Of a stretch of 64,000 nt of DNA, positions 1 through 64,000 are shown in pieces. Position numbers and translations under genes: made by a program. Numbering within the stretch: position 1 is the first letter of the stretch; each line of letters begins with the position of its first letter. Location of the stretch: positions 94,610 to 158,609 of the forward strand of contig CAJNOJ010000236.1 in NCBI GenBank assembly GCA_905250025.1, read 5' to 3'. The notes below the pieces were generated by a model. That model saw nothing but the letters and a program-made list of their open reading frames with translations. It made no database searches and was not told the DNA's origin. The DNA is from Adineta ricciae. Its lineage: Eukaryota > Rotifera > Eurotatoria > Adinetida > Adinetidae.

Positions 1-437
1 TGAAAGAGAAGGAGAGAGGAAGAGAGAGAAAAAGAAGTAAGAAGAATTCTTCTAGTTCATTGTACTCTTGTCGGACACGTATATACATGCGTAATAATCG
101 ACCGGGTACCACTTGTCGGCTTGTTATTGACTCAAATGTTAAAATGAATGTGAGAATATGAATGAAGCAAAGATTGGAATGTAGGCGATGAGGAAGAAGA
201 AGTGATATTTCAATCGATGAATCATTTTTATTTCTCCTTTGACTAATTGACAATTCTATCACTATTATTGGATCTTACCTTGAATCGGTGGGTGGATTTG
301 ATTTACGATTTTTTTTTCTTCTCTCTCTTCATTTATATACGACGCATTCGAATACAGATCCATTTCTATTCATATAAATCCATGATATATCGACTGTTTA
401 TAATATTTTCTTTCAGATAAATCATAAATTTATTTAA
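1..437. other. Non-coding leader region with GA-rich tract
   Basis: No convincing coding sequence is visible. The first 40 bases are a purine-rich GA tract. A pyrimidine-rich stretch ending in AG (about 400-416) lies shortly before the ATG at 438 and could be a cis- or trans-splice acceptor for the claudin-like gene. Confidence 0.5.
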
Positions 438-1146
438 ATGGCTCTTTTCTTCGTCGGCTACTTACTAGCAGTAGCAAGTACGGTTGCATTTATTGTTGCG
501 ATTTTAACTCCGAAGTGGATTTATCCAAATAATCTTCCCGTTTCGGATGCAAATCCTGCTTCTCCGGCTGAGTCCAACTATCAGGGAATCTTTTATGTCG
601 ATCAAGGCTTTGCGAATAACACATGTCGTGATTGGATTCTTACTCCCAAAGATTCCGTAAACAGTTGCCGTCCTAGTATGTTCATATTCTGATATTATTT
701 CATCAAAAGAAGTTTTTGTTTAGCTTATGCGGTTGCTTGCGCATCGTTGGCCATAGTTGCATCTTCCTTATCCATCATTCTCCTTTGGCTTGCTGGTGCC
801 TATCTCTACATCCGTCGTCGACGTCTCGCTCCTCATTTCGTTACGTTTCTAGCAGCATTGACATTATTAATATGTAAGTCATCAGACAAATTTCAAATCG
901 ATCGAATATCCTTTTTCCAATTTCTTTCAATTAGTTTTTATCAGCGCAATCATCTGGATCGTTATGATTACCATGAATCGTGATATTAATATGCGAATAC
1001 TTCGGCAGAGTATCGGCTTTTCAACATGGATTGCTGTTGGTGCAAGTGGCGGTTATTTGCTTACATTCATATTATTTGGTCTGTATCGTCTCGATCTTGG
1101 CCACCGAAGGTATCTCAAAGAAATGGACTATTCGCGTCGTTTTTAG
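438..1146 (+). CDS. Claudin/PMP22-like four-transmembrane protein
   Basis: This looks like a tetraspan membrane protein of the claudin/PMP22/EMP superfamily, probably acting in cell contacts or as a membrane accessory subunit. Exons read as 438-675, 724-873 and 935-1146, with short GT-AG introns between. Helix 1 is at the N-terminus (GYLLAVASTVAFIVAIL). It is followed by an extracellular loop with a Trp (PKWIYP), a GIFYVDQ segment resembling the claudin GLW region, and two cysteines (NTCRDW, NSCRP). Helix 2 (ACASLAIVASSLSIILLWLA) is followed by a basic RRRR turn, then helices 3 and 4. The ATG at 438 is the first in frame and begins helix 1. The 3' end is uncertain. Translation can stop at 1146, or a 36-nt intron (about 1111-1146) could extend it to 1261, across an ambiguous base N at 1227. 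The subfamily is not assigned. Confidence 0.6.
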
Positions 1147-1647
1147 ATACATATTTCTATCGGAAAAAATAGATATGTTTTGTACATATAACTCTTCGAT
1201 TGTCACTTTCTTGCTCGAATCTATGTNGGACGATAAGAATCGGAGTCCATGCCATCGTTGATAGTTGATACGAACAAATGCTTGCGACGTCGACGACGAA
1301 TAATTCTATGACTGTCACCTTCATCTATCTCGGCATATGTTTTCTATCCTACAGTTACCATCTCTGTTTCATCTTGCCATCGCACAGATATGATTTATAT
1401 AAGATAAGAGAGAGGAGAGAAGTAACAGTTCAGATGTGTTTATTTATATATCTATATTTGTATATATAAGTTATCTTACGTGCTGATGTAAGCCTATTAA
1501 AGAAGAAAAATAGTACGGTTTTCCTTGTTCTGCCACTGAGATATGTACATCGGATACACTTAATGTCCTCTATTTTTCTTTCTTTTCTATTCTTTTCTTT
1601 GGCGAACTGTTGCGGAGGTAAACTTTCCGTTCTTCGTTTTCGTCTAG
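1147..1647. other. Short intergenic interval before BTAF1 exon
   Basis: No recognisable gene is seen. The interval holds one ambiguous base (N at 1227) and a pyrimidine-rich run (about 1570-1600). The BTAF1 exon opens right after an acceptor-like CGTCTAG at 1641-1647. The missing N-terminal exons of BTAF1 would be expected here, but I could not find them. Confidence 0.5.
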
Positions 1648-4600
1648 GTCGTCGCACCAATACGAGAGACCGGCGCCCAAGCACTAAGTATTATTTGTAA
1701 TCGTTTGTATGACCAACCGCAATGTTCAACGTTAATTTTAATTCTTCTAAATCTCTTGAAATACGATGGGACTTGGGAAATTCGACATGGAGCTTTAGTC
1801 ACTCTAAAATATGTGTTCAGCATTCTCAAAGTAAGTGGAAATACGTTGAAGGAGTTGGACATGAAAAGAATATCTTTTACAGGAAATACCCGAACAAATT
1901 CGAACTCAATGTGTTCAAGGTGTCCGAAAGTGTCTCGAAGACGAGTCCGACGACGTCGTGGCTACAGCTGCAGCAACCTTAATACCCCTTGTGGCACAAT
2001 ATGAATCTGTAAGAGATAGGAAAATCAAAGATTCACACTTAATTTTATCTTTTGTCAGGTTGTTCTCGATTGTGCACCTGGACTAATCGGTGAATTGATT
2101 AGATTACTCGACACAATGGATGATTTGAACGCAGCTGCTAGTTCAATCATGAATCTTCTAGCCAAATTACTCGCATCTAATTCAGCAGAAAAGTAAGGCC
2201 TATTGTGCTCTCTCAAGTTGATATTCTGCTTCTTTTTCTTTTACGAAAAAGATTTAAATTATCGTTTGCTCATGTTCTACCAAAAATCTTTCCATTCTGC
2301 CGTCATCATACCCTACCATTTCGTTTAGCTGCTGTTCAAACTGTGATGAAAATCATCGAAGCTAGTCAAGTAATCTAACACTCGAATCTTTTCATCGCAC
2401 GATTTCTTTCCATTCATTCTAGTCAAAATTAACTGCATGTTCTTCGGAAGAATTAGCTGTGCTAGAACATACATTTCGTCTACTTTTCGAACGAGCTATT
2501 CTCGAATCAGATGAGAAGGTTTTGGCATCAATCGAACAAGTAACTAACATCTTATCTGCTTGATTCTTTTCCCTATTCAACTCTTTTTAGGCATGGAATA
2601 TTCTATGTCAGACCAATACTCTTGTGCAACAATGTACCGCATCATCTTATCAACGATGGATTTGTTTATCTGTACATCCTGCTAAAATACCGATTAATCC
2701 CTTGTGGTTAATAAATGACGATCAACCTCAACAAGTAATTGAAGATTCAATGAATCTGAGCTCATCTAATATTTCGCTTTTCCCCCCATTTCGATAGTCT
2801 ACATCGATTGTTGAAAGAGATGATCGACAGTATTTGAATAGTTCAGCAGCAAACAATCAGCAATATTTAGCAATGGGATTCACAGTATGTCATCAGGAAG
2901 CACCTCTAGAACATGATCGTGCAGTCAGCCGGTGTCGACGTTTAGCCGCTCGATTACTTGGTCGACTATTTGTTCACTACGATCAACAACAAGCGCACGA
3001 TGTTTTAAATTATTTGACTCAACATTTGAACTATCGTTCCGCCGTACAACGGATGCTTGCAGGAATGATTGCGAGCGAATGGGCGAAAGTAAGATGCGAA
3101 AAGAAATCACAGAAAGATTTTTCATCTGATCTACTGAAGAATTTGACGGAATGCTCATTGAATACAACTGGTCTTCAAGAACGGTTAAATCATTCACTGA
3201 ATGAGACGATTTATTTCGATGAAATAGCACCATCATTTACGAAGTTGAAGCGCGATTTTACATCATTCATGCACGAATGTGCGCGACAAAATCTGTGCAG
3301 TCAGCAATCAATCGCCTCGATCGAGTAAGTCTATCAAACAAATCTTCCCTATCAATCGAGACACGTTCCCTTTCACGTCGATTATATTCCTATAAACTAG
3401 ACGTGAAAGTTTTGTGTAACTCGAAAAAATAATCAAGCAATGAACCTCTCTGGGTTGTATTCGAAAGATTAACGAATACATTCTTTGTTCCAGTTCATAC
3501 AAGATTTGTTCTCTTCATGAATATCATCGCGAGTTTTTCCTTATAGACTGCATTCGGTGGATCATATTATTGAGTTATGTAATAATGTTCATTCAAGTAT
3601 TGATAATCATCCGCAATTGAATGGACAAAAACAGAATATTCGTGACGAGGCTCAACGGATACAAAAAGAATCGGAGACACTTTCACTTAGGTAGGATTTT
3701 CTCGATAATTAATTACGATCGCATCGATAAGACATCCCTGTTGTTTCTTTTTCTGAATAGATCAACAGCTTATTTAGCATCGGCGTGTGTCTATTGGCGT
3801 TTTCTTGGCGAACAACTTAATCCATTAATTCGACCAATGATGGATGCAATAAAAAAAGAATCTGACCCATCTATTCAAGTAGGAAATGCTTATGTATGAT
3901 ATAACATCTCATCGATCGTATCAATTTAGGACGATATAGCGAATGCGGCAGCAGAACTTATCTGGCAATGTACACAACGTACCACAACTCCAAATCCTAA
4001 TAATAAAATCATCAAAAATTTATGCAATTATGTCTGCGCTGATTCGGATGAATCTCCGCATGTAATCAGCCCGACGCGTTTCACAGGTTGGATCAGCGTT
4101 GTATTTGAAAAGGTCTCGTTTATTAAAGCGTTTTAGAATCCGGTGAAGCACCTTCAAATGTTAACGAAGAATATAGTTGTACCACTCTAAAAGGTATTTA
4201 TACATGGCAAAAAACGAATAGTGTAAGTGTACGCAAACTAATCTCAGATGTTTTCCCTTTGAATTGAACGTTTATTTCTGGTGATTTTATTTAGGATGAT
4301 ACTTCAAAGAATACATTGACACGTGATTCTTCTGGTGATTCAACACCTACACCGTCTTCAGCTACTTCCAATGCGAGAAAATTTGTAATTTCTTCTAGAA
4401 TTCACAACCGAAATAACTTTTGAACCTTCTCTAGAGTTTCGATACATCGACTAACAACGATTATTCTAGACATGGAGGAGAATCTACTCTAGCTGCAATT
4501 TGCCGTCGATTCGGTACTGAATTACAAAGCAAATTACCTGATCTATATAATCGAGTCGTCTCCAATCTGGAACAATTCACCGATGGTACGTCTTTTTTTA

Positions 4601-7600
4601 ATGTTAACCAAATGAAAACTGCTTTGTTTTATTTCAAGAACTGTGTAAAACACAATCGACTGATGATGCACAACATCTGGCAGATACATTACAAATCCTC
4701 ACGACTCTTATTCCACATCTTCATGATACAATTTTAAACGATGTAAGTATTGTTTTTAAGCATCTGTAAATACATATTGCATTGTTTTAGTACTTGAAAC
4801 TCTTACCAAATATATCGCGATGCTTATCATCAAAATATACAGCTGTACGATATTTCACAGCACGTTGTCTCGGTGTTTTCTCGATGTATAAAACCGAACA
4901 TGTATTCAAACACATTATCGAATTCATCCTTCCGAAACTAACAAATACGAACATGGACACAAATTATTTACAAGGACCCATCGAAGCCCTCTTTCGTATG
5001 TTGAAAACATGCACAAAACAAAGTTCTTTTCACTTTCTAATAATCTAGATATAATTGACAAACAAGCACTTAACATTGTCCCATATGCGAGTTACTTAAT
5101 GATACCTTGTATTCAATCGATGACACACCAGGATTGGTATATACGATCCACAGCCAGTAATTGCTTCGCCGTTCTGATTAAATATTATGCTTTGAGTGTA
5201 AGCAGTTTTCGAGGTTGTATAAAATGAAGATAAAGGGATTGTTTAGAATGACGATAAAGCAACTGGAGAGAAAAACGGAACAGATAATGGCGATTTTCTT
5301 GAACAACTTTTTGATAACAGAAAAATGCCTGTGTACCATTTACCAATGCCAGTTAAAGTGGATATTCGACCATATCAACATGTATGAAATTTGAAATTTG
5401 CTCGTTCAACAAACATTCTCTTGTCTTTGTTGTAGGATGGCATCAATTGGTTGATGTTTCTCAAACGATATAACCTCTCGTGTGTTTTAGCTGATGATAT
5501 GGGTTTGGGAAAGGTAAAAATAGAATCATTTCTTCTCTGGTGTGCTGTATTGTGATGTTGGTAGACATTACAAACGATTTGTGTTCTTGCTGCAGATATT
5601 GTTGAACGACGGAAGGAGGTTTGTAGAATTTCACGAGTGATTCGATGGGATGAAATTCTTATTTGTTTGAAATAGAACCTAGAAATTCGACCATCGCTTG
5701 TTGTTTCACCACCGACATTAACACGACATTGGACTAGTGAAATGAATAAATTCGTTAGTGAAGATATTCTACGACCATTGCTCTATTCCGGAAAGAATCT
5801 AGCTGAACGTGATGGGTACGTGTTTCTATTTATCAATTTCTTGAGTGTTTACACATCAATATTTAGATTACGAAACAAATATTTACAAAATTTCAAGGAA
5901 TACACTGTCATTGTGGCGTCCTATGATGTTGTTCGTAGTGATATTGCGTTTTTCTCGTAGGAACATCGTTCGACGCAGCTTTTCTGTCATACTAAAACAG
6001 ATTCGTTTCATAGGTCAGTGCCATTCAATTATTGTGTACTGGACGAAGGTCATGTCATTCGAAATTCGAAAACCAAATTATCAAAAGCTATCCGTCAGAT
6101 ACAAGCAGGTACGAACTTTCACTCTATTTCAATCATTTAACGGATTGTCTATTTTCTAGCTCATCGTCTTATACTATCCGGTACACCAATACAAAATAAC
6201 GCACTTGAACTATGGAAATTATTCGATTTTCTTATGCCGGGTTATTTGGGTTCGGAAAAACAATTCATTCGTCGATATCAAAAACCATTGATTGCCTCCA
6301 GTCGAGATCGTGATCTTGAGCACGGTAAGAACATCAATTTTGCATTAGGTTTCAAATCAATTCCTATTCATTCTTATTAAGGACAACTGGCGATGGATGT
6401 TTTACATAAACAAGTCAAACCATTCATGTTACGTCGTCTGAAAACCGATGTTTTAGACGACTTACCGCCGAAAATCTTACAAGATTATTATTGTGATTTA
6501 AGCTCTATCCAGTGTATGCTCTATGAAGATTTCGCTAATAAAACGAAAGAACAAGCCAGATATTCTGATAACGATTCACAGAATCAAAATGGAAATTCGT
6601 CGACAGGTCATGTCTTTAAGGTAGGGAAAAGCTCCGAACGAAGTCATTAGTCTCCTGCTTTTCATCTAGGCTTTGCAATATTTACGAAAACTGTGTAATC
6701 ATCCTGCTCTAATTCTAACGCCCGAACATCCCAAATGGATTAATGTACAAAACGAATTAAAAGAATCCCATATTAGTCTGAATGACATTCGATTATCCGG
6801 CAAATTACTTGCACTTAAGTAAATCATTTGACTAATTCTTTCTCGAATGTTTATTTGTCCTTCTGTACAATAGAGAGCTTTTCATCGAGTGTGGAATTGG
6901 TGTATCAAAAGATGCTGTTGTATCAACTCATCGTGCATTAGTTTTCTGTCAAATGAAAGTCATGATTGATGTCATTATCAATCAAGTCCTTGGGTATGAA
7001 GTTATCTTTCGGATTTCGAAACTGGTGATTCGTTTTTTTTTATAGAACTATGGAAAATGTTAGTTTTCTTCGTTTGGATAGTTCATTGAGTGCTGTCGAT
7101 CGTTTTAATACAGTTAATTTATTCAATTCAGATCCAAGTATTGATCTTCTTTTACTTACGACACATATCGGTGGTCTCGGTTTAAATTTAACTGGTGCTG
7201 ACACAGTTATTTTTGTTGAACATGATTGGAATCCAAGCAAAGATCTGCAAGCAATGGATCGGGCACATCGTATCGGACAAAAGAAAGTTGTCAACGTCTA
7301 TCGACTAATCACACGAAACACCATCGAAGAAAAGATTATGAAGTTCGTCTTGGAGTTTTATTTAAATTTCTGTAGTTATTTTTCTTTCTTTAGTCTTCAA
7401 CGATTCAAAACCAATCTGGCGGATACTGTCTTAGCTTCAGATAATAATTCATCTAGTTTACTAAATTTAGATCGAGAAACGAATTTGATTGATCTTATAT
7501 CGTTAGGCGATGAAGCGAAAGGACAATCGCTGTTAGCGGACAACTCGTCAAAGAAATCGACTAATAATAACAAGAAGCAAACACTAAAAGCAATACTTGA

Positions 7601-7681
7601 TACATTCTCGGAACAATTGGACAATGATGAAGAATGTTACAGTAATGAATACGATGTGAACAAATTTGTTCAACAACTTTG
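1648..7681 (+). CDS. BTAF1: BTAF1/Mot1 TBP-associated SNF2 ATPase, N-terminus not found
   Basis: BTAF1 (Mot1, TAF172) is a nuclear Swi2/Snf2 ATPase that removes TATA-binding protein from DNA. The N-terminal half is made of HEAT repeats that grip TBP; the C-terminal half is the motor. The first exon here opens with VVAPIRETGAQALS and then WEIRHGALVTLKY, both characteristic of BTAF1 HEAT repeats. About 20 exons with roughly 50-bp introns follow. Motor motifs are intact: LADDMGLGK split by an intron (about 5490-5575), VASYDVVRSDI (about 5910), LDEGHVIRN (about 6036-6062), SGTPIQNN (about 6178), FMLRRLKTDVLDDLPPK (about 6424), HIGGLGLNLTGADT and DRAHRIGQKKVVNVYRLI (7165-7310). The stop is at 7679. 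The vertebrate protein has several hundred residues before VVAP that I cannot find upstream, and the codon just before the first exon is TAG. The gene is therefore either truncated or lacks sequence near the ambiguous base at 1227. Confidence 0.9.
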
Positions 7682-8521
7682 AGAACAATGAAGATACTGT
7701 GAATCTCGTGATACGATTATAAATTATTTAAACTCGAATTCATCATTCTGTTTGTTTTCTTTTGACGTTAATAAAATTAAGGGACTTTTCTTTTGGGATG
7801 TTTCATTCACACTTCATTTCGAATTTGCATTAACTGATTAAAACACGGAACAGATTAGAAAGAAATACTGAAATGCTTTCACATTGTATTCGTACTCTCT
7901 ACTTACACCTCAAGGTTTACTTTACGTAATTCCGGAAAGAAAACATCGACTACTTAATTACTTCCATTTATATTGTTCGCATTCAAAATAACTCGAAAAC
8001 CCCCACAGCAGCACATTTTCCAGGCACTATTGTTTGCAAAACATTACCACGTACGTTTTCTTTTCAATAGTGAAAGACGTAGATCATTCGATGCAATTTC
8101 TAACCGTGGATCTTCAAGGTCGATGAGAAGTCTAAATTTATTGTGTTATCAATCTAACGAATTACAAATAGCATCTGATAAATACTGATACAAAACACAT
8201 ACAATAAAAAATAAAGATCACAAAAAAAGAGAACAAGAAAATCATTGCAAAGATGTAAAGAGAGATTGAGCTGAACATATATACACACACATATACATAC
8301 GAAGGGAGAAAGAGAAAAAGCGACTCAAAACATATTCTCATACTCTCTTGGTCGGCCACAATAAAGTTGACAAAAACTTTTGATAGAAATTTGAGAGATG
8401 TAAACAAATAAATACACTTCTATTTACATATAGAAATGCTTGGAGAAGATTATACTATAAACAAAACAGATTGTGTAAAGTCTATGTAAGGTTCGTGAGG
8501 TACATATCTGAGTGCAGCGCG
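7682..8521. other. Convergent intergenic region after BTAF1
   Basis: The region lies between the 3' ends of BTAF1 (plus) and the PPxY membrane protein (minus). It is AT-rich. An AATAAA-type signal near 7768 probably serves BTAF1. No other gene is seen. Confidence 0.5.
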
Positions 8522-9387
8522 TTACCGATTTGGTATTTGTTCAGATGTTATTGTTGTGGGAAGAATAGTAGCAGCTGCTTCAGCTTGATCGACTGCAAGT
8601 GAAATTGAATGAATCGGTGTAGGTGAAAAGTATTGACTAGAATTGTTCAGTAGATGATTTGATGATTTGATTTTGATTGCTTCGTCATAAGGCGGTGGAA
8701 TATCTATAATACAAAGCGAGTAAAATACGAGCGATTTGGGTAAATTAGCATTTACCAATGAAATGTAGAACACTTTGCTCATAACTTGGCAAGCCGACAT
8801 GCAATGAATTTGAATATCGACTAAATTCTCTAGAGAATCATTCCATTAGCGAAATTGCCTTGTGTCAATGTATAACTACATACCTGCTATCCATAGTGAC
8901 AAGATTGGCTGCGCCAGAATTTTGAGCGTAGTATCTGGCTTGCTAAAAAGAAGTTTTCAAGACTTAAATTGTTCGAAAAGGAAGAGACTGCGTTCAGTCT
9001 TACCCGCATTCGTTCGGCATTCAGTTTTCGTAAGGCAATTAGAATTTTTTCTGCGGATATCCAATACATTAATGCAAATATGATGCCAATTCCACTGAAC
9101 ACAAGAAAGAAGGTAGATTAAATTTCATCTTTTCGTTATCTTTCTTACCCAAAAACAATAAACGATACAGAAAATCTTTGTTTTTCAAATGAAGCAAGAA
9201 GAGAACCGGCGACAATCAATAAAATTCCAAATACTAAAGCACGCAAACGAAACAAATAAGACCAAGGTGATGTTTATTTGCAGTACTAACCAAGAAAAGT
9301 CACTGCTGAGAGTTTTCTTTTTCTTGCTAAACTCTCAATTCGTAAATGTGGTGAATTGTGTGGATTGGCAGATGTTGAAGTTGCCAT
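8522..9387 (-). CDS. Two-helix membrane protein with PPxY motif
   Basis: I do not recognise this family. The model starts at ATG 9385-9387 (MATSTSANPHNS). Exons are 9291-9387, 9149-9233, 9004-9094, one ending at the ATGGATAGCAG near 8885, and two 3' exons ending at TAA 8522-8524. The protein would be about 195 residues. A basic RKRK precedes helix 1 (FGILLIVAGSLLASF). Helix 2 is built across a splice (SVSFIVFG, then GIGIIFALMYW). The C-terminal tail is soluble and carries IPPPYDEAIK, a PPxY-type ligand for WW domains such as those of Nedd4-family E3 ligases, just after SYEQSVLHFI. This layout recalls small endosomal adaptors that recruit Nedd4 ligases, but that role is inference. The start codon lies 275 bp from the divergent SPOP-like gene. 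Confidence 0.6.
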
Positions 9388-9662
9388 GATAATATGAATG
9401 GCATCCATACTCTCGTTTCCTTTTGTTGTCGAAATCGTTTTATTTACATTCTGAAAAAAAAAGAATGAAAATTGATTTGACTTGAGTCTAGACGCAATTC
9501 AGGTCATGTCAACAGAATGAAATCAACCAATAAATCGTCATAGTACGACAACCTATCGTTAAAGAAATCTCATTGGCGCAATGGCCTGCACCAATCAAAA
9601 CGTTAGTTAACAGGTTATTGTTATTGTTCTTGGTCAAGCATTAGCTCATCCATTCCTAGTCA
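9388..9662. promoter_or_regulatory. Shared divergent promoter region (inferred)
   Basis: This 275-bp gap separates the divergent starts of the PPxY membrane protein (minus) and the SPOP-like gene (plus). By position it should hold both promoters. I identify no specific motif; the call rests on geometry alone. Confidence 0.35.
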
Positions 9663-11234
9663 ATGTCAGGCAGTGGCGTGGAACGTTCAAATTTTCGTGG
9701 GAACAGACCTTTGTCGTCCAACCCTCCCCATTCCATATGTGTGACGGATAGGAAAGTTGTGTCATTTACACATTTATGGACAATTGATCATTTTCAATCG
9801 TATCTTGGTTCGTAAGATTTGTTCATTTTCTATTGATAAAATCTCAGTTATTGTCAATTTCAGATGATCCGCAATCACCTCGTGTTCTTTTCAGTTCTTA
9901 TTTTTCTCCAAATTTTGGTCCACATACTGATACAAGGTTTGTTAATGATCAATTTTCATCAGATTTTCTTGACTTTCATCATTTCAGCTGGTGTTTGAAA
10001 CTTTATCCAAAAGGCGTTAATGAAAAGTCTGTTGAATACATTAGTCTATTTGTCAAATACGTTCGTGGCCGTACGGATCTACAAGCTAAAGCTGAATTTT
10101 CCCTGATCAACAGTCGTGGAGAGTTTCATATCGTTCGTAAAACTCCCTATCACATCTTTCCAACAGGCGGTGATTGGGGTTATTCAGAATATCTCATGCG
10201 AATGGTGTTGACTACTCAACGAAAATCCGAATTACTCAATGCTGATCAAAGTTTGAAAATTTTTACGCGGGTGATAATTGTTGGTGAATCTTCCTCGTCG
10301 ATAATTCATGAAGAGAAAAAGAACACTTATGAAAGTCTGGCCTCCCTATCATCACATTTAGGTTCATTATTAACTTCAACAAAAGACAACTGTCATGATG
10401 TGACCATTATCGTACGGCCACAACATTTCAATACTTTAGCCTACGAACATAAATCACACGACACACCCTCGTCATCGTCGGCGTCTTCATCGCCTATCGA
10501 TGGAGCCAAATCGTCATCGAAAAAGGCGAACAGCAATAATAGTAGTAGTTCTAGTGTAGGAAATAATCGAACAAAACGTAAACGATATAGTACAAACTCA
10601 GGTGGAAGTAATGGTGCTGGTGAATCATCTGGTGAAACGAATAATGATGAAACAACATCTACAGCATTAGCTATACCGTCAACACCAACAACGATGACAT
10701 TCTACGCTCATCGGAGTATATTGAGTGTAAGTGCGATCTATTCCAGTTGTTTTGTTTTCTCAAAATGTATTGTTTTTTTTTCAGGTTCGTAGTCCAGTTT
10801 TCGCTGCGATGTTTTCTCATTCGATGCTTGAAGACCAAAATTCGACCATTGAAATAACTGATTTACAACCCGAGACAGTTCGTGCTTTGCTCGAATACAT
10901 CTATACATCGAATGTCGAAGAGATCGACGAACACAATGCTGTAGAAATCTTCAAAGCTGCTGATAAATACGAATTAGAATTGCTGAAACAACGTGCAGAA
11001 TTAATCATGATGAATTCTTTATCCGTTTCGAATTGCACCATGCTCTACATAGTTGCTGATTTACACAATGCACACGAATTGAAAAAGCGTGTTTTGAATT
11101 TCATTATGCGCAATATCCTCGAAGTGACAGAAAGTGACGATTGGCGAATCTTAGTTGAACAACATCCAGCATTAGCGACCGAAGCATTTGTCTACTCGGC
11201 TGAACATGCTGCATCATGTGCTTGTTCATCCTAA
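9663..11234 (+). CDS. MATH-BTB protein, SPOP-like cullin-3 adaptor
   Basis: SPOP-type proteins bind substrates through an N-terminal MATH domain and recruit cullin-3 ubiquitin ligase through a BTB domain. Exons are 9663-9807, 9864-9936, 9988-10726 and 10785-11234. The MATH domain is visible from FTHLWTIDHFQSYL through WCLKLYPKGVNEKS to GGDWGYSEYLMR. The BTB domain has FYAHRSILS, SPVFAAMFSHSM, LLEYIYTSNVEE and AADKYELELLKQRAEL, followed by a SPOP-like C-terminal helix region (IVADLHNAHELKKRVLNFI). A Ser/Asn/Thr-rich low-complexity insertion of about 80 residues (about 10458-10695) sits between the first BTB strand (CHDVTIIV) and the AHRSIL helix. Compact SPOP lacks this. The original BTB fold should tolerate it as a loop. 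The gene is first in a three-gene cluster; the next ATG is 101 bp downstream. Confidence 0.85.
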
Positions 11235-11335
11235 TAATGTGTGAAAAAAAAAGTTCATTTGTTTTTTCTTCCTCTTGTTTTATCTCGTGTATATAAATAA
11301 AAAAAGCAACTAAACTGTTTGTGTATATGTTTTAG
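11235..11335 (+). promoter_or_regulatory. Intercistronic spacer with trans-splice-type acceptor
   Basis: Only 101 bp separate the SPOP-like stop and the MMTAG2 start. The spacer has an AATAAA-like signal near 11297 and a pyrimidine-rich acceptor TTTTAG at 11330-11335 that abuts the ATG. A poly(A) signal followed closely by an acceptor is the classic arrangement in SL trans-spliced operons. SL trans-splicing is established in bdelloid rotifers; its use here is inferred. Confidence 0.55.
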
Positions 11336-12390
11336 ATGTCTGCATATCAGAAATCTCGCGGTGGAAAGGATCAGTTTGAGTAAGTTAGAATAATCAATGA
11401 TTTTGTTTCCTATGAATGTTTATTTAGTTGGGATGCAGCTAGATCAGACAGAGATCGAGATTGCTGTTCAGGACATTCGGGCAAAGCATCAACCAGTCGA
11501 CGGCAAGAAGGAAAAGATGCATCAAAGTATGTATATTTGGAGAGACAACTTATCTTTCTATGTGCTTCTTTAAATACAGATATTCTAAAACTCAAGGAAA
11601 TCAAGTCCAAATCAAGTCAGCAGAATTTCGCGCAGCTAAAAAGCTGGAAGAAGATGCATTGATGGCCGCTTTAGGCATGAAACCATTACCAAGTTCGTTT
11701 TTTTATATCGCTATATGCATTTTATTTGTAGTAATTTTCAGACGCTGTTGCTGCTGCTGTCGCTACTCCTATTCAACAACAGAAACCGGTGATTAAACGT
11801 GAACTCCAATCAACTTCAGTAAAAAACGAACCGATGACACCAGCCATTCATGGTGATAATCGTCATGGCAAACATCATGATCAGCCAAAAAGTCACGACA
11901 AAAAATGGAAAGAAGATCGACGAAGACGCCGACAACAGAAAGCAGCTGGCTCTGATGAAGATAAACATGATTGGTCAGCAAGTGAAGATAGCGAAGCAGA
12001 CGATGATGAAGAGCAGGATAAAGATACGAAAAATGAAGCTGCTCAGCCAGATTTAATGACTGAAAAAGATCTTGACGAATTTCTTGTTGATCTCGTTAAG
12101 AAACATGGACTGAGAACAATACAACGCGCATTAAAATCAAAGAAGTATGCATCGTTTATTCAATGACATCGAAAACTATCCTGTCTTCTTGTTTAGGGAT
12201 AAAAAAGATCGTAAACAAAAGCATAGTTCACGATCTGTATCATCTCAATCGGAATCAGAAGACGAAAAGCGCGAAAGCAAACAGAAACATAAGAAAAAGC
12301 ATTCTCATAAAGAAGAATCACATTCCAGCAAACGTCGTCGGACACGTTCCCCATCTTCGTCTAAAAACGATCGTTCAAAACGTCATTAAC
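11336..12390 (+). CDS. MMTAG2: MMTAG2 (C1orf35)-like nuclear protein
   Basis: This is a homologue of the multiple-myeloma tumour-associated protein 2 family, whose molecular role is poorly known. The N-terminus SRGGKDQFDWDAARSDRDR matches the family signature, in which a Gly-rich start leads to QDQFNWE. It is followed by GHSGKA, QEGKDAS and later EDALMAALGMKPL, the conserved ALLAALG block. The strict family block with GRWQKG is eroded here (TSRRQEG). The first exon is 11336-11379 and the second begins at 11428; further short introns interrupt the gene. The C-terminal half is charged: a Glu/Asp-rich segment, the conserved-looking EFLVDLVKKHGLRTIQRALK, and a terminal Lys/Ser/Arg-rich tail (SKRRRTRSPSSS) resembling RS-type splicing factors. 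A nuclear location, perhaps in RNA processing, is inferred from the tail. It is the middle gene of the cluster. Confidence 0.7.
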
Positions 12391-12514
12391 CCATCTGTTG
12401 TTTTCGTCTTATTTTGTTTTTTTTGTACAAATGAATCTTTTTCATTGGATTAAAAGTTGAAAATGAACTAAGAACAAGTGAATTCATCTCTCATGACCTC
12501 TCCATATTGCAGAT
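12391..12514 (+). promoter_or_regulatory. Intercistronic spacer with trans-splice-type acceptor
   Basis: This 124-bp spacer separates MMTAG2 from SDHAF4. It ends in an acceptor-like TATTGCAG at 12505-12512, two bases before the SDHAF4 ATG. That leaves almost no room for a conventional 5' UTR, consistent with trans-splicing. Confidence 0.5.
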
Positions 12515-12823
12515 ATGCTCACCCGATTGTATTCATCTATTTTCCGCTCCGCTTGTCTTCAACGTTCGTTTGCTGTGTGTAACACGTTACGTTTACATTC
12601 AACAACAAGTTCAGCTAAAAAAGATTCACAGAAACCGGCAACGAAAATTAAAACACCGGTGGGTAAATTGGATGAAAATGCGCACCCTGATGCAGAACGA
12701 GAACCGTTAAAACCGTGGCCCAATAATAAAAATCCGCACACTGGTGAAATCGGTGGGCCGAGTGGACCGGAACCAACACGGTATGGTGATTGGGAAAGAA
12801 AAGGCAAATGTGTGGATTTTTAA
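12515..12823 (+). CDS. SDHAF4: Succinate dehydrogenase assembly factor 4
   Basis: SDHAF4 is a small mitochondrial matrix chaperone that binds flavinated SDHA before assembly of complex II. The 102-residue single-exon product starts with a typical presequence ([19 protein letters not shown]: basic, hydroxylated, no acidic residue). It ends with the diagnostic family block: [19 protein letters not shown], then [19 protein letters not shown]. The block matches the human protein nearly residue for residue and the length is normal. The gene sits last in the SPOP-like/MMTAG2/SDHAF4 cluster, 124 bp behind its neighbour, and begins two bases after an acceptor-like AG. Confidence 0.93.
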
Positions 12824-12992
12824 TTTTCTAACGTAGTTCTGTATCTCTGTGAGTAAATAGATAAGATTTTCGATTTAGATAAAGTTTATTTATATGAAAT
12901 TTTTTTCTCTATTAATGCATCAACAACTCCTGAAAAGCATATTTTATTTGAAATATAAAAAAAAAGAGATAAGATTTATAAAGGCTCGTTGC

Positions 12993-14383
12993 TTAACGTG
13001 TGCTTCCAAGTGTCGAGTTAACTGAACCAGCAATCGAACATGTTGAACTTGTTGGTGATGAACATTGGTTCATATGAAGATCGCTGGGCTTGGTCGACGT
13101 TGCAGATTGATCGCCATGAGAAAGTGCGCCAGCAGTTCGTTGTTTCAAAGCACTCATATCTTCATGGTATGGAGCTGTAATAACAAGACGTTTGCCATCA
13201 TGAAGGAATGATCGCATATGTTCGACATCAATGTTCTAGAAAGTGATCGAAATGAAATACAGAAAAAGATTTGATCGAAAACATACGGGTGGTAATGTGA
13301 CAGCTTTGTAGATGTATGAACGAGCTGTATGTTGTTTATCTGATGAGCTTGATTCAGCCTAGATGGAAGGAAAGATGATTTGTATTGGAGTAGATGATGA
13401 TATTTGGGATAGATTTACTTGAACGATCAAATCGTGATCTTTAAGGTGGATTTGAATTTGATCGGGACGGAAACCGGTCATGTCCAAGGATAGATCGATC
13501 TTTTTGCCACTTTTTTCAGCATCATCGCTGATTTTGGGTTCGAATGCGCTTTTGAAGAATTCGTCGAAATTGAATTCTTTGACATGAGCACTGTATTGTT
13601 GTACTTGATGATGATGATCATCTGTAAGAGAGGCGAAAATAGAAACGATTTCATACAGACACAAATTTTACCTCGTTCCTTGACTGGTGTGATCAATGGA
13701 AATTCAACGACCAATGTACCTAAAGTAATTGTAAAACTCGTTGTTGCTAAAATTTATTTGATCAGAGATAATAATCAAACCTTTAGCTGTAAGAAACGAT
13801 GTCATGTGTTCAAAACTGGCATTTTCTGGGATATCGTATGTTTTGCGCATTTCTTTGGTGGAAAAGTCTTCACCTAAGATGACAAAGAAGATGTTGGTGC
13901 GAATTTTATTTTCAAATGTTCGATAATGAATGTACCTTCGCGGAATTCTTGTTTACCATCGATGAACAATTTGCGACCAACGACTTTAACGCTCAAATCT
14001 TCCGGTTTATAACCAGATACGTCCAATGTTACACGAAATTTATCAGTATGTGCTCGTTTTTTGTGACCTGTGACTGGACAAAGTTCCCGTTGAAGACGTG
14101 GTGGATCTTGTAACCATCTAAAGCAGTCGAAATGATCATTTGAAATTGAAGAGTCATCAATACGTACTGAAGGGCACTTTGCATACGATGTGAAGCCAGA
14201 TCAACTTCATCGAATGGATCGAATAAATCGAGCGAAGGACCTGAGCAAAGACAAATAGTTTGTCGATCACACGATCGATATTAAATTGAGAATTACCGAA
14301 GAAATTTTCGAAATCGAATAGATGTCGTGGAAAACGACCGACTGGTAAATGATGTTGATCAGCTGAAGTATTCGAATGTGACA
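12993..14383 (-). CDS. Small heat-shock protein with two alpha-crystallin domains
   Basis: Small heat-shock proteins are ATP-independent holdases that keep unfolding proteins soluble. The start ATG is near 14383 (MSHSNTSADQ); the next exon gives GPSLDLFDPFDEVDL, a WDPF-like N-terminal motif. The first alpha-crystallin domain reads FRVTLDVSGYKPEDLSVKVV, GRKLFIDGKQEF, then MRKTYDIPENASFEHMTS and TLVVEFPL. After a linker, a second, divergent domain begins with FDEFFKSAF and reads IDLSLDMTGFRPDQIQIHL, KDHDLIVQ, YIYKAVTLP and GKRLVITAPYHEDM. The stop is at 12993. At least seven short introns interrupt the gene. Tandem alpha-crystallin domains are known in flatworm sHSPs but are unusual in animals generally. 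A role in desiccation or heat tolerance would suit a bdelloid but is inference. Confidence 0.85.
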
Positions 14384-15835
14384 TGATAGAGTGACTTTCA
14401 ACGAAGATAGCAAACGAATGAATAGTTCGATGCGTTTTTACCCAAATTTATGTCGCTGATTTCTTCTATTCTTTCATTTTCATCATTGTTTATTCTATAG
14501 TGAAAGCTCGAGAACAGACAGACTAGACACACATATGCAGCGGTAGAAAAAGAGAAAATATTCGATGCAAATAGACGGCGATTAACTGGACGAGGAAAGT
14601 CTTTGTTTTTACAAGGACAATTCGGTACATAATCAATCGGACTGGTGATTTATTTATACGTTGTATAGTCCATCGAAGAGAAGGATTATCCGATTTCAGT
14701 TGACATTGAAAGAGTAAACGAGGTTTTTCCATTCGGATGAATGAACCAGACTGTTTTAAATAAACGCCTTCGAAGTTTGGACTAAACCGAAACCCTACTT
14801 TTAGTTCAGAGGCTGTACTCAATCCGATTAGAAGAATAATCACCGATGCAAATGAACATCAAATGCAATTGTTGTTCGAGAAAGAGAAAAAACTGATTCA
14901 CATTTTACACTTTATAACCTAACATTTCGCACGAAGAGTTTCCATTATACTTTTGATTATGTATGCATTAAAGACAATAGTTGTATTCAAACCGACACAA
15001 TGATTAAAACAAGAATCCTAACGTAGGAGTAGACAATTAATGAAAGATATTTTTGCAATTTTATTCTTTTTAATGTGCTCTATATGAATTTACTTTAACC
15101 CATTCATAGATGAAATTGGCATTGGCTAATCTTGCAATGGATTAAGAGAACTAAGCTGAAATTTACTTCATGAATTCGTGCTGTTATTTTTAACCATGGG
15201 AGATATATACATTTCGATAGCGAGAATAAATTTTTTCTCTCACCGAGCATTCCGTTTTTACAGCTAGCCACATATTAATCTCTAGCGAAATCTAAGACTC
15301 TCGTCTACTTCTCACGAGCAACAATGTATCAGGACATGAGAATGCTATTGATAAGGTTAATCTAAAGACATTTGATCTTGATGAATTTCCACAAATTTTT
15401 GGGTACTCATTCTCAACTAAAAAATGTCGCTCGTTTTTTTTACCGACTTTCGTCTGTTGGCAAAGTTATTCATTGACAACACGATTTGCTCATCTAGTTT
15501 GCCAGACAGAAATAGCAAATAGGCAAGTAATTGAACATGTTACCGACTTCTTTGATCTAAGTGACATTAATCATCATTATTCATCTCATATTCGATGACG
15601 TTGATTACCTGAAATGATTTATAATAATAGTGAAAATAGACTTGATAGGATGCAATTATAACGTTAGTTCATGTTCTACTGACAGGAACTATTCTTTTCA
15701 CCGTATTGCAAATGTGAGATTTGTACTAGAAAACATCTGTTTGGTTTACAAAATAGGAAAACAAGAAAGAAAACGAACTGAGATAGAAAATCAACATAAC
15801 AAAGCATGAAAACAAACAAATATTCATAAAAGACT
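14384..15835. other. Intergenic region with one uncertain open reading frame
   Basis: No firm gene is seen. On the minus strand at 14523-14843 there is a 106-codon open frame with no ATG. It opens with a hydrophobic run (VIILLIGLSTASE) and continues with an Ig-like looking segment (LLFQCQLKSDNPSLRW). It could be a remnant first exon of a secreted protein, or chance. The remainder, 14900-15660, is AT-rich without coding signal. Confidence 0.35.
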
Positions 15836-17728
15836 TTATCGTTGGCGGCGCCTTGCATGCAGTGCATGAAGTTCACGTAAGGCATTCAAATTCGGTAGTT
15901 GTGTTTTGGCGTGTTTACAGTAGCAAATCTTTTGAAAAGCGCGTCGAAAATGTGCATTACAGAGAGGATAGATCAGCGGGTTGATTGCGGAATTCAAATA
16001 ACCCAACCATATCGATGCAGTGAAAACCTTTTCCGAGATGCAATGATTACACCATGCAACAACTAAGAATAGAATGAAATAGGGCAACCAAGTGAGGGTG
16101 AACACTCCAACGAGCATTCCTAATTGGCGGGCAGCTTTTAATTCTTTTTGTAATGAGGTCGAACGGCTCGGGTTGAGTAAGGCATTGAAGAAATTGATTT
16201 TTGTCGTTCTAAGTGGACTGGTATTCGTCGATGAGTGACTGTTAGTTGTTGAAAACGAGGATTTATCGTTGGCCGACGGAATTTTGAGATGAGCTTCGGT
16301 GGGTAACGATTGGTCGGAGAAAGATTTTGATCTAGAGATGAAGTACATAGAAGAAACAGAAGAAACCTCGTCGGAAAACTTACAAAGTTAGTTTATTTTT
16401 AACTGAATTCCTAGGAAAACTAGACGATTTAGCTCCAGATGATTGTTCAGAAGAGCTGGTTGAACCGATAGAAAATGTTCGTTGTCGTGATTGATTCTTT
16501 TGATTCGATGAAAATTTCTTTTTTGATCGATCGACTGAGTCGGCATACTCGACATAATTCGAGACATGAACAAAGTCGTTGACGTGATTGTGTACTGATG
16601 TTTGATGATGATCTTTATTGCGAGATTTATCATCTTCCTTAATTGAAAATGTAGCTGTCTTTCTTGGTACCATTGCCGTTGGTTTCATCGGACGATCAGA
16701 ATAGCACTGTTGCAATAATGGTAGCATAGGCTTCTTTTGTAATTGCCAAAGGCTTTCTTGTTCTTCTTTTCCGATACTTTTACATGTCGAACAAAAGCAT
16801 TGGCCAGGTTCAATGATGTCGTCAGACTGAATCTCTTGACAATCTGATGAATCCAATGGATTGGCAGCGATACTAGTCGTGACTGCCTGAATATCTGTCT
16901 CATCCAGTTTTTGAATGGTATCATTATCGTATCGGGAGAGGTTGGTCGCGTGAGTCCGATTAAATTTCATTTGTTTTTGTGTGGCTGATGATAGACGTCG
17001 ACCAAACTCCATTTTCGATCGAGAACGGATTGCCACCATAATACGACACGAAATAATAATCATAGTTAACAAAGGTACGTAGAAATTGACTAATGCTGTT
17101 AACGTTTTAAATGTTTTGTTCAAACGAAATGATGTATCACATTCATCGTGATTAATAATATCACTGTGTTTAGGTGCAATATATGACCAAAAGATAACTG
17201 CAGGTGCCCATAATAATGCAACAAACCATATTATAAGAATAAAGACCGTCGCACGACTACGTGTTCGCTGTTGCAGATAACGCAAAGGATAAACAACAGC
17301 CCAATAACGATCAAGACTGAGCAGGACAAGATTGAAGATGCTAGCAGTGCTGAAAAAAATCGGATGCCTTCCGTGTGCTATTTAAAGAGATTCGTTACTT
17401 TCTACCTGGCTACATAGTCGATCGATAACCACATTTTGCAGATTGCTGATGAGAACGGCCATCGACCTGTGATAACAGTTGCCGAACTTAAAGGCATAAC
17501 GAATAAGCCAACAGCTAGATCGGCTATTGCGAGACTAAGAATGAATAAATTCGACACCGTGCGAAGATATTTCTCGGTTTGAATTGCGTAGAGTACGAGA
17601 AGATTGCCGCAAACAGTAAATATTGATATGCTCGAAAGTAGACCGCCAAGGATGATTTTTTGTATGATTTTTTCGACGAAGATTGTCGAATTATATGATG
17701 CAACTTGTGACGTGTCATTCATACTCAT
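15836..17728 (-). CDS. Class A GPCR, histamine H1/aminergic-like
   Basis: This is a seven-helix amine receptor. Exons are about 17407-17728, then from about 17350 down to an intron near 16330-16390, then to TAA at 15836. TM1 has CGNLLVLYAI and TM2 has NLFILSLAIADLAVG. TM3 has WLSIDYVASTASIFN, with the amine-binding Asp, and then LLSLDRYWAVVYPL (DRY). TM4 has LLWAPAVIFWSY and TM5 has NFYVPLLTMIIISCRIM. A long third intracellular loop of over 200 residues is rich in Ser and Thr. TM6 has KAARQLGMLVGVFTLTWLPY, and TM7 has IWLGYLNSAINPLIYPLCN. The DYVASTASIF and IWLGY..NPLIYPLCN blocks match vertebrate H1 receptors best; muscarinic receptors share the LWAPAVIFW block. An aminergic ligand is therefore likely, but histamine versus another amine is not settled by sequence. 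Two ATGs begin the frame (17726, 17720); the first is used. Confidence 0.85.
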
Positions 17729-18744
17729 TTATCAACGTAAATACGGAATTATCATCGGCCGTTTAATAATCTGAGTATTTAAAATAAAATCTAAAGAAGC
17801 TTTTTCCGAATCTGAAAGCAAATTATGAAAAACTCCTCTGTTCATCTGGTTATAATTCAATTGAATTAGGAGAGGAAAGAAACTCAAGCGAGAGAATGTC
17901 AACCATCGTGTAATTTTATTTGACATCTAAGCTAGATTTACTTAAGCATGATCATCAGAATAAGAAGAAAAGAATTATGCTCATTCTCGATGGAAGAAAT
18001 GCTGAATTCTTCTCTTTATATGAAGAGAACAGGTGTGAAAACGAAAGCAAAATATTTTGTTAAAAAATTCTACACTGAAAAACCTTCTTTATTGAGCAAA
18101 CCGGATTAGATAAACAAAAAACAACGCAATGGATTGAACAGCAGCAAGTCTATCGTTTTTGCTGATATTGACATGTCACTATTATGCCATCGGAAAGATG
18201 ACAGTGAAATGAAAACAAGTGACATCGATAAAAAAAAAAGCTAGATGAAGAGAAGAGAGAAAAGGATTGCAAGTGTAATTGATGGTGAATAAGAGTACGA
18301 AAACATTTGACATAAAGGAATAAGAACTGATTGTGACAAATTCTCTTTCATTTTCTCTTTTTCTCATTTCCGAAATCATTCATGTTTCTCTGAAGTCATT
18401 TTCTCTCTCCATCTCGCAAAACCGTAAGATTTCTCGAGTATCTCATCGAATAAAAAACAAACAAAGATGCCTCAAGAAGCCAAAACTCCGTACAACTACA
18501 TTTAACCGTTTGTATCAACAAATCTTCTCGACAACGTACCCACACTGTGTTATTAGTGCTTTCACATGTACTTTATACGATGATCGCACAGTACAGTACG
18601 TGTCAGATCGTGATGAAAAAGTAGGATCTCGACACACCACTCCACACGGTATGAAAGCAAAAGACAAAACATGACATTCCGCGGTAAACTTTCTATCATG
18701 CTGTTTAAAACTTTCATAGAAATATTGTTTCGCACCGGACTTAC

Positions 18745-19188
18745 GAGAAAACTTCCCCAGGTGTTCAAGATCTTTAGATTTTACTTTTTGACGATAGGTA
18801 AAACTCAATGAGATACGAAAAATCTCTGAAGGATTCGTGCGCTTAGTTATAGGTATTTTACTGGAATTTTTCGCGTATACCAAGGCATCTACTAACGAAT
18901 CGAATGTCAGTATCTTGAGCTCAGATTTTATCTACAGATAGGTATATTAGCAGATAGAAAGTTCTGAAAATTTCAGCTCCAAACAATGTTTTCTTTCTGA
19001 AATATCAAAATCGAAAAGAAAAAGAACAACTGAAGAATCTTCAGAAAGCGATGGCTGATTTTTCGATTTTGATATTTCAGAAAGAAAACATTGCTTTGAG
19101 CTAAAATTTTCAGGACTTTCTATCTGCCAATATACCCATCTGTAGGTAAAATCTAAAGGTCTTGAACACCTGGGAAAGTTCCCTCGTT
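18745..19188. mobile_element. Imperfect foldback (long inverted repeat) element
   Basis: The inner arms 18922-19017 and 19060-19155 are reverse complements over about 96 bp with roughly nine mismatches, separated by about 42 bp. The left arm contains TCTACAGATAGGTATATTAG; the right arm, inverted, gives CCTACAGATGGGTATATTGG. The outer arms 18745-18784 and 19148-19188 also pair: CCAGGTGTTCAAGATCTTTA on the left, and the inverted right copy differs at one base (CCAGGTGTTCAAGACCTTTA). The left half carries an extra 135 bp between outer and inner arms. No open reading frame is present. The structure fits a foldback or MITE-type element, or a locus able to give a long hairpin RNA. The mismatches show age. 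Confidence 0.7.
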
Positions 19189-21184
19189 AGTTAAAGAATT
19201 GATTGTCTCCTTTTCGTTAAACAAAGATATCTCTCTCGTCAACGATCGAAAAAAAATGTCACCGTAGTAAAAATCTTCAAGAAAAGAAGCATCCATATGG
19301 TGGGTGCGTGTCTTATACGTGAATGATTCTCTAAATTATTTTTTCATTCAAATGTATATGTATGCATATTCAGAATACAAGCCTCAGAACGGATTTTTCA
19401 TGATTAATCACGCAATAGTACGAGCGAACAAAGCAATGATGAAGGATCTCTGCTCAACTTGACTGTCTTCTTCGCAGAAATCATTGTTTTACATCGAGAA
19501 CTGATGAAATTTGTTTTTCTAGGAGAGAAAAGTGCACGATAAGGAACATCTACGTCATTGTCTTGCGTCTGGTTCTTTATTCATTTCAAATTTCATAGGA
19601 AATTGTTTCATCCGACTCCAAGAAAAGGTATTAGATACTATTCATTCATTCATTTATTCAATGACTTTTTCGAAAACAAAGAAGTAGAAAAACCGATTAT
19701 TTCCATCCTTTTTTCTTTCTAAATATATTATAAATCGCAGTGCTTTCAAGGAAAGCTAACAAAAGAGAAAAAAGCAATTGTAAACTTTTCATTGATTTAC
19801 TTACTTCATCTTACATATTATCTACAGTGAGAAATACGATTATCTACAAGTCTTAGATTAGAGCACGAAACTATCGTTTTTTTTTCTCCGTTTAGCTTCT
19901 TGTCATTCTAATATAGAAAGTTTCTCGCAATTTATATCTAATTATTGCAGCAAAATCTTATATGTGCCGTTCGTTGTCGAGTTCTTATCATCAATAATCA
20001 AAATATTCTGGAAGCTTTCCTTCATGACACTATATCTATTTCATGCTACTTGTCACTAATAACGCATAGCGACCATGCGCTGTCGATATAATCTAGCTGA
20101 TAGAGCATACTCCTTCAACTGCATACACACCCTTAATCGTATTAGAATGCGCAACGAACACGAGAAGAAAAATATGAGAAATGTAGACGAAGAAAAACTA
20201 TATAGACTGATCAAATATAGCAAAATCTAATTGCTCTTTCCCTAAAAAAAATATAATAGGATCACTTTAATGGGACACAAATATATCATAATCGAACATC
20301 TTATGAAAAAAAGCCGACTATTCCAATCGAATATTGATTTTGGAAGATTTATCTGCTCAATCAGATTAGAAATCACATCGACGGGAACATTTACTCTTCA
20401 GTAAACTTATTAACAATCGTCTTGTATATGCGAAATTACAATCTAATGATAAAAAAAACTTGTTGTTTTTTCGACCTTTGTTACTAAATATCTGATCGCT
20501 CATTGACATTTGTAATTATCAATCGAATAACACCCTAATTATTTAAATAGCTAATAAACGATGAGATCAGGCAATGTAATTGACTAATAATCTCTTTAAC
20601 TAACTACCTCCACTGCTCATCATTAAGTAAATCCTCAATGTTTACCTTCAGGTAATAGTTAACTAAACATGAAATGTAACATTCACGTTCTGACTGATCC
20701 GCTCAAGATTGTTGTTGTGTTCGTAACACTTTCGATTCGACACAGAAGTCTAATGAACTAAGTACACGGTATTTATCTTAACTAGACGCGTCTGTGACAC
20801 ATGATTAAACAACATGCAATATAGTCATGTTCTCACAAATCATGATAAACAGTCCGATCGATAAATTAATCCCTATCGAAAATCATAATGGAAGATTTCT
20901 TCAACGAGAGAGAGAGAGAAAAAAGAAACGAACATCGACTAGTCGAATAAAAATATATTTAATGTTACCTTGATGAGATCATCGATCGCCTACACATGAA
21001 ATCAATTTCTATTTTGTATGTGCTTGTAAAAGCATCGAACATGTCAACGTCGAAGAATGATTCTGCTTATATAAGGCTTGGACTCTCAATTTGACAGTCA
21101 ATACCATAAGCAAGGAAGGCAGACAAACAGAAAGAACATTATTGATTAACATGTAATTGATGAATGAATATATCTATGCATAGG

Positions 21185-21707
21185 TGTCATAATATCATTA
21201 CGCTGGGTATCCAGAGCTGAATGTCTCGATACCCAGGAGGATAGCCAAATTGACTTCATCTGTCGATCTCGTTAGCCGTTACCGGATAATCAAAGTGTAT
21301 CTTTTGAGATTTGAGGAATTTGAGTGAATTTGGTCAGACTATCTCGCGACCACAAATCAAAACTACATACTTCTTGAGGGTGCAGGAAAAAGCTTGGTAC
21401 GTGGACGAAAGCCTTTTAGGATTTTAACTCCAACAAGTGATACCTTGACGAGGGCTTCGTATGCTCATCAGCTGTGGCTCAGCAACTTAGGCGTACAGTA
21501 CCGAATTACATTCCCTTCTGGATTCTCATAGCTCTTGCTGTCTCTGATACCATTCAGTGCTTCCATTAGACTCTGGTCTTGAACAGCAACTTCTTCAGAG
21601 GCCATTAGTCGATATCCATCTCGTTACCCGCTGGGTATCGACCAAATTCCTCTGGATATACTGTTGTCGATTTTTAAACGGATACCCAAGGTAATAATAT
21701 TATGACA
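21185..21707. mobile_element. MITE-like element with 28-bp terminal inverted repeats
   Basis: The left end, 21185-21212, begins TGTCATAATATCATTACGCT and runs into GGGTATCC. The right end, 21680-21707, read on the minus strand, begins TGTCATAATATTATTACCTT and runs into GGGTATCC. That is 25 of 28 identical. The body of about 470 bp has no coding capacity. A shorter GATACCC/GGGTATC motif recurs inside (21228, 21634). Size, terminal repeats and lack of a transposase fit a non-autonomous DNA transposon. I could not fix a target-site duplication. Confidence 0.72.
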
Positions 21708-22114
21708 TCACTCTATATATGAGATAATAATTATCTTTAATCAGTGTATATTAGTTAGTGGAAAAGAAGAACTGCTCTACACATAGGAATGGGCTGGTTT
21801 GTGATAAAAAAGCAACTTTGGTCACGTGATTGACTTGGAAAGTAAATCTGTGTGTAGAAGATGAAAAACTGTTGTTCTGTTTGTAAGAAAATGAATATTT
21901 CCTATTCGAGAATCAATTATTGCTTTGCATTTCTATATTTATCGTTTATTTATTATCTTGCAAATCAGCTGCGTGATTAAGTCGACAGAAAACAGCCTAA
22001 TTTTCACGGAAATCAATACCAGCGTTTCCATATATAATGAATTCATTTTCTAAAGTATCAATTTGTCAGCGATAAAACGAACTGAATTGCAGTTCAAATG
22101 CAATTATCTTAGAT

Positions 22115-23100
22115 TTATTCAAAATTTGACTTTTCGTATGTATTTACATATAAAGATTTGTCCGTTCTATTCAATGGAATTGTTGGATGAGAATAACGAG
22201 TAACCATGTGATTATCTGTTAATTTATTCATTTGATATTCATCATTTATCGGGATATTAGCGACACGGTTTTGTATCGTTTTATTTGCTGGATAATACGG
22301 ATATTTCGTTTCAGGTTGCATTGGACGAGTCTCATTGTTGTGATCGTACTGATCGGTCATGTGACACGTCACATAAATTGTCCATAAGCCTAACAGAAGA
22401 CAAAGACAGCCAGATGTGATCTCTGAAATGAGTATAGGCACAAGTGTCAATGCAGCTCGAGTGATTATTTTTACACAACCACGTTGCTCGTCTTGATCAG
22501 CGTATAACAATCGATATTTATCATCACGATTACATTCTGCTGCTTGAGAGTATTGCTTCGTCCATGTTGAATCTTGTGTTGTACAACAATCGTTACTATT
22601 TTCAATTTTGAGCAATTCATCTCTTGCTGATGTCTCTAGATTTTCTAGTTTCAGTCGACTTGTTCATCTTGAAATGCTGATCACTTACTATTGTGAAGAA
22701 TGAAATCGACGAGCAATCGTTCGATATCAATAGAGAAATTGTCCACAATATTCTGCACGAATCCGAGCATAATAACCGCCAGAACAATGAGACCAATGCC
22801 TAGAATAATATTCGAGACAATGGAAATGATCAACATTTCCGTTCGACCATCGAGAAGAACAGCAATAAATGCAAGAATAGACGAAAGACATACAATAATG
22901 CTAATGATAATAGCAATCGTTGGAAATGATTTATTTATTTTATTAGTGACATAGTCACGCTTACGTTCACGATTCAACAGACTTGCATCACGTTGTAATC
23001 GATAGAGACTTAGAATAAATGTGATCGAAGCTGTTATAATGACTAAACAGCTCAAAGAGTAGAGAATATAATGGCTGGCTGATTGTTTAATGAGTGTCAT
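22115..23100 (-). CDS. Tetraspanin-like four-helix membrane protein
   Basis: Two exons are visible, joined across an intron near 22635-22682. The join gives HNKTSARDELLKIENSNDCC. Helices: YILYSLSCLVIITASITFIL (TM1), TIAIIISIIVCLSSILAFIA (TM2) and IISIVSNIILGIGLIVLAVI (TM3). Then comes a large extracellular loop with a CC pair (NDCCTTQ), a later Cys (AAECNRDD) and QRGCVKII just before TM4 (ILISEITSGCLCLLLGLWTI). This is tetraspanin architecture: small first loop, large second loop with CC and pre-TM4 Cys. The usual CCG is CCT here, so the family member is divergent. A cytosolic tail of about 80 residues rich in Asn, Pro and Tyr follows. Tetraspanins organise membrane microdomains; no specific partner can be named. 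The start is ATG at 23098-23100. Confidence 0.65.
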
Positions 23101-23931
23101 TCGATGGCGAGAAGAGAGACTTAGTTTCCAGAGACAAAAAACGCGCTTTAGAGAAGTAAGAAGAATGTATGTGTAAAATAAAGATAAATTGGAAATACAT
23201 TCTCAAGAGATTGTAAAACAAATACAGCAGCTTGACTTAATATGACGTTCGTTTTTGAGAGAAATCGGTCGCGTCGACCTTTTTCGCTGCAGTCATTTCG
23301 ATGATTTGTCATCCGATATGATTTTATTATTTCCGTTTTTCTTCAACGAATAGTTCATGTTCATTGCAATCCTCATAGGATCATCATTAGTAGAAGCAAC
23401 TGAATGTGTATTCACAAATGGCACTTGATTAACGTCTGGGAAGCTTCGAAATAAGAAAGGATTTCTCTCATAGGTTGAACTATTTATTATTGATTTTCTC
23501 TCATTCTTATCATGGCATTCAGTTGATTGAAGTTGTGGTTACAGCGTCAAGAGGATGACTTTTTCTTTTGAACGATGCGGCGTCAACAGTACGAGAACAG
23601 GACGCAGGAAAAAAAAACTTTCCAGAGAGCGGCGAAAGAGGAAAAGAAAACGAATCGTTGAATGCTGGAATTATGATAATAGTTGTTGCATACATTCTCC
23701 TTTCCTCAATGATGAACGTGCTTCTCGGAATTTCTTTTACAACTCGTCCGCTAGTAGTGAACTCTGAATCTAAATATATGTTTGCTCTAGGTTTTTTTCT
23801 ATTTCCTTTTTTTCCTTTCTGTCTATGTTTGACAAGGAAATGAGAGCGAACGTTCGCCTTATACTGTGTCCTTTTTCTTTCTTGTTTCTTTCTCCCAACT
23901 AGTTCGAATACATCGACATAAAAGCTCACTT
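23101..23931. other. Divergent intergenic region
   Basis: The region separates the divergent tetraspanin-like and MIT-domain genes. Open frames on both strands around 23519-23929 are low-complexity Lys/Arg-rich readings and are not convincing. A CCCAACTAG acceptor-like site near 23893-23901 precedes the MIT gene. Confidence 0.45.
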
Positions 23932-24362
23932 ATGGACAATAATACGGATGGTAAGAAGGCTCCGCAAAACTTCAAAGTTTTCTCATATATTCGTGTGCTT
24001 TTTCAGCTTGCACAGCCATGACTCCAATTAATGAAAACGTTTGTCTGGACGTTTGTACAAGCACAGGGGATTTTGATAAACTGAAACAGGGATTAACATT
24101 ACTTGAACAAGCAAAAATGCTTGATCATAATCGAGATTATTACGCAGCTATACGTCATTATCGCGATGGTGTTGACTATCTAATGGACGAATTCATGTCT
24201 CGTCCCTGTGCGAACGAACAATCAAAGGAATATCTCCGTTTAAAATGTCACAAGATATTAAATCGTGTTGATATTCTGAAAAAATTAATCAAACAACAAG
24301 AACATGAGACCATACAGGAGGCAATCAACTCGGAAGAACAATCCGGCGAGACAGAATCCTAA
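23932..24362 (+). CDS. Small MIT-domain protein
   Basis: The protein has about 120 residues. Exon 1 (23932-23950) encodes MDNNTD and is joined to the exon starting near 24007 (ACTAMTPINENV). The body is a single three-helix MIT (microtubule-interacting and trafficking) domain: KLKQGLTLLEQAKMLDHNRD, then YYAAIRHYRDGVDYLMDEF, then YLRLKCHKILNRVDILKKLI. The pattern of helix-forming Ala, Tyr and Leu residues matches MIT domains of VPS4, SNX15 and MITD1, which bind ESCRT-III tails. No AAA, PX or kinase domain follows, so the protein is a stand-alone MIT adaptor. An acidic tail (EEQSGETES) ends it. It is followed at 142 bp by a membrane-protein gene. Confidence 0.65.
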
Positions 24363-24504
24363 AGAATCACTGCATATCCGTGTCTAACATGTTCTTTTTT
24401 CTCATTTCGTCAAATAAAACTAGATGATTGTTCTTTGTTCTGTCTTGTGTTTCTTTTTTATCTTGATTTTGTAGATGAAAAAACTCTAATGAAATTTTCA
24501 TCGC
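24363..24504 (+). promoter_or_regulatory. Intercistronic spacer with poly(A) signal and acceptor
   Basis: The spacer contains AATAAA near 24413 followed 55 bp later by a pyrimidine-rich acceptor ending TTTTGTAG (24467-24474). This order fits polycistronic processing with trans-splicing of the downstream message. Confidence 0.5.
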
Positions 24505-24951
24505 ATGGACACAACTTCTATTTATAAAACATCTAATAAAATACCCGTTGCCATTCCGTATCCATCGACAACGAGAGTTGAAACACTGACAAGAACAGAC
24601 GAAGAAGAAAATGACTTTATCTCTCGAAATCAGTTTCGCTTAGCATTTGCGTTCAGCGGTTTGTGGCTTTCATACTGCTGGTGGCTTTCCGAACGCTATC
24701 GATTCGATTTCGGTCAATATACCATCGCAATTCGACTTCTTTTCTGTGTTTTACATGTATTAACTGTGTGGAAAATCTTTCAATATATGATGCGGATCGC
24801 GTTTCGTTTTCATCGATTGACGCGACGATTGCGCGCGAGTTTGCCCCAGCATTTGATGATGATTGGCTTGTCATTGTTTTTATTTGGATTATTAACATTA
24901 GTTCTTAACTTCAAACAATTCTTACGGGAAGCTTTTGCGATTGTTGATTAA
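24505..24951 (+). CDS. Predicted three-helix membrane protein
   Basis: Single exon, 148 residues; I do not recognise the family. A polar N-terminal 45 residues (NKIPVAIPYPSTTRVE, then an acidic DEEEND) precede helix 1 (AFAFSGLWLSYCWWL). Helix 2 (IRLLFCVLHVLTVWKIFQYM) and helix 3 (MMIGLSLFLFGLLTLVLNF) are separated by a strongly basic loop (FRFHRLTRRLRAS). The ATG at 24505 is the first in this frame after the acceptor at 24474. The position behind the MIT-domain gene suggests co-transcription, but no shared function is evident. Confidence 0.55.
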   Translation: MDTTSIYKTSNKIPVAIPYPSTTRVETLTRTDEEENDFISRNQFRLAFAFSGLWLSYCWWLSERYRFDFGQYTIAIRLLFCVLHVLTVWKIFQYMMRIAFRFHRLTRRLRASLPQHLMMIGLSLFLFGLLTLVLNFKQFLREAFAIVD

Positions 24952-27900
24952 GAGTTTATATATAAACTATCTAGTTGTTTTTTTTCCTCCTAAATTAGTA
25001 ACTTATTTTTCTTGTCGTTAAGGATATTTGTTAAGAACAACGATTGTGTGCAACATTTTATCATTCCAATTAGAAATACATGATTTTTTTTGCCGTTATG
25101 GAATGGGCTTAAAAATATTTTCAGCTTTAATGAATTGACACGCGAGAGAAACGTTCGATTTAGCATGAACAGGACTTGATGGTTTGACGTTTCGGATGTG
25201 CGGGTATAACATTGATATTTGATGAAGGAGACAACATGCAGAGTTCTTGGCTGTTAGTTTTAAGGATGAAATTGAACGACAGAAAGAGTTCTTTTACCCT
25301 AAGACAAAGTGGCATCCGATCGGTTTTCCCGTTAGGAAATTTGAACATATCATTGGAATCGGAATATCCAGCGTAATAAGTATCTATTCTTTCATGTAGA
25401 TCTAATCATACGATTCGATGAATGGAGAAAGTTTCCAGCATGACTTTTTATTACAGAGACAATGAGACGTTCTTGCGACTTGATCTTCGGAGTCAAATTA
25501 CAAGAAGGAAAAGCATATCTTTGTCATGGCTTCGACTGAGATTCCAGAACATTGCTAAATTTCTTTGTGAAGAAGAAAGTACGATCAAGATTAGTTCTTA
25601 TTCTTTCGATAAAACAAATAAGGAATGTTATCCTTAAGCGTATAGATAAGTATTTGACTGGTTTCTTCTTATTATTAAGTATTCAATCAGTAGCGATAGG
25701 TGAGACTATACAACGACGATGAATATCGACGAATTAGTAAGTTGTACTCATTCAGAACTTATTTATCGAACATCCAGCTACTTGAATTATTATGGTAAGA
25801 ACAACGTCATAGTATCACTCGTGACAAATGTTATTTTTTACTAAATTAATAGGCACTGATCCGCTTTTTCTCTACTAACAGTTAATCATTGAGTAGTTTT
25901 TATAGTGCAGCGCACAATTCATCTTTGTTCTCAGTTTTGTTTTGTACTATGTGTACCTGTGTAAAGTAATAGACGAATGGACCGAAGGCATATATTACAT
26001 CCTGTACTTCTCCAATTAATATTATTCATTTCTATGTAAATACGTCTTAGTTTTTCCGTGGCATTGGAAAATTAGTTTCGTGTCACTTAGATTCAGGCCA
26101 AACATATGATTTGTTGCTTTAAGGTGAGTGAGTGCAATATAATCTGTCGCAAAAGGTGAGGTATATGCCATTCGTGCTGCTACATCTAGGACATTCCATT
26201 CGGTACAATGATAATTGTTTATGATATACTTTCGACGATGAAATGTGCTCTATATCAAGGATAGATTTTGTTCCGTTTTAGACAAATATGTTTGATTTAT
26301 TAAAACATTGATTTGTTTCTGATAGGAACTTTTTTTTAGAGTTGATGCGAACGTCGTCGCTCAAAGTACTCGACATTTATTAACTTTTTTTTTTTATCAA
26401 TTTCACGACAATATATGACATGTAGAGGTAATGCGTACGTTAATTGAAAGGCGAACTGTCCGGAATTTCCGGTTTTTTAGAATTCAGGCCTACATGTCGC
26501 AGTAAATGAATTGCTGGTCGATTGATTTTTGCGGATGTCACAGCAAAGCTACTTTCATTGACGTCATTTCAAATGATTTTCGACTGTGAGACAAAAATAG
26601 ACATTAATTAACTTATCTATTATTAATTTACTGCATTTAATATGAACAGGAGTGTAGATTGAGATTTCAGAGATCCTCGTAAGACTTGCGAATATGATTA
26701 AATCCTTTAAGGAGACGATCGACAAAGTTTTCTTCATCTACAGGAGCGCACACGATCATGAAGAACGCAATCATCTCAAGAGATAAGTGCGCATTTAACA
26801 ATTCATCAGATCATTAGAATGAAGTTTTTTTTATAGAAGTAAGTAAAATGATAAGAGAATGCTTTTTGTCTCCGGGAAGTCATGATTTTGTTTGAAATAT
26901 CAGAGAGGAAATGTTCTTGGCGAGTATCGATGCCGAATAAGAAAGATTCTCCATAGGTATTTTCTATCTTTACGTTAGAATTAAAAAGCAAAGCAGCATG
27001 TCTACTATAATGAAGAATTTTGTTTGTATGATTAGGTTTTTAGAGCATATTTTAAGGTCGATATACGCTGTTCACTTTCCAAATGATTGTAATTGTGTAG
27101 GATAGCGCATACAAATTTCACAGCGCAATTTATACATCATTCGAAACGAGTTTTCCAACAGAGAACTGCTAATTAATTAGAAGAGACTTCACATAAGAAC
27201 CGTCTCGTTCGTCGGCTCCATATCATATTCATTCATGTTATAATTTCAGAAGTTTGTGTACGCATATGTTGCATGAAAATAATTTTCTCGTGGGATGCGT
27301 ATCGAGGCCCAGATGAAAAGTCTTTTAGATTGTGCATGTTGATACACAGAGATTAGATTTTATCATACGGAAAATAAGACGTGTCTAAGCATGCAACGAG
27401 CACAGGGATATAATTTCATATATTGTAATGAAGCGACCATTGAAACCATTCTATTTGATCGCAGCTGTCTTCTCAACATGTTGCGCAGCTATTTCCCATT
27501 GTTAGATCAAATAAGGCAATGTCAGTGTAAGTTAACATTTAGTTTCTTTTTTCTTGTTTATTGAAATTAAGACAGGCATTACGGGTTAGATTGCAATGAG
27601 TCAATCAGTACTGTTTTTAATTGCCAGTTTCATCCAAAAGGTATTTACAGATATCCTGATGTCAACGAAGTACATAATTGTGATGTGTTTACACGAGGTT
27701 GACAACACCTCTAAAACATCGGTAGAGAGCCTTTAGCAATGTTTTTTTTTCATTAAAATAACATTAGATTAACAGATCGGATTGTCTCAGAGAAGATGAG
27801 ATTTTGCGTCTTTTGAACCCTTTTGATTTCACGGTATCATCTGCAAGGTCGTGTTTTTCTCGTAATGAATGAAAGCATCGTTTTGACAGGGTACTTGCCG

Positions 27901-28828
27901 CCGGGAAAACACAATCTTTCTAATCTTCAAAACCAACTTTTCCGCACCGTCTTGAATCCAATCCGTCATGAGACGTTGATAAGGTGAAATATCTTTCTGC
28001 TGCATTACAGAGTTCGTACGTACTAATCTAATCCAGTACGGATGACTTGTTTTCTTTTGTGCAACGGCAACTATAAAACACGGCATAGTTAATCGTATAT
28101 AGTTAATAATTCGATTCAAAAAGGGCGAACAAACATACATGACAAAGCTTCCAGACAAGTTGACTTGTTTTGTAAGTTAATTTCATTGTTGTGAACCGTA
28201 TGAATGTCTTTCTTCAAAAGAAAATGAAAGAAGCGAACAACGGGACCACTAGTATTGTTCTTATTCAATTATCTGAGCTGTAACGAGTACGATCTTTTGT
28301 AAATTTCATTATTATGAGCTGTTATATATACATTCAAACTTTTGCATTCGTCATCAATAGAAATTGCATTGTTTATTCTATAATAGGCAAACTTATCGAG
28401 TGATTTTCTCGCATAAAATCGTTCTATTCATCGAGCGATTTCCGTCTGCGAATAGTTCTTCAGAAAACAAAAAGAACAGAAAGTTTCTCGTGTCTTCGTC
28501 ATAGGTCGTTGAAAGTAAAGTGAGTAAACAAAGTTTTTTTCCTATTTTAAAAAACATTAAAAGATAACTTTTTTCATCGTCATCAGCCACGTTCGTTGAG
28601 TTGTCATGAAGAGATCCATTCAATTTCCTCCGTCAGACAGAAATGTTTCTTTGCTTTTGTTCTCATCAGGAAATATATGAAAATCTTTAAATTTGCCAAA
28701 TATCATATGTGAACGTTTGCACAGCTCCAGTAAAACAACTGTGAATTTGATGACAACATCAAAGTGACAAAGAAATGATGGAAAGAGAGGAAGAAAAACG
28801 AAGTCTTTCCTTTCTACATCACTTCTTT

Positions 28829-28865
<37 letters not shown>

Positions 28866-29084
28866 GAAAAATACATCTGAGTCGAACGTAGTTAACTCTC
28901 TCGAAAACTTCACTTTTAATCAATCAAATATATATGTCAGAAGTGCTTGTCAAAGGTAGGAAAAGACACGAGAGAGAAAAAATGTTTTCTAATTTAAAAA
29001 AAATATATTGACAGGCTGATTTGCCTTTTTTCGATTCCAACTCCCGACTAGATACATTCCAAACAAGGAAACTTCTCTTTCTAG
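24952..29084. other. 4.1-kb gene-poor interval
   Basis: No gene is firmly supported. A minus-strand open frame at 27829-28158 (containing HPYWIRLVRTNSVMQQKD) follows an acceptor-like TTTTATAG and may be a lone exon or relic of unknown family. A short perfect palindrome CCGGAATTTCCGG sits near 26460. A (GA)n microsatellite runs at about 28832-28858. Everything else is AT-rich with frequent stops. Confidence 0.5.
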
Positions 29085-30305
29085 ATGAATGCGAATACAA
29101 GCCTGATCAATCTCTCGTCGGAAAATTATGATTTATTTATCAGATACATCCGATCAACAAACCTCGTTTTATCATGTACGGGCCTTCTCTTTAATTTCCT
29201 TCTCATCATCTTTCTGTCTCTTATCGGTCGACAACAATGTACAACATATTTTCTATTAATGCTAATGACTTTATGTGATCTATTATATTGTACAGTTTAT
29301 GTTAGCATTGTTCTTACCGTCGATCATTACGTTAATCTAATAAATCATGAAATTCTTTGCCCATTATCATTCTTTCTAACGCCGTTTACTTTTACTGGCT
29401 CAACTCTACTTCTTCTTATTTGTCTACTACACGTTCTAACAAATTATGTTCGAAGATATGACACAGTTTTAGGTCAAATCGGTGGACGTTTATCGATTGT
29501 GTTTGTCCTTGCATTCATCATCATTCGAAGTGTTCTCAGTTCGACATCCATCGAATTGATCACTCCTGATGAGAATGTCACCGACATTCGTTATTGTACA
29601 ATCGATATGAATACGTCACCCATAGTCACGGCCGTACAGAATATCAATCAGGTCTTTGCCGAAGTCACAGACATTCTCGTCTATATCGGATGGATTATTG
29701 TCTTATTAATGTACACAATCAGTTTGGTTTGTTGTAAGAGGAGTTGCTTTTGCAACCAGACAGAAGCGAATCTGTCGGCAATGATCAAACCGTACTCATT
29801 TGCTACATTATTAGTTCAGCAGAATAATCTTATCAATCAAGAACCAAATTCTGTCGCAGTAACAATGGAATTACCAGACATGTTGAATCTATCCAATGAA
29901 CCTATTTTAACCAACAAACAACGGCATCAGGATGTATCATTGATTATTCTGTCAATAAGCTTCATTTCAATTATATTTTATTTACCAATTATGATTAATA
30001 AATATTCGACGATGTATTTTGTTTATCGTGAACGCGTTCTACTAACCGATGAACAAGCGTATTTCCTACAATTGTTACAACACACTGGTCATTTGTTTTG
30101 CTTGTCCGTTCGGTTTCTTCCGTACTTTATATTCGATAAACGGATTGCAGTCGTTCTTAACCAGTTGATAGGAATAAAATGCATCAAAATGCAACAAACT
30201 AAACGACGCAAGTATTATTTCAAACAAAAATATATCTGCACATGTCAATGTTACCGACGGCAGCAAATCTTAACGTTCACGAACAATAACGACGAGGACC
30301 AATAA
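29085..30305 (+). CDS. Orphan seven-transmembrane receptor, single exon
   Basis: The protein has 406 residues and no intron. Hydrophobic segments appear at about residues 27-47 (TNLVLSCTGLLFNFLLIIFL), 54-76 (TTYFLLMLMTLCDLLYC), 95-118 (TFTGSTLLLLICLLHVL), 136-152 (LSIVFVLAFIIIRSVL), 195-220 (DILVYIGWIIVLLMYTISLV), 280-300 (VSLIILSISFISIIFYLPIM) and 325-350 (HTGHLFCLSVRFLPYFIFDK). This gives a rhodopsin-like topology. There is no clean DRY (VRRYD occurs after TM3) and no NPxxY, so it belongs to a divergent receptor group of the kind often expanded in rotifers. N-glycosylation sites (NTS, NLS) lie in the N-terminus. The ATG directly follows TTTCTAG, a probable trans-splice acceptor. The ligand is unknown. 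Confidence 0.65.
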   Translation: MNANTSLINLSSENYDLFIRYIRSTNLVLSCTGLLFNFLLIIFLSLIGRQQCTTYFLLMLMTLCDLLYCTVYVSIVLTVDHYVNLINHEILCPLSFFLTPFTFTGSTLLLLICLLHVLTNYVRRYDTVLGQIGGRLSIVFVLAFIIIRSVLSSTSIELITPDENVTDIRYCTIDMNTSPIVTAVQNINQVFAEVTDILVYIGWIIVLLMYTISLVCCKRSCFCNQTEANLSAMIKPYSFATLLVQQNNLINQEPNSVAVTMELPDMLNLSNEPILTNKQRHQDVSLIILSISFISIIFYLPIMINKYSTMYFVYRERVLLTDEQAYFLQLLQHTGHLFCLSVRFLPYFIFDKRIAVVLNQLIGIKCIKMQQTKRRKYYFKQKYICTCQCYRRQQILTFTNNNDEDQ

Positions 30306-32013
30306 AAATAGACTCATTCATGTTTGTTTCTTTGTTCTGTTGATTTCAGAGTATGTCTGCTGAAAGCAAAAATAATACAGGGTGCTAAATCATTCAACCA
30401 TTGGACTTATTCTTCTATTCAAAAGTGATTATTGACAAGAATACTAACTATAGTTTACCATGTCTCCTGCCTATGTTGGATTAATCAGTGAACTTGTTTT
30501 TTCGACCAAATTTATTCTGTAGATGACATGTTTCCTTTCAAAGAGGTTGAATGTGTGATTGACGTCTAGATCACAGACGAAAATACTTATAATGACAGAT
30601 AAGATAAAGTCAACTTCCGAGTTGAATATTAATCAACTTTGTTTGCCTAGAAGATTAAATTTCATGCAGCGAAAGTCATCTCAACAAACTGATAATTATA
30701 TATGTCAACGAAAAAAGATCTCCTCTGTGCCCGCAGCGCGTCAAATTGCTATTCTTCCTTTCTGAACATAAATATCATTGTTAATATTCGAATCGGCGTA
30801 CACAAAACAGGCCTTTGTTTGCAAATAAGACTCATCTCGACCGGTAAATACCTTTGAAAAGATATAAAACAGAAATATTTTTGATTATAACAAATTTATT
30901 ATAACACATACGGAAAGCTTTGAAGCAAGACATTATTTGCGTTTACGCAAGTCGCATTCCTATCCTAGTTGAATACATGAAAGCAGCATTTTGCTTGAAA
31001 ATTCATTTGCTGATTGAAAGGAAACAGAGAGAAAGATGCCAGGTGACAAAAACGATTAATTTTCACATTGGTAAAATGAGATCTTACATTGAACATGACT
31101 TTCCTAATATTTATTCAAGAGAGGGCGGCTGACAAGGTTTCATTCCTTTCAATGGCTACGCTCATTATTCATTTATTCGAACTCTTGTAGGACAAGAAGT
31201 GCTGATTTTCTTATTTTTCAATACGTCATTTTCATCCAGCCTGACACATCGCTCTTTTGCAGAGCCTTTCTCCTTCCAAAAATGTTTGAATTATTCATGC
31301 ATATGAGTGGGCTACGTTGTGATTAATTTTCCTCTCAGACTTCGATGAATGTACAATCTTAAGTGTTCTAATTGCCAAGAACATTAAAATTAATTACAGG
31401 ATACTCAAATAATCAGAGTAAAATAAGGACGTTTAGCTGCTTATTATAATATTTAATCACTAGATACCTCGTAAAAGAATAGCTATTCCTTTTATAATTT
31501 ACAGACGACTTTTTCCTGATTTAGTTGATTGTAGAATACTTAAATAGATACTTCTACGAATCACTGTTCATGGTCACGTCCTTTTGAAATCATGATAAAA
31601 TTTTCCAACAAAATTATTTACTTGTGAACACTCCTTCAACAGTCTTCATTTAATTTGTTCTTTGAAGACTTCTACTCATGTCGAATCAAGATAGTTGATA
31701 AGAAATGCAACACACGTGTAAAGACTGACTTACAGGCGTATTTCTGTTGAGTCATGAAAGGAACTACTCATCTACAATTGGACTGTTGTCGATCGCATGA
31801 TTTGATCATATATTTTCAACTATAAAAAAAACCGAAAGAGAGAAGAAAGAAAAAAACAGTAAAATAGAGAACAGACGACAACAAGGAGAAAGACCCGATT
31901 CTGGTTTTGCTTGGCTTTGCTTGCTTTAATAAACAAAAGGTCTCTCGATTATGTAGAGTAAGACGAACATTTTTTGCAAGAAAGAAAAAGAGGAGAAAAG
32001 AAATAGAAGAAAA
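30306..32013. other. 1.7-kb interval without recognised gene
   Basis: The interval separates the convergent orphan receptor and PSMD2. It contains short open frames (30559-30765, 30920-31132) with no recognisable protein and no splice structure. A purine-rich A/G run lies at 31830-32010 just beyond the PSMD2 stop codon. Confidence 0.5.
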
Positions 32014-35000
32014 TCATGGTACATAATTAGGATTTTTTTGTAAGATAACAAAGCCTTCTAAGACTGGTGTTAAAGTAACGTATTCTTCAGTTGCTAATTC
32101 CGCACGTTCACCATATGCCAACAAGACAGGTGTTGTATGTGTTTGAAAGCCAGTGATGGTTTTTGGTTTACCAGCTTGACCGACAACATCTACTGCCTAA
32201 AGAAGATTTTCGAATGGTTTCATTTGTTAAGACCGTATTTCAGGGGAACTTACTTGACCGACACGAACAGGAACGGGTAATGGTCGAAGTGATTCATCGA
32301 ATGTTACAAGCATACGTGGTTGAATAGCCAATGCAAGGAAATATAGTAAATAGTGATATTTACCGATAATTGCTAAATGAAAAGAGACATGTCGATGATC
32401 GAAAAGTACTTGTCGTGTTTTTACTTTGTTTAACGTCGAAAAGGGAAACTAAGACAGTAAGTAAACCAGCCAGTGCCACACGACAGAGAAGCATACGGTC
32501 ACTGTGATATGGATTCAATGTCATGGTACCTTTGCCAAGATGTGTAAGACCTTGTGCAAGACGAACCATGAACAAATTGTTCATGTCTTTTCCATGATAG
32601 ATAGCTAATTGTCGAAGCATGGCAGCTAAACGAGCATTATTCGTACCTGAACAGAAGATCAAGTGTAAGTTTGACAAATCCTTCTATTGAGTGATTTCGA
32701 CATACCGGCACCGACGATACCCATTGCAAAGATTGAGTTGTACGAAACCTCATGATCGGCATCATGAGAGAATTTACTCAATGTATCAATGATGTTCAAT
32801 TTGGGATTCGATACAGACAAGAGAGCAAGAGCAAGTGGAACAGCTCGTTTGATAACAGGCTCACCGTAGCGTAACTATGGAAAGTAATAAGTTCTAAGAA
32901 GTCAGAAGAAAGAAAACGATCATTCTTACTAAATGTCCAAATGTACGTAATGCCATTTCAGAACCAATTTCTTCGCCCATGGCGATCATCGCAATACCAA
33001 GTACGGCGGCAGCTGAAAGAATGTAGTGTTTTTCATTAGTGTAACGGTAATTGTATTGCAAATCAAACCTTGATGGGCAGCGTTTTGAGATGCAGCTTCA
33101 TCATCTTTCTTTTTATCCTTATCTTTATCTTTCGATGATTCCTTTTCACCTTCCTACAATCAAACAGTTTTTCCTTCGATGACTACAATCGTCGAATGAA
33201 ACTTACTTTCTTCTCATCTTTGTTATCGAAATGTTCGCTACAGATATGTAACATATGTTGAATTTTCAATACGTTTCCGGTACCAGCGTACGCACAACAT
33301 TCGACAAGTACAGTAGCAAATGAACGTAATGGTTCGCTGATTACTTTCAGAGATTCAAGCATGGGTTCAACTGCTTCGCCTTTGCCTAAAAAGTGCATAT
33401 ATCGAAACCTCGCTCATGTCTACTAAGCGAACAAAACATACTAAGAAAAAGAAGGCCAATAGCGAGAGCGATGAATTTAGCGAAGTGTTCTTTGAGTTCA
33501 ATTTCACTTCGTTCAAGGAGAACGCTTAACAATGTCGTTGAAACATCAGCATTACATGAACCGACAGCAATGATACCAATTGAAAGACATGCTAGAGAAA
33601 TAATCTACAAACGAAATAGATTAGAAAAGAAACGTATGATTTCTTCATCTTACTTCCATAGATGGATTGCCTTCACGTAATGCATTGCTAATCATTTCAA
33701 TGACATCATCCCGATTTGTACCTGCGTACGCAAGACCCAGACTAAAAGAAAAGACCACTCCGATGCTGATCTACCAATGAAATCAAACAGTCATACCCAA
33801 CAATTGAACCAACACGGAATGGTGCATCTTTATGTGATACATAATCACCGAGAAGAGCTAATGCTGGATCACAATCATTTTGAACACCACAGTTGACAAT
33901 ACCACAGGCAAGAAGTGCTCCAGCTTTCATGTTATCATCCACACTATAAAGGTATTTATCGATTAAACTAAGACCGCCGTCGACATCCCAGAGTACAATG
34001 AGACCAAGTGACGCAGTTGCACTTAAAAGGCCATTGTCTTTATATTTGGCCAGCCATTTTGTGTCCTGCGTGACGATTTTATCTTGTCCAAATGCAGCAT
34101 TGACGAACCCATTGACAAAAGCTGATGCTAAATTTTGTTTACTCGAATCCGGTTGATTGTAATTCGAACGATTGGTATTATCTAGGTATGTTTTATAGAT
34201 ATCTTCGGGCAATTTCGCCTCCATAATATCCAATTCACGGGCTAATGACAAAAAGTTTGTTGTTAAATGTGAATTCGACATAATGTTCGTCAGTTCATCT
34301 GGATCTTCACCGTTAACTTCAGCAACATTCCAAATGATTTGCTGTCGACCTAAGAGAAATGCCAATTGTTTTTTTATTAAACTAAAAGCAAGACAAAACA
34401 CACATAAACAATCCAGTTTCATATTTCATTGTTCAATTTACCTAGTCGGACATGTATTAACTAAGTCACGTATAAGATCCATGTCATTCAATTGTATTGC
34501 ACAACGTAATGCTAATGGATATTGATCATAATGACGATAAAGTTTACATGCTGTACGTAATAATTTTGTGTCATCTGGTTCAGGTACATATGGTACGCAA
34601 CTAAATATGACCATTGAGATTCATTTTGATAGAATAGGATGAATTTACCTGGTTAAATAAAGACAAACACGTGGAAAAGTATCTTTATCAACGAATGTTT
34701 CGATTAGATCTAATTGTTCTATTTCCATTAATAAATCACAAGCATCAGCTTCAGCATTATGTCGCATCAGAAATGGAATAATTTCATTAGTTAACGAGAG
34801 AAGACGTTGACGAAGTTCAGCATTATTTTCCGTCGATTCCCACCCGGAAGCAACATCAGCTGATAAATGTCTACAAATATTCGTGATTAACGTGCATAAA
34901 GCTTCGAAAAATCCTTCCCTACCTGATATATTCATGACCCCACATGCCAATATCTTGACTTGAACCTAATAAACGATATTTCAGAACTTCCTTTGTGTCG

Positions 35001-35466
35001 ATTGTAGTCATGGCAAGAACTGAAACAATATCAGCACATAATGTCTAAAGCATTCTCGTTATGAATATCTTCGAGCCTAACGGAAAAGAAAATGTCTACT
35101 TTGTTTTGAACATCTTGGATTTTTTCGTAAATAGCGATCATATCGTTGTAGAATGGTCTCATGAACTTCAATGGTTTTGGTACACTGGTCATTGAACTAG
35201 TTGATTCGCGAATCTTTTGTCGGAGCGTTTCCAAAGCGGGTCGATATAAGTTCTTGTCATTCTCTTTCAAACGTTCGACGCACAATTCAAGTTCTTCTTT
35301 CAACTGTTTATCTTCTTCCGACTAGAATAAAGAAGAAAACAATAATGAAGGAATTGAAAGTGAGTTGAACATACTAAATCTTCTTCTTTAATTTCGATTG
35401 GTTTTTTTGGATCTTCTTTGGGTGTTTCTTGTTGTTTGGTTTGTTCAACTGATTCTGAACCAGCCA
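32014..35466 (-). CDS. PSMD2: 26S proteasome non-ATPase subunit 2 (Rpn1)
   Basis: PSMD2/Rpn1 is the largest base subunit of the 19S regulatory particle and docks ubiquitin receptors and Usp14/Ubp6. The ATG at 35464-35466 begins [16 protein letters not shown], followed by the acidic [15 protein letters not shown] region. Conserved blocks include [52 protein letters not shown] and [20 protein letters not shown]. Further on are the PC repeats, with [52 protein letters not shown] and [20 protein letters not shown]. The C-terminus is [20 protein letters not shown] followed by NYVP, as in animals generally. Around a dozen short introns are present. A Lys/Asp/Glu-rich linker ([12 protein letters not shown]) matches the family. 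It lies 207 bp behind RPS8 and its message likely begins at the acceptor TTTTCTAG (35481-35488 on the minus strand). Confidence 0.95.
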
Positions 35467-35673
35467 TGATTTATAATCTATCTAGAAAACAGAAAGTTTT
35501 CGTGCTTTTGTTTTGTTATCTTTATTCAAAACGTTCTTCTTTTATAAATAGATATTTGTATTTCTTTGTTTTCTCTTTTCGAACAAGACAATGATGGTAA
35601 TACAAGATACAAAAAAAAAGAAACAATTGTTGGTTTGGTTTGACACAGTTGTTTCTTTGAATTTGTGCGTTGT
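35467..35673 (-). promoter_or_regulatory. RPS8-PSMD2 spacer with acceptor before PSMD2
   Basis: Read on the minus strand, a TTTTCTAG acceptor (35481-35488) lies 14 bases upstream of the PSMD2 start. A pyrimidine-rich tract precedes it. The 207-bp spacing and shared strand with RPS8 allow either a short independent promoter or an operon. Confidence 0.4.
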
Positions 35674-36367
35674 TTATTTCGATTTCTTTTGTTTGATTTT
35701 TTTCATGTAGAAATCAAGTTCTTTGCCTTCGAGAACATAGCCATCGCATCGACCACATTGACCTGGTCGAGAAGCAACACAAGCGAGAACACGTCCGGCT
35801 TGAAATTGTTCTTCGAGTCCTTGTTCAACTTTAGCACGACGTTGTTTAACAGCGAGTTTCTTTTGCGATTTCGCAGAGCGTTTACGATTGAGAACAGCTT
35901 CTTCAGCTTCGGTTAATTTCACACCTTTCTTACGACCGAGTGGAAGGCCATAGTGTGATTCATACCATTGTCGGAATGGCACAGCATCGATTTGTACGAT
36001 GGTTGATTTTGTTAAAGTTTTCGTACGTACTAATTCCTAAAGAAAAAGGAGATCACAAGTGAAAATCTGCTGACTCATCGAGAACCAAATGAAGGCGACG
36101 TACGTTATTCGATGGATGGTACATAACATCGATGACACGAGTTTTCTTGGCAATGCCTTCTGAACCCCATGAGAAGTTTCCTATATCCAAACGAAGTGCG
36201 CGATATTTCTTATTACCACCGCGTGTTCGAACAGTGTGAATACGTTTTGCACCTAATTTGGTAAGAGCTGCCGGTCGACCTAATTCGAATTTTCGTTTTT
36301 TATGCGGTTGTGGACGTTTACCACCGGTCTTTCGTCGTTTATGCCAATGGTCACGGCTAATACCCAT
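35674..36367 (-). CDS. RPS8: 40S ribosomal protein S8 (eS8)
   Basis: This is a small-subunit ribosomal protein. Exon 1 (36104-36367) gives [20 protein letters not shown], then [40 protein letters not shown] and [11 protein letters not shown]. The intron starts GTACGT and ends CTTTAG (36037-36103). Exon 2 gives [58 protein letters not shown] and [20 protein letters not shown]. All match eS8 along the full length of about 205 residues. It is expected to be highly expressed. It diverges from the SLC17-like gene across a 424-bp promoter interval. Confidence 0.97.
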
Positions 36368-36791
36368 TGTTTTCTCTTAAAGGTATTATAAAACTGATCT
36401 GAAACAACACATAAGACGAGTTCTTTTGAGAAAACATCTTTTTCAAGAAAAAAAACACAACAAGTATGTTTGTCTTTGTCGTTTATTGTATACCATTTAG
36501 AATCCATTTTTCTCGTTAGTTTACCAGTCCAAATCACCTCATTGAAATGCAATAAAGGAGGATAGTTGTAGTGCAAAGATTTTTTGAACAGAGAAATTTT
36601 CTTCGCAAAGAAATAGTTTTCTTTTTTGATCGAAAATGTCCGTAGAATTTCGATGTTTTCCAGTTTAGATTATTTTTTAGTACGACATCTAACGAAATGT
36701 TTTTACCTTTTGGAATTGAAGCGAGCCAATCGGAGAATTAAAAATATACTATGGAATAACAAAACGAAGTACATGACTTTTTTTCGAATAA
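36368..36791. promoter_or_regulatory. Divergent promoter interval, RPS8 and SLC17-like
   Basis: The 424-bp gap lies between the divergent start codons. On the RPS8 side a TTTCAG acceptor-like site lies about 30 bases before its ATG, which could be a 5' UTR intron end or an SL acceptor. No TATA box can be asserted. Confidence 0.35.
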
Positions 36792-38395
36792 ATGTCGTTC
36801 GGCAAATCTCGTACAGTTACTCTTTGTTCCTTGGCGAATTTCATCAATGCTGCTGATCGAGCAATCATGCCCAGTGAGTTGATTTTGATGTTTTCTTCTA
36901 TGTACATGTCAAACATCAATACATGATACTTTCAGTTGCCATTATCCCAATGGCGAAGGAATTCAGTTGGAATTTACGATTACAAGGTTATATTCTATCA
37001 TCGTTTCCGATCGGATACTTAACAAGTCAAATATTTGCTCATATGTTCGTACGGCGTTTTGGCACAAAGAGTGTTCTTACCTTCGCGGTGTTTACATGGT
37101 CATTAGTCACCTTTGCAACACCGTTTTTGGCACCTTTGCCATTCCTATTGATATGTTCGAGAATTGCGCTCGGCTTTGGTGAAGGTTTAGGTAAGTCAAA
37201 AGTAAAAAATTCTAAACTAAGGTGTTGTCAAACGATTTTCTTTGTTCAGCATTACCAACAATATTTCATATATTCAGTAATTATGTACCAATGGAAGAAC
37301 GATCGAGATCGTTTAGTTATTTAATTGCCTTAGGATCAGTTGGACAAACGTTTGCAGCTGTGGTACGAACAGAACCGGAAGAGAACGATCAGAGAATTTT
37401 ATGTCTTTCATTTAGGTGTGTCCGCACATGGCATGGCGTACAGTTTTCTTTATTTTCGGTTTAATGGGTTTTTTGTGGTCATTTATGTGGATTGTAACTT
37501 ATCGTGATTTTAACATTTCTATGGGAAATGCAGGAGATGAAGAAGCTTTCATTCATCCATCATCTAAAGTATTGAAAAGATAGAGAATTTTCTTTGGTTA
37601 AACTTCTATTTTATGATTATTCTAGGTAGGAAATAAAAACTATCGATGGATCGAATTTATGTCGCAATGGCCACTATGGGCCATTTATATAGCGCATTTT
37701 GCTATGAATTGGTCGTCGTACATTGTTATGGTATGGTTACCATCGTACCTAACAACAACATTTGATGCTGATCCAACGAATTTATCATTTACAGCATTTC
37801 CATATGTTATGAATTGTTTGTCTGGTGTTGGTAAGTAAATGTATCTCGAAATTGAGTACACGAGAAGATTTGATTTAACGAAAAGAATGTTCTTCAAAAA
37901 TTTGACACATTGAATTTATTTTTCAGCCGCAGGCCATTTTGCAGATTCGCTCATTCAAAATCGATGGACTGTCTTGTCCGTTCGTCGATTGATGACCGCT
38001 ATTGGTCTACTCGGCCCTGGCCTCTTCATGCTTCTCTTCATATCAGTAGACAATCTTCTTCTAGCTGTTGTGTAATGTCCATTCACTCCACTATGATCTC
38101 CATTCTAATCTTCTATTGTTCTAGTTTCATATCAATCAGTATGGGCCTAAGCGCATGTAATTCTGCCGGTCACTTATCAAATCATGCTGATATAGCGCCT
38201 AATCATGCTGGCATAACGTTTGCTATATCGAATACACTCGCCACGATTCCTGGCATCTTAGCTGGCCCTGTAACAGCTGAACTAGTACAAGCGAGTCATG
38301 GTCGTTGGTTTCCAGTATTTATTCTTGCAAGTGGTGTTAATTTTGTTGGCGCGATTATCTATCAAAGTCAAAGCGCATCGACACAAATACTGTGA
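36792..38395 (+). CDS. SLC17/PHT4-type anion transporter (MFS)
   Basis: This is a major-facilitator transporter of the organic anion/phosphate (SLC17, plant PHT4) branch, which moves anions such as phosphate, glutamate, sialic acid or nucleotides. The start is ATG 36792 (MSFGKSRTVTLCSLANFINA, then ADRAIMP), joined across a 60-bp intron to IAIIPMAKEFSWN. Later blocks are GYILSSFPIGYLTSQIFAHM, VRRFGTKSVLTFAVFTWSLV, SRIALGFGEGLG (the GEG motif of the family), FSNYVPMEERSRSFSYLIAL, CPHMAWRTVFFIFGLMGFLW, FAMNWSSYIVMVWLPSYL, and HADIAPNHAGITFAISNTLA with TIPGILAGPVTAEL. The last is the signature of SLC17A9 and PHT4 members. Six short introns interrupt the gene. Length is about 440 residues and the topology is about 12 helices. 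Which anion it carries, and whether it sits in the plasma membrane or an organelle, is not evident. Confidence 0.85.
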
Positions 38396-38674
38396 AGAAG
38401 TTTTCTTAGACATAATTTAATAGACAGTAATCAGTGGTTTTCTTTCTTGTTTGTAAAAAAAGATCTGTTTATATGATGAATGTAGTTACGAAATCTGATT
38501 GAAATGAAAGATAAATCGTATTCTTTTTTTTTTTGTTTCGTTTAAGCTTAAAGATATGATTATTCAGTTCGAAGATAGAAAGAAATACTTAATCTATGAT
38601 CTTATGTGTATTTTGTACTCACGAAGAAGCAAATTGTAAACTGAACTTCTTCGAAATATCACTGTTTTTAGATC
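38396..38674 (+). promoter_or_regulatory. Spacer before DPH5 with acceptor near the start codon
   Basis: The 279-bp gap between the transporter stop and the DPH5 start ends in TGTTTTTAG (38663-38671), three bases before the DPH5 ATG. This fits trans-splicing of DPH5, possibly from a longer precursor. Confidence 0.4.
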
Positions 38675-39794
38675 ATGCTTTACTTTATTGGTCTTGGCTT
38701 AGCTGATGTTGACGATTTGACTGTCAAAGGTTTACGGATAATTAAAAATTGTAAAGAAGTATATTTGGAGACATATACAACGATTTTACAAGTCGATCAG
38801 AAGACCTTGGAAGAATATTTAGGCATCCAGCTCATTCCGGCTGATAGAGAACTCGTTGAACTTTCTGCTGGTAAGACACAAAGAAAAGTCTTTGCTGGCA
38901 AACTTCCGTTTTATTCAAAGACAAGATTTTAAAGAACGCTGGTGAATACGATGTCGCATTTCTTGTCGGTGGCGATCCACTTTCTGCAACGACACATACA
39001 GATTTGATTCTACGCGCTGTAGAATTGAATATCCCGTATAAAATTATTCATAATGCATCAATTATGAACGCTATCGGTAGCTGTGGATTACAGGTAAGGT
39101 TTGTTTCATTCGATTGACAAGATTCTATTCGTATTATTGTATGAAAAGTTATATCATTTCGGTGAAACGGTTTCCATTGTATTCTGGACAGACACGTGGC
39201 GACCGACAAGCTTCTGCGAGAAGATAATTGCTAACCGACGACGTGGGCTACACACTCTTTGTTTATTGGGTAAAATCGAAATTTTACGAAGAGAATGAGT
39301 TTTACAGAAATGAATATTTTAGATATTAAGGTTAAAGAACAAGATGAAGCTAGTTATATGAAGTAAGATTCACAAATTGCTTTCAGCGAGGTTATATACG
39401 AATGGATTTAGAAAAACTAAAACATATTTACCGCCTCGATTTATGACAACAGCGCAAGCAGCCTCGCAAATACTCGAATCAGCTAAGCAATTACAAGTCG
39501 AAGATCGTATGTCTATTTAGTCTGTTGAAAAACTTCGATGTTATTCATACGTTTTTAGTTATCAATGATAAAACGCTATGCATTGGTGCAGCACGGATTG
39601 GTTGGTCGGATGAGAAATTCGTTACAACAACTTTACGCCGCATGGCAGATGAAGTGGATTTAGGTCGTCCGTTACATTCGCTTGTTATTGTTGGACAGCT
39701 ACATCCACTTGAAATTGATTATCTCAAAATTAATACACTTGAGTCATCCTTTGATCAATTAGCTCTTGAGAATAATCAATGTCTGAATCGTTAA
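38675..39794 (+). CDS. DPH5: Diphthine methyl ester synthase
   Basis: DPH5 is the SAM-dependent methyltransferase that tetramethylates the modified histidine of elongation factor 2 during diphthamide synthesis. The sequence starts [20 protein letters not shown], followed by [10 protein letters not shown] and [12 protein letters not shown]. Later exons give [20 protein letters not shown] (the GDP SAM-site block), [65 protein letters not shown] and [20 protein letters not shown]. The C-terminus contains [18 protein letters not shown]. Introns of about 50 bp split the gene into about six exons. All conserved blocks and the overall length (about 280 residues) agree with the family. It sits 312 bp upstream of a glutaredoxin gene on the same strand. 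Confidence 0.95.
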
Positions 39795-40106
39795 ACTGAA
39801 ACAAAATGTTCTTTGTTATTGTTTTTTTCTCATAGTTATTCAAAAGAACAGTAAGCTGTTTTGTTACACAAAGAAAAACTTAATTTCCATCGACAATATC
39901 TATCAGAACAGTGCAAATCGAAACACCAAAGACATCGGTTTTTGTTTCAGAGAGTCATATTCGAGTGTTCTACTCTTTTCGTTCGTGTTACATACCAGGA
40001 CATCTGATATCTTCCATTCTCTTTCGTTTGATGCACGCAATTTATTTATCATTGTTCTTTTAGATTGTTTTGATTCATATTTTTTGCTTCGCCTCGTCGA
40101 CTCATC
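39795..40106 (+). other. Intergenic spacer between DPH5 and glutaredoxin
   Basis: No gene is seen. An acceptor-like TTCTTTTAG at 40055-40063 lies 43 bases before the glutaredoxin ATG and may be an SL acceptor. Confidence 0.4.
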
Positions 40107-40511
40107 ATGACGTCTACTGATTCCAATGAAAAATCCTCAAAAGAAAGCATCAAGGAAAAAATTAACCAATTAATCAAAGATAACACAGTAATGGTCTTTT
40201 CAAAGGTTTACTGTAAGTGTTTCATATCTTCTTCTTCGCGATTCAATTCTTTTTTCCAAGGCCCATATTGCACAAAGGCAAAAAAAGTTCTTGGTAAATA
40301 TAAACTAAAGAGTTACAAAGTCATTGAACTTGACAAGATCGACGATGGCGATGAATACCAAGATATTCTTGGAGAAATGACCGATGCAGATACTGTTCCT
40401 CGAGTTTTTATTGCTGGAGAATGTATTGGCGGTGGAGATGACACCGAACGATTAGACAAGCAAGGCGAGCTGGAGAAGATTTTGAAAAAAGCAGATGCAT
40501 TAGAGAATTGA
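40107..40511 (+). CDS. Dithiol glutaredoxin (CPYC)
   Basis: This is a glutathione-dependent thiol-disulfide oxidoreductase, cytosolic or mitochondrial. Exon 1 (from 40107) gives a polar N-terminus (MTSTDSNEKSSKESIKEKI), then NTVMVFSKVY. An intron of about 48 bp (GTAAGT to CCAAG) separates it from exon 2. The splice restores VYCPYCTKAKKVL, the classic dithiol active site. The rest carries TVPRVFIAGECIGGGDDTER, which includes the cis-proline (TVPR) and the GGGDD glutathione-binding loop, and ends LEKILKKADALEN. Length is about 117 residues, normal for GLRX/Grx1-2. There is no obvious targeting sequence. Removing the intron matters, because an unspliced reading would hide the first active-site cysteine. 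Confidence 0.93.
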   Translation: MTSTDSNEKSSKESIKEKINQLIKDNTVMVFSKVYCKCFISSSSRFNSFFQGPYCTKAKKVLGKYKLKSYKVIELDKIDDGDEYQDILGEMTDADTVPRVFIAGECIGGGDDTERLDKQGELEKILKKADALEN

Positions 40512-42320
40512 ATTACCAAATAGCTTTGCAGAAACACTTTTTTGCTTTTAAATTTTAATCCCGCGAATGAAAATTTCTGTTCATTTTTTGAAAAATTTAT
40601 GAATAAAATATTCTGAGAATGTTATTGTAACTACCAGGAATGTCTATCATTTATCCGAGTAGCGTAGAAATCGTTAATTCGATTCGAGTGCTCGAGTTTT
40701 AAACTATTCAACTTCCACCATCGCCCACCCTCTCCGTAAATGTTTCATTAAAATCACAAGTAACGCTCATCCGTTGGATTCACTGACCCTTTTCTGAAAG
40801 TACCAGAAAACTAGTAGATAAACGTTCTCATTTAGATCTCAATCTAATTGACTTCGAATTGAAGTTACTTTTATGCTCATTCTTTCACTTTTTGCTTCAT
40901 TCATGTCAGATTACTTTCAAATTATTTGTCCAAAGCCGTAAACAAAACGAACACTGTTTATAAAAAAAAAACAATTTACTTTTCCTTATTTTATCTCCTC
41001 AAAGCAATGCAAATAACCGCCTAGTCGTTCGTCGGCCTGTCTCCGGTCGGTCACTTACGGCTAGCCGTTTCTATGTATTTTCCTATTTTTATTTTATTCA
41101 GGTGAAGATGTTATCTGAGAAGAAGTCCGCTCTGGAAAAACAATCCATATTCGAGATCGTAAGAACTTAACATTGTAGGTATACCGCCCTCTGCTAAAGA
41201 TTCCATTCATCTTTTTATCACCAGGCACCTTAAAAGGCTGCCGGATATGTTTGTGTAATATAACTGTTTGTATAATTGTGATGTTATCAATGTATTGATG
41301 CGTATGAATATCCAACAATCCAAAGTTAATCAGCTATTCCGTTTTGTTCTACATATTGATGCTTCAAACACTATCGCCTAAAAAAGTCCCTTGTAAAAAA
41401 TCGTCCTATGTCTAAAAACACAGCATAGAATATTTTTATTGAAAATCTAACAATTGATTCGAGATCTTGCATCCAGATGACCCTTTCGATTAACCCTTAT
41501 TCGGCAATACAAGAACTAATCGTTAGCTAATTAACTAATTAGTATTTGCGAAAATTAACATAGGATTCGGGATGTTCGAGCTGGATTACGTCATCATTGG
41601 TCGATCTTTGATTTATAATATGCTACAATCTGATTGGATTATGCAAGCAAACAAACAAACAAACTTTATGTACTTTCATGACTGTATCTTTGACGCTATG
41701 GCCCTTACTTTCAGAAAAGAGAACAAAGAAATGTTTTACAACTGCTCACGATTGAGCAATATGATCGTTGTTTTCGATAATGTTAAAAGTTTTTTTTTAA
41801 AGTAGAGCAATACAAGCTATGTAACTCTGAAACACAGAATAAACGCGTCCTAACACGTTTAGGCGTGTTTTCAATAGTTGATGCATTAAAACGCGTCTGA
41901 AATAAAAACCCTTTTCCATTCAGGATCGACTCATTGACAATGATAAGAGGCAAAGCAAGACTTCATCAACTTCAATTAGTATTTGAAGTCTGAACTCTCA
42001 CCTTTCTAAGAGCTCATTTCTTTCATTCTCAAGATTACTTATAAAAACTTAAACAAATTCGTCTCTATAGAACGGCCTCTATGGCTTCAACATTAACTTC
42101 GGATACGATTTGTCAAACGTCGCCGACTTCAATCGTAAGATTTACCCTTCGTAACATAATTCATACTAGCAATGTCCATTATCTAAAGACATTCAATGTG
42201 TTGACTTATCGTTAATTCTCTAATGGAAACGTTCTCGGCGCATTCTAATGGAAAGACATCCGTAGAATGCTTCTCTGAAAAGTTATATGATGACATGTGA
42301 TTTTAAGATAAGGGATGATT
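40512..42320. other. Intergenic region carrying dispersed repeat copy A
   Basis: No supported gene is present. From about 40760 to 41640 lies copy A of a diverged dispersed repeat (listed separately). A short GCGTCC/ACGTTT module (about 41843-41900) recurs at about 46437-46470. An open frame at 41572-41805 overlaps the repeat and is not convincing. Confidence 0.5.
40760..41640 (+). repeat. Dispersed direct repeat, copy A
   Basis: Copy A aligns in the same orientation with 47838-48555. Shared anchors are TTGGATTCACTGACCCTTTT (40775 and 47856), CTAGTCGTTCGTCGG followed by the CTCCGGTC and GGCTAGCCGT blocks (about 41021-41068 and 48142-48188), TGTAATATAACTGTTT (about 41252 and 48245), and GATTCGAGA (about 41457 and 48457) followed by TTCGATTAACCCT. 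Divergence is substantial and indels are present. No open reading frame is conserved between the two, so this behaves as an old non-coding repeat, perhaps a transposon remnant. Confidence 0.6.
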
Positions 42321-44891
42321 TTATTTCATAGCACGAAAAGAAGAGCGCTGCAGTTTATTATCCACACGTTCCAGGTTTCTTTCGAATGTTAAAAGATGTG
42401 GATGATTTGGTGACATCGAACACTTAGCAATTTCAACAGCGCGTTCACAATAGAAGTGAGCTTTTGGATAATCTCCTATACTGTCATACACCAAGCCGAT
42501 GTTGTTGTAAGATGCGGCAAAATCAGGATGGCTTGCAGGAAGTGATTGTTGTCGAATCAGAAGAGTTTTCTCACAATATTCGAGTGCTTTTCGATAATCA
42601 CCCATACTGTCATACACCAAACCGATGTTGTTGTACGAAGTGCCTATACTAGGATGGCTTGCAGGAAGTGAATGTTGTTTAATTGAAAGAGCTTTCTCAT
42701 AGTATTCGAGTGCTTTTCGATAATCACCCATACTGTCATACACCGAGCCGATATTGTTGTAGGATGTGGCTATACCAGGATGGTTTGCAGGAAGTGATTG
42801 TTGTAGAATCGAAAGAGCTTTCTCATAGTATTCGAGTGCTTTTCGATAATCACCCATACTGTCATACACCGAGCCGATGTTGTTGTACGATGTGGCTAAA
42901 TCAGGATGGTTTGCAGGAAGTGATTGTTGTAGAATCGAAAGAGCTTTCTCATAGTATTCGAGTGCTTCTGGATAATGACCCATACTGTTATACGCCAAGC
43001 CGATGTTGTTGTAGGATGTGGCTATACCAGAATGGTTTGCAGGAAGTGAATGTTGTTTAATTGAAAGAGCTTTCTCATAGTATTCGAGTGCTTTTCGATA
43101 ATCACCCATACTGTCATACACCGAGCCGATGTTGTTGTAGGATGTGGCTATACCAGGATGGTTTGCAGGAAGTGATTGTAGTTCAATTGAAAGAGTTTTC
43201 TCATAGTATTCGAGTGCTTTTCGATAATCACCCATACTGTCATACACCGAGCCGATGTTGCTGTACGATGTGGCTAAATCAGGATGGTTTGCGGGAAGTG
43301 AATGTTGTTTAATTGAAAGAGTTTTCTCATAGTATTCGAGTGCTTTTCGATAATCACCCATACTGTTATACACCAAGCCGATGTTGCTGTAGGATGTGGC
43401 TATATTAGGATGGTTTACGGGAAATGATTTTTCGAAAAGCACAAGTGATTTGGCATAGAATGTTATGGCTTCCTGAAACAAGCCTTGTTCGTATCGGACA
43501 CGACCAAGTTGATGATATATCAATTCTTCATCACTGTCATCTGATGTTTGGTTGAGTAAAGTATCATAAATCGCCTTAGCCTTGTTATGTTGACCCAACT
43601 GAATCAGTAGCTGGCCTAAACGCATCCAACCTTTACCACCGAGACGACTCTCGCGACGAATATGATCAGTGAGTGTGCGTAACTCTTCGTCAGAATCAAG
43701 AGTCAACGAGATATTCACTTCATAAAGTGACCGATCAATGCCAATGACTTTCATATGATGAATGCGAAACACGGTGTGCATTGAAAACAGCACTTCGTTT
43801 TCTTGTAAGAAGCGACCACGATTCCCAACTAAGGCAAACGGTGTTGTTGACTGAGAAGGATCAACCTGTATTACGAAGAGAATGCCTACTAACTTGGGAT
43901 TGTCTGCGTTACTTTTCGCATAGGAAAACGAGACGTCACGTTGCATACTGGTAGAGAAGAAGCTATTGAATGACATCAACCCGCCTATCGTGTTTCTTAG
44001 TTCTCGAAAATCTGTGTGAGGTAGACCTTGTCCACGATATACTGTAAACACACGGGAACTCCAAGGTGTGTTAACAAACTGTTCGTTGTGCAACTGTTCT
44101 ATGTTGCGATGAAGATCAGTGATGAAGAATCCCATTCGAACAAGAACATCACCATCCATGACTCGTAGTGCATCGTTGAGCATGGAATGCAAGGAATTAC
44201 CTCTTGTATACCACCAGATGGGCTTATTTGCACGGTAATCACGTACTGATTGCTTAACATCATTAGAATGTGTACCATCGAGAGTGATTAGTCCAGGATG
44301 ATGCCTGACAAACTTTTCGATGTGTTTGTCTTCGAATTCGATCGTTAACAAGATCTCTTTGAAGAGTTGTGTGTACATGAAAGATGGATTGAGCAGATCC
44401 AATCTTTTGCCAGATGGTACAAAACTGATTGGTGTGACAGTGGGCTCATCTTGGAGAAACGTGTTCTGAATGGCTTGGCAGAGTGATGTTATATCAGTGA
44501 AAACATCTTTGATCTTGTTCCAATGTCTAGCCCATTGTTCATGATATGATTTGTTTTGACAAAAGATGAAAATCGTGTGTAATGGAGGAATATCGTGGAT
44601 ACAACGCACAAGATATTGTCCAAGTGCACCAGACACGATTAGATAGACTTGATGGTCATTACAATTGAGTATATATTCGACACATTCATCATTATCCGTG
44701 AATGTAGTGACATTGTCAGTAATGTGTTCAAGTTGTGCAATTGTTAACTGGCAATCAGCATTGTTATGATCAATCTGATTGTCGAGCCAGATCACAACGA
44801 CGTCTTGCATCTTTTTAATATCGACCGATCGGCGATTATCTACTGCGCTGAAAGTTCTGATTAATTTTCTGCTAGTTGTTGTTGCCTTCAC
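42321..44891 (-). CDS. ADP-ribosyltransferase fused to TPR repeats
   Basis: Intronless, 856 residues. N-terminal residues 30-140 (VVIWLDNQIDHNNADCQLT, VYLIVSGALGQYLVRCIHDI, FIFCQNKSYHEQWA) form an alpha/beta module that I associate with bdelloid ADP-ribosyltransferases. Next is an arginine-type mono-ADP-ribosyltransferase domain of the R-S-E class: VYRGQGLP (Arg near residue 285), FNSFFSTSMQ (STS near 314) and LQENEVLF (ExE near 364). TPR repeats fill the C-terminal half: two degenerate units (KGWMRLGQLLIQLGQHNKA, HQLGRVRYEQGLFQEAITFY), then eight 42-residue kinesin-light-chain-like units (residues 494-829). In these units ATSYNNIGSVYDSMGDYRKA and LEYYEKALSI recur almost unchanged. The enzyme would transfer ADP-ribose from NAD to a protein arginine; the TPR array would choose partners. 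It lacks a signal peptide, so it is probably intracellular. The catalytic triad appears intact. Confidence 0.85.
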   Translation of the reverse strand: MKATTTSRKLIRTFSAVDNRRSVDIKKMQDVVVIWLDNQIDHNNADCQLTIAQLEHITDNVTTFTDNDECVEYILNCNDHQVYLIVSGALGQYLVRCIHDIPPLHTIFIFCQNKSYHEQWARHWNKIKDVFTDITSLCQAIQNTFLQDEPTVTPISFVPSGKRLDLLNPSFMYTQLFKEILLTIEFEDKHIEKFVRHHPGLITLDGTHSNDVKQSVRDYRANKPIWWYTRGNSLHSMLNDALRVMDGDVLVRMGFFITDLHRNIEQLHNEQFVNTPWSSRVFTVYRGQGLPHTDFRELRNTIGGLMSFNSFFSTSMQRDVSFSYAKSNADNPKLVGILFVIQVDPSQSTTPFALVGNRGRFLQENEVLFSMHTVFRIHHMKVIGIDRSLYEVNISLTLDSDEELRTLTDHIRRESRLGGKGWMRLGQLLIQLGQHNKAKAIYDTLLNQTSDDSDEELIYHQLGRVRYEQGLFQEAITFYAKSLVLFEKSFPVNHPNIATSYSNIGLVYNSMGDYRKALEYYEKTLSIKQHSLPANHPDLATSYSNIGSVYDSMGDYRKALEYYEKTLSIELQSLPANHPGIATSYNNIGSVYDSMGDYRKALEYYEKALSIKQHSLPANHSGIATSYNNIGLAYNSMGHYPEALEYYEKALSILQQSLPANHPDLATSYNNIGSVYDSMGDYRKALEYYEKALSILQQSLPANHPGIATSYNNIGSVYDSMGDYRKALEYYEKALSIKQHSLPASHPSIGTSYNNIGLVYDSMGDYRKALEYCEKTLLIRQQSLPASHPDFAASYNNIGLVYDSIGDYPKAHFYCERAVEIAKCSMSPNHPHLLTFERNLERVDNKLQRSSFRAMK
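42405..43412 (-). repeat. Eight tandem 126-bp units within the ART-TPR gene
   Basis: The TPR units repeat at DNA level with a 126-bp period. The plus-strand phrase TCATAGTATTCGAGTGCTTT recurs once per unit in most units, and CCCATACTGT plus ATACACC recur in nearly all. The units differ mainly at the few codons between LSI and SLPAN. Such high DNA identity implies recent unit duplication or gene conversion. Confidence 0.9.
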
Positions 44892-46913
44892 TCACTCTGA
44901 TTTGGTGCTGTGTTGGTTAACTCACAATAAAAAGAGTAACTTCGTTGATAAATTTTTTTATTCTTTCTTCTTTCTACTGCATTCGCAGAGTTATCTTTTT
45001 TTATGCAGAACATCTGAAGAACGAGACAAACATGCCTGTAGAGAATGCAATTGTTGCTATACAAATATTGAAAAAGTGAAAAGAAAGTGTTTAGTAAAAG
45101 ACGTAATTTAACTGAAATAAATCGAAACAGTTTCTATTAGTATAATACGCTTCTGTCTGAAAAAAGTGTCGCAGAGAGGTTAAACCTTACCTGCTCGAGA
45201 TGCTAAAAGTCTATTCATCCTAGTGGATCTAAATGTGTTCGTAACCGTTCAAAAAACGAATGATGAGATGCTGTTGTAATCGGGAAACATGAACGTTTGT
45301 TCATCTTTTCTTTCACCTTGAATCAAACGTGATAAAATGAGCTTTCGTAAATGTATCGTTTGTTGTTAAATCTAATCGGGAAGTAATATTAATGTTGAAA
45401 AAGGTCTACTTCGAAGAGATATAAGTCTGAAATTGATTTTGGCCGCTGCATATAAGATCTTTCAATTGAGTTTTAGCAGAAATGGACAAAAAGGAAGCAT
45501 GCAATCGCCATAGACGTCGACTAAGTATGAATAAATTTGTTGATACACAAAGAATTGTTTTACTGGCACATGCTCACTGTGTAACAATTCATAGAATGCC
45601 ACTCTCTTGTTTCAGTTTTATTTTGAAATAATGACGATATACTAATCCATTCGACTCGAGACAATTTTTATCCAATCCTTTTGTTCAACAGTAACCTAAT
45701 CTATTTGATTGACAAAAACGAAAGACATCTATTCTATATGATATGATTGATCACTCTATCTTCATTTTATTCAAAGTAAAAATACAAATAAAAATAAATG
45801 TCGAATACGTGCACAAGTTTAGTTTTTCATCACTTGCTTCATTCGTTGTGTATATCTTTAATTGTGCATAGATTTTCGATGGATTGAAGACAAATATCTT
45901 CGTATTATTTTATTAATCATGTTACATATACAGATGTATAATGCATGCCACTTGCGAAGTCTGTTGGATACAAAACAGCAACAGTTGATTCAGTTGTCGA
46001 AGCAGGTGAGATTGGAGTAGTTGTTGTTAACTGTTCAGAATACGTTCACATGATATTGGATGAACATAGGTGAGAGAATCTTACGAGTGTGTTGATCAAG
46101 AGGAGAAAGCCAAAACTTGATCTATTTCAGATAGTATTTGAAGTAGAGCGAAGTAGTTGAAGTCTGAAGTCTCGCTTTTTCTCTCTTGGAAAATCCGTTT
46201 TTAGTAATGATTTCTTTTCAAAACTTACTTCATTTATTGTACTGAATATTATCTTTTTCTATGTCGAAACTGTTAGCCTACTCGTTCGGCATTACCTTCT
46301 GCCAATAGCTATGGTCCTAATTCATAAAAAGGGTTGACCAGTTTTTAATTGGAGAACATGGTGACACAGACTGAAGCTGTGGGAATAGGATACTTTTTTC
46401 GGCAAAAAAAATCAGAAATGTGGTTCAATGCATCCGAAAGACGCGTCCGGATGCGTTTATGCCTGCGTTTCAAACACATCTATACTAAAAAAGAATTTCA
46501 CATGGGGAGGACGATTTATGTAGCAGACAACGTCTTAACCTCACCCAACCCGATTAAATTTATATCTGATGAAACAGTTAGTTGAATAATAAATTTTCTA
46601 CCCAATAATTCAACTCCGATGATAGTTATGCATGATCATATTGAAATGAAATAGTGAAAAAGCTTTATTCCAACAATTAGAGATATTTGTAACATTTCCT
46701 GGGTTCGTCCATGAGAAAATAATGGGATTCTGTGTCATTGAATAACGTAGAATAATCTTTCCTCTCGTGTCATTCACTTTTCTTATCACGTAGAAGACTG
46801 ATTATAGAGAATATCAAGTACAAATACTATGTGCGAAAGAGGTTTGTTGTGTAAAATAGCATCTGATGATGAGTATATCGCATTTATCAATAATATTTTT
46901 CTTCAAATGAATT
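44892..46913. other. 2-kb interval without recognised gene
   Basis: This lies upstream of the ART-TPR gene, so its promoter should be within the first few hundred bases. The rest is AT-rich and without supported coding sequence. A GCGTCC/GCGTTT module near 46437-46470 resembles the one near 41843. Confidence 0.5.
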
Positions 46914-47583
46914 GTGATTTTTCTATTCGGAACAATTCGACATGCTCTGAATGTTATGCTTTTATCTCAACAACTATTTCGTTTCAATTTCTGTGACCTA
47001 CTTTTCCTTTTTTCGTCGTTGGCGAATTTTATTTCAATCGCATCTGGTCTTATTTGCCGTTTATTCGCTGGATGGTTTGTTGATTCAACCACTATACGGG
47101 TCGATGTCTCTAAAAACTTCGTACGTTTGTTCTTAACGTAGCACGACCAGCCGAATTTTGGTTCATCTTTTTAGCAATCGTTGATCGATGGTTGCTGCCA
47201 AACCGGAATATTTATTTTCGTCGAATGGGTACGGTAAAGAATGGCAAATGAAGTATGATTGTTGTTTTCATTCTCTCAGTCATAGTACTTCCTCATGTTA
47301 TCTATTCTTATGAACCAAACCTAGTATATGCACCTTTACGATGTTATGGAGTGACACTTACTTGTCGTTTTGTAACCGACGCACTATTTATACTTGGAAG
47401 CATTTTCATTCTGCTGGTATTGATGCTCGTCTTCGGATTCTTGACTATTCGAAATATACGTCAATCACGAAAATCTGCTCAACCAAACACTATCGTTTCG
47501 GTGGAAAAACGATCACACAAAGTTTTCAGTAGATCTGATTATAACACTGTGAAAGGTCTGCTCGTGTGTGAGTGTCAATCGTA
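46914..47583 (+). pseudogene. Broken rhodopsin-like GPCR (frameshifted)
   Basis: Parts of a seven-helix receptor are visible in different frames. They include TM1/TM2-like segments (LFGTIRHALNVMLLSQQ, CDLLFLFSSLANFISIASGL), then after a frame change FIFLAIVDRWLLPNRNIYFR (a DRY-like DRW at the end of TM3; about 47160-47225). After another change come TM4 (MIVVFILSVIVLPHVIYSY), a Cys-containing loop (LRCYGVTLTCRFVTD), and TM5 (LFILGSIFILLVLMLVFGFL) with a basic loop. A stop at 47581 precedes TM6 and TM7. No intron arrangement I can find restores one frame, and the last two helices are absent. It resembles the divergent receptor families expanded in rotifers. Confidence 0.6.
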
Positions 47584-49011
47584 ATACTTAATCGTCAACT
47601 ATGCACATGATAAATGAACTTTGAAAATGAAGATGAATGACGATTAAAGCGTGGGGTTATTGATCAATTGGGCCAATGAAATTTCTTTGTAAAAGGTTTT
47701 CTGCTTTAATGTTAATCATATCTGATCGAGGCAGGGAAAATTTACTTCCGATTATAAAACGTTTTTTCTACGTACATTCCAACAACAGAACGGCACTTTT
47801 TCCTAATTTCCTTAGCAACCGATAACAACAAGAAGCGATCAATCGTTGGATTCACTGACCCTTTTCGGAAAGAATTAGAAGACTTCTATATAAAACTTTT
47901 CACGTAGATCTCGATCTAATCAGCTTTGAACTAAACCAACTTTTATGCATGTTCTTTTCTTTTAATCCTTTTCTGCTCTATTCGTGTCGAACTACTTTCA
48001 TTTCAATTCATTTGTACAAACATATAAGCAAAGGAACATCGTTTCTATACATTCACTGATCGACTCTCTTGCGATCATTTAAACTCAAAATTAATTGGTT
48101 TACATTCGTTTTATCTCTTCTAAGCCATCGAAACAAACATCTAGTCGTTCGTCGGTCTCCCTCCGGTCAGCCACTCGTGGCTAGCCGTTATATGTCCACC
48201 TGCCAGAGGAAATATTATTTGAGTGCTTGTATCGGATGACGTTTATGTAATATAACTGTTTATATAGTTGTAATTTTATCAATATGTTGATGAGCATGGA
48301 AATCCAAGAATCCGATGTTTATCAATTATTTCGTTTTGTTCTGCATATTGCTGCTTAAAACGCTATCGCCTTAAAAAAATCTTTTTTTGCAAAACAATTA
48401 TCCTTTGTCTAAAAGAAAAACGGAATACAAACTTTTTATGAAAAAACTAACACCAGATTCGAGACCCTTGACCCCGATTACCCTTCGATTAACCCTCACT
48501 CAACACTATCCTTGAGTTTTTATGAACTTATCAAATGCTGCAATCTGACTGGATTATAATAAAAATCAACAGCTGAATGCTAAAATTCAAATTGCATATT
48601 TGATCGTACTGCGTTGATCTGTGTATTTCTATGCTATTGCAGCTGTCGACATGCCTCCAATATAAGACGTATTGAATGTTGCCTTTTCTCTCATGCGCCA
48701 GCTGTCTATTTCTATGGGCTTGTCCTTATCTCTTCTATATTCATGGGATTATTCTCGATCACGATCCTATGTATAGGTATTTGAGTATGTAGATCTTTAC
48801 ATGCGTGTGGTCATTTTCTGCTCTCTTTCATCACGTTCCTACTTATGTTCTCACAATAAACACGCAACACCCTCAAGAGAAAATCTATAACGAAGAACAA
48901 TAATATTTTTGAATTGATCACTATTCTATAGAAAAAAAAGCGAAAGCCGATGAAATTCTGCTGAAAACAGATCTCATCACTAATTCGAAATTAAAAACGA
49001 GTGTGCAAAAA
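47584..49011. other. Intergenic region carrying repeat copy B
   Basis: No gene is supported. Copy B of the dispersed repeat (47838-48555) occupies half of it. The remainder up to the 5S rRNA gene is AT-rich. Confidence 0.5.
47838..48555 (+). repeat. Dispersed direct repeat, copy B
   Basis: This is the partner of copy A (40760-41640), same strand, about 7.1 kb apart, with the same order of anchor blocks. A third, partial copy of the 5' end is at about 49225-49270, where AAGTAACGCTCATCC and TTGGATTCGCTGACCCTTTT recur next to the 5S rRNA gene. The anchors flank the ART-TPR gene and the broken receptor. Confidence 0.6.
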
Positions 49012-49016
49012 GCTTA
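49006..49016 (-). terminator. Pol III T-run after 5S rRNA
   Basis: On the minus strand the 5S RNA 3' end is followed by GCTTTTTGC. The five consecutive T residues are sufficient for polymerase III termination. Confidence 0.8.
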
Positions 49017-49129
49017 CGACACTCGGTATTCCCAGGCGGTCACCCATCCAAGTACTAACCGAGCCCGACGTTGCTTAACTTCAGTGATCGGACGAGAACT
49101 GGTGTATTCAACGTGGTATGGCCGTAAGC
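49012..49129 (-). rRNA. 5S ribosomal RNA
   Basis: Read on the minus strand, the 118-nt sequence begins GCTTACGGCCATACCACGTT and contains the internal control region AAGTTAAGCAACGTCGGGCT with GGTTAGTACTTGGATGGGTG. It ends CCGCCTGGGAATACCGAGTG and then TCGTAAGC, which pairs with the 5' end. All are hallmark eukaryotic 5S features. A TTTTT run directly after the 3' end is the RNA polymerase III terminator. Only one copy is present in the window; it is not in a tandem array. Confidence 0.97.
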
Positions 49130-49920
49130 ATTTCTACATCTAATATTCGTTCCTTTTGATTTTTCTGTCGTCTAGATCTAACGGTTCATGAAGACAAAGT
49201 TTTGATAAAACGCTTTTCTACTAACAAGTAACGCTCATCCTTTGGATTCGCTGACCCTTTTCTGAAAGACTTTTCCTAATGCTGAACACATTCAGAGACT
49301 TCGGAAGAGAAAAATCGCACTGCGATTGCTACTGGTGCTCAACTGAATCATGGTACTTTGTCACACACTAGAACTAGAATGAATAGGATACAGAGATCTT
49401 TTTAGGCATATGTTATGCTATAGCTTCAAGGAATAAGTGATCGACTAATAAATTTCAGAAGCAGTAAACTTGACTGGTTCGACATAGTCTAACAGCATCA
49501 CCTGAAGCTAAATTCATTCAGGCAGTCATATGATAAAAATAGTCTGAGCATTATTTTTCGCTCTACTGTTCAGACTTCCGAGTTGTCACAGTGGATGAAA
49601 TAAATGTGATAGTTTGTCGAGATCATTAACAACTCATAAAATAAAATGAGAGGATTCGTTGTGTTCTGTTCCAATGAAAATATGAACTGAGTTGGTTAAG
49701 ATCTAACTCGCTATCCGGTAATGGTACTTCGTGTGACCAGTGTAGTTACACTGTAGACAGTTAAAAAGCTAAGACAGCTAACAATTATTTGATGATATCT
49801 GAATCGATGAGATACTAAGCTGGCTGGATCACATTATAGATGAATAAATATATATATATACCACTTTTTTGCACTTGAATGACTAATTTTATCTCCGACT
49901 TGTTCTTCTTTTAGAACTCA
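49130..49920. other. Intergenic region after 5S rRNA
   Basis: It holds the partial third copy of the dispersed repeat (about 49225-49270) and a short TA microsatellite near 49847-49861. No gene is visible. Confidence 0.5.
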
Positions 49921-50271
49921 TTGAATACTGCTCCTCAAGCGCCGCCAATTTCAGCACTCTTACAAAGAGAATTAAATGATGCAACTGCCGAAATTCGAAC
50001 ACTCAAAGAACAACTCGAAAATGCGAGCACACGATTCCAACAACAGATAGTGCTACTGAAAAATCAAATGAAAACACAAATGGAAATGCTTGAAAGACAA
50101 CTGAAGCAACAACAAGATGCTAGTCAACGGTAGGAGAAAATTTTTAAGCAACGAAATTTATCGACTAAAACGACACAGTAAGCATTAATAATGTTAACAT
50201 CAGAATATAGTGTAATCTATGCTTACTTTTAATCTTTAGAATGGATGAAAGAGAATGTCTATGGTCACAGT
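49921..50271 (+). pseudogene. Coiled-coil gene fragment (3' exons only)
   Basis: A frame opens after an acceptor-like TTCTTTTAG and reads NTAPQAPPISALLQRELNDA, then a strong heptad coiled coil (EIRTLKEQLENASTRFQQQI, VLLKNQMKTQMEMLERQLKQ), and DASQ. It can splice (GTAGGA to CTTTAG) to a last exon reading RMDERECLWSQ and a stop near 50271. There is no in-frame ATG at the front and no upstream exon could be found across the 5S region. This is therefore either the 3' part of a gene with distant first exons or a remnant. The parent family is not identified. Confidence 0.4.
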
Positions 50272-51493
50272 AGATCTACAAAAATTCGTCTTAGTCGTAG
50301 AGGACCAAATGTTTGTAATCGTCATAGCAGCAAAAGTGATCCAACTATAACCCAAATAATATTGCAATAGATATTAATAATGTTTAAAAGTCTTTGAAAC
50401 TTTCTAAAAAATTATTCTTTTCATTCATGTTAATGACTATTTTTTCATATATGTAAATAGTTATTTTTATGTATATCAATTATTTTTCTTTATTGCTCAC
50501 TGAAATACTCTTCAATATCTTGCATACTCAAGTCATCAAATCCGATGCTGGATCTGACCGGATCCGACCATCTGATAAAATCCTATATTGGATCCGATGG
50601 GATTGTTCGGCCTGGGTATTGTTGCTCATCATTGGCCAGTCGAAATAATTTTGCGAATAAATAGATATGCATTTCAAATGATCAATTTGTGCGTTCAAAT
50701 ATTAAGCTAATCACTTAATTGGCAAAACTAGAATCCTTTTCAACTATTGATTGCTTATGTAACAGGAAACAGAGTTTTCTTTCTCTATCCAATATTCTAT
50801 AAGATTTTCAATATCAATGTATATCCAACATCACCGCGAAGCTAGCACGAACAAACGATGTGAATATTGGGACGCGTCGGCGTCGATTTTGAAGAAATTA
50901 TATGGTTTAGCAACAGCATCGATTCTCGGTGATCATTCCACTTTAGCTGGTGAAAACAAGAAGGTCATTTTGAATTCGTAAAGATGACACATTTATACTT
51001 TTAATCAAGCAAAGTCGCAATATTTTCGTGCTTTCATTTAATCAAATTTTTATACAAGCAATTTTAATGTAGTTTTTCTTTTCTCTTGTTGCAAAATAAA
51101 TTTTTTTTAAGATTCTCTTCCAGAAAAAAATACGATCTTAATGGATGCAAGAATATGAAAAAAAAAACTTCGGTATTTATGTCCCATTGCGTTGATCGAG
51201 TAATTAAACAAGTTCCGAAATTGATACGAAAACATCGATATCAAACGAATGAATCCAATTATTTCTCGGTCGGAGTGAAGAATATGTTAATAAGATTAAT
51301 GATTATTAATCATTTCAAAGTAGAAAACTAATTCGCATTTCCCGACGATTCCATCAAAGGAAAAATGACACGTCCCACGCGTATCGATCTCTTTTTCTCT
51401 CATCTTGCTATGTACTGCTATTTTTATAAGTGGAAAGTAATCGTTCAGACGACATTTATTCTCTCATTTATCTCGACGAAACACAACTTTATC
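50272..51493. other. Interval without confirmed gene
   Basis: A short open stretch near 50860-50983 (CEYWDASASILKKLYGLATA) looks protein-like but has no start or partner exons. The palindromic phrase GGATCTGACCGGATCCGACC near 50550 is repeat-like. The rest is AT-rich. Confidence 0.4.
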
Positions 51494-52002
51494 ATGCTAT
51501 CTAATACTCTTGTCCGATTAGCTATGGCCATGTGCCTTGCCTTCCTTCTCTTCACAACTGTTCTCGCTGCAACGAGTGTAAGTTTTACTTTCAAGTTTTA
51601 ATTTTAAATCATACGTTCATGCCGTTTTCATTTAGACATCGGACGTAAAAACTGAGTAAGATCAAAGATTGTGTGTTTTTAGTGAAACTCATCGGAGTCG
51701 ATTTTTGTAGAGCAAATGTTGAAGAAATACAATCAACAATAAACGAACCAGATGAAGATTTAAGTAAACTCTGCCAATATTTCTGTGCGAATAGCCATTT
51801 CTTTACTAAAAGGTAATTCAAACAACGAATTCTTTGTGTTTCAAGCACAACGAGAATTTCTTGTTGTTTTAGAGCTCCTTTGAAAGGTTTTGTTCATGGC
51901 CGATCAGTTAATGAAGAAACCGACAGTAGCGATGATCTTCTGGACAAACGTTTTGTCCATGGCAAACGTTTCGTTCATGGCAAACGTTTCGTTCATGGTT
52001 AA
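51494..52002 (+). CDS. Putative neuropeptide precursor with FVHG repeats
   Basis: The four-exon model gives about 106 residues. Exon 1 (51494-51577) is a signal peptide: MLSNTLVRLAMAMCLAFLLF, then TTVLAATS. Two short exons give TSDVKT and a spacer (VEEIQSTINEPDEDLSK) ending LCQYFCANSHFFTKR, with a CxxxC pair and a dibasic site. The last exon gives APLKGFVHGR, an acidic spacer (SVNEETDSSDDLLD), and KRFVHGKRFVHGKRFVHG, then stop. The last three repeats are 18-nt units at 51946-51963, 51964-51981 and 51982-51999. Processing at KR, trimming and amidation of the glycine would release FVH-amide copies and APLKGFVH-amide. Signal peptide, dibasic sites, C-terminal Gly and paracopies are the standard neuropeptide pattern. 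I do not recognise the FVHG family. Function and receptor are unknown. Confidence 0.75.
51946..51999 (+). repeat. Three tandem 18-nt KRFVHG codon units
   Basis: The units differ from one another at only two or three wobble positions (AAACGTTTTGTCCATGGC, then AAACGTTTCGTTCATGGC, then AAACGTTTCGTTCATGGT). They form the mature-peptide region of the putative neuropeptide precursor. Confidence 0.9.
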
Positions 52003-52340
52003 ATCTCATTAAACTGAATAAAAGATTGTCATTTTATGCACGCTTTCATTGTTCATGTCATCAGCAGAATAAAAATGAACTAGACATTGTATGTTTTTTA
52101 CTGACATCTACTGACCTGCTGTACACGGACGGATTGAAAGAGTTAGTTTCTGTTGACAACAATGAGAATGATGAAGTCGGAGAGAAAGGAAGGAGAATCG
52201 AGTCAGATGAAAAATACGAAGGCCTTCAATTTGATGGTTTAACAAAGCATCGACGCGAAAGAAGAAAAGTAACAAGTTGAATTGAATAAAAGAGAGTTTT
52301 GTCATTGCAACAAGAATCGAAAGACACTTCATCGGCAATC
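52003..52340. other. Spacer between neuropeptide-like gene and CEP164 homologue
   Basis: No gene is supported. An AATAAA near 52017 probably ends the neuropeptide message. A CATCAGCAG acceptor-like site near 52060 could belong to a 5' exon of the next gene. Confidence 0.4.
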
Positions 52341-55124
52341 ATGCACACAATTACGGAAAGTAAAGTCAATAATCAAACGATTCTCCAAGAACATATCGAC
52401 GAAAATTATGAACCAACTCCCGAAGAAATTCATGAATATGCTATTTACATTGGAATCGATCCTGATAAAGTAACTTTCGAACGCGAAATAGATGATTCAT
52501 TTCGATATGAAATTTAGGAGCCTCATTTACTTTGGTTGGCGAAAGAAGGAATTTTGAAGCCATTACCGCCAGGTTGGAAACCCTGTCAAGAAGAACACGG
52601 AGAATTATATTACTTCAATTTTGACACGGGCACATCATCATGGGATCATCCATGTGATGAAATTTACAAAGCACGTGTGATCGAAGAAAGGTAATTGGAT
52701 AAGCATTCTTTTTTGACAATTGTCCTTATTGTTTGCTGTTAGAAATAACCTAACATCCAATTTACAAGGAACCAATCTACGCGGTAAGATTTTTCATTTG
52801 GAAATATTGCCTTCCGAGAATGAATATGTTGAAGGTATATTGACCCAGACTGGGAGAAGTACATCAACGGTAACGGATTATCTAATTGGTGGAAAAGTTG
52901 CGGCTACTCTGGGAGATACAGCTGTAGTATCGAGAAATGTTGTTCAAACGAATAAACCTGGTAGGAACAGATTTTCGTCGGAGTAATGTCAAAATAAAGT
53001 CTCGCTTAGATCCAGCGTATGAATATAGTGACAACGAAATTGAAGAAGAACTAATGAACAGTGTCGACGATGATGAGGAACAGAGCAGTGATGATTTTCG
53101 AGGAAAAGTGGATTTTGGTTCGTAGTAGTCATCCATTGATTTATATGAGATTTACTGAAAGACTTGTTTTAGGTATCGATCCGTCGCTTTCCGCACGCAT
53201 TGAAGACGATGAAAAGAAGACACTTGCAAGATCGGCACTTACTCAATCTCGTTCGATTAATTCCCTGGAAAACACTAGTAGTTTTCCCAACTCAGAGTTT
53301 TCTCCAATGAATTACATCATTTTTCTTGCAGATCGAAGGCCTACTGTTCAAGAAAGTCTAGACAGTGATGAACCCGAAAATAACGAAACTAAGCGGAAGA
53401 GACTTGCAGACGCTGCTGAAAGACGTTCGTCTCATGTATACACAGCTAAATCAGAAGCTCATGTAAAGAGACATTTGACTTCGAATGGTATCGTGTACTT
53501 CGACGTTCTTTTTAGGACGATAATTTCATAACTCCACGTGAAGATCCGGATGTGACGAAATTTCGATTACGAATTGAACAGTAAGAATACGTGCCTAATT
53601 GTCTATTCATTAGGATTTGTTACTTAATTAGATCTACCAATGACGAGAAGCTGCAAATCTTAGAAGAACATCGCGCACAGATCGAAAAAATAAAAGCTGA
53701 ACAACGGCAAGAAAAAGATAAAGAAGAAAAGGCATTGCGTGATAAAATGAAAACAGATCTTGCGTAAGACAAGTTTAAGAAAACTTTTAAAGATTGTCCA
53801 TTATTGTTCCAATTTAGTTCAATCGAAAGTGAAGTACGTGAAACAGTGGCTCGTGAGAGGAAATTGTTAGAAAGTCGAAAGCAAGATGAAATCAATCATA
53901 TCAAAGAAGCAATTGAAAAGGAAAAGGAAGATTTGAAGAAAAAACTACGGTAATTTCTACGAATAAGAAAAAAACGAATAATAAGATTTGTACAAATTTA
54001 GCACAAGCATGCAGGTAGATTTGGATGTGTACAAAGGATCACTTGAACAACAAAGTAATATGAATGTTCAAGTTCGATCGTTAAATGATAAACTTGCGCA
54101 GGAAAAACGCGATTTCGAAGAGGTTTGATTTAGAGTAATCATGAAATTTCAACATTTGTCTTCTACGTTTATAGAAAATCCGTCAGCTAGAAACTCGACA
54201 TAAGACTGAAACAGATGATCTAACACGACGTCTCGAACAAGCAAAATCAGATAAAGAAAAATTAGAAAAGCATATCAGAGAGGTAAACTGTCATTGGAGA
54301 AAAAAAAACCTACATTTATCATCGCTAAGTAGAAGGACAATCTTAATCTGACAATGCAACGAACAATCGATCAATTAAGTGCTGATAAAGGATCCCTCGA
54401 ACGTAAATTACAAGATGCGGAATTACAACTAAAAGCGATTGACAACAGCCATCGTCAAACTCAATCATCTAATAATCGTAAATCGTTACGAACTATTAGT
54501 GATAACGAAACTGATGACGATGATGACGATAACCATCGTGATAGTGAAAAGTCGAAATCGAACAAAATCTCCACAAGACATCACAATGGCTTTCATCACG
54601 ACGAAGACGATATTGATCGACTAAGTGATACTGACAGCGATGTTATGGAAATGGAACAAACTTTAAAACAATTACGACTTACTCAACTTGAGTACATGTC
54701 CCTACTTCCGATTACAAATCTCGATGAAACTAAGCAACGTTCGTCAGTGAAACCGAGTCCAGCTGCAACAGTTGACTTCAGTAAACTGTCGGTTGCAGAT
54801 GTCGGTCCTGTCATACGAAATATTCGAACGATGCAGCGGAATACTCCAAGATTATACGATTCGGTCGAAACAACATCGAATCCACTATTAACTGATTCAG
54901 GTCGATGGTCAAATAGTTTAGTATCAACACTGGGTAATAATGTTAACTCGTTATCGATGTATCCAACGTTAAGCCCATATCAATCGAGTTTAACGAAAAC
55001 TAATCATTGGACTTCGCAACCAAATCTCGTGACAAGAGAAGCCGTTTTGAAAGCAGCGCGTCGTGTGTTTGCACCTGCTGTTATTGATCAATTAACAACC
55101 AATACAAGAGCATCCACCCATTGA
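52341..55124 (+). CDS. CEP164: CEP164-like centriole appendage protein (short form)
   Basis: CEP164 sits on centriole distal appendages and is needed for ciliogenesis; its WW domain binds TTBK2. The start ATG at 52341 leads to [20 protein letters not shown], then DPDK, spliced (GTAACT to TTTAG, next exon from 52518) to [20 protein letters not shown], followed by the WW domain ([31 protein letters not shown]). This matches the CEP164 N-terminus closely. An acidic middle region ([20 protein letters not shown]) and a long coiled coil follow ([60 protein letters not shown]). The C-terminal part is Ser-rich and reads [20 protein letters not shown] near the stop. About ten short introns occur. The product of roughly 660 residues is less than half of the vertebrate protein. 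Confidence 0.85.
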
Positions 55125-55643
55125 CAACTGATAATTGAATAAAAAGAACTTTTGCACATGAACGTTTTGTCGAGTTGTGCAATTGAATGTCCCACTTCGT
55201 ATTTTTAATTAATTTATTTATATTTGCTCACATCTTTTGTCTTTTGATTTGAACTTCTCCTATGATAGCTAGAACATCCTTCATTAACGCATGCGTTTCT
55301 TTTTTCTTGTGCAAATGTACATACGCTCTTATGATCGCTTCTTCCAATTGCACATCAACTGTTTTTGTTTCTCTATCAATGGCTCTTGTAGGCCCGGTTG
55401 ATTGTTTTTCCATCAGTGTGAAAACTAGGTTTAACTTCTCGTACTCGAAAAATATAAAAGCTTGATGTGAATATTAAGTTGATGAAAAGAAAACTTCGTG
55501 CTTTTTTTCTCTTGCTTTTATCGAAGCATTTATTTGCATTTCTAAATAAAACCATTAGAATCGATTTCAATTTGAGAATAAAACCAGCTGTGAGAAAGAT
55601 TTCTTCTTTTTAAAACTCATTCGACATTTTTTAATTGTATCGG
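55125..55643. other. Intergenic region with a possible small minus-strand ORF
   Basis: On the minus strand 55228-55413 an ATG-started 61-codon frame begins MEKQSTGPTRAIDRETKTVD and continues LEEAIIRAYVHLHKKKETHA. Its amphipathic helical character makes it plausible as a small gene or a last exon, but no family or partner exon is recognised. It converges on the CEP164-like gene with 103 bp between stop codons. Confidence 0.35.
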
Positions 55644-57075
55644 ATGACTCTGATGATGGCCGGCTACCGATTTATATCGATTTGCGTTTTTGCCTTTGTT
55701 CTTGAAGTTCGATCGACTGATCCGAGTTGTAAAGGCGTCTTAAATACAAATGAAATTTTACGAGAAGAACCCAGATTCGTAAGTTCCATTGGAAATGGAA
55801 AGCGTTATGTTGTTGGATCTGGCTACGACAAGATTCATATATTGCATGTTTATGGCGGCACACCCTATGATATGGGTTATGCATACGGAAAACTAATGAG
55901 TGAAGAATTGAAGCAACTTGTTCCAGAGTATTTCACCTATCTGGAAAATAAAGTCGAATCTTTGATCAAAGAATTGCCACCGGTGAGAATGACGACGTTT
56001 TGTTTCACATTCGTTAATTTACTTTTGCTCTATATTCGGTTAGTTAGTGGCAAAGTGGATTGCTGAATTAGGTTTGAAAGGTGCTCTCGATCTTAATTAT
56101 GATATCACTCGTATTTATACTCCACCATGGTACGACGAAGAATTACGAGGATTGGCGGCCGGCAGTGGTATTTCATATCAAGATATTCGTCGACTTAACT
56201 TACTTCCTGAACTTATTAAAGCTGCATGCACTGTTTTAGGTGCTTGGGGCGAATCGACAGTAACGACTACAACTTTGCTTCATCTCCGTTCATTGGATTG
56301 GGATGAAAATGCTCCTATTGCCAAATATGCGGCAATCACTGTCTACCATCCAAATGCATCGTATGAAGGTTATACTGAGCATTATCACAATTATTACAAA
56401 CAAAACTATTCGACGTCGCATACATTTGCTAATTTTGGCTATACTGGTCTGATTGGATCGATTGGAGCTTACAACGATGTGTCAGTTGGTCTAGGTCAAA
56501 AAGTCTGGATTACGAAAGAACAAGATATTACATCCCGTTTAGGAAATCCATGGACTTATGTGCTTCGAGATGTTATTCAATTCTCCGATTCAATTGATAC
56601 AGCATTAACAATGCTTTTAAATGCCAAGCGGACTTGCTCCGTTCACCTTGGCCTTGGCGAGTACCATCGAAATACGTCGTCAGCTAGTGAACGAACAATC
56701 GATTTTCTCGGTATTGAATACAGTGCGAAAGAATTCAATGTTTTCTCATGGAAAGATATGTACAATACACCTAATCATCCAATTCTGAATGATGTTGTCT
56801 ACTGGGATCCATACGTTCAACCATCGAATAACAAATGCTTGGGTAGTTTACTGATCGAGCATTATGGTAAACTTGATCCGCCGACAATCATTCGAAATAT
56901 TACCAGTTTGTTAAGAACAGGCAATACACTTAATTTAGTTCTTGATTATGCTGAAAATGCTGCCTACTTGGCATATAGTGCACCGGATGATCCACAGGGA
57001 CCTCTAGAAGCTTTCAATCGTGTTCACACAAGAATTGACATGGCTAAATTGTTCGCAGAGTCCGCACCAAAATAA
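55644..57075 (+). CDS. Secreted Ntn-hydrolase, acid-ceramidase/Dcd1-like (copy 1)
   Basis: The product has about 450 residues with a signal peptide (GYRFISICVFAFVLEVRS). An intron near 55984-56045 splits LPP from LVAKWIAELGLKGALDL. Downstream blocks: PPWYDEELRGLAAGSGISYQ, LLPELIKAACTVLGAWGEST, LLHLRSLDWDENAPIAKYAA, IGLGQ-type VGLGQKVWITKEQDI, GNPWTYVLRDVIQFSDSIDT and YSAPDDPQGPLEAFNRVHTR. The Cys at 56225-56227 in AACTVLGAWG is in the position of the autocatalytic N-terminal nucleophile of Ntn-hydrolases of the C45/acid-ceramidase type. Similar proteins in amoebae are named Dcd1. The likely reaction is amide-bond hydrolysis of a lipid or acylated substrate in lysosome or gut; the substrate is not determined. 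Several N-glycosylation sites (NAS, NTS, NIT) fit a secreted protein. It is tandem with copy 2. Confidence 0.75.
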
Positions 57076-57352
57076 GAAACATCTTCTTTTTTTTTACGTA
57101 AGACTAAGTGATTATAAATAAATAAAGATCATGCATATGTAGGAACGACTTTAGTTGTTTCTTTAGAATATACTTAACCTAGATTGAGATAAGTTTTATG
57201 ATGCAGTAATAAGGTTATCATGATGACCAAGTTTTCTGATAACATTTGCGCGTTTCTCCATAAAAACGACACTGATATGGGACCAAACCTTCTGTTACTT
57301 GCTTTCGCATATTTTTAAACGATAAACATCATTCTATTTTGTCGTCGTAATC

Positions 57353-58762
57353 ATGAATAGCGTTTGTCTTCTATTATTTTCTGTCTTCACTCTGATCAGT
57401 GTCGTTCAACTTGCTGATCCAAATTGTAATGGTAAACCCAATACAAATGCGATTGTACGCACTGCACCGGTTCTTGTGAGTTCCATATCAAACGGAAAAC
57501 GTTTCATCGTTGGATCGGGCTACGACAAGATCCACATAGTGCATCTTTATGGCGGTACACCTTATGATATGGGTTATGCATACGGCAAATTGATGAGCAA
57601 AGAAATACAAGCACTTATTCCAGAATATTATGAATACCTCGATAAAACTATTGAAGATGCTTTGAAAAAGCTTCCACCTGTACGTATATGAAAATATCTT
57701 CTATATGGATGCGACTTGTATTTTTGCCTATAGTTTGTTGCGAAATGGATTGCAGAATTAGGTTTACCCGGCGCTCTTGATCTCACATATGAAATTACAC
57801 GTTTTTATACCCCACCATGGTATGATGAAGAATTGCGCGGTTTAGCAGCTGGCAGTGGTATTTCGTATGAGAATCTTCGACGAATGAATTTGCTTCCAGA
57901 ATTGATCAAAGCGGCATGTACTGTTTTGGGTGCTTGGGGCGAATCGACTACTTCATCAACTCTACTCCATTTACGAGCACTTGATTGGGATGATAAAGCA
58001 CCTATTGCTAAATATGCTACAGTCGTTGTTTATCATCCAAATGCCTCTTACGAAGGTTACACACAAAATTTTCATAAATATTACAGACAGGAAAATTACA
58101 AATCTCATGCATTTGCTAATTTTGGCTACCTCGGTCTCATCGGATCACTTAGTGCTTACAGCGAAGCGTCTATCGGTTTAGGTGAAAAAGTCTGGATCAC
58201 TAAAGAAACTGATATTACTACCCGTTTCGGAAATCCATGGACCTATGTTCTACGTGATGTCATTCAATTCGCTGATTCTATTGATACAGCTTTAACTATG
58301 ATTGCCAACGCTCACCGAACTTGTTCCATTCATCTTGGTCTCGGCGCTTATGAACGTAATGCAACTTCCCACGGTGATCAAAATGTTGGATTCCGTGGTA
58401 TTGAATATAGTGCGAAAGAATTGAATATTTTCAATTGGCAAGATATGTACAATACGCCCAACCATCCAATTTTGAAAGATGTCGTCTACTGGGACAAACA
58501 TGTTCAACCGTCAAATGATCCATGTTTAGGTAGTTTACTAGTTGGTCAATATGGTCATCTTAATGCTGCAAACATTATCCAAAATATCACCAGTCTTTCG
58601 GAAACTGGTGACGCGCTCAATTTAATTATGGATTACGCTGAAAATGCTGCTTATATTGCCTATAGTGCACCTGACGATCCACAAGGACCTTTGGAAGCTT
58701 TCAATCGTGCTCATACAAGACTTGACATGGCACAATTGTTTGCTGAACCTTCGCCGAAATAG
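57353..58762 (+). CDS. Secreted Ntn-hydrolase, acid-ceramidase/Dcd1-like (copy 2)
   Basis: This is a paralogue of the preceding gene, 277 bp downstream, same strand. The signal peptide is MNSVCLLLFSVFTLISVVQL. The single intron (about 57680-57733, GTACGT to CTATAG) is at the same place, between LPP and FVAKWIAELGLPGALDL. The nucleophile Cys lies at 57916-57918 in AACTVLGAWG. The body parallels copy 1 block for block: HLRALDWDDKAPIAKYATVV, SIGLGEKVWITKETDITTRF, DVIQFADSIDTALTMIANAH, DMYNTPNHPILKDVVYWDKH and APDDPQGPLEAFNRAHTRLD. Both copies look intact, and most differences are conservative. This suggests a maintained duplication, perhaps with different substrates or expression. An AATAAA lies near 58780. 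Confidence 0.75.
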
Positions 58763-58959
58763 AGACGACAGTTTTTTCAAATAAAACATTTCTTGACTTT
58801 ATCTTTGTTGTTCGCCTAGAGAACATTTTATTCTGTTTTAATCTTCAAATTTGCAGAAAAGGAAAGAAACAAAGAGACACAGAATAGAACAATATACATT
58901 GAAAAAGAAAAACCAAAACAACATCGATAACAACCTTTTCATATGTCCTAATTCATTTT

Positions 58960-60476
58960 TATAAATCATCCAAATGTGGCAACCAGAAGATCTAATTAAA
59001 ACAGAGGAAAATGCCGTCAACATTAAACAAACTAAACTTACTAATTGATTCGATGCACTAACAAGTAACATAAATTTAGGATTCATGGAAACAATTGTTG
59101 GACCAGTCATAGAATCACAAAGAAGTGTACACACCCGATTACCAGTTTCAGCATTCCAACAATGGATACGTCCGTCACTCGCACCTAGAACCATTCTCAT
59201 ACAAACACCGATCATTCATCGGACTCAAACATACCGCAGAAGACAAATTGAGCATCGGGACTGAATGATGCTTCGATAGGCATATTCTTAGTATTGGTAA
59301 AACCCTACAACAAAGGAACAAATTCGAGGATGGTCGTATAAATGAATTTGCTTCTATTCAAACCGATAAAGTATATTTGAGTTGACCAGTAAAAGCATCG
59401 ATTAAGCGAATTATATTTCCATTGGTTGTTAACATAATGGTTTTTCCATCTGCACTAAATTTTAGACCTGTCCATTCACAATCTTTCTCCTTGGGCAGTT
59501 GAAACGTCGAGAAAGGACCCTGAGGAAAAATAAACCTTATCGATACACCTTATGCAAAGCAAAGAACTAACCTTGTCAAATGAACGTAAATCATAAAGTT
59601 TGATCATTTCAGAAGTGACGCCAGCTCCAAAGATGAGACCCTACATTTAAAAGAATGTTTTTCTTTTCATCTCGAACGATTTCGTTTTCAACATACTTCA
59701 GGATCAAAATTAGCCACAGGACGGCCATTTAGGTGCATTAAGCCCTATTAAATAACGATTCAGATACGAAAACTTTCACTATAAATAAACATATTCTTAC
59801 GGCACAATTGGCTGATTTCAAATCCCACAATCGTATGGTATTATCAAGTGAACCTGATAAGAAAATATCATCAACAGGCGACATTGATAATGTAATAACT
59901 CTAAGAAGTAAAAAAAAACTCCTTTTCAATTTCCTTTTCAATAACTTCACATACTTTCGAACATGACCAGGAAAATATCGAATGTATTTATTATCATGCA
60001 AAGACAAAAAGCGAATTGTATCTAAATAAAAGTAAATCGATTTCATTGTTGAAATGACAAGCCATTCTGACTTGCCGTCAATTTTTGTTGAACTATGAAT
60101 AACTGTATTCGTTGCGTGAGTGAAACGAATAAGATCAACACCATATTTTTTGCTATTCAATGTTTTCTTCGATCTAAAGAGAAAGATAAAGTCGAAAGTG
60201 AAGTTACGCGTCGTTCGAATCATACGAGCCAGCTTGGCAATCATAGATCACGATTGAATCGTCATCACTACTGGTGATCAATGTTTCACCATTGGTAGAG
60301 AAGTCTATTGCATTGATTCGATCTGTATTTTCGTGGAAAACACGGGCATTACGAAATGTTTTCACTACCGCTTCAGTCAATTTCAGTCCTTCGACATTGC
60401 TATTATTTGATGTAGGATTCGAAGGAGATGTTGTTGGATTTGTTGTCGACGCCATCAGTTGAGATTCATCGCGCAT
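58960..60476 (-). CDS. WDR82: WD-repeat protein 82 (Swd2)
   Basis: WDR82 is a seven-bladed WD40 protein that links SET1 H3K4 methyltransferase and the PNUTS-PP1 phosphatase complex to RNA polymerase II. Blocks seen in order on the minus strand: [187 protein letters not shown] and [16 protein letters not shown]. The end is FWLPHLDDL at TAA 58960-58962. About nine exons with short introns are present. An N-terminal Ser/Thr/Asn/Pro-rich extension of about 30 residues ([20 protein letters not shown]) precedes the usual LKLT start. The second ATG at residue 8 is an alternative start. The gene diverges from MTG1 across 269 bp. Confidence 0.95.
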
Positions 60477-60745
60477 AATCAATTACAAATAAATATAAAA
60501 AGAACAAGAAACAAAGCACGATAATTATCTTTCGAAAGAACTATTTGACGGAACTAGAGGGAACTCTACCTTACATTGTTAGTGCAATGTAGACTGTTTC
60601 GACAAATCAATTGATAATCAGCGCCACATGCAATGCAACAACAACGAACGGCGTGATTTTGATTGGTTAGTTAACTACGATCAGTCATTTGTTGCGCCGA
60701 GAGAAGAACGAACTAGTCTAATTCGATTTGGGAAAGAAATTGAAC
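60477..60745. promoter_or_regulatory. Divergent promoter region, WDR82 and MTG1
   Basis: This 269-bp interval separates the divergent start codons. An alternative in-frame-looking ATG at 60628 is not used in my MTG1 model because its frame does not match the next exon. No specific element is identified. Confidence 0.35.
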
Positions 60746-61938
60746 ATGAGACAGCTGACAACATTTCGAAATCAATTCGATTTCCAGTCTATACGATGGA
60801 AAGATATGATTCGGTAGGTTTGATCATTATAATTCATTATCCGATTCACTTCTATTTTCAATTCAGATGGTTCCCTGGTCATATGCATAAAGGTATGAAA
60901 GATCTTGAACAGTCGTTACCACGTGTCGATGGTATTATCGAAATCCATGATGCTCGTATTCCGCATTCTGGTCGTAATCCACAATTTTATCAGCGATTGA
61001 TTGCTGGTCACAAGCCACATATATTGATATTGAATAAGTCTGATATGGCTGATCCGAAATATCTCAATAAGTCGATTGAATATATTCAAACAGAACAACC
61101 GAATGTTCAAGTTGTTCAAACAAGTTTAACAACCATTGATTTAAAAGAAATGACCAAAATGTTCGGTCATCTTCTGCAGCAAATCGTCGAAATGCCGCGC
61201 TATAGTCGTAGTTCCAAATCCGAATACAATATCATCGTTTGTGGAATACCCAATGTTGGCAAATCAACATTCAGTATGTCACTTTGAATCATTCTTTCAA
61301 AATCTCCATTATTGTTTGACTTTTTTTCTTCAGTTAATAAACTCCGGAATCTGTTTGCAAATAAGTCAAGCTGTGAACAAGTAGGTGCAAATCCCGGAGT
61401 TACACGAACGATGAGTGAAAAAGTGAAAATCTCCAATCGACCTAAAGTTTACATTCGTGATTCGCCCGGCATACTCGAACCACGTTTAAAATCAGCCGAT
61501 GAAAGCTTTCGCTTACTTCTAACCAATTCCATACCAATTCAACAGCGTCAATTATCAGATATTATCGCTGATTATGGCTTATTCCTACTGAATAAGTATG
61601 GCAAACAACGAGAATATATGAAATATTGCGAACTAGATCGACCGACTGATGATATAGTAACTTTATTACTTTCATTAGCAAAGATTAAACATTGTACACA
61701 AATTTATGGCGACAAACGAGGTTATGATTTAACGGGAACAGCGCTGCATTTTGTTAATGAACTTAACAAAGGAACATTTGGTAAAGATTGATGAATATTT
61801 GTATTGTTTGAAGAGGATTCTTTGTTTGTAGGTCGAATAACGTTTGATCAAGATATTCTTGATGCAAGAGAAGAGGGAAAATTCAGTGATGCGACTTTGT
61901 TTAAAACAAATTCTGGTCAAATGAGAAAATCGATTTAA
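60746..61938 (+). CDS. MTG1: Mitochondrial ribosome-associated GTPase 1
   Basis: MTG1 is a YlqF-type circularly permuted GTPase needed for mitochondrial large-subunit maturation. I chose ATG 60746 (MRQLTTFRNQFDFQSIRWKD) because only this frame splices (intron about 60815-60867) into MIRWFPGHMHKGMKDLEQSL. The permuted motif order is clear: HDARIPHSGRNP, then ILILNKSDMAD (G4, NKSD), VVQTSL (G5-like), CGIPNVGKSTF across an intron to INKLRNL (G1), GANPGVTRTMSEKV (G2) and RDSPGILEPRL (G3). A C-terminal domain follows (IPIQQRQLSDIIADYGLFLL, LNKGTFGRITFDQDILDARE), and the stop is at 61936-61938. The basic N-terminus lacking acidic residues at first suits mitochondrial import. Length is about 320-335 residues, normal for the family. 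SUZ12 begins 75 bp downstream. Confidence 0.92.
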
Positions 61939-62012
61939 TTGTTTTTGCAAATTTTCGTGCTTATAGGACGAAAACAGTGTGTATCTTCCAGTTTGTTTAT
62001 TTTCAGATAGAT
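61939..62012 (+). promoter_or_regulatory. 74-bp MTG1-SUZ12 spacer with splice acceptor
   Basis: The spacer contains a pyrimidine-rich TTTATTTTCAG acceptor (61996-62006) six bases before the SUZ12 ATG. There is too little room for a normal terminator plus promoter, so SUZ12 mRNA is probably made by trans-splicing from a shared precursor. Confidence 0.55.
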
Positions 62013-64000
62013 ATGTCGAAAAATTGGAATGAAAACATTGAAACATTCGCTAGTAAGATAAATTGAAGCAGCAACCATTGATATGAATTGATGTTGTTTC
62101 ATAGAACATATACAAATTTACAAGACGTTAGCTCTTCGATGGCAAATCAATGTAAGCGGATGATTACTACTGAAATCTCGCTGATTTTGTCGTTGTAGCC
62201 AAGTTTTTTACATCGGAATTTAAAATATGTACATATTGCTCGAACATCTTCTCATCCCAATCGGTAAAGACAACGAACTTTTGATCATTTTTGCGACTAA
62301 CTGCAATTCTTTCCTTAAAATAGTTCGAATTCGAATGGTTCAATCGAAGAAATCTTCAAATCACGTCTACATGAAATTTCTCATAAACCAACTTCGTCCT
62401 CATTATTACGTGGTGAAGCTTTCAATCTACATTTACGTGGCTGGTCATACGATCCAAGTAAATACATATGAATCGATCTTGGACGTTCCATTCTATTTTG
62501 TTTTCTTTGAACAGATTGTTTACAAGACCGACGTGGTGTCAAATACAATGTTGCCTTTGATTTATCAGCTTCATGTCTAGAAAAATTAGTTAATCAAACG
62601 TCGAACGTATCTCGAACGATGAAACTCGGTCGTATAGACTCGATATCACCGAATGAGTTGTCTTCTTCAATGAACGATGACGAACTGGACGAATCATCGA
62701 CAATATCATTTCATGTTTCGACAAAATATGTTTATACATTAACATTTTCCAGTACGATTACAGCAAGTCGTGGTAAGACGATGTTTCAACGTGCAAACGA
62801 ACGCATATGTAAATGCTTTAGGTGAAGGAAATAAAATCTCCATGTCTTATGGAAAACGTGTACAACTCGATTCATTATTCGATGCCCGACAACCCATGTC
62901 GACAGTTCAGTCGATTGAACTTCTACTAACACCTGTACTAGTTGATGGACAAGAGATTGTAAATGATCTTGTTTGTATCTGAAATGTTTGGTCAATTCGG
63001 AATGTTTTAGTCGAAAACGATTTCGTCACAATTTCCAGCAACATTCACCATATGTTTCGATTTAACAAGAGAAGCAGTTGAAATGGTCAGAAGTGGAGCA
63101 TCAACAAGAAAACGACAGCCCATCTCGCCAAGCAAAATCCCAGTGTCACATCAAAAAGAACAACAATATCAAGATCCAAATGCTAAACGAATGCGAACAA
63201 CACAAAAGACAAGTAAATTTCACTTCTCCAGATCGAATGTTACCCATTCAGTCTCTCGTATTAGACAGAACCCCTAATAATAGCTTATCATTATGGCGTG
63301 ATAATTCAGCTAACAATGAACATAGCTCCTCGACAAATTTGCCACTTTACTATAGTTTTGTAACGGACAGTAAACAATGTTTAGCATCGAGTTACATGTC
63401 GTCGAAAGGACATTGTTGCCTTTGTCAATTTACGGCGATTAATAATGATTTAGATGTTCTGATCAAACATTTATCATATTGTCATCCAAGATTTACGGCT
63501 TCGATTAAAGTATGCTTTCGAGTGGAATTTTCATCTTATTCAAATCAAATTGATGTTTTAATAGAAAAGCAGTGATCGGCCGAACATTGAATTGCGTTTA
63601 AATGCGTTCTATGATGGATCACTCGATACATTTGATATGTTTGCTGAATATTACCCACGGAAGCGACGTATAACGAGTGAATTGATTCTTTGGCGGTAAT
63701 TATTAACGAAGAATGAAAATTCAATCGAATATTTGTATCATTCTAGACCACCACGTTATCGTCGATTGGCGATGGATGATGCGCCATTTGTCTGTCGTCG
63801 AGCAGCATTAACTCGAGTTTATCGTCACACGACCGGTGCCCAACCGATTCAACCAGAACACATACAAATCGATAGTGACGATGAAATTTATCCTGAATGG
63901 ACTCAGCAATTATCACGTCGAATGATGGAAGATTTTCAAGATGTAAATGAAGGTGAAAAAGAAATGATGATTATGTGGAATCATCATGTTATGAAATATA
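62013..64000 (+). CDS. SUZ12: Polycomb PRC2 subunit SUZ12 (partial, runs off the end)
   Basis: SUZ12 is the scaffold of Polycomb repressive complex 2 and is essential for EZH2 H3K27 methylation. The start MSKNWNENIETFA (62013) splices to HIQIYKTLALRWQI, then to PSFLHRNLKYVHIARTSSHP. This parallels human SUZ12 around QIYRFLRTRN and IAPIFLHRTL. Further exons give SISPNELSSSMNDDELDESS and LDSLFDARQPMSTVQSIELL. The C2H2 zinc finger is GHCCLCQFTAINNDLDVLIK, then HLSYCHPRF. The VEFS box follows: IELRLNAFYDGSL, YYPRKRRITSELILWRPPRY, RRAALTRVYRHTTGAQPIQP, DSDDEIYPEWTQQLSRRMME and DFQDVNEGEKEMMIMWNHHV. The gene continues past 64000, so the VEFS C-terminus is missing here. The long Gly/Ser-rich N-terminus of the vertebrate protein is absent. 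Confidence 0.92.

Follow-up and report, generated by a model that had tools for sequence, protein, structure and literature searches.

Several families of short amidated neuropeptides offer the closest described parallels to the gene reported here. Precursors of TRH-type peptides, found in vertebrates, echinoderms, a cephalochordate and, as EFLGamide, in protostomes, share a signal peptide followed by multiple copies of 3-4-residue units plus Gly, bounded by dibasic sites; TRH itself is a tripeptide (available sections of PMC4772807). Trochozoan RGWamide/APGWamide precursors contain multiple very short amidated peptides together with one cysteine pair, and in most of them the peptides lie towards the N-terminus and the C-terminus carries two cysteines separated by 20-30 residues; dipeptides have been reported from APGWamide precursors (available sections of PMC8557429). 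In rotifers, genome and transcriptome searches have yielded the EP/CCHamide peptides (PMC6617912, in part) and FCAP-related peptides of 11 residues in 8 or 9 copies (PMC6425005, in part). The available sections of PMC8557429 also report that very few precursors were found in a study of three Rotaria species, and term a gnathiferan survey the next frontier.

The window analysed here is a stretch of 64,000 nucleotides from the rotifer Adineta ricciae (C236:94610-158609), and the genome searched comprises 130 Mb in 1033 contigs. A four-exon gene in this window most probably specifies the precursor of a secreted neuropeptide (peptide hormone) and would yield FVH-NH2 and one longer copy. FVH-NH2 is very probably a tiny three-residue signalling peptide, about the size of human TRH. 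The likeness to TRH-type precursors is one of layout; the motif here is FVH, N-terminal Gln is lacking and a CxxFC segment stands before the repeats. TRH is also a multicopy tripeptide amide between dibasic sites, and peptides of this type vary widely (pQHP, pQSP, pQWYT and FSEFLG amides), as the same sections of PMC4772807 describe, which would leave room for the rotifer precursor to be a diverged TRH/EFLGamide family member; however, N-terminal Gln and the EFLG motif are both absent, the predicted peptides start with Phe or Ala, and we regard such a relationship as distinctly unlikely.

RGWamide/APGWamide precursors are similar in their multiple very short peptides and single cysteine pair, but the cysteines here (residues 56 and 60) precede the repeats and the precursor is without any W. 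Because the peptide-level features of both groups are not found in it, the precursor is placed in neither TRH/EFLGamide nor RGWamide/APGWamide. The spiralian F[V/L/I]amide motif has Phe-Val in a short amidated peptide, as here, whereas here it is His, the residue after FV, that would carry the amide. This family is named in the available sections of PMC8557429. Unlike FVH-NH2, EP/CCHamide has two conserved cysteines inside the peptide, and the FVH motif is not mentioned for rotifer EP/CCHamide or FCAP in the portions available (PMC6617912, PMC6425005).

The predicted peptide and repeat strings (for example FVH-NH2, KRFVHG and LKGFVH) were absent from the open-licence literature searched, and within that literature the earlier suggestion of an undescribed FVH-amide family is supported. 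Pfam searches with the window protein and that of an older duplicate (C32, below) reached at best 14.8 bits, with five unrelated families listed whose cut-offs are 23.9 to 28.7. A phmmer search of the PDB with the window protein gave nothing below E = 0.11; the match at that value, cytochrome c-550 (residues 7-65), was taken as chance. Judged by its sequence, we take this to be a new neuropeptide family and not a new mechanism; multicopy short amidated neuropeptides are well known.

Gene structure

Joining 51494-51577, 51636-51655, 51711-51812 and 51873-52002, with splicing deduced from the DNA itself, gives an in-frame 111-residue protein, MLSNTLVRLAMAMCLAFLLFTTVLAATSTSDVKTEANVEEIQSTINEPDEDLSKLCQYFCANSHFFTKRAPLKGFVHGRSVNEETDSSDDLLDKRFVHGKRFVHGKRFVHG; all three introns run from GT to AG, with lengths of 58, 55 and 60 bases. 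The precursor is ordered as a signal-like start, an acidic segment with CxxFC, KR, APLKGFVHG-R, an acidic spacer and three KRFVHG units, the last ending as FVHG-stop. The features are as follows.

51419..51425, + strand: TATA-like matches, first bases 75 and 69 before the ATG
51494..51577, + strand: exon 1, 28 codons, phase 0 end, 84 bases in all three copies
within exon 1, + strand: signal-peptide-like segment MLSNTLVRLAMAMCLAFLLFTTVLA, cleavage likely near VLA/ATS
51578..51635, + strand: intron 1, GTAAGT...ATTTAG, 58 bases, phase 0, place and phase kept in C149 and C32
51636..51655, + strand: exon 2, TSDVKT and two bases of E35, 20 bases in all three copies
51656..51710, + strand: intron 2, GTAAGA...TTGTAG, 55 bases
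51711..51812, + strand: exon 3, acidic spacer, CxxFC segment and FTKR, 102 bases in all three copies
51769..51807, + strand: CxxxC segment LCQYFCANSHFFT, dibasic at its C-terminal flank only
51813..51872, + strand: intron 3, GTAATT...TTTTAG, 60 bases, place and phase kept in all three copies
51873..52002, + strand: exon 4, APLKGFVHGR, acidic spacer, three KRFVHG units, stop TAA at 52000-52002
51874..51900, + strand: APLKGFVHG, KR before and Arg79 after, predicted APLKGFVH-NH2
51946-51963, 51964-51981 and 51982-51999, + strand: three tandem KRFVHG units, predicted three FVH-NH2
52017..52022, + strand: AATAAA poly(A) signal, 15 bases past the stop

Two points of the model allow a choice. At intron 2, the window has another AG closer by, but its use would run into an in-frame stop and the allele-like copy C149 has AA at that place; this favours the TTGTAG acceptor. 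As for the start, the open frame (51332-51601) contains in-frame ATGs ahead of the one at 51494; the latter is supported by the C32 protein, which aligns from Met1, and by a TATA-like match that precedes it by 69-75 bases in each of the three copies. The offsets of these matches from the ATG are -75/-69 in the window and C149 and -73/-71 in C32, obtained with loose patterns and without a chance control. Upstream in-frame ATGs were considered as starts and, given the C32 alignment, are not favoured. Past the stop, AATAAA lies at 15 bases in the window, 15 in C149 and 28 in C32, with a second AATAAA at 66 in each.

The preliminary description had proposed four joined exons encoding a signal peptide, dibasic KR sites around repeated units that end in Gly, and four FVHG units generated in part by tandem 18-nt duplication. 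The exons stand as proposed, with GT-AG introns, an intact frame and the same structure in two further copies. One FVHG lies in APLKGFVHGR and three in KRFVHG units, and the KR sites around them are kept between old duplicates. Tandem Repeats Finder confirms an 18-base unit in 3.0 copies (51945-51998). The signal peptide agrees with our own hydropathy heuristic, in which the best 12-residue mean is 2.71, 2.71 and 2.81, with a (-3,-1) site, in the three copies, a value of 2.7 with such a site also being reached by 6 of the 470 open reading frames of at least 25 residues in the window.

Copies in the same genome

A DNA search of the genome with exon 4 identified three places: the window, C149 (96%) and C32 (74%). 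A protein search with E up to 10 gave eight matches among the best candidates scored, all within these loci. In every locus the exons are 84, 20 and 102 bases long, followed by a fourth of 130, 148 or 154 bases, and are separated by GT-AG introns of 51-60 bases at three identical positions and phases. Bdelloids are degenerate tetraploids, in which an allele-like pair and an old duplicate occur together. C149 is an allele-like copy of the window gene (dS 0.10) and C32 an old duplicate (dS about 1.1). Because the window and C149 are allelic or close to it, the three copies are only partly independent and provide one old and one young comparison; both diverged lineages (window/C149 and C32) come from one genome of one animal.

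The earlier reading had looked for conservation of the FVHG/KR pattern in related species; within this one genome, the old duplicate keeps it exactly, together with all three introns. KRFVHG units number three in the window, four in C149 and four in C32, and C32 has AYLKGFVH where the window has APLKGFVH, predicting AYLKGFVH-NH2. The allele-like copies differ in unit count, three in the window (51946-51999) against four in C149 (L002:1572-1643), and by two residues in the remaining coding sequence. A codon pattern for KRFVHGKR matches the genome eight times (two in the window, three in C149, three in C32), and its reversed control gives 0. As expected for an animal gene, 25 pattern matches in viral contigs and 77 in prokaryote genome contigs yielded 0 confirmed cases. 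In six frames of the window, the more general motif dibasic-xxx-G-KR occurs three times, twice in this gene and once on the other strand at 36337.

Genomic surroundings

The window region and C149 are 93.9% identical over 5.6 kb and 94.9% over 8.4 kb. The order of an upstream stretch at 50861-50976, read here as the last exon of an upstream gene, the FVHG gene and a WW-domain gene (match 52361-52694) is also kept in C32. The WW domain of the downstream gene lies at 52518-52694 (Pfam PF00397, E = 5.5e-10), and the gene presumably resembles CEP164.

Several other observations were made nearby. When 44-64 kb of the window was compared, homology to C149 began at 49974, at 89% to 50508, with a break to 50570, and sequence upstream that is common to C149 and C32 (L004:1159-1412) has no match in the window stretch. 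It looks as if a rearrangement or deletion in the window haplotype cut the upstream gene. Two segments of about 1.35 kb each, 55717-57074 and 57440-58787, are each about 74% identical to the other's C149 counterpart and have the appearance of a tandem duplication. The first exons of the WW-domain gene occur once more, about 78% identical to the window, at about 4154-4489 of L033 (C105:36000-45000); neither FVHG nor LKGF occurs beside it in six frames of that 9-kb stretch. Arrays of (TGTGGG)n, which we take to be the bdelloid telomere repeat, are present on six contigs with 28 overlapping matches, the reversed control being a rotation of the same pattern and for that reason uninformative.

Selection on the precursor

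Over the whole coding sequence (110 codons), the window and C32 differ with dN 0.315 and dS 1.12, and the changes are distributed very unevenly. The signal region has a dN of 0.41, the first spacer 0.54, LCQYFCANSHFFTKR 0.46 and the acidic spacer 0.26, against 0.095 for APLKGFVHGR and 0.024 for the KRFVHG units. The dS of the KRFVHG units is 1.74, within a set of six part-wise dS values of which two are saturated. Their residual dN of 0.024 results from one Arg codon pair (CGT/AGA) in which the residue is unchanged. Between the window units and the last three units of C32, base changes at codon positions 1, 2 and 3 number 1, 0 and 7, with no residue change. In the four units of C149 and C32, 10 of 72 bases differ (1, 0 and 9 by codon position) and 0 of 24 residues, and in 200,000 random placements of 10 changes, 0 left the repeat peptide unchanged. 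The dN values by part, together with the unchanged residues of the units, therefore indicate that FVHG and the KR sites are held most tightly by selection.

Taken alone, plain DNA identity is uninformative. Identity between the window and C32 is 0.75, 0.78, 0.69 and 0.81 for exons 1-4, 0.76, 0.73 and 0.85 for introns 1-3 (shuffled, 0.74, 0.70 and 0.72), and 0.77 and 0.81 for the 5' and 3' flanks, which were aligned without a shuffle control. For exons 1-3, it is no better than near that in gapped alignments of shuffled introns (0.70-0.74). Since exons 1-3 and introns 1-2 are near the shuffled level, the old comparison rests on reading frame, splice places and codon pattern. Such values, along with the fact that the units are a tandem DNA repeat, could suggest chance open frames around a microsatellite-like 18-base repeat, with no gene at all. 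Against this, the differences between the repeats of different copies are almost all at third codon positions, and the copies share their exons, intron phases, AATAAA and gene order; the C32 copy is itself evidence to the contrary, and chance frames have next to no likelihood. The locus is a real conserved gene, as seen in its structure, its conservation in two further copies and selection on the KRFVHG units.

The CxxxC segment

The preliminary description had also suggested that a separate CxxxC peptide may be released, and this, the weakest part of its proposal, stands only partly. Cys56, Phe59, Cys60, Asn62, Phe66, Thr67 and the following KR are kept in all three copies, as is Lys54, a possible monobasic site; on the other side, the segment changes fast (dN 0.46) and has no N-terminal dibasic site. 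Release of LCQYFCANSHFFT would need a cut after the single Lys (K54), the sole dibasic site being C-terminal to it. The shared residues (both cysteines, F59, N62, FTKR and Lys54) could even indicate that this segment is the true hormone and the FVHG units a processed tail, but a dN of 0.46, while the FVHG units are without any residue change, and an N-terminus lacking a dibasic site make this very improbable. We consider the acidic CxxFC segment less likely to be the main ligand than a pro-region whose small disulfide loop aids folding or granule sorting. Its acidic upstream sequence, fast change, one-sided dibasic flank and position before the peptides would all fit a pro-region better than a second hormone.

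Predicted processing of the precursor

Secretion, cleavage, amidation, neuronal expression and a receptor are what we infer for this precursor. The N-terminal signal would route it into the secretory pathway, where a proprotein convertase would cleave behind each KR pair and behind the lone Arg of HGR. K and R would then be trimmed by a carboxypeptidase, and the exposed C-terminal Gly converted to an amide by an amidating monooxygenase. The last unit ends as FVHG-stop, so no carboxypeptidase would be required there. The predicted products are three FVH-NH2 (four each from C149 and C32) and one APLKGFVH-NH2 (AYLKGFVH-NH2 in C32). Their calculated m/z values are 401.2296 for FVH-NH2 (MH+), 434.2636 for APLKGFVH-NH2 (2+) and 467.2689 for AYLKGFVH-NH2 (2+). 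In the extended copy, the single Arg after Gly is a weaker cleavage site. With its free N-terminus, FVH-NH2 might be broken down quickly; it most likely acts on a G-protein-coupled receptor of target cells.

Convertase and amidating-enzyme genes, as neuropeptide processing requires, are present in the genome, here in the form of gene fragments. A fragment of peptidylglycine amidating monooxygenase (L024) matches solved PAM/PHM at 5e-15, all 13 PDB matches listed being that enzyme, and has Cu2_monoox_C above the Pfam cut-off; the amidating-enzyme piece at L024:2472-2657 matched no Pfam family. A furin/kexin-like convertase (L039) matches furin at 7e-49, and P_proprotein has 13 matches in the genome. 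7B2 is a chaperone of a neuroendocrine convertase. Its family, Secretogranin_V, has three genome matches above cut-off; of two 7B2 pieces in L027, one is above the cut-off and the second scores 21.3 bits against a cut-off of 25.

A signal, KR sites and repeats would fit any regulated secretory peptide, and the same KR cleavage could serve a secreted but non-neuronal precursor from a gland or the gut, or an antimicrobial one. However, short units with Gly and dibasic sites form the neuropeptide amidation pattern, as in TRH-type precursors (available sections of PMC4772807), and 7B2 is present in the genome. For the antimicrobial version, three residues would be too few for a membrane-active peptide. 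A non-neuronal role thus appears unlikely, and the initial reading as a neuropeptide precursor with amidatable FVHG repeats draws support from the frozen units, the conserved introns and the processing-enzyme genes.

Implications for rotifer neuropeptides

Studies of spiralian neuropeptides have covered rotifers and other gnathiferans only sparsely. A precursor of this type is easily missed by homology search, which may partly explain the short lists of rotifer neuropeptides. If the tripeptide amide is real, it would rank among the shortest peptide signals encoded by genes, and, being so small, FVH-NH2 should be easy to synthesise, to test on animals and to match to a receptor. In old duplicates whose peptides are frozen and whose spacers are free to change, it is plain to see what selection keeps. 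The chances are about even that FVH-NH2, with its own receptor, is a lineage-restricted signal that passed unaltered through the ancient genome duplication of bdelloids and does not occur in other groups of animals.
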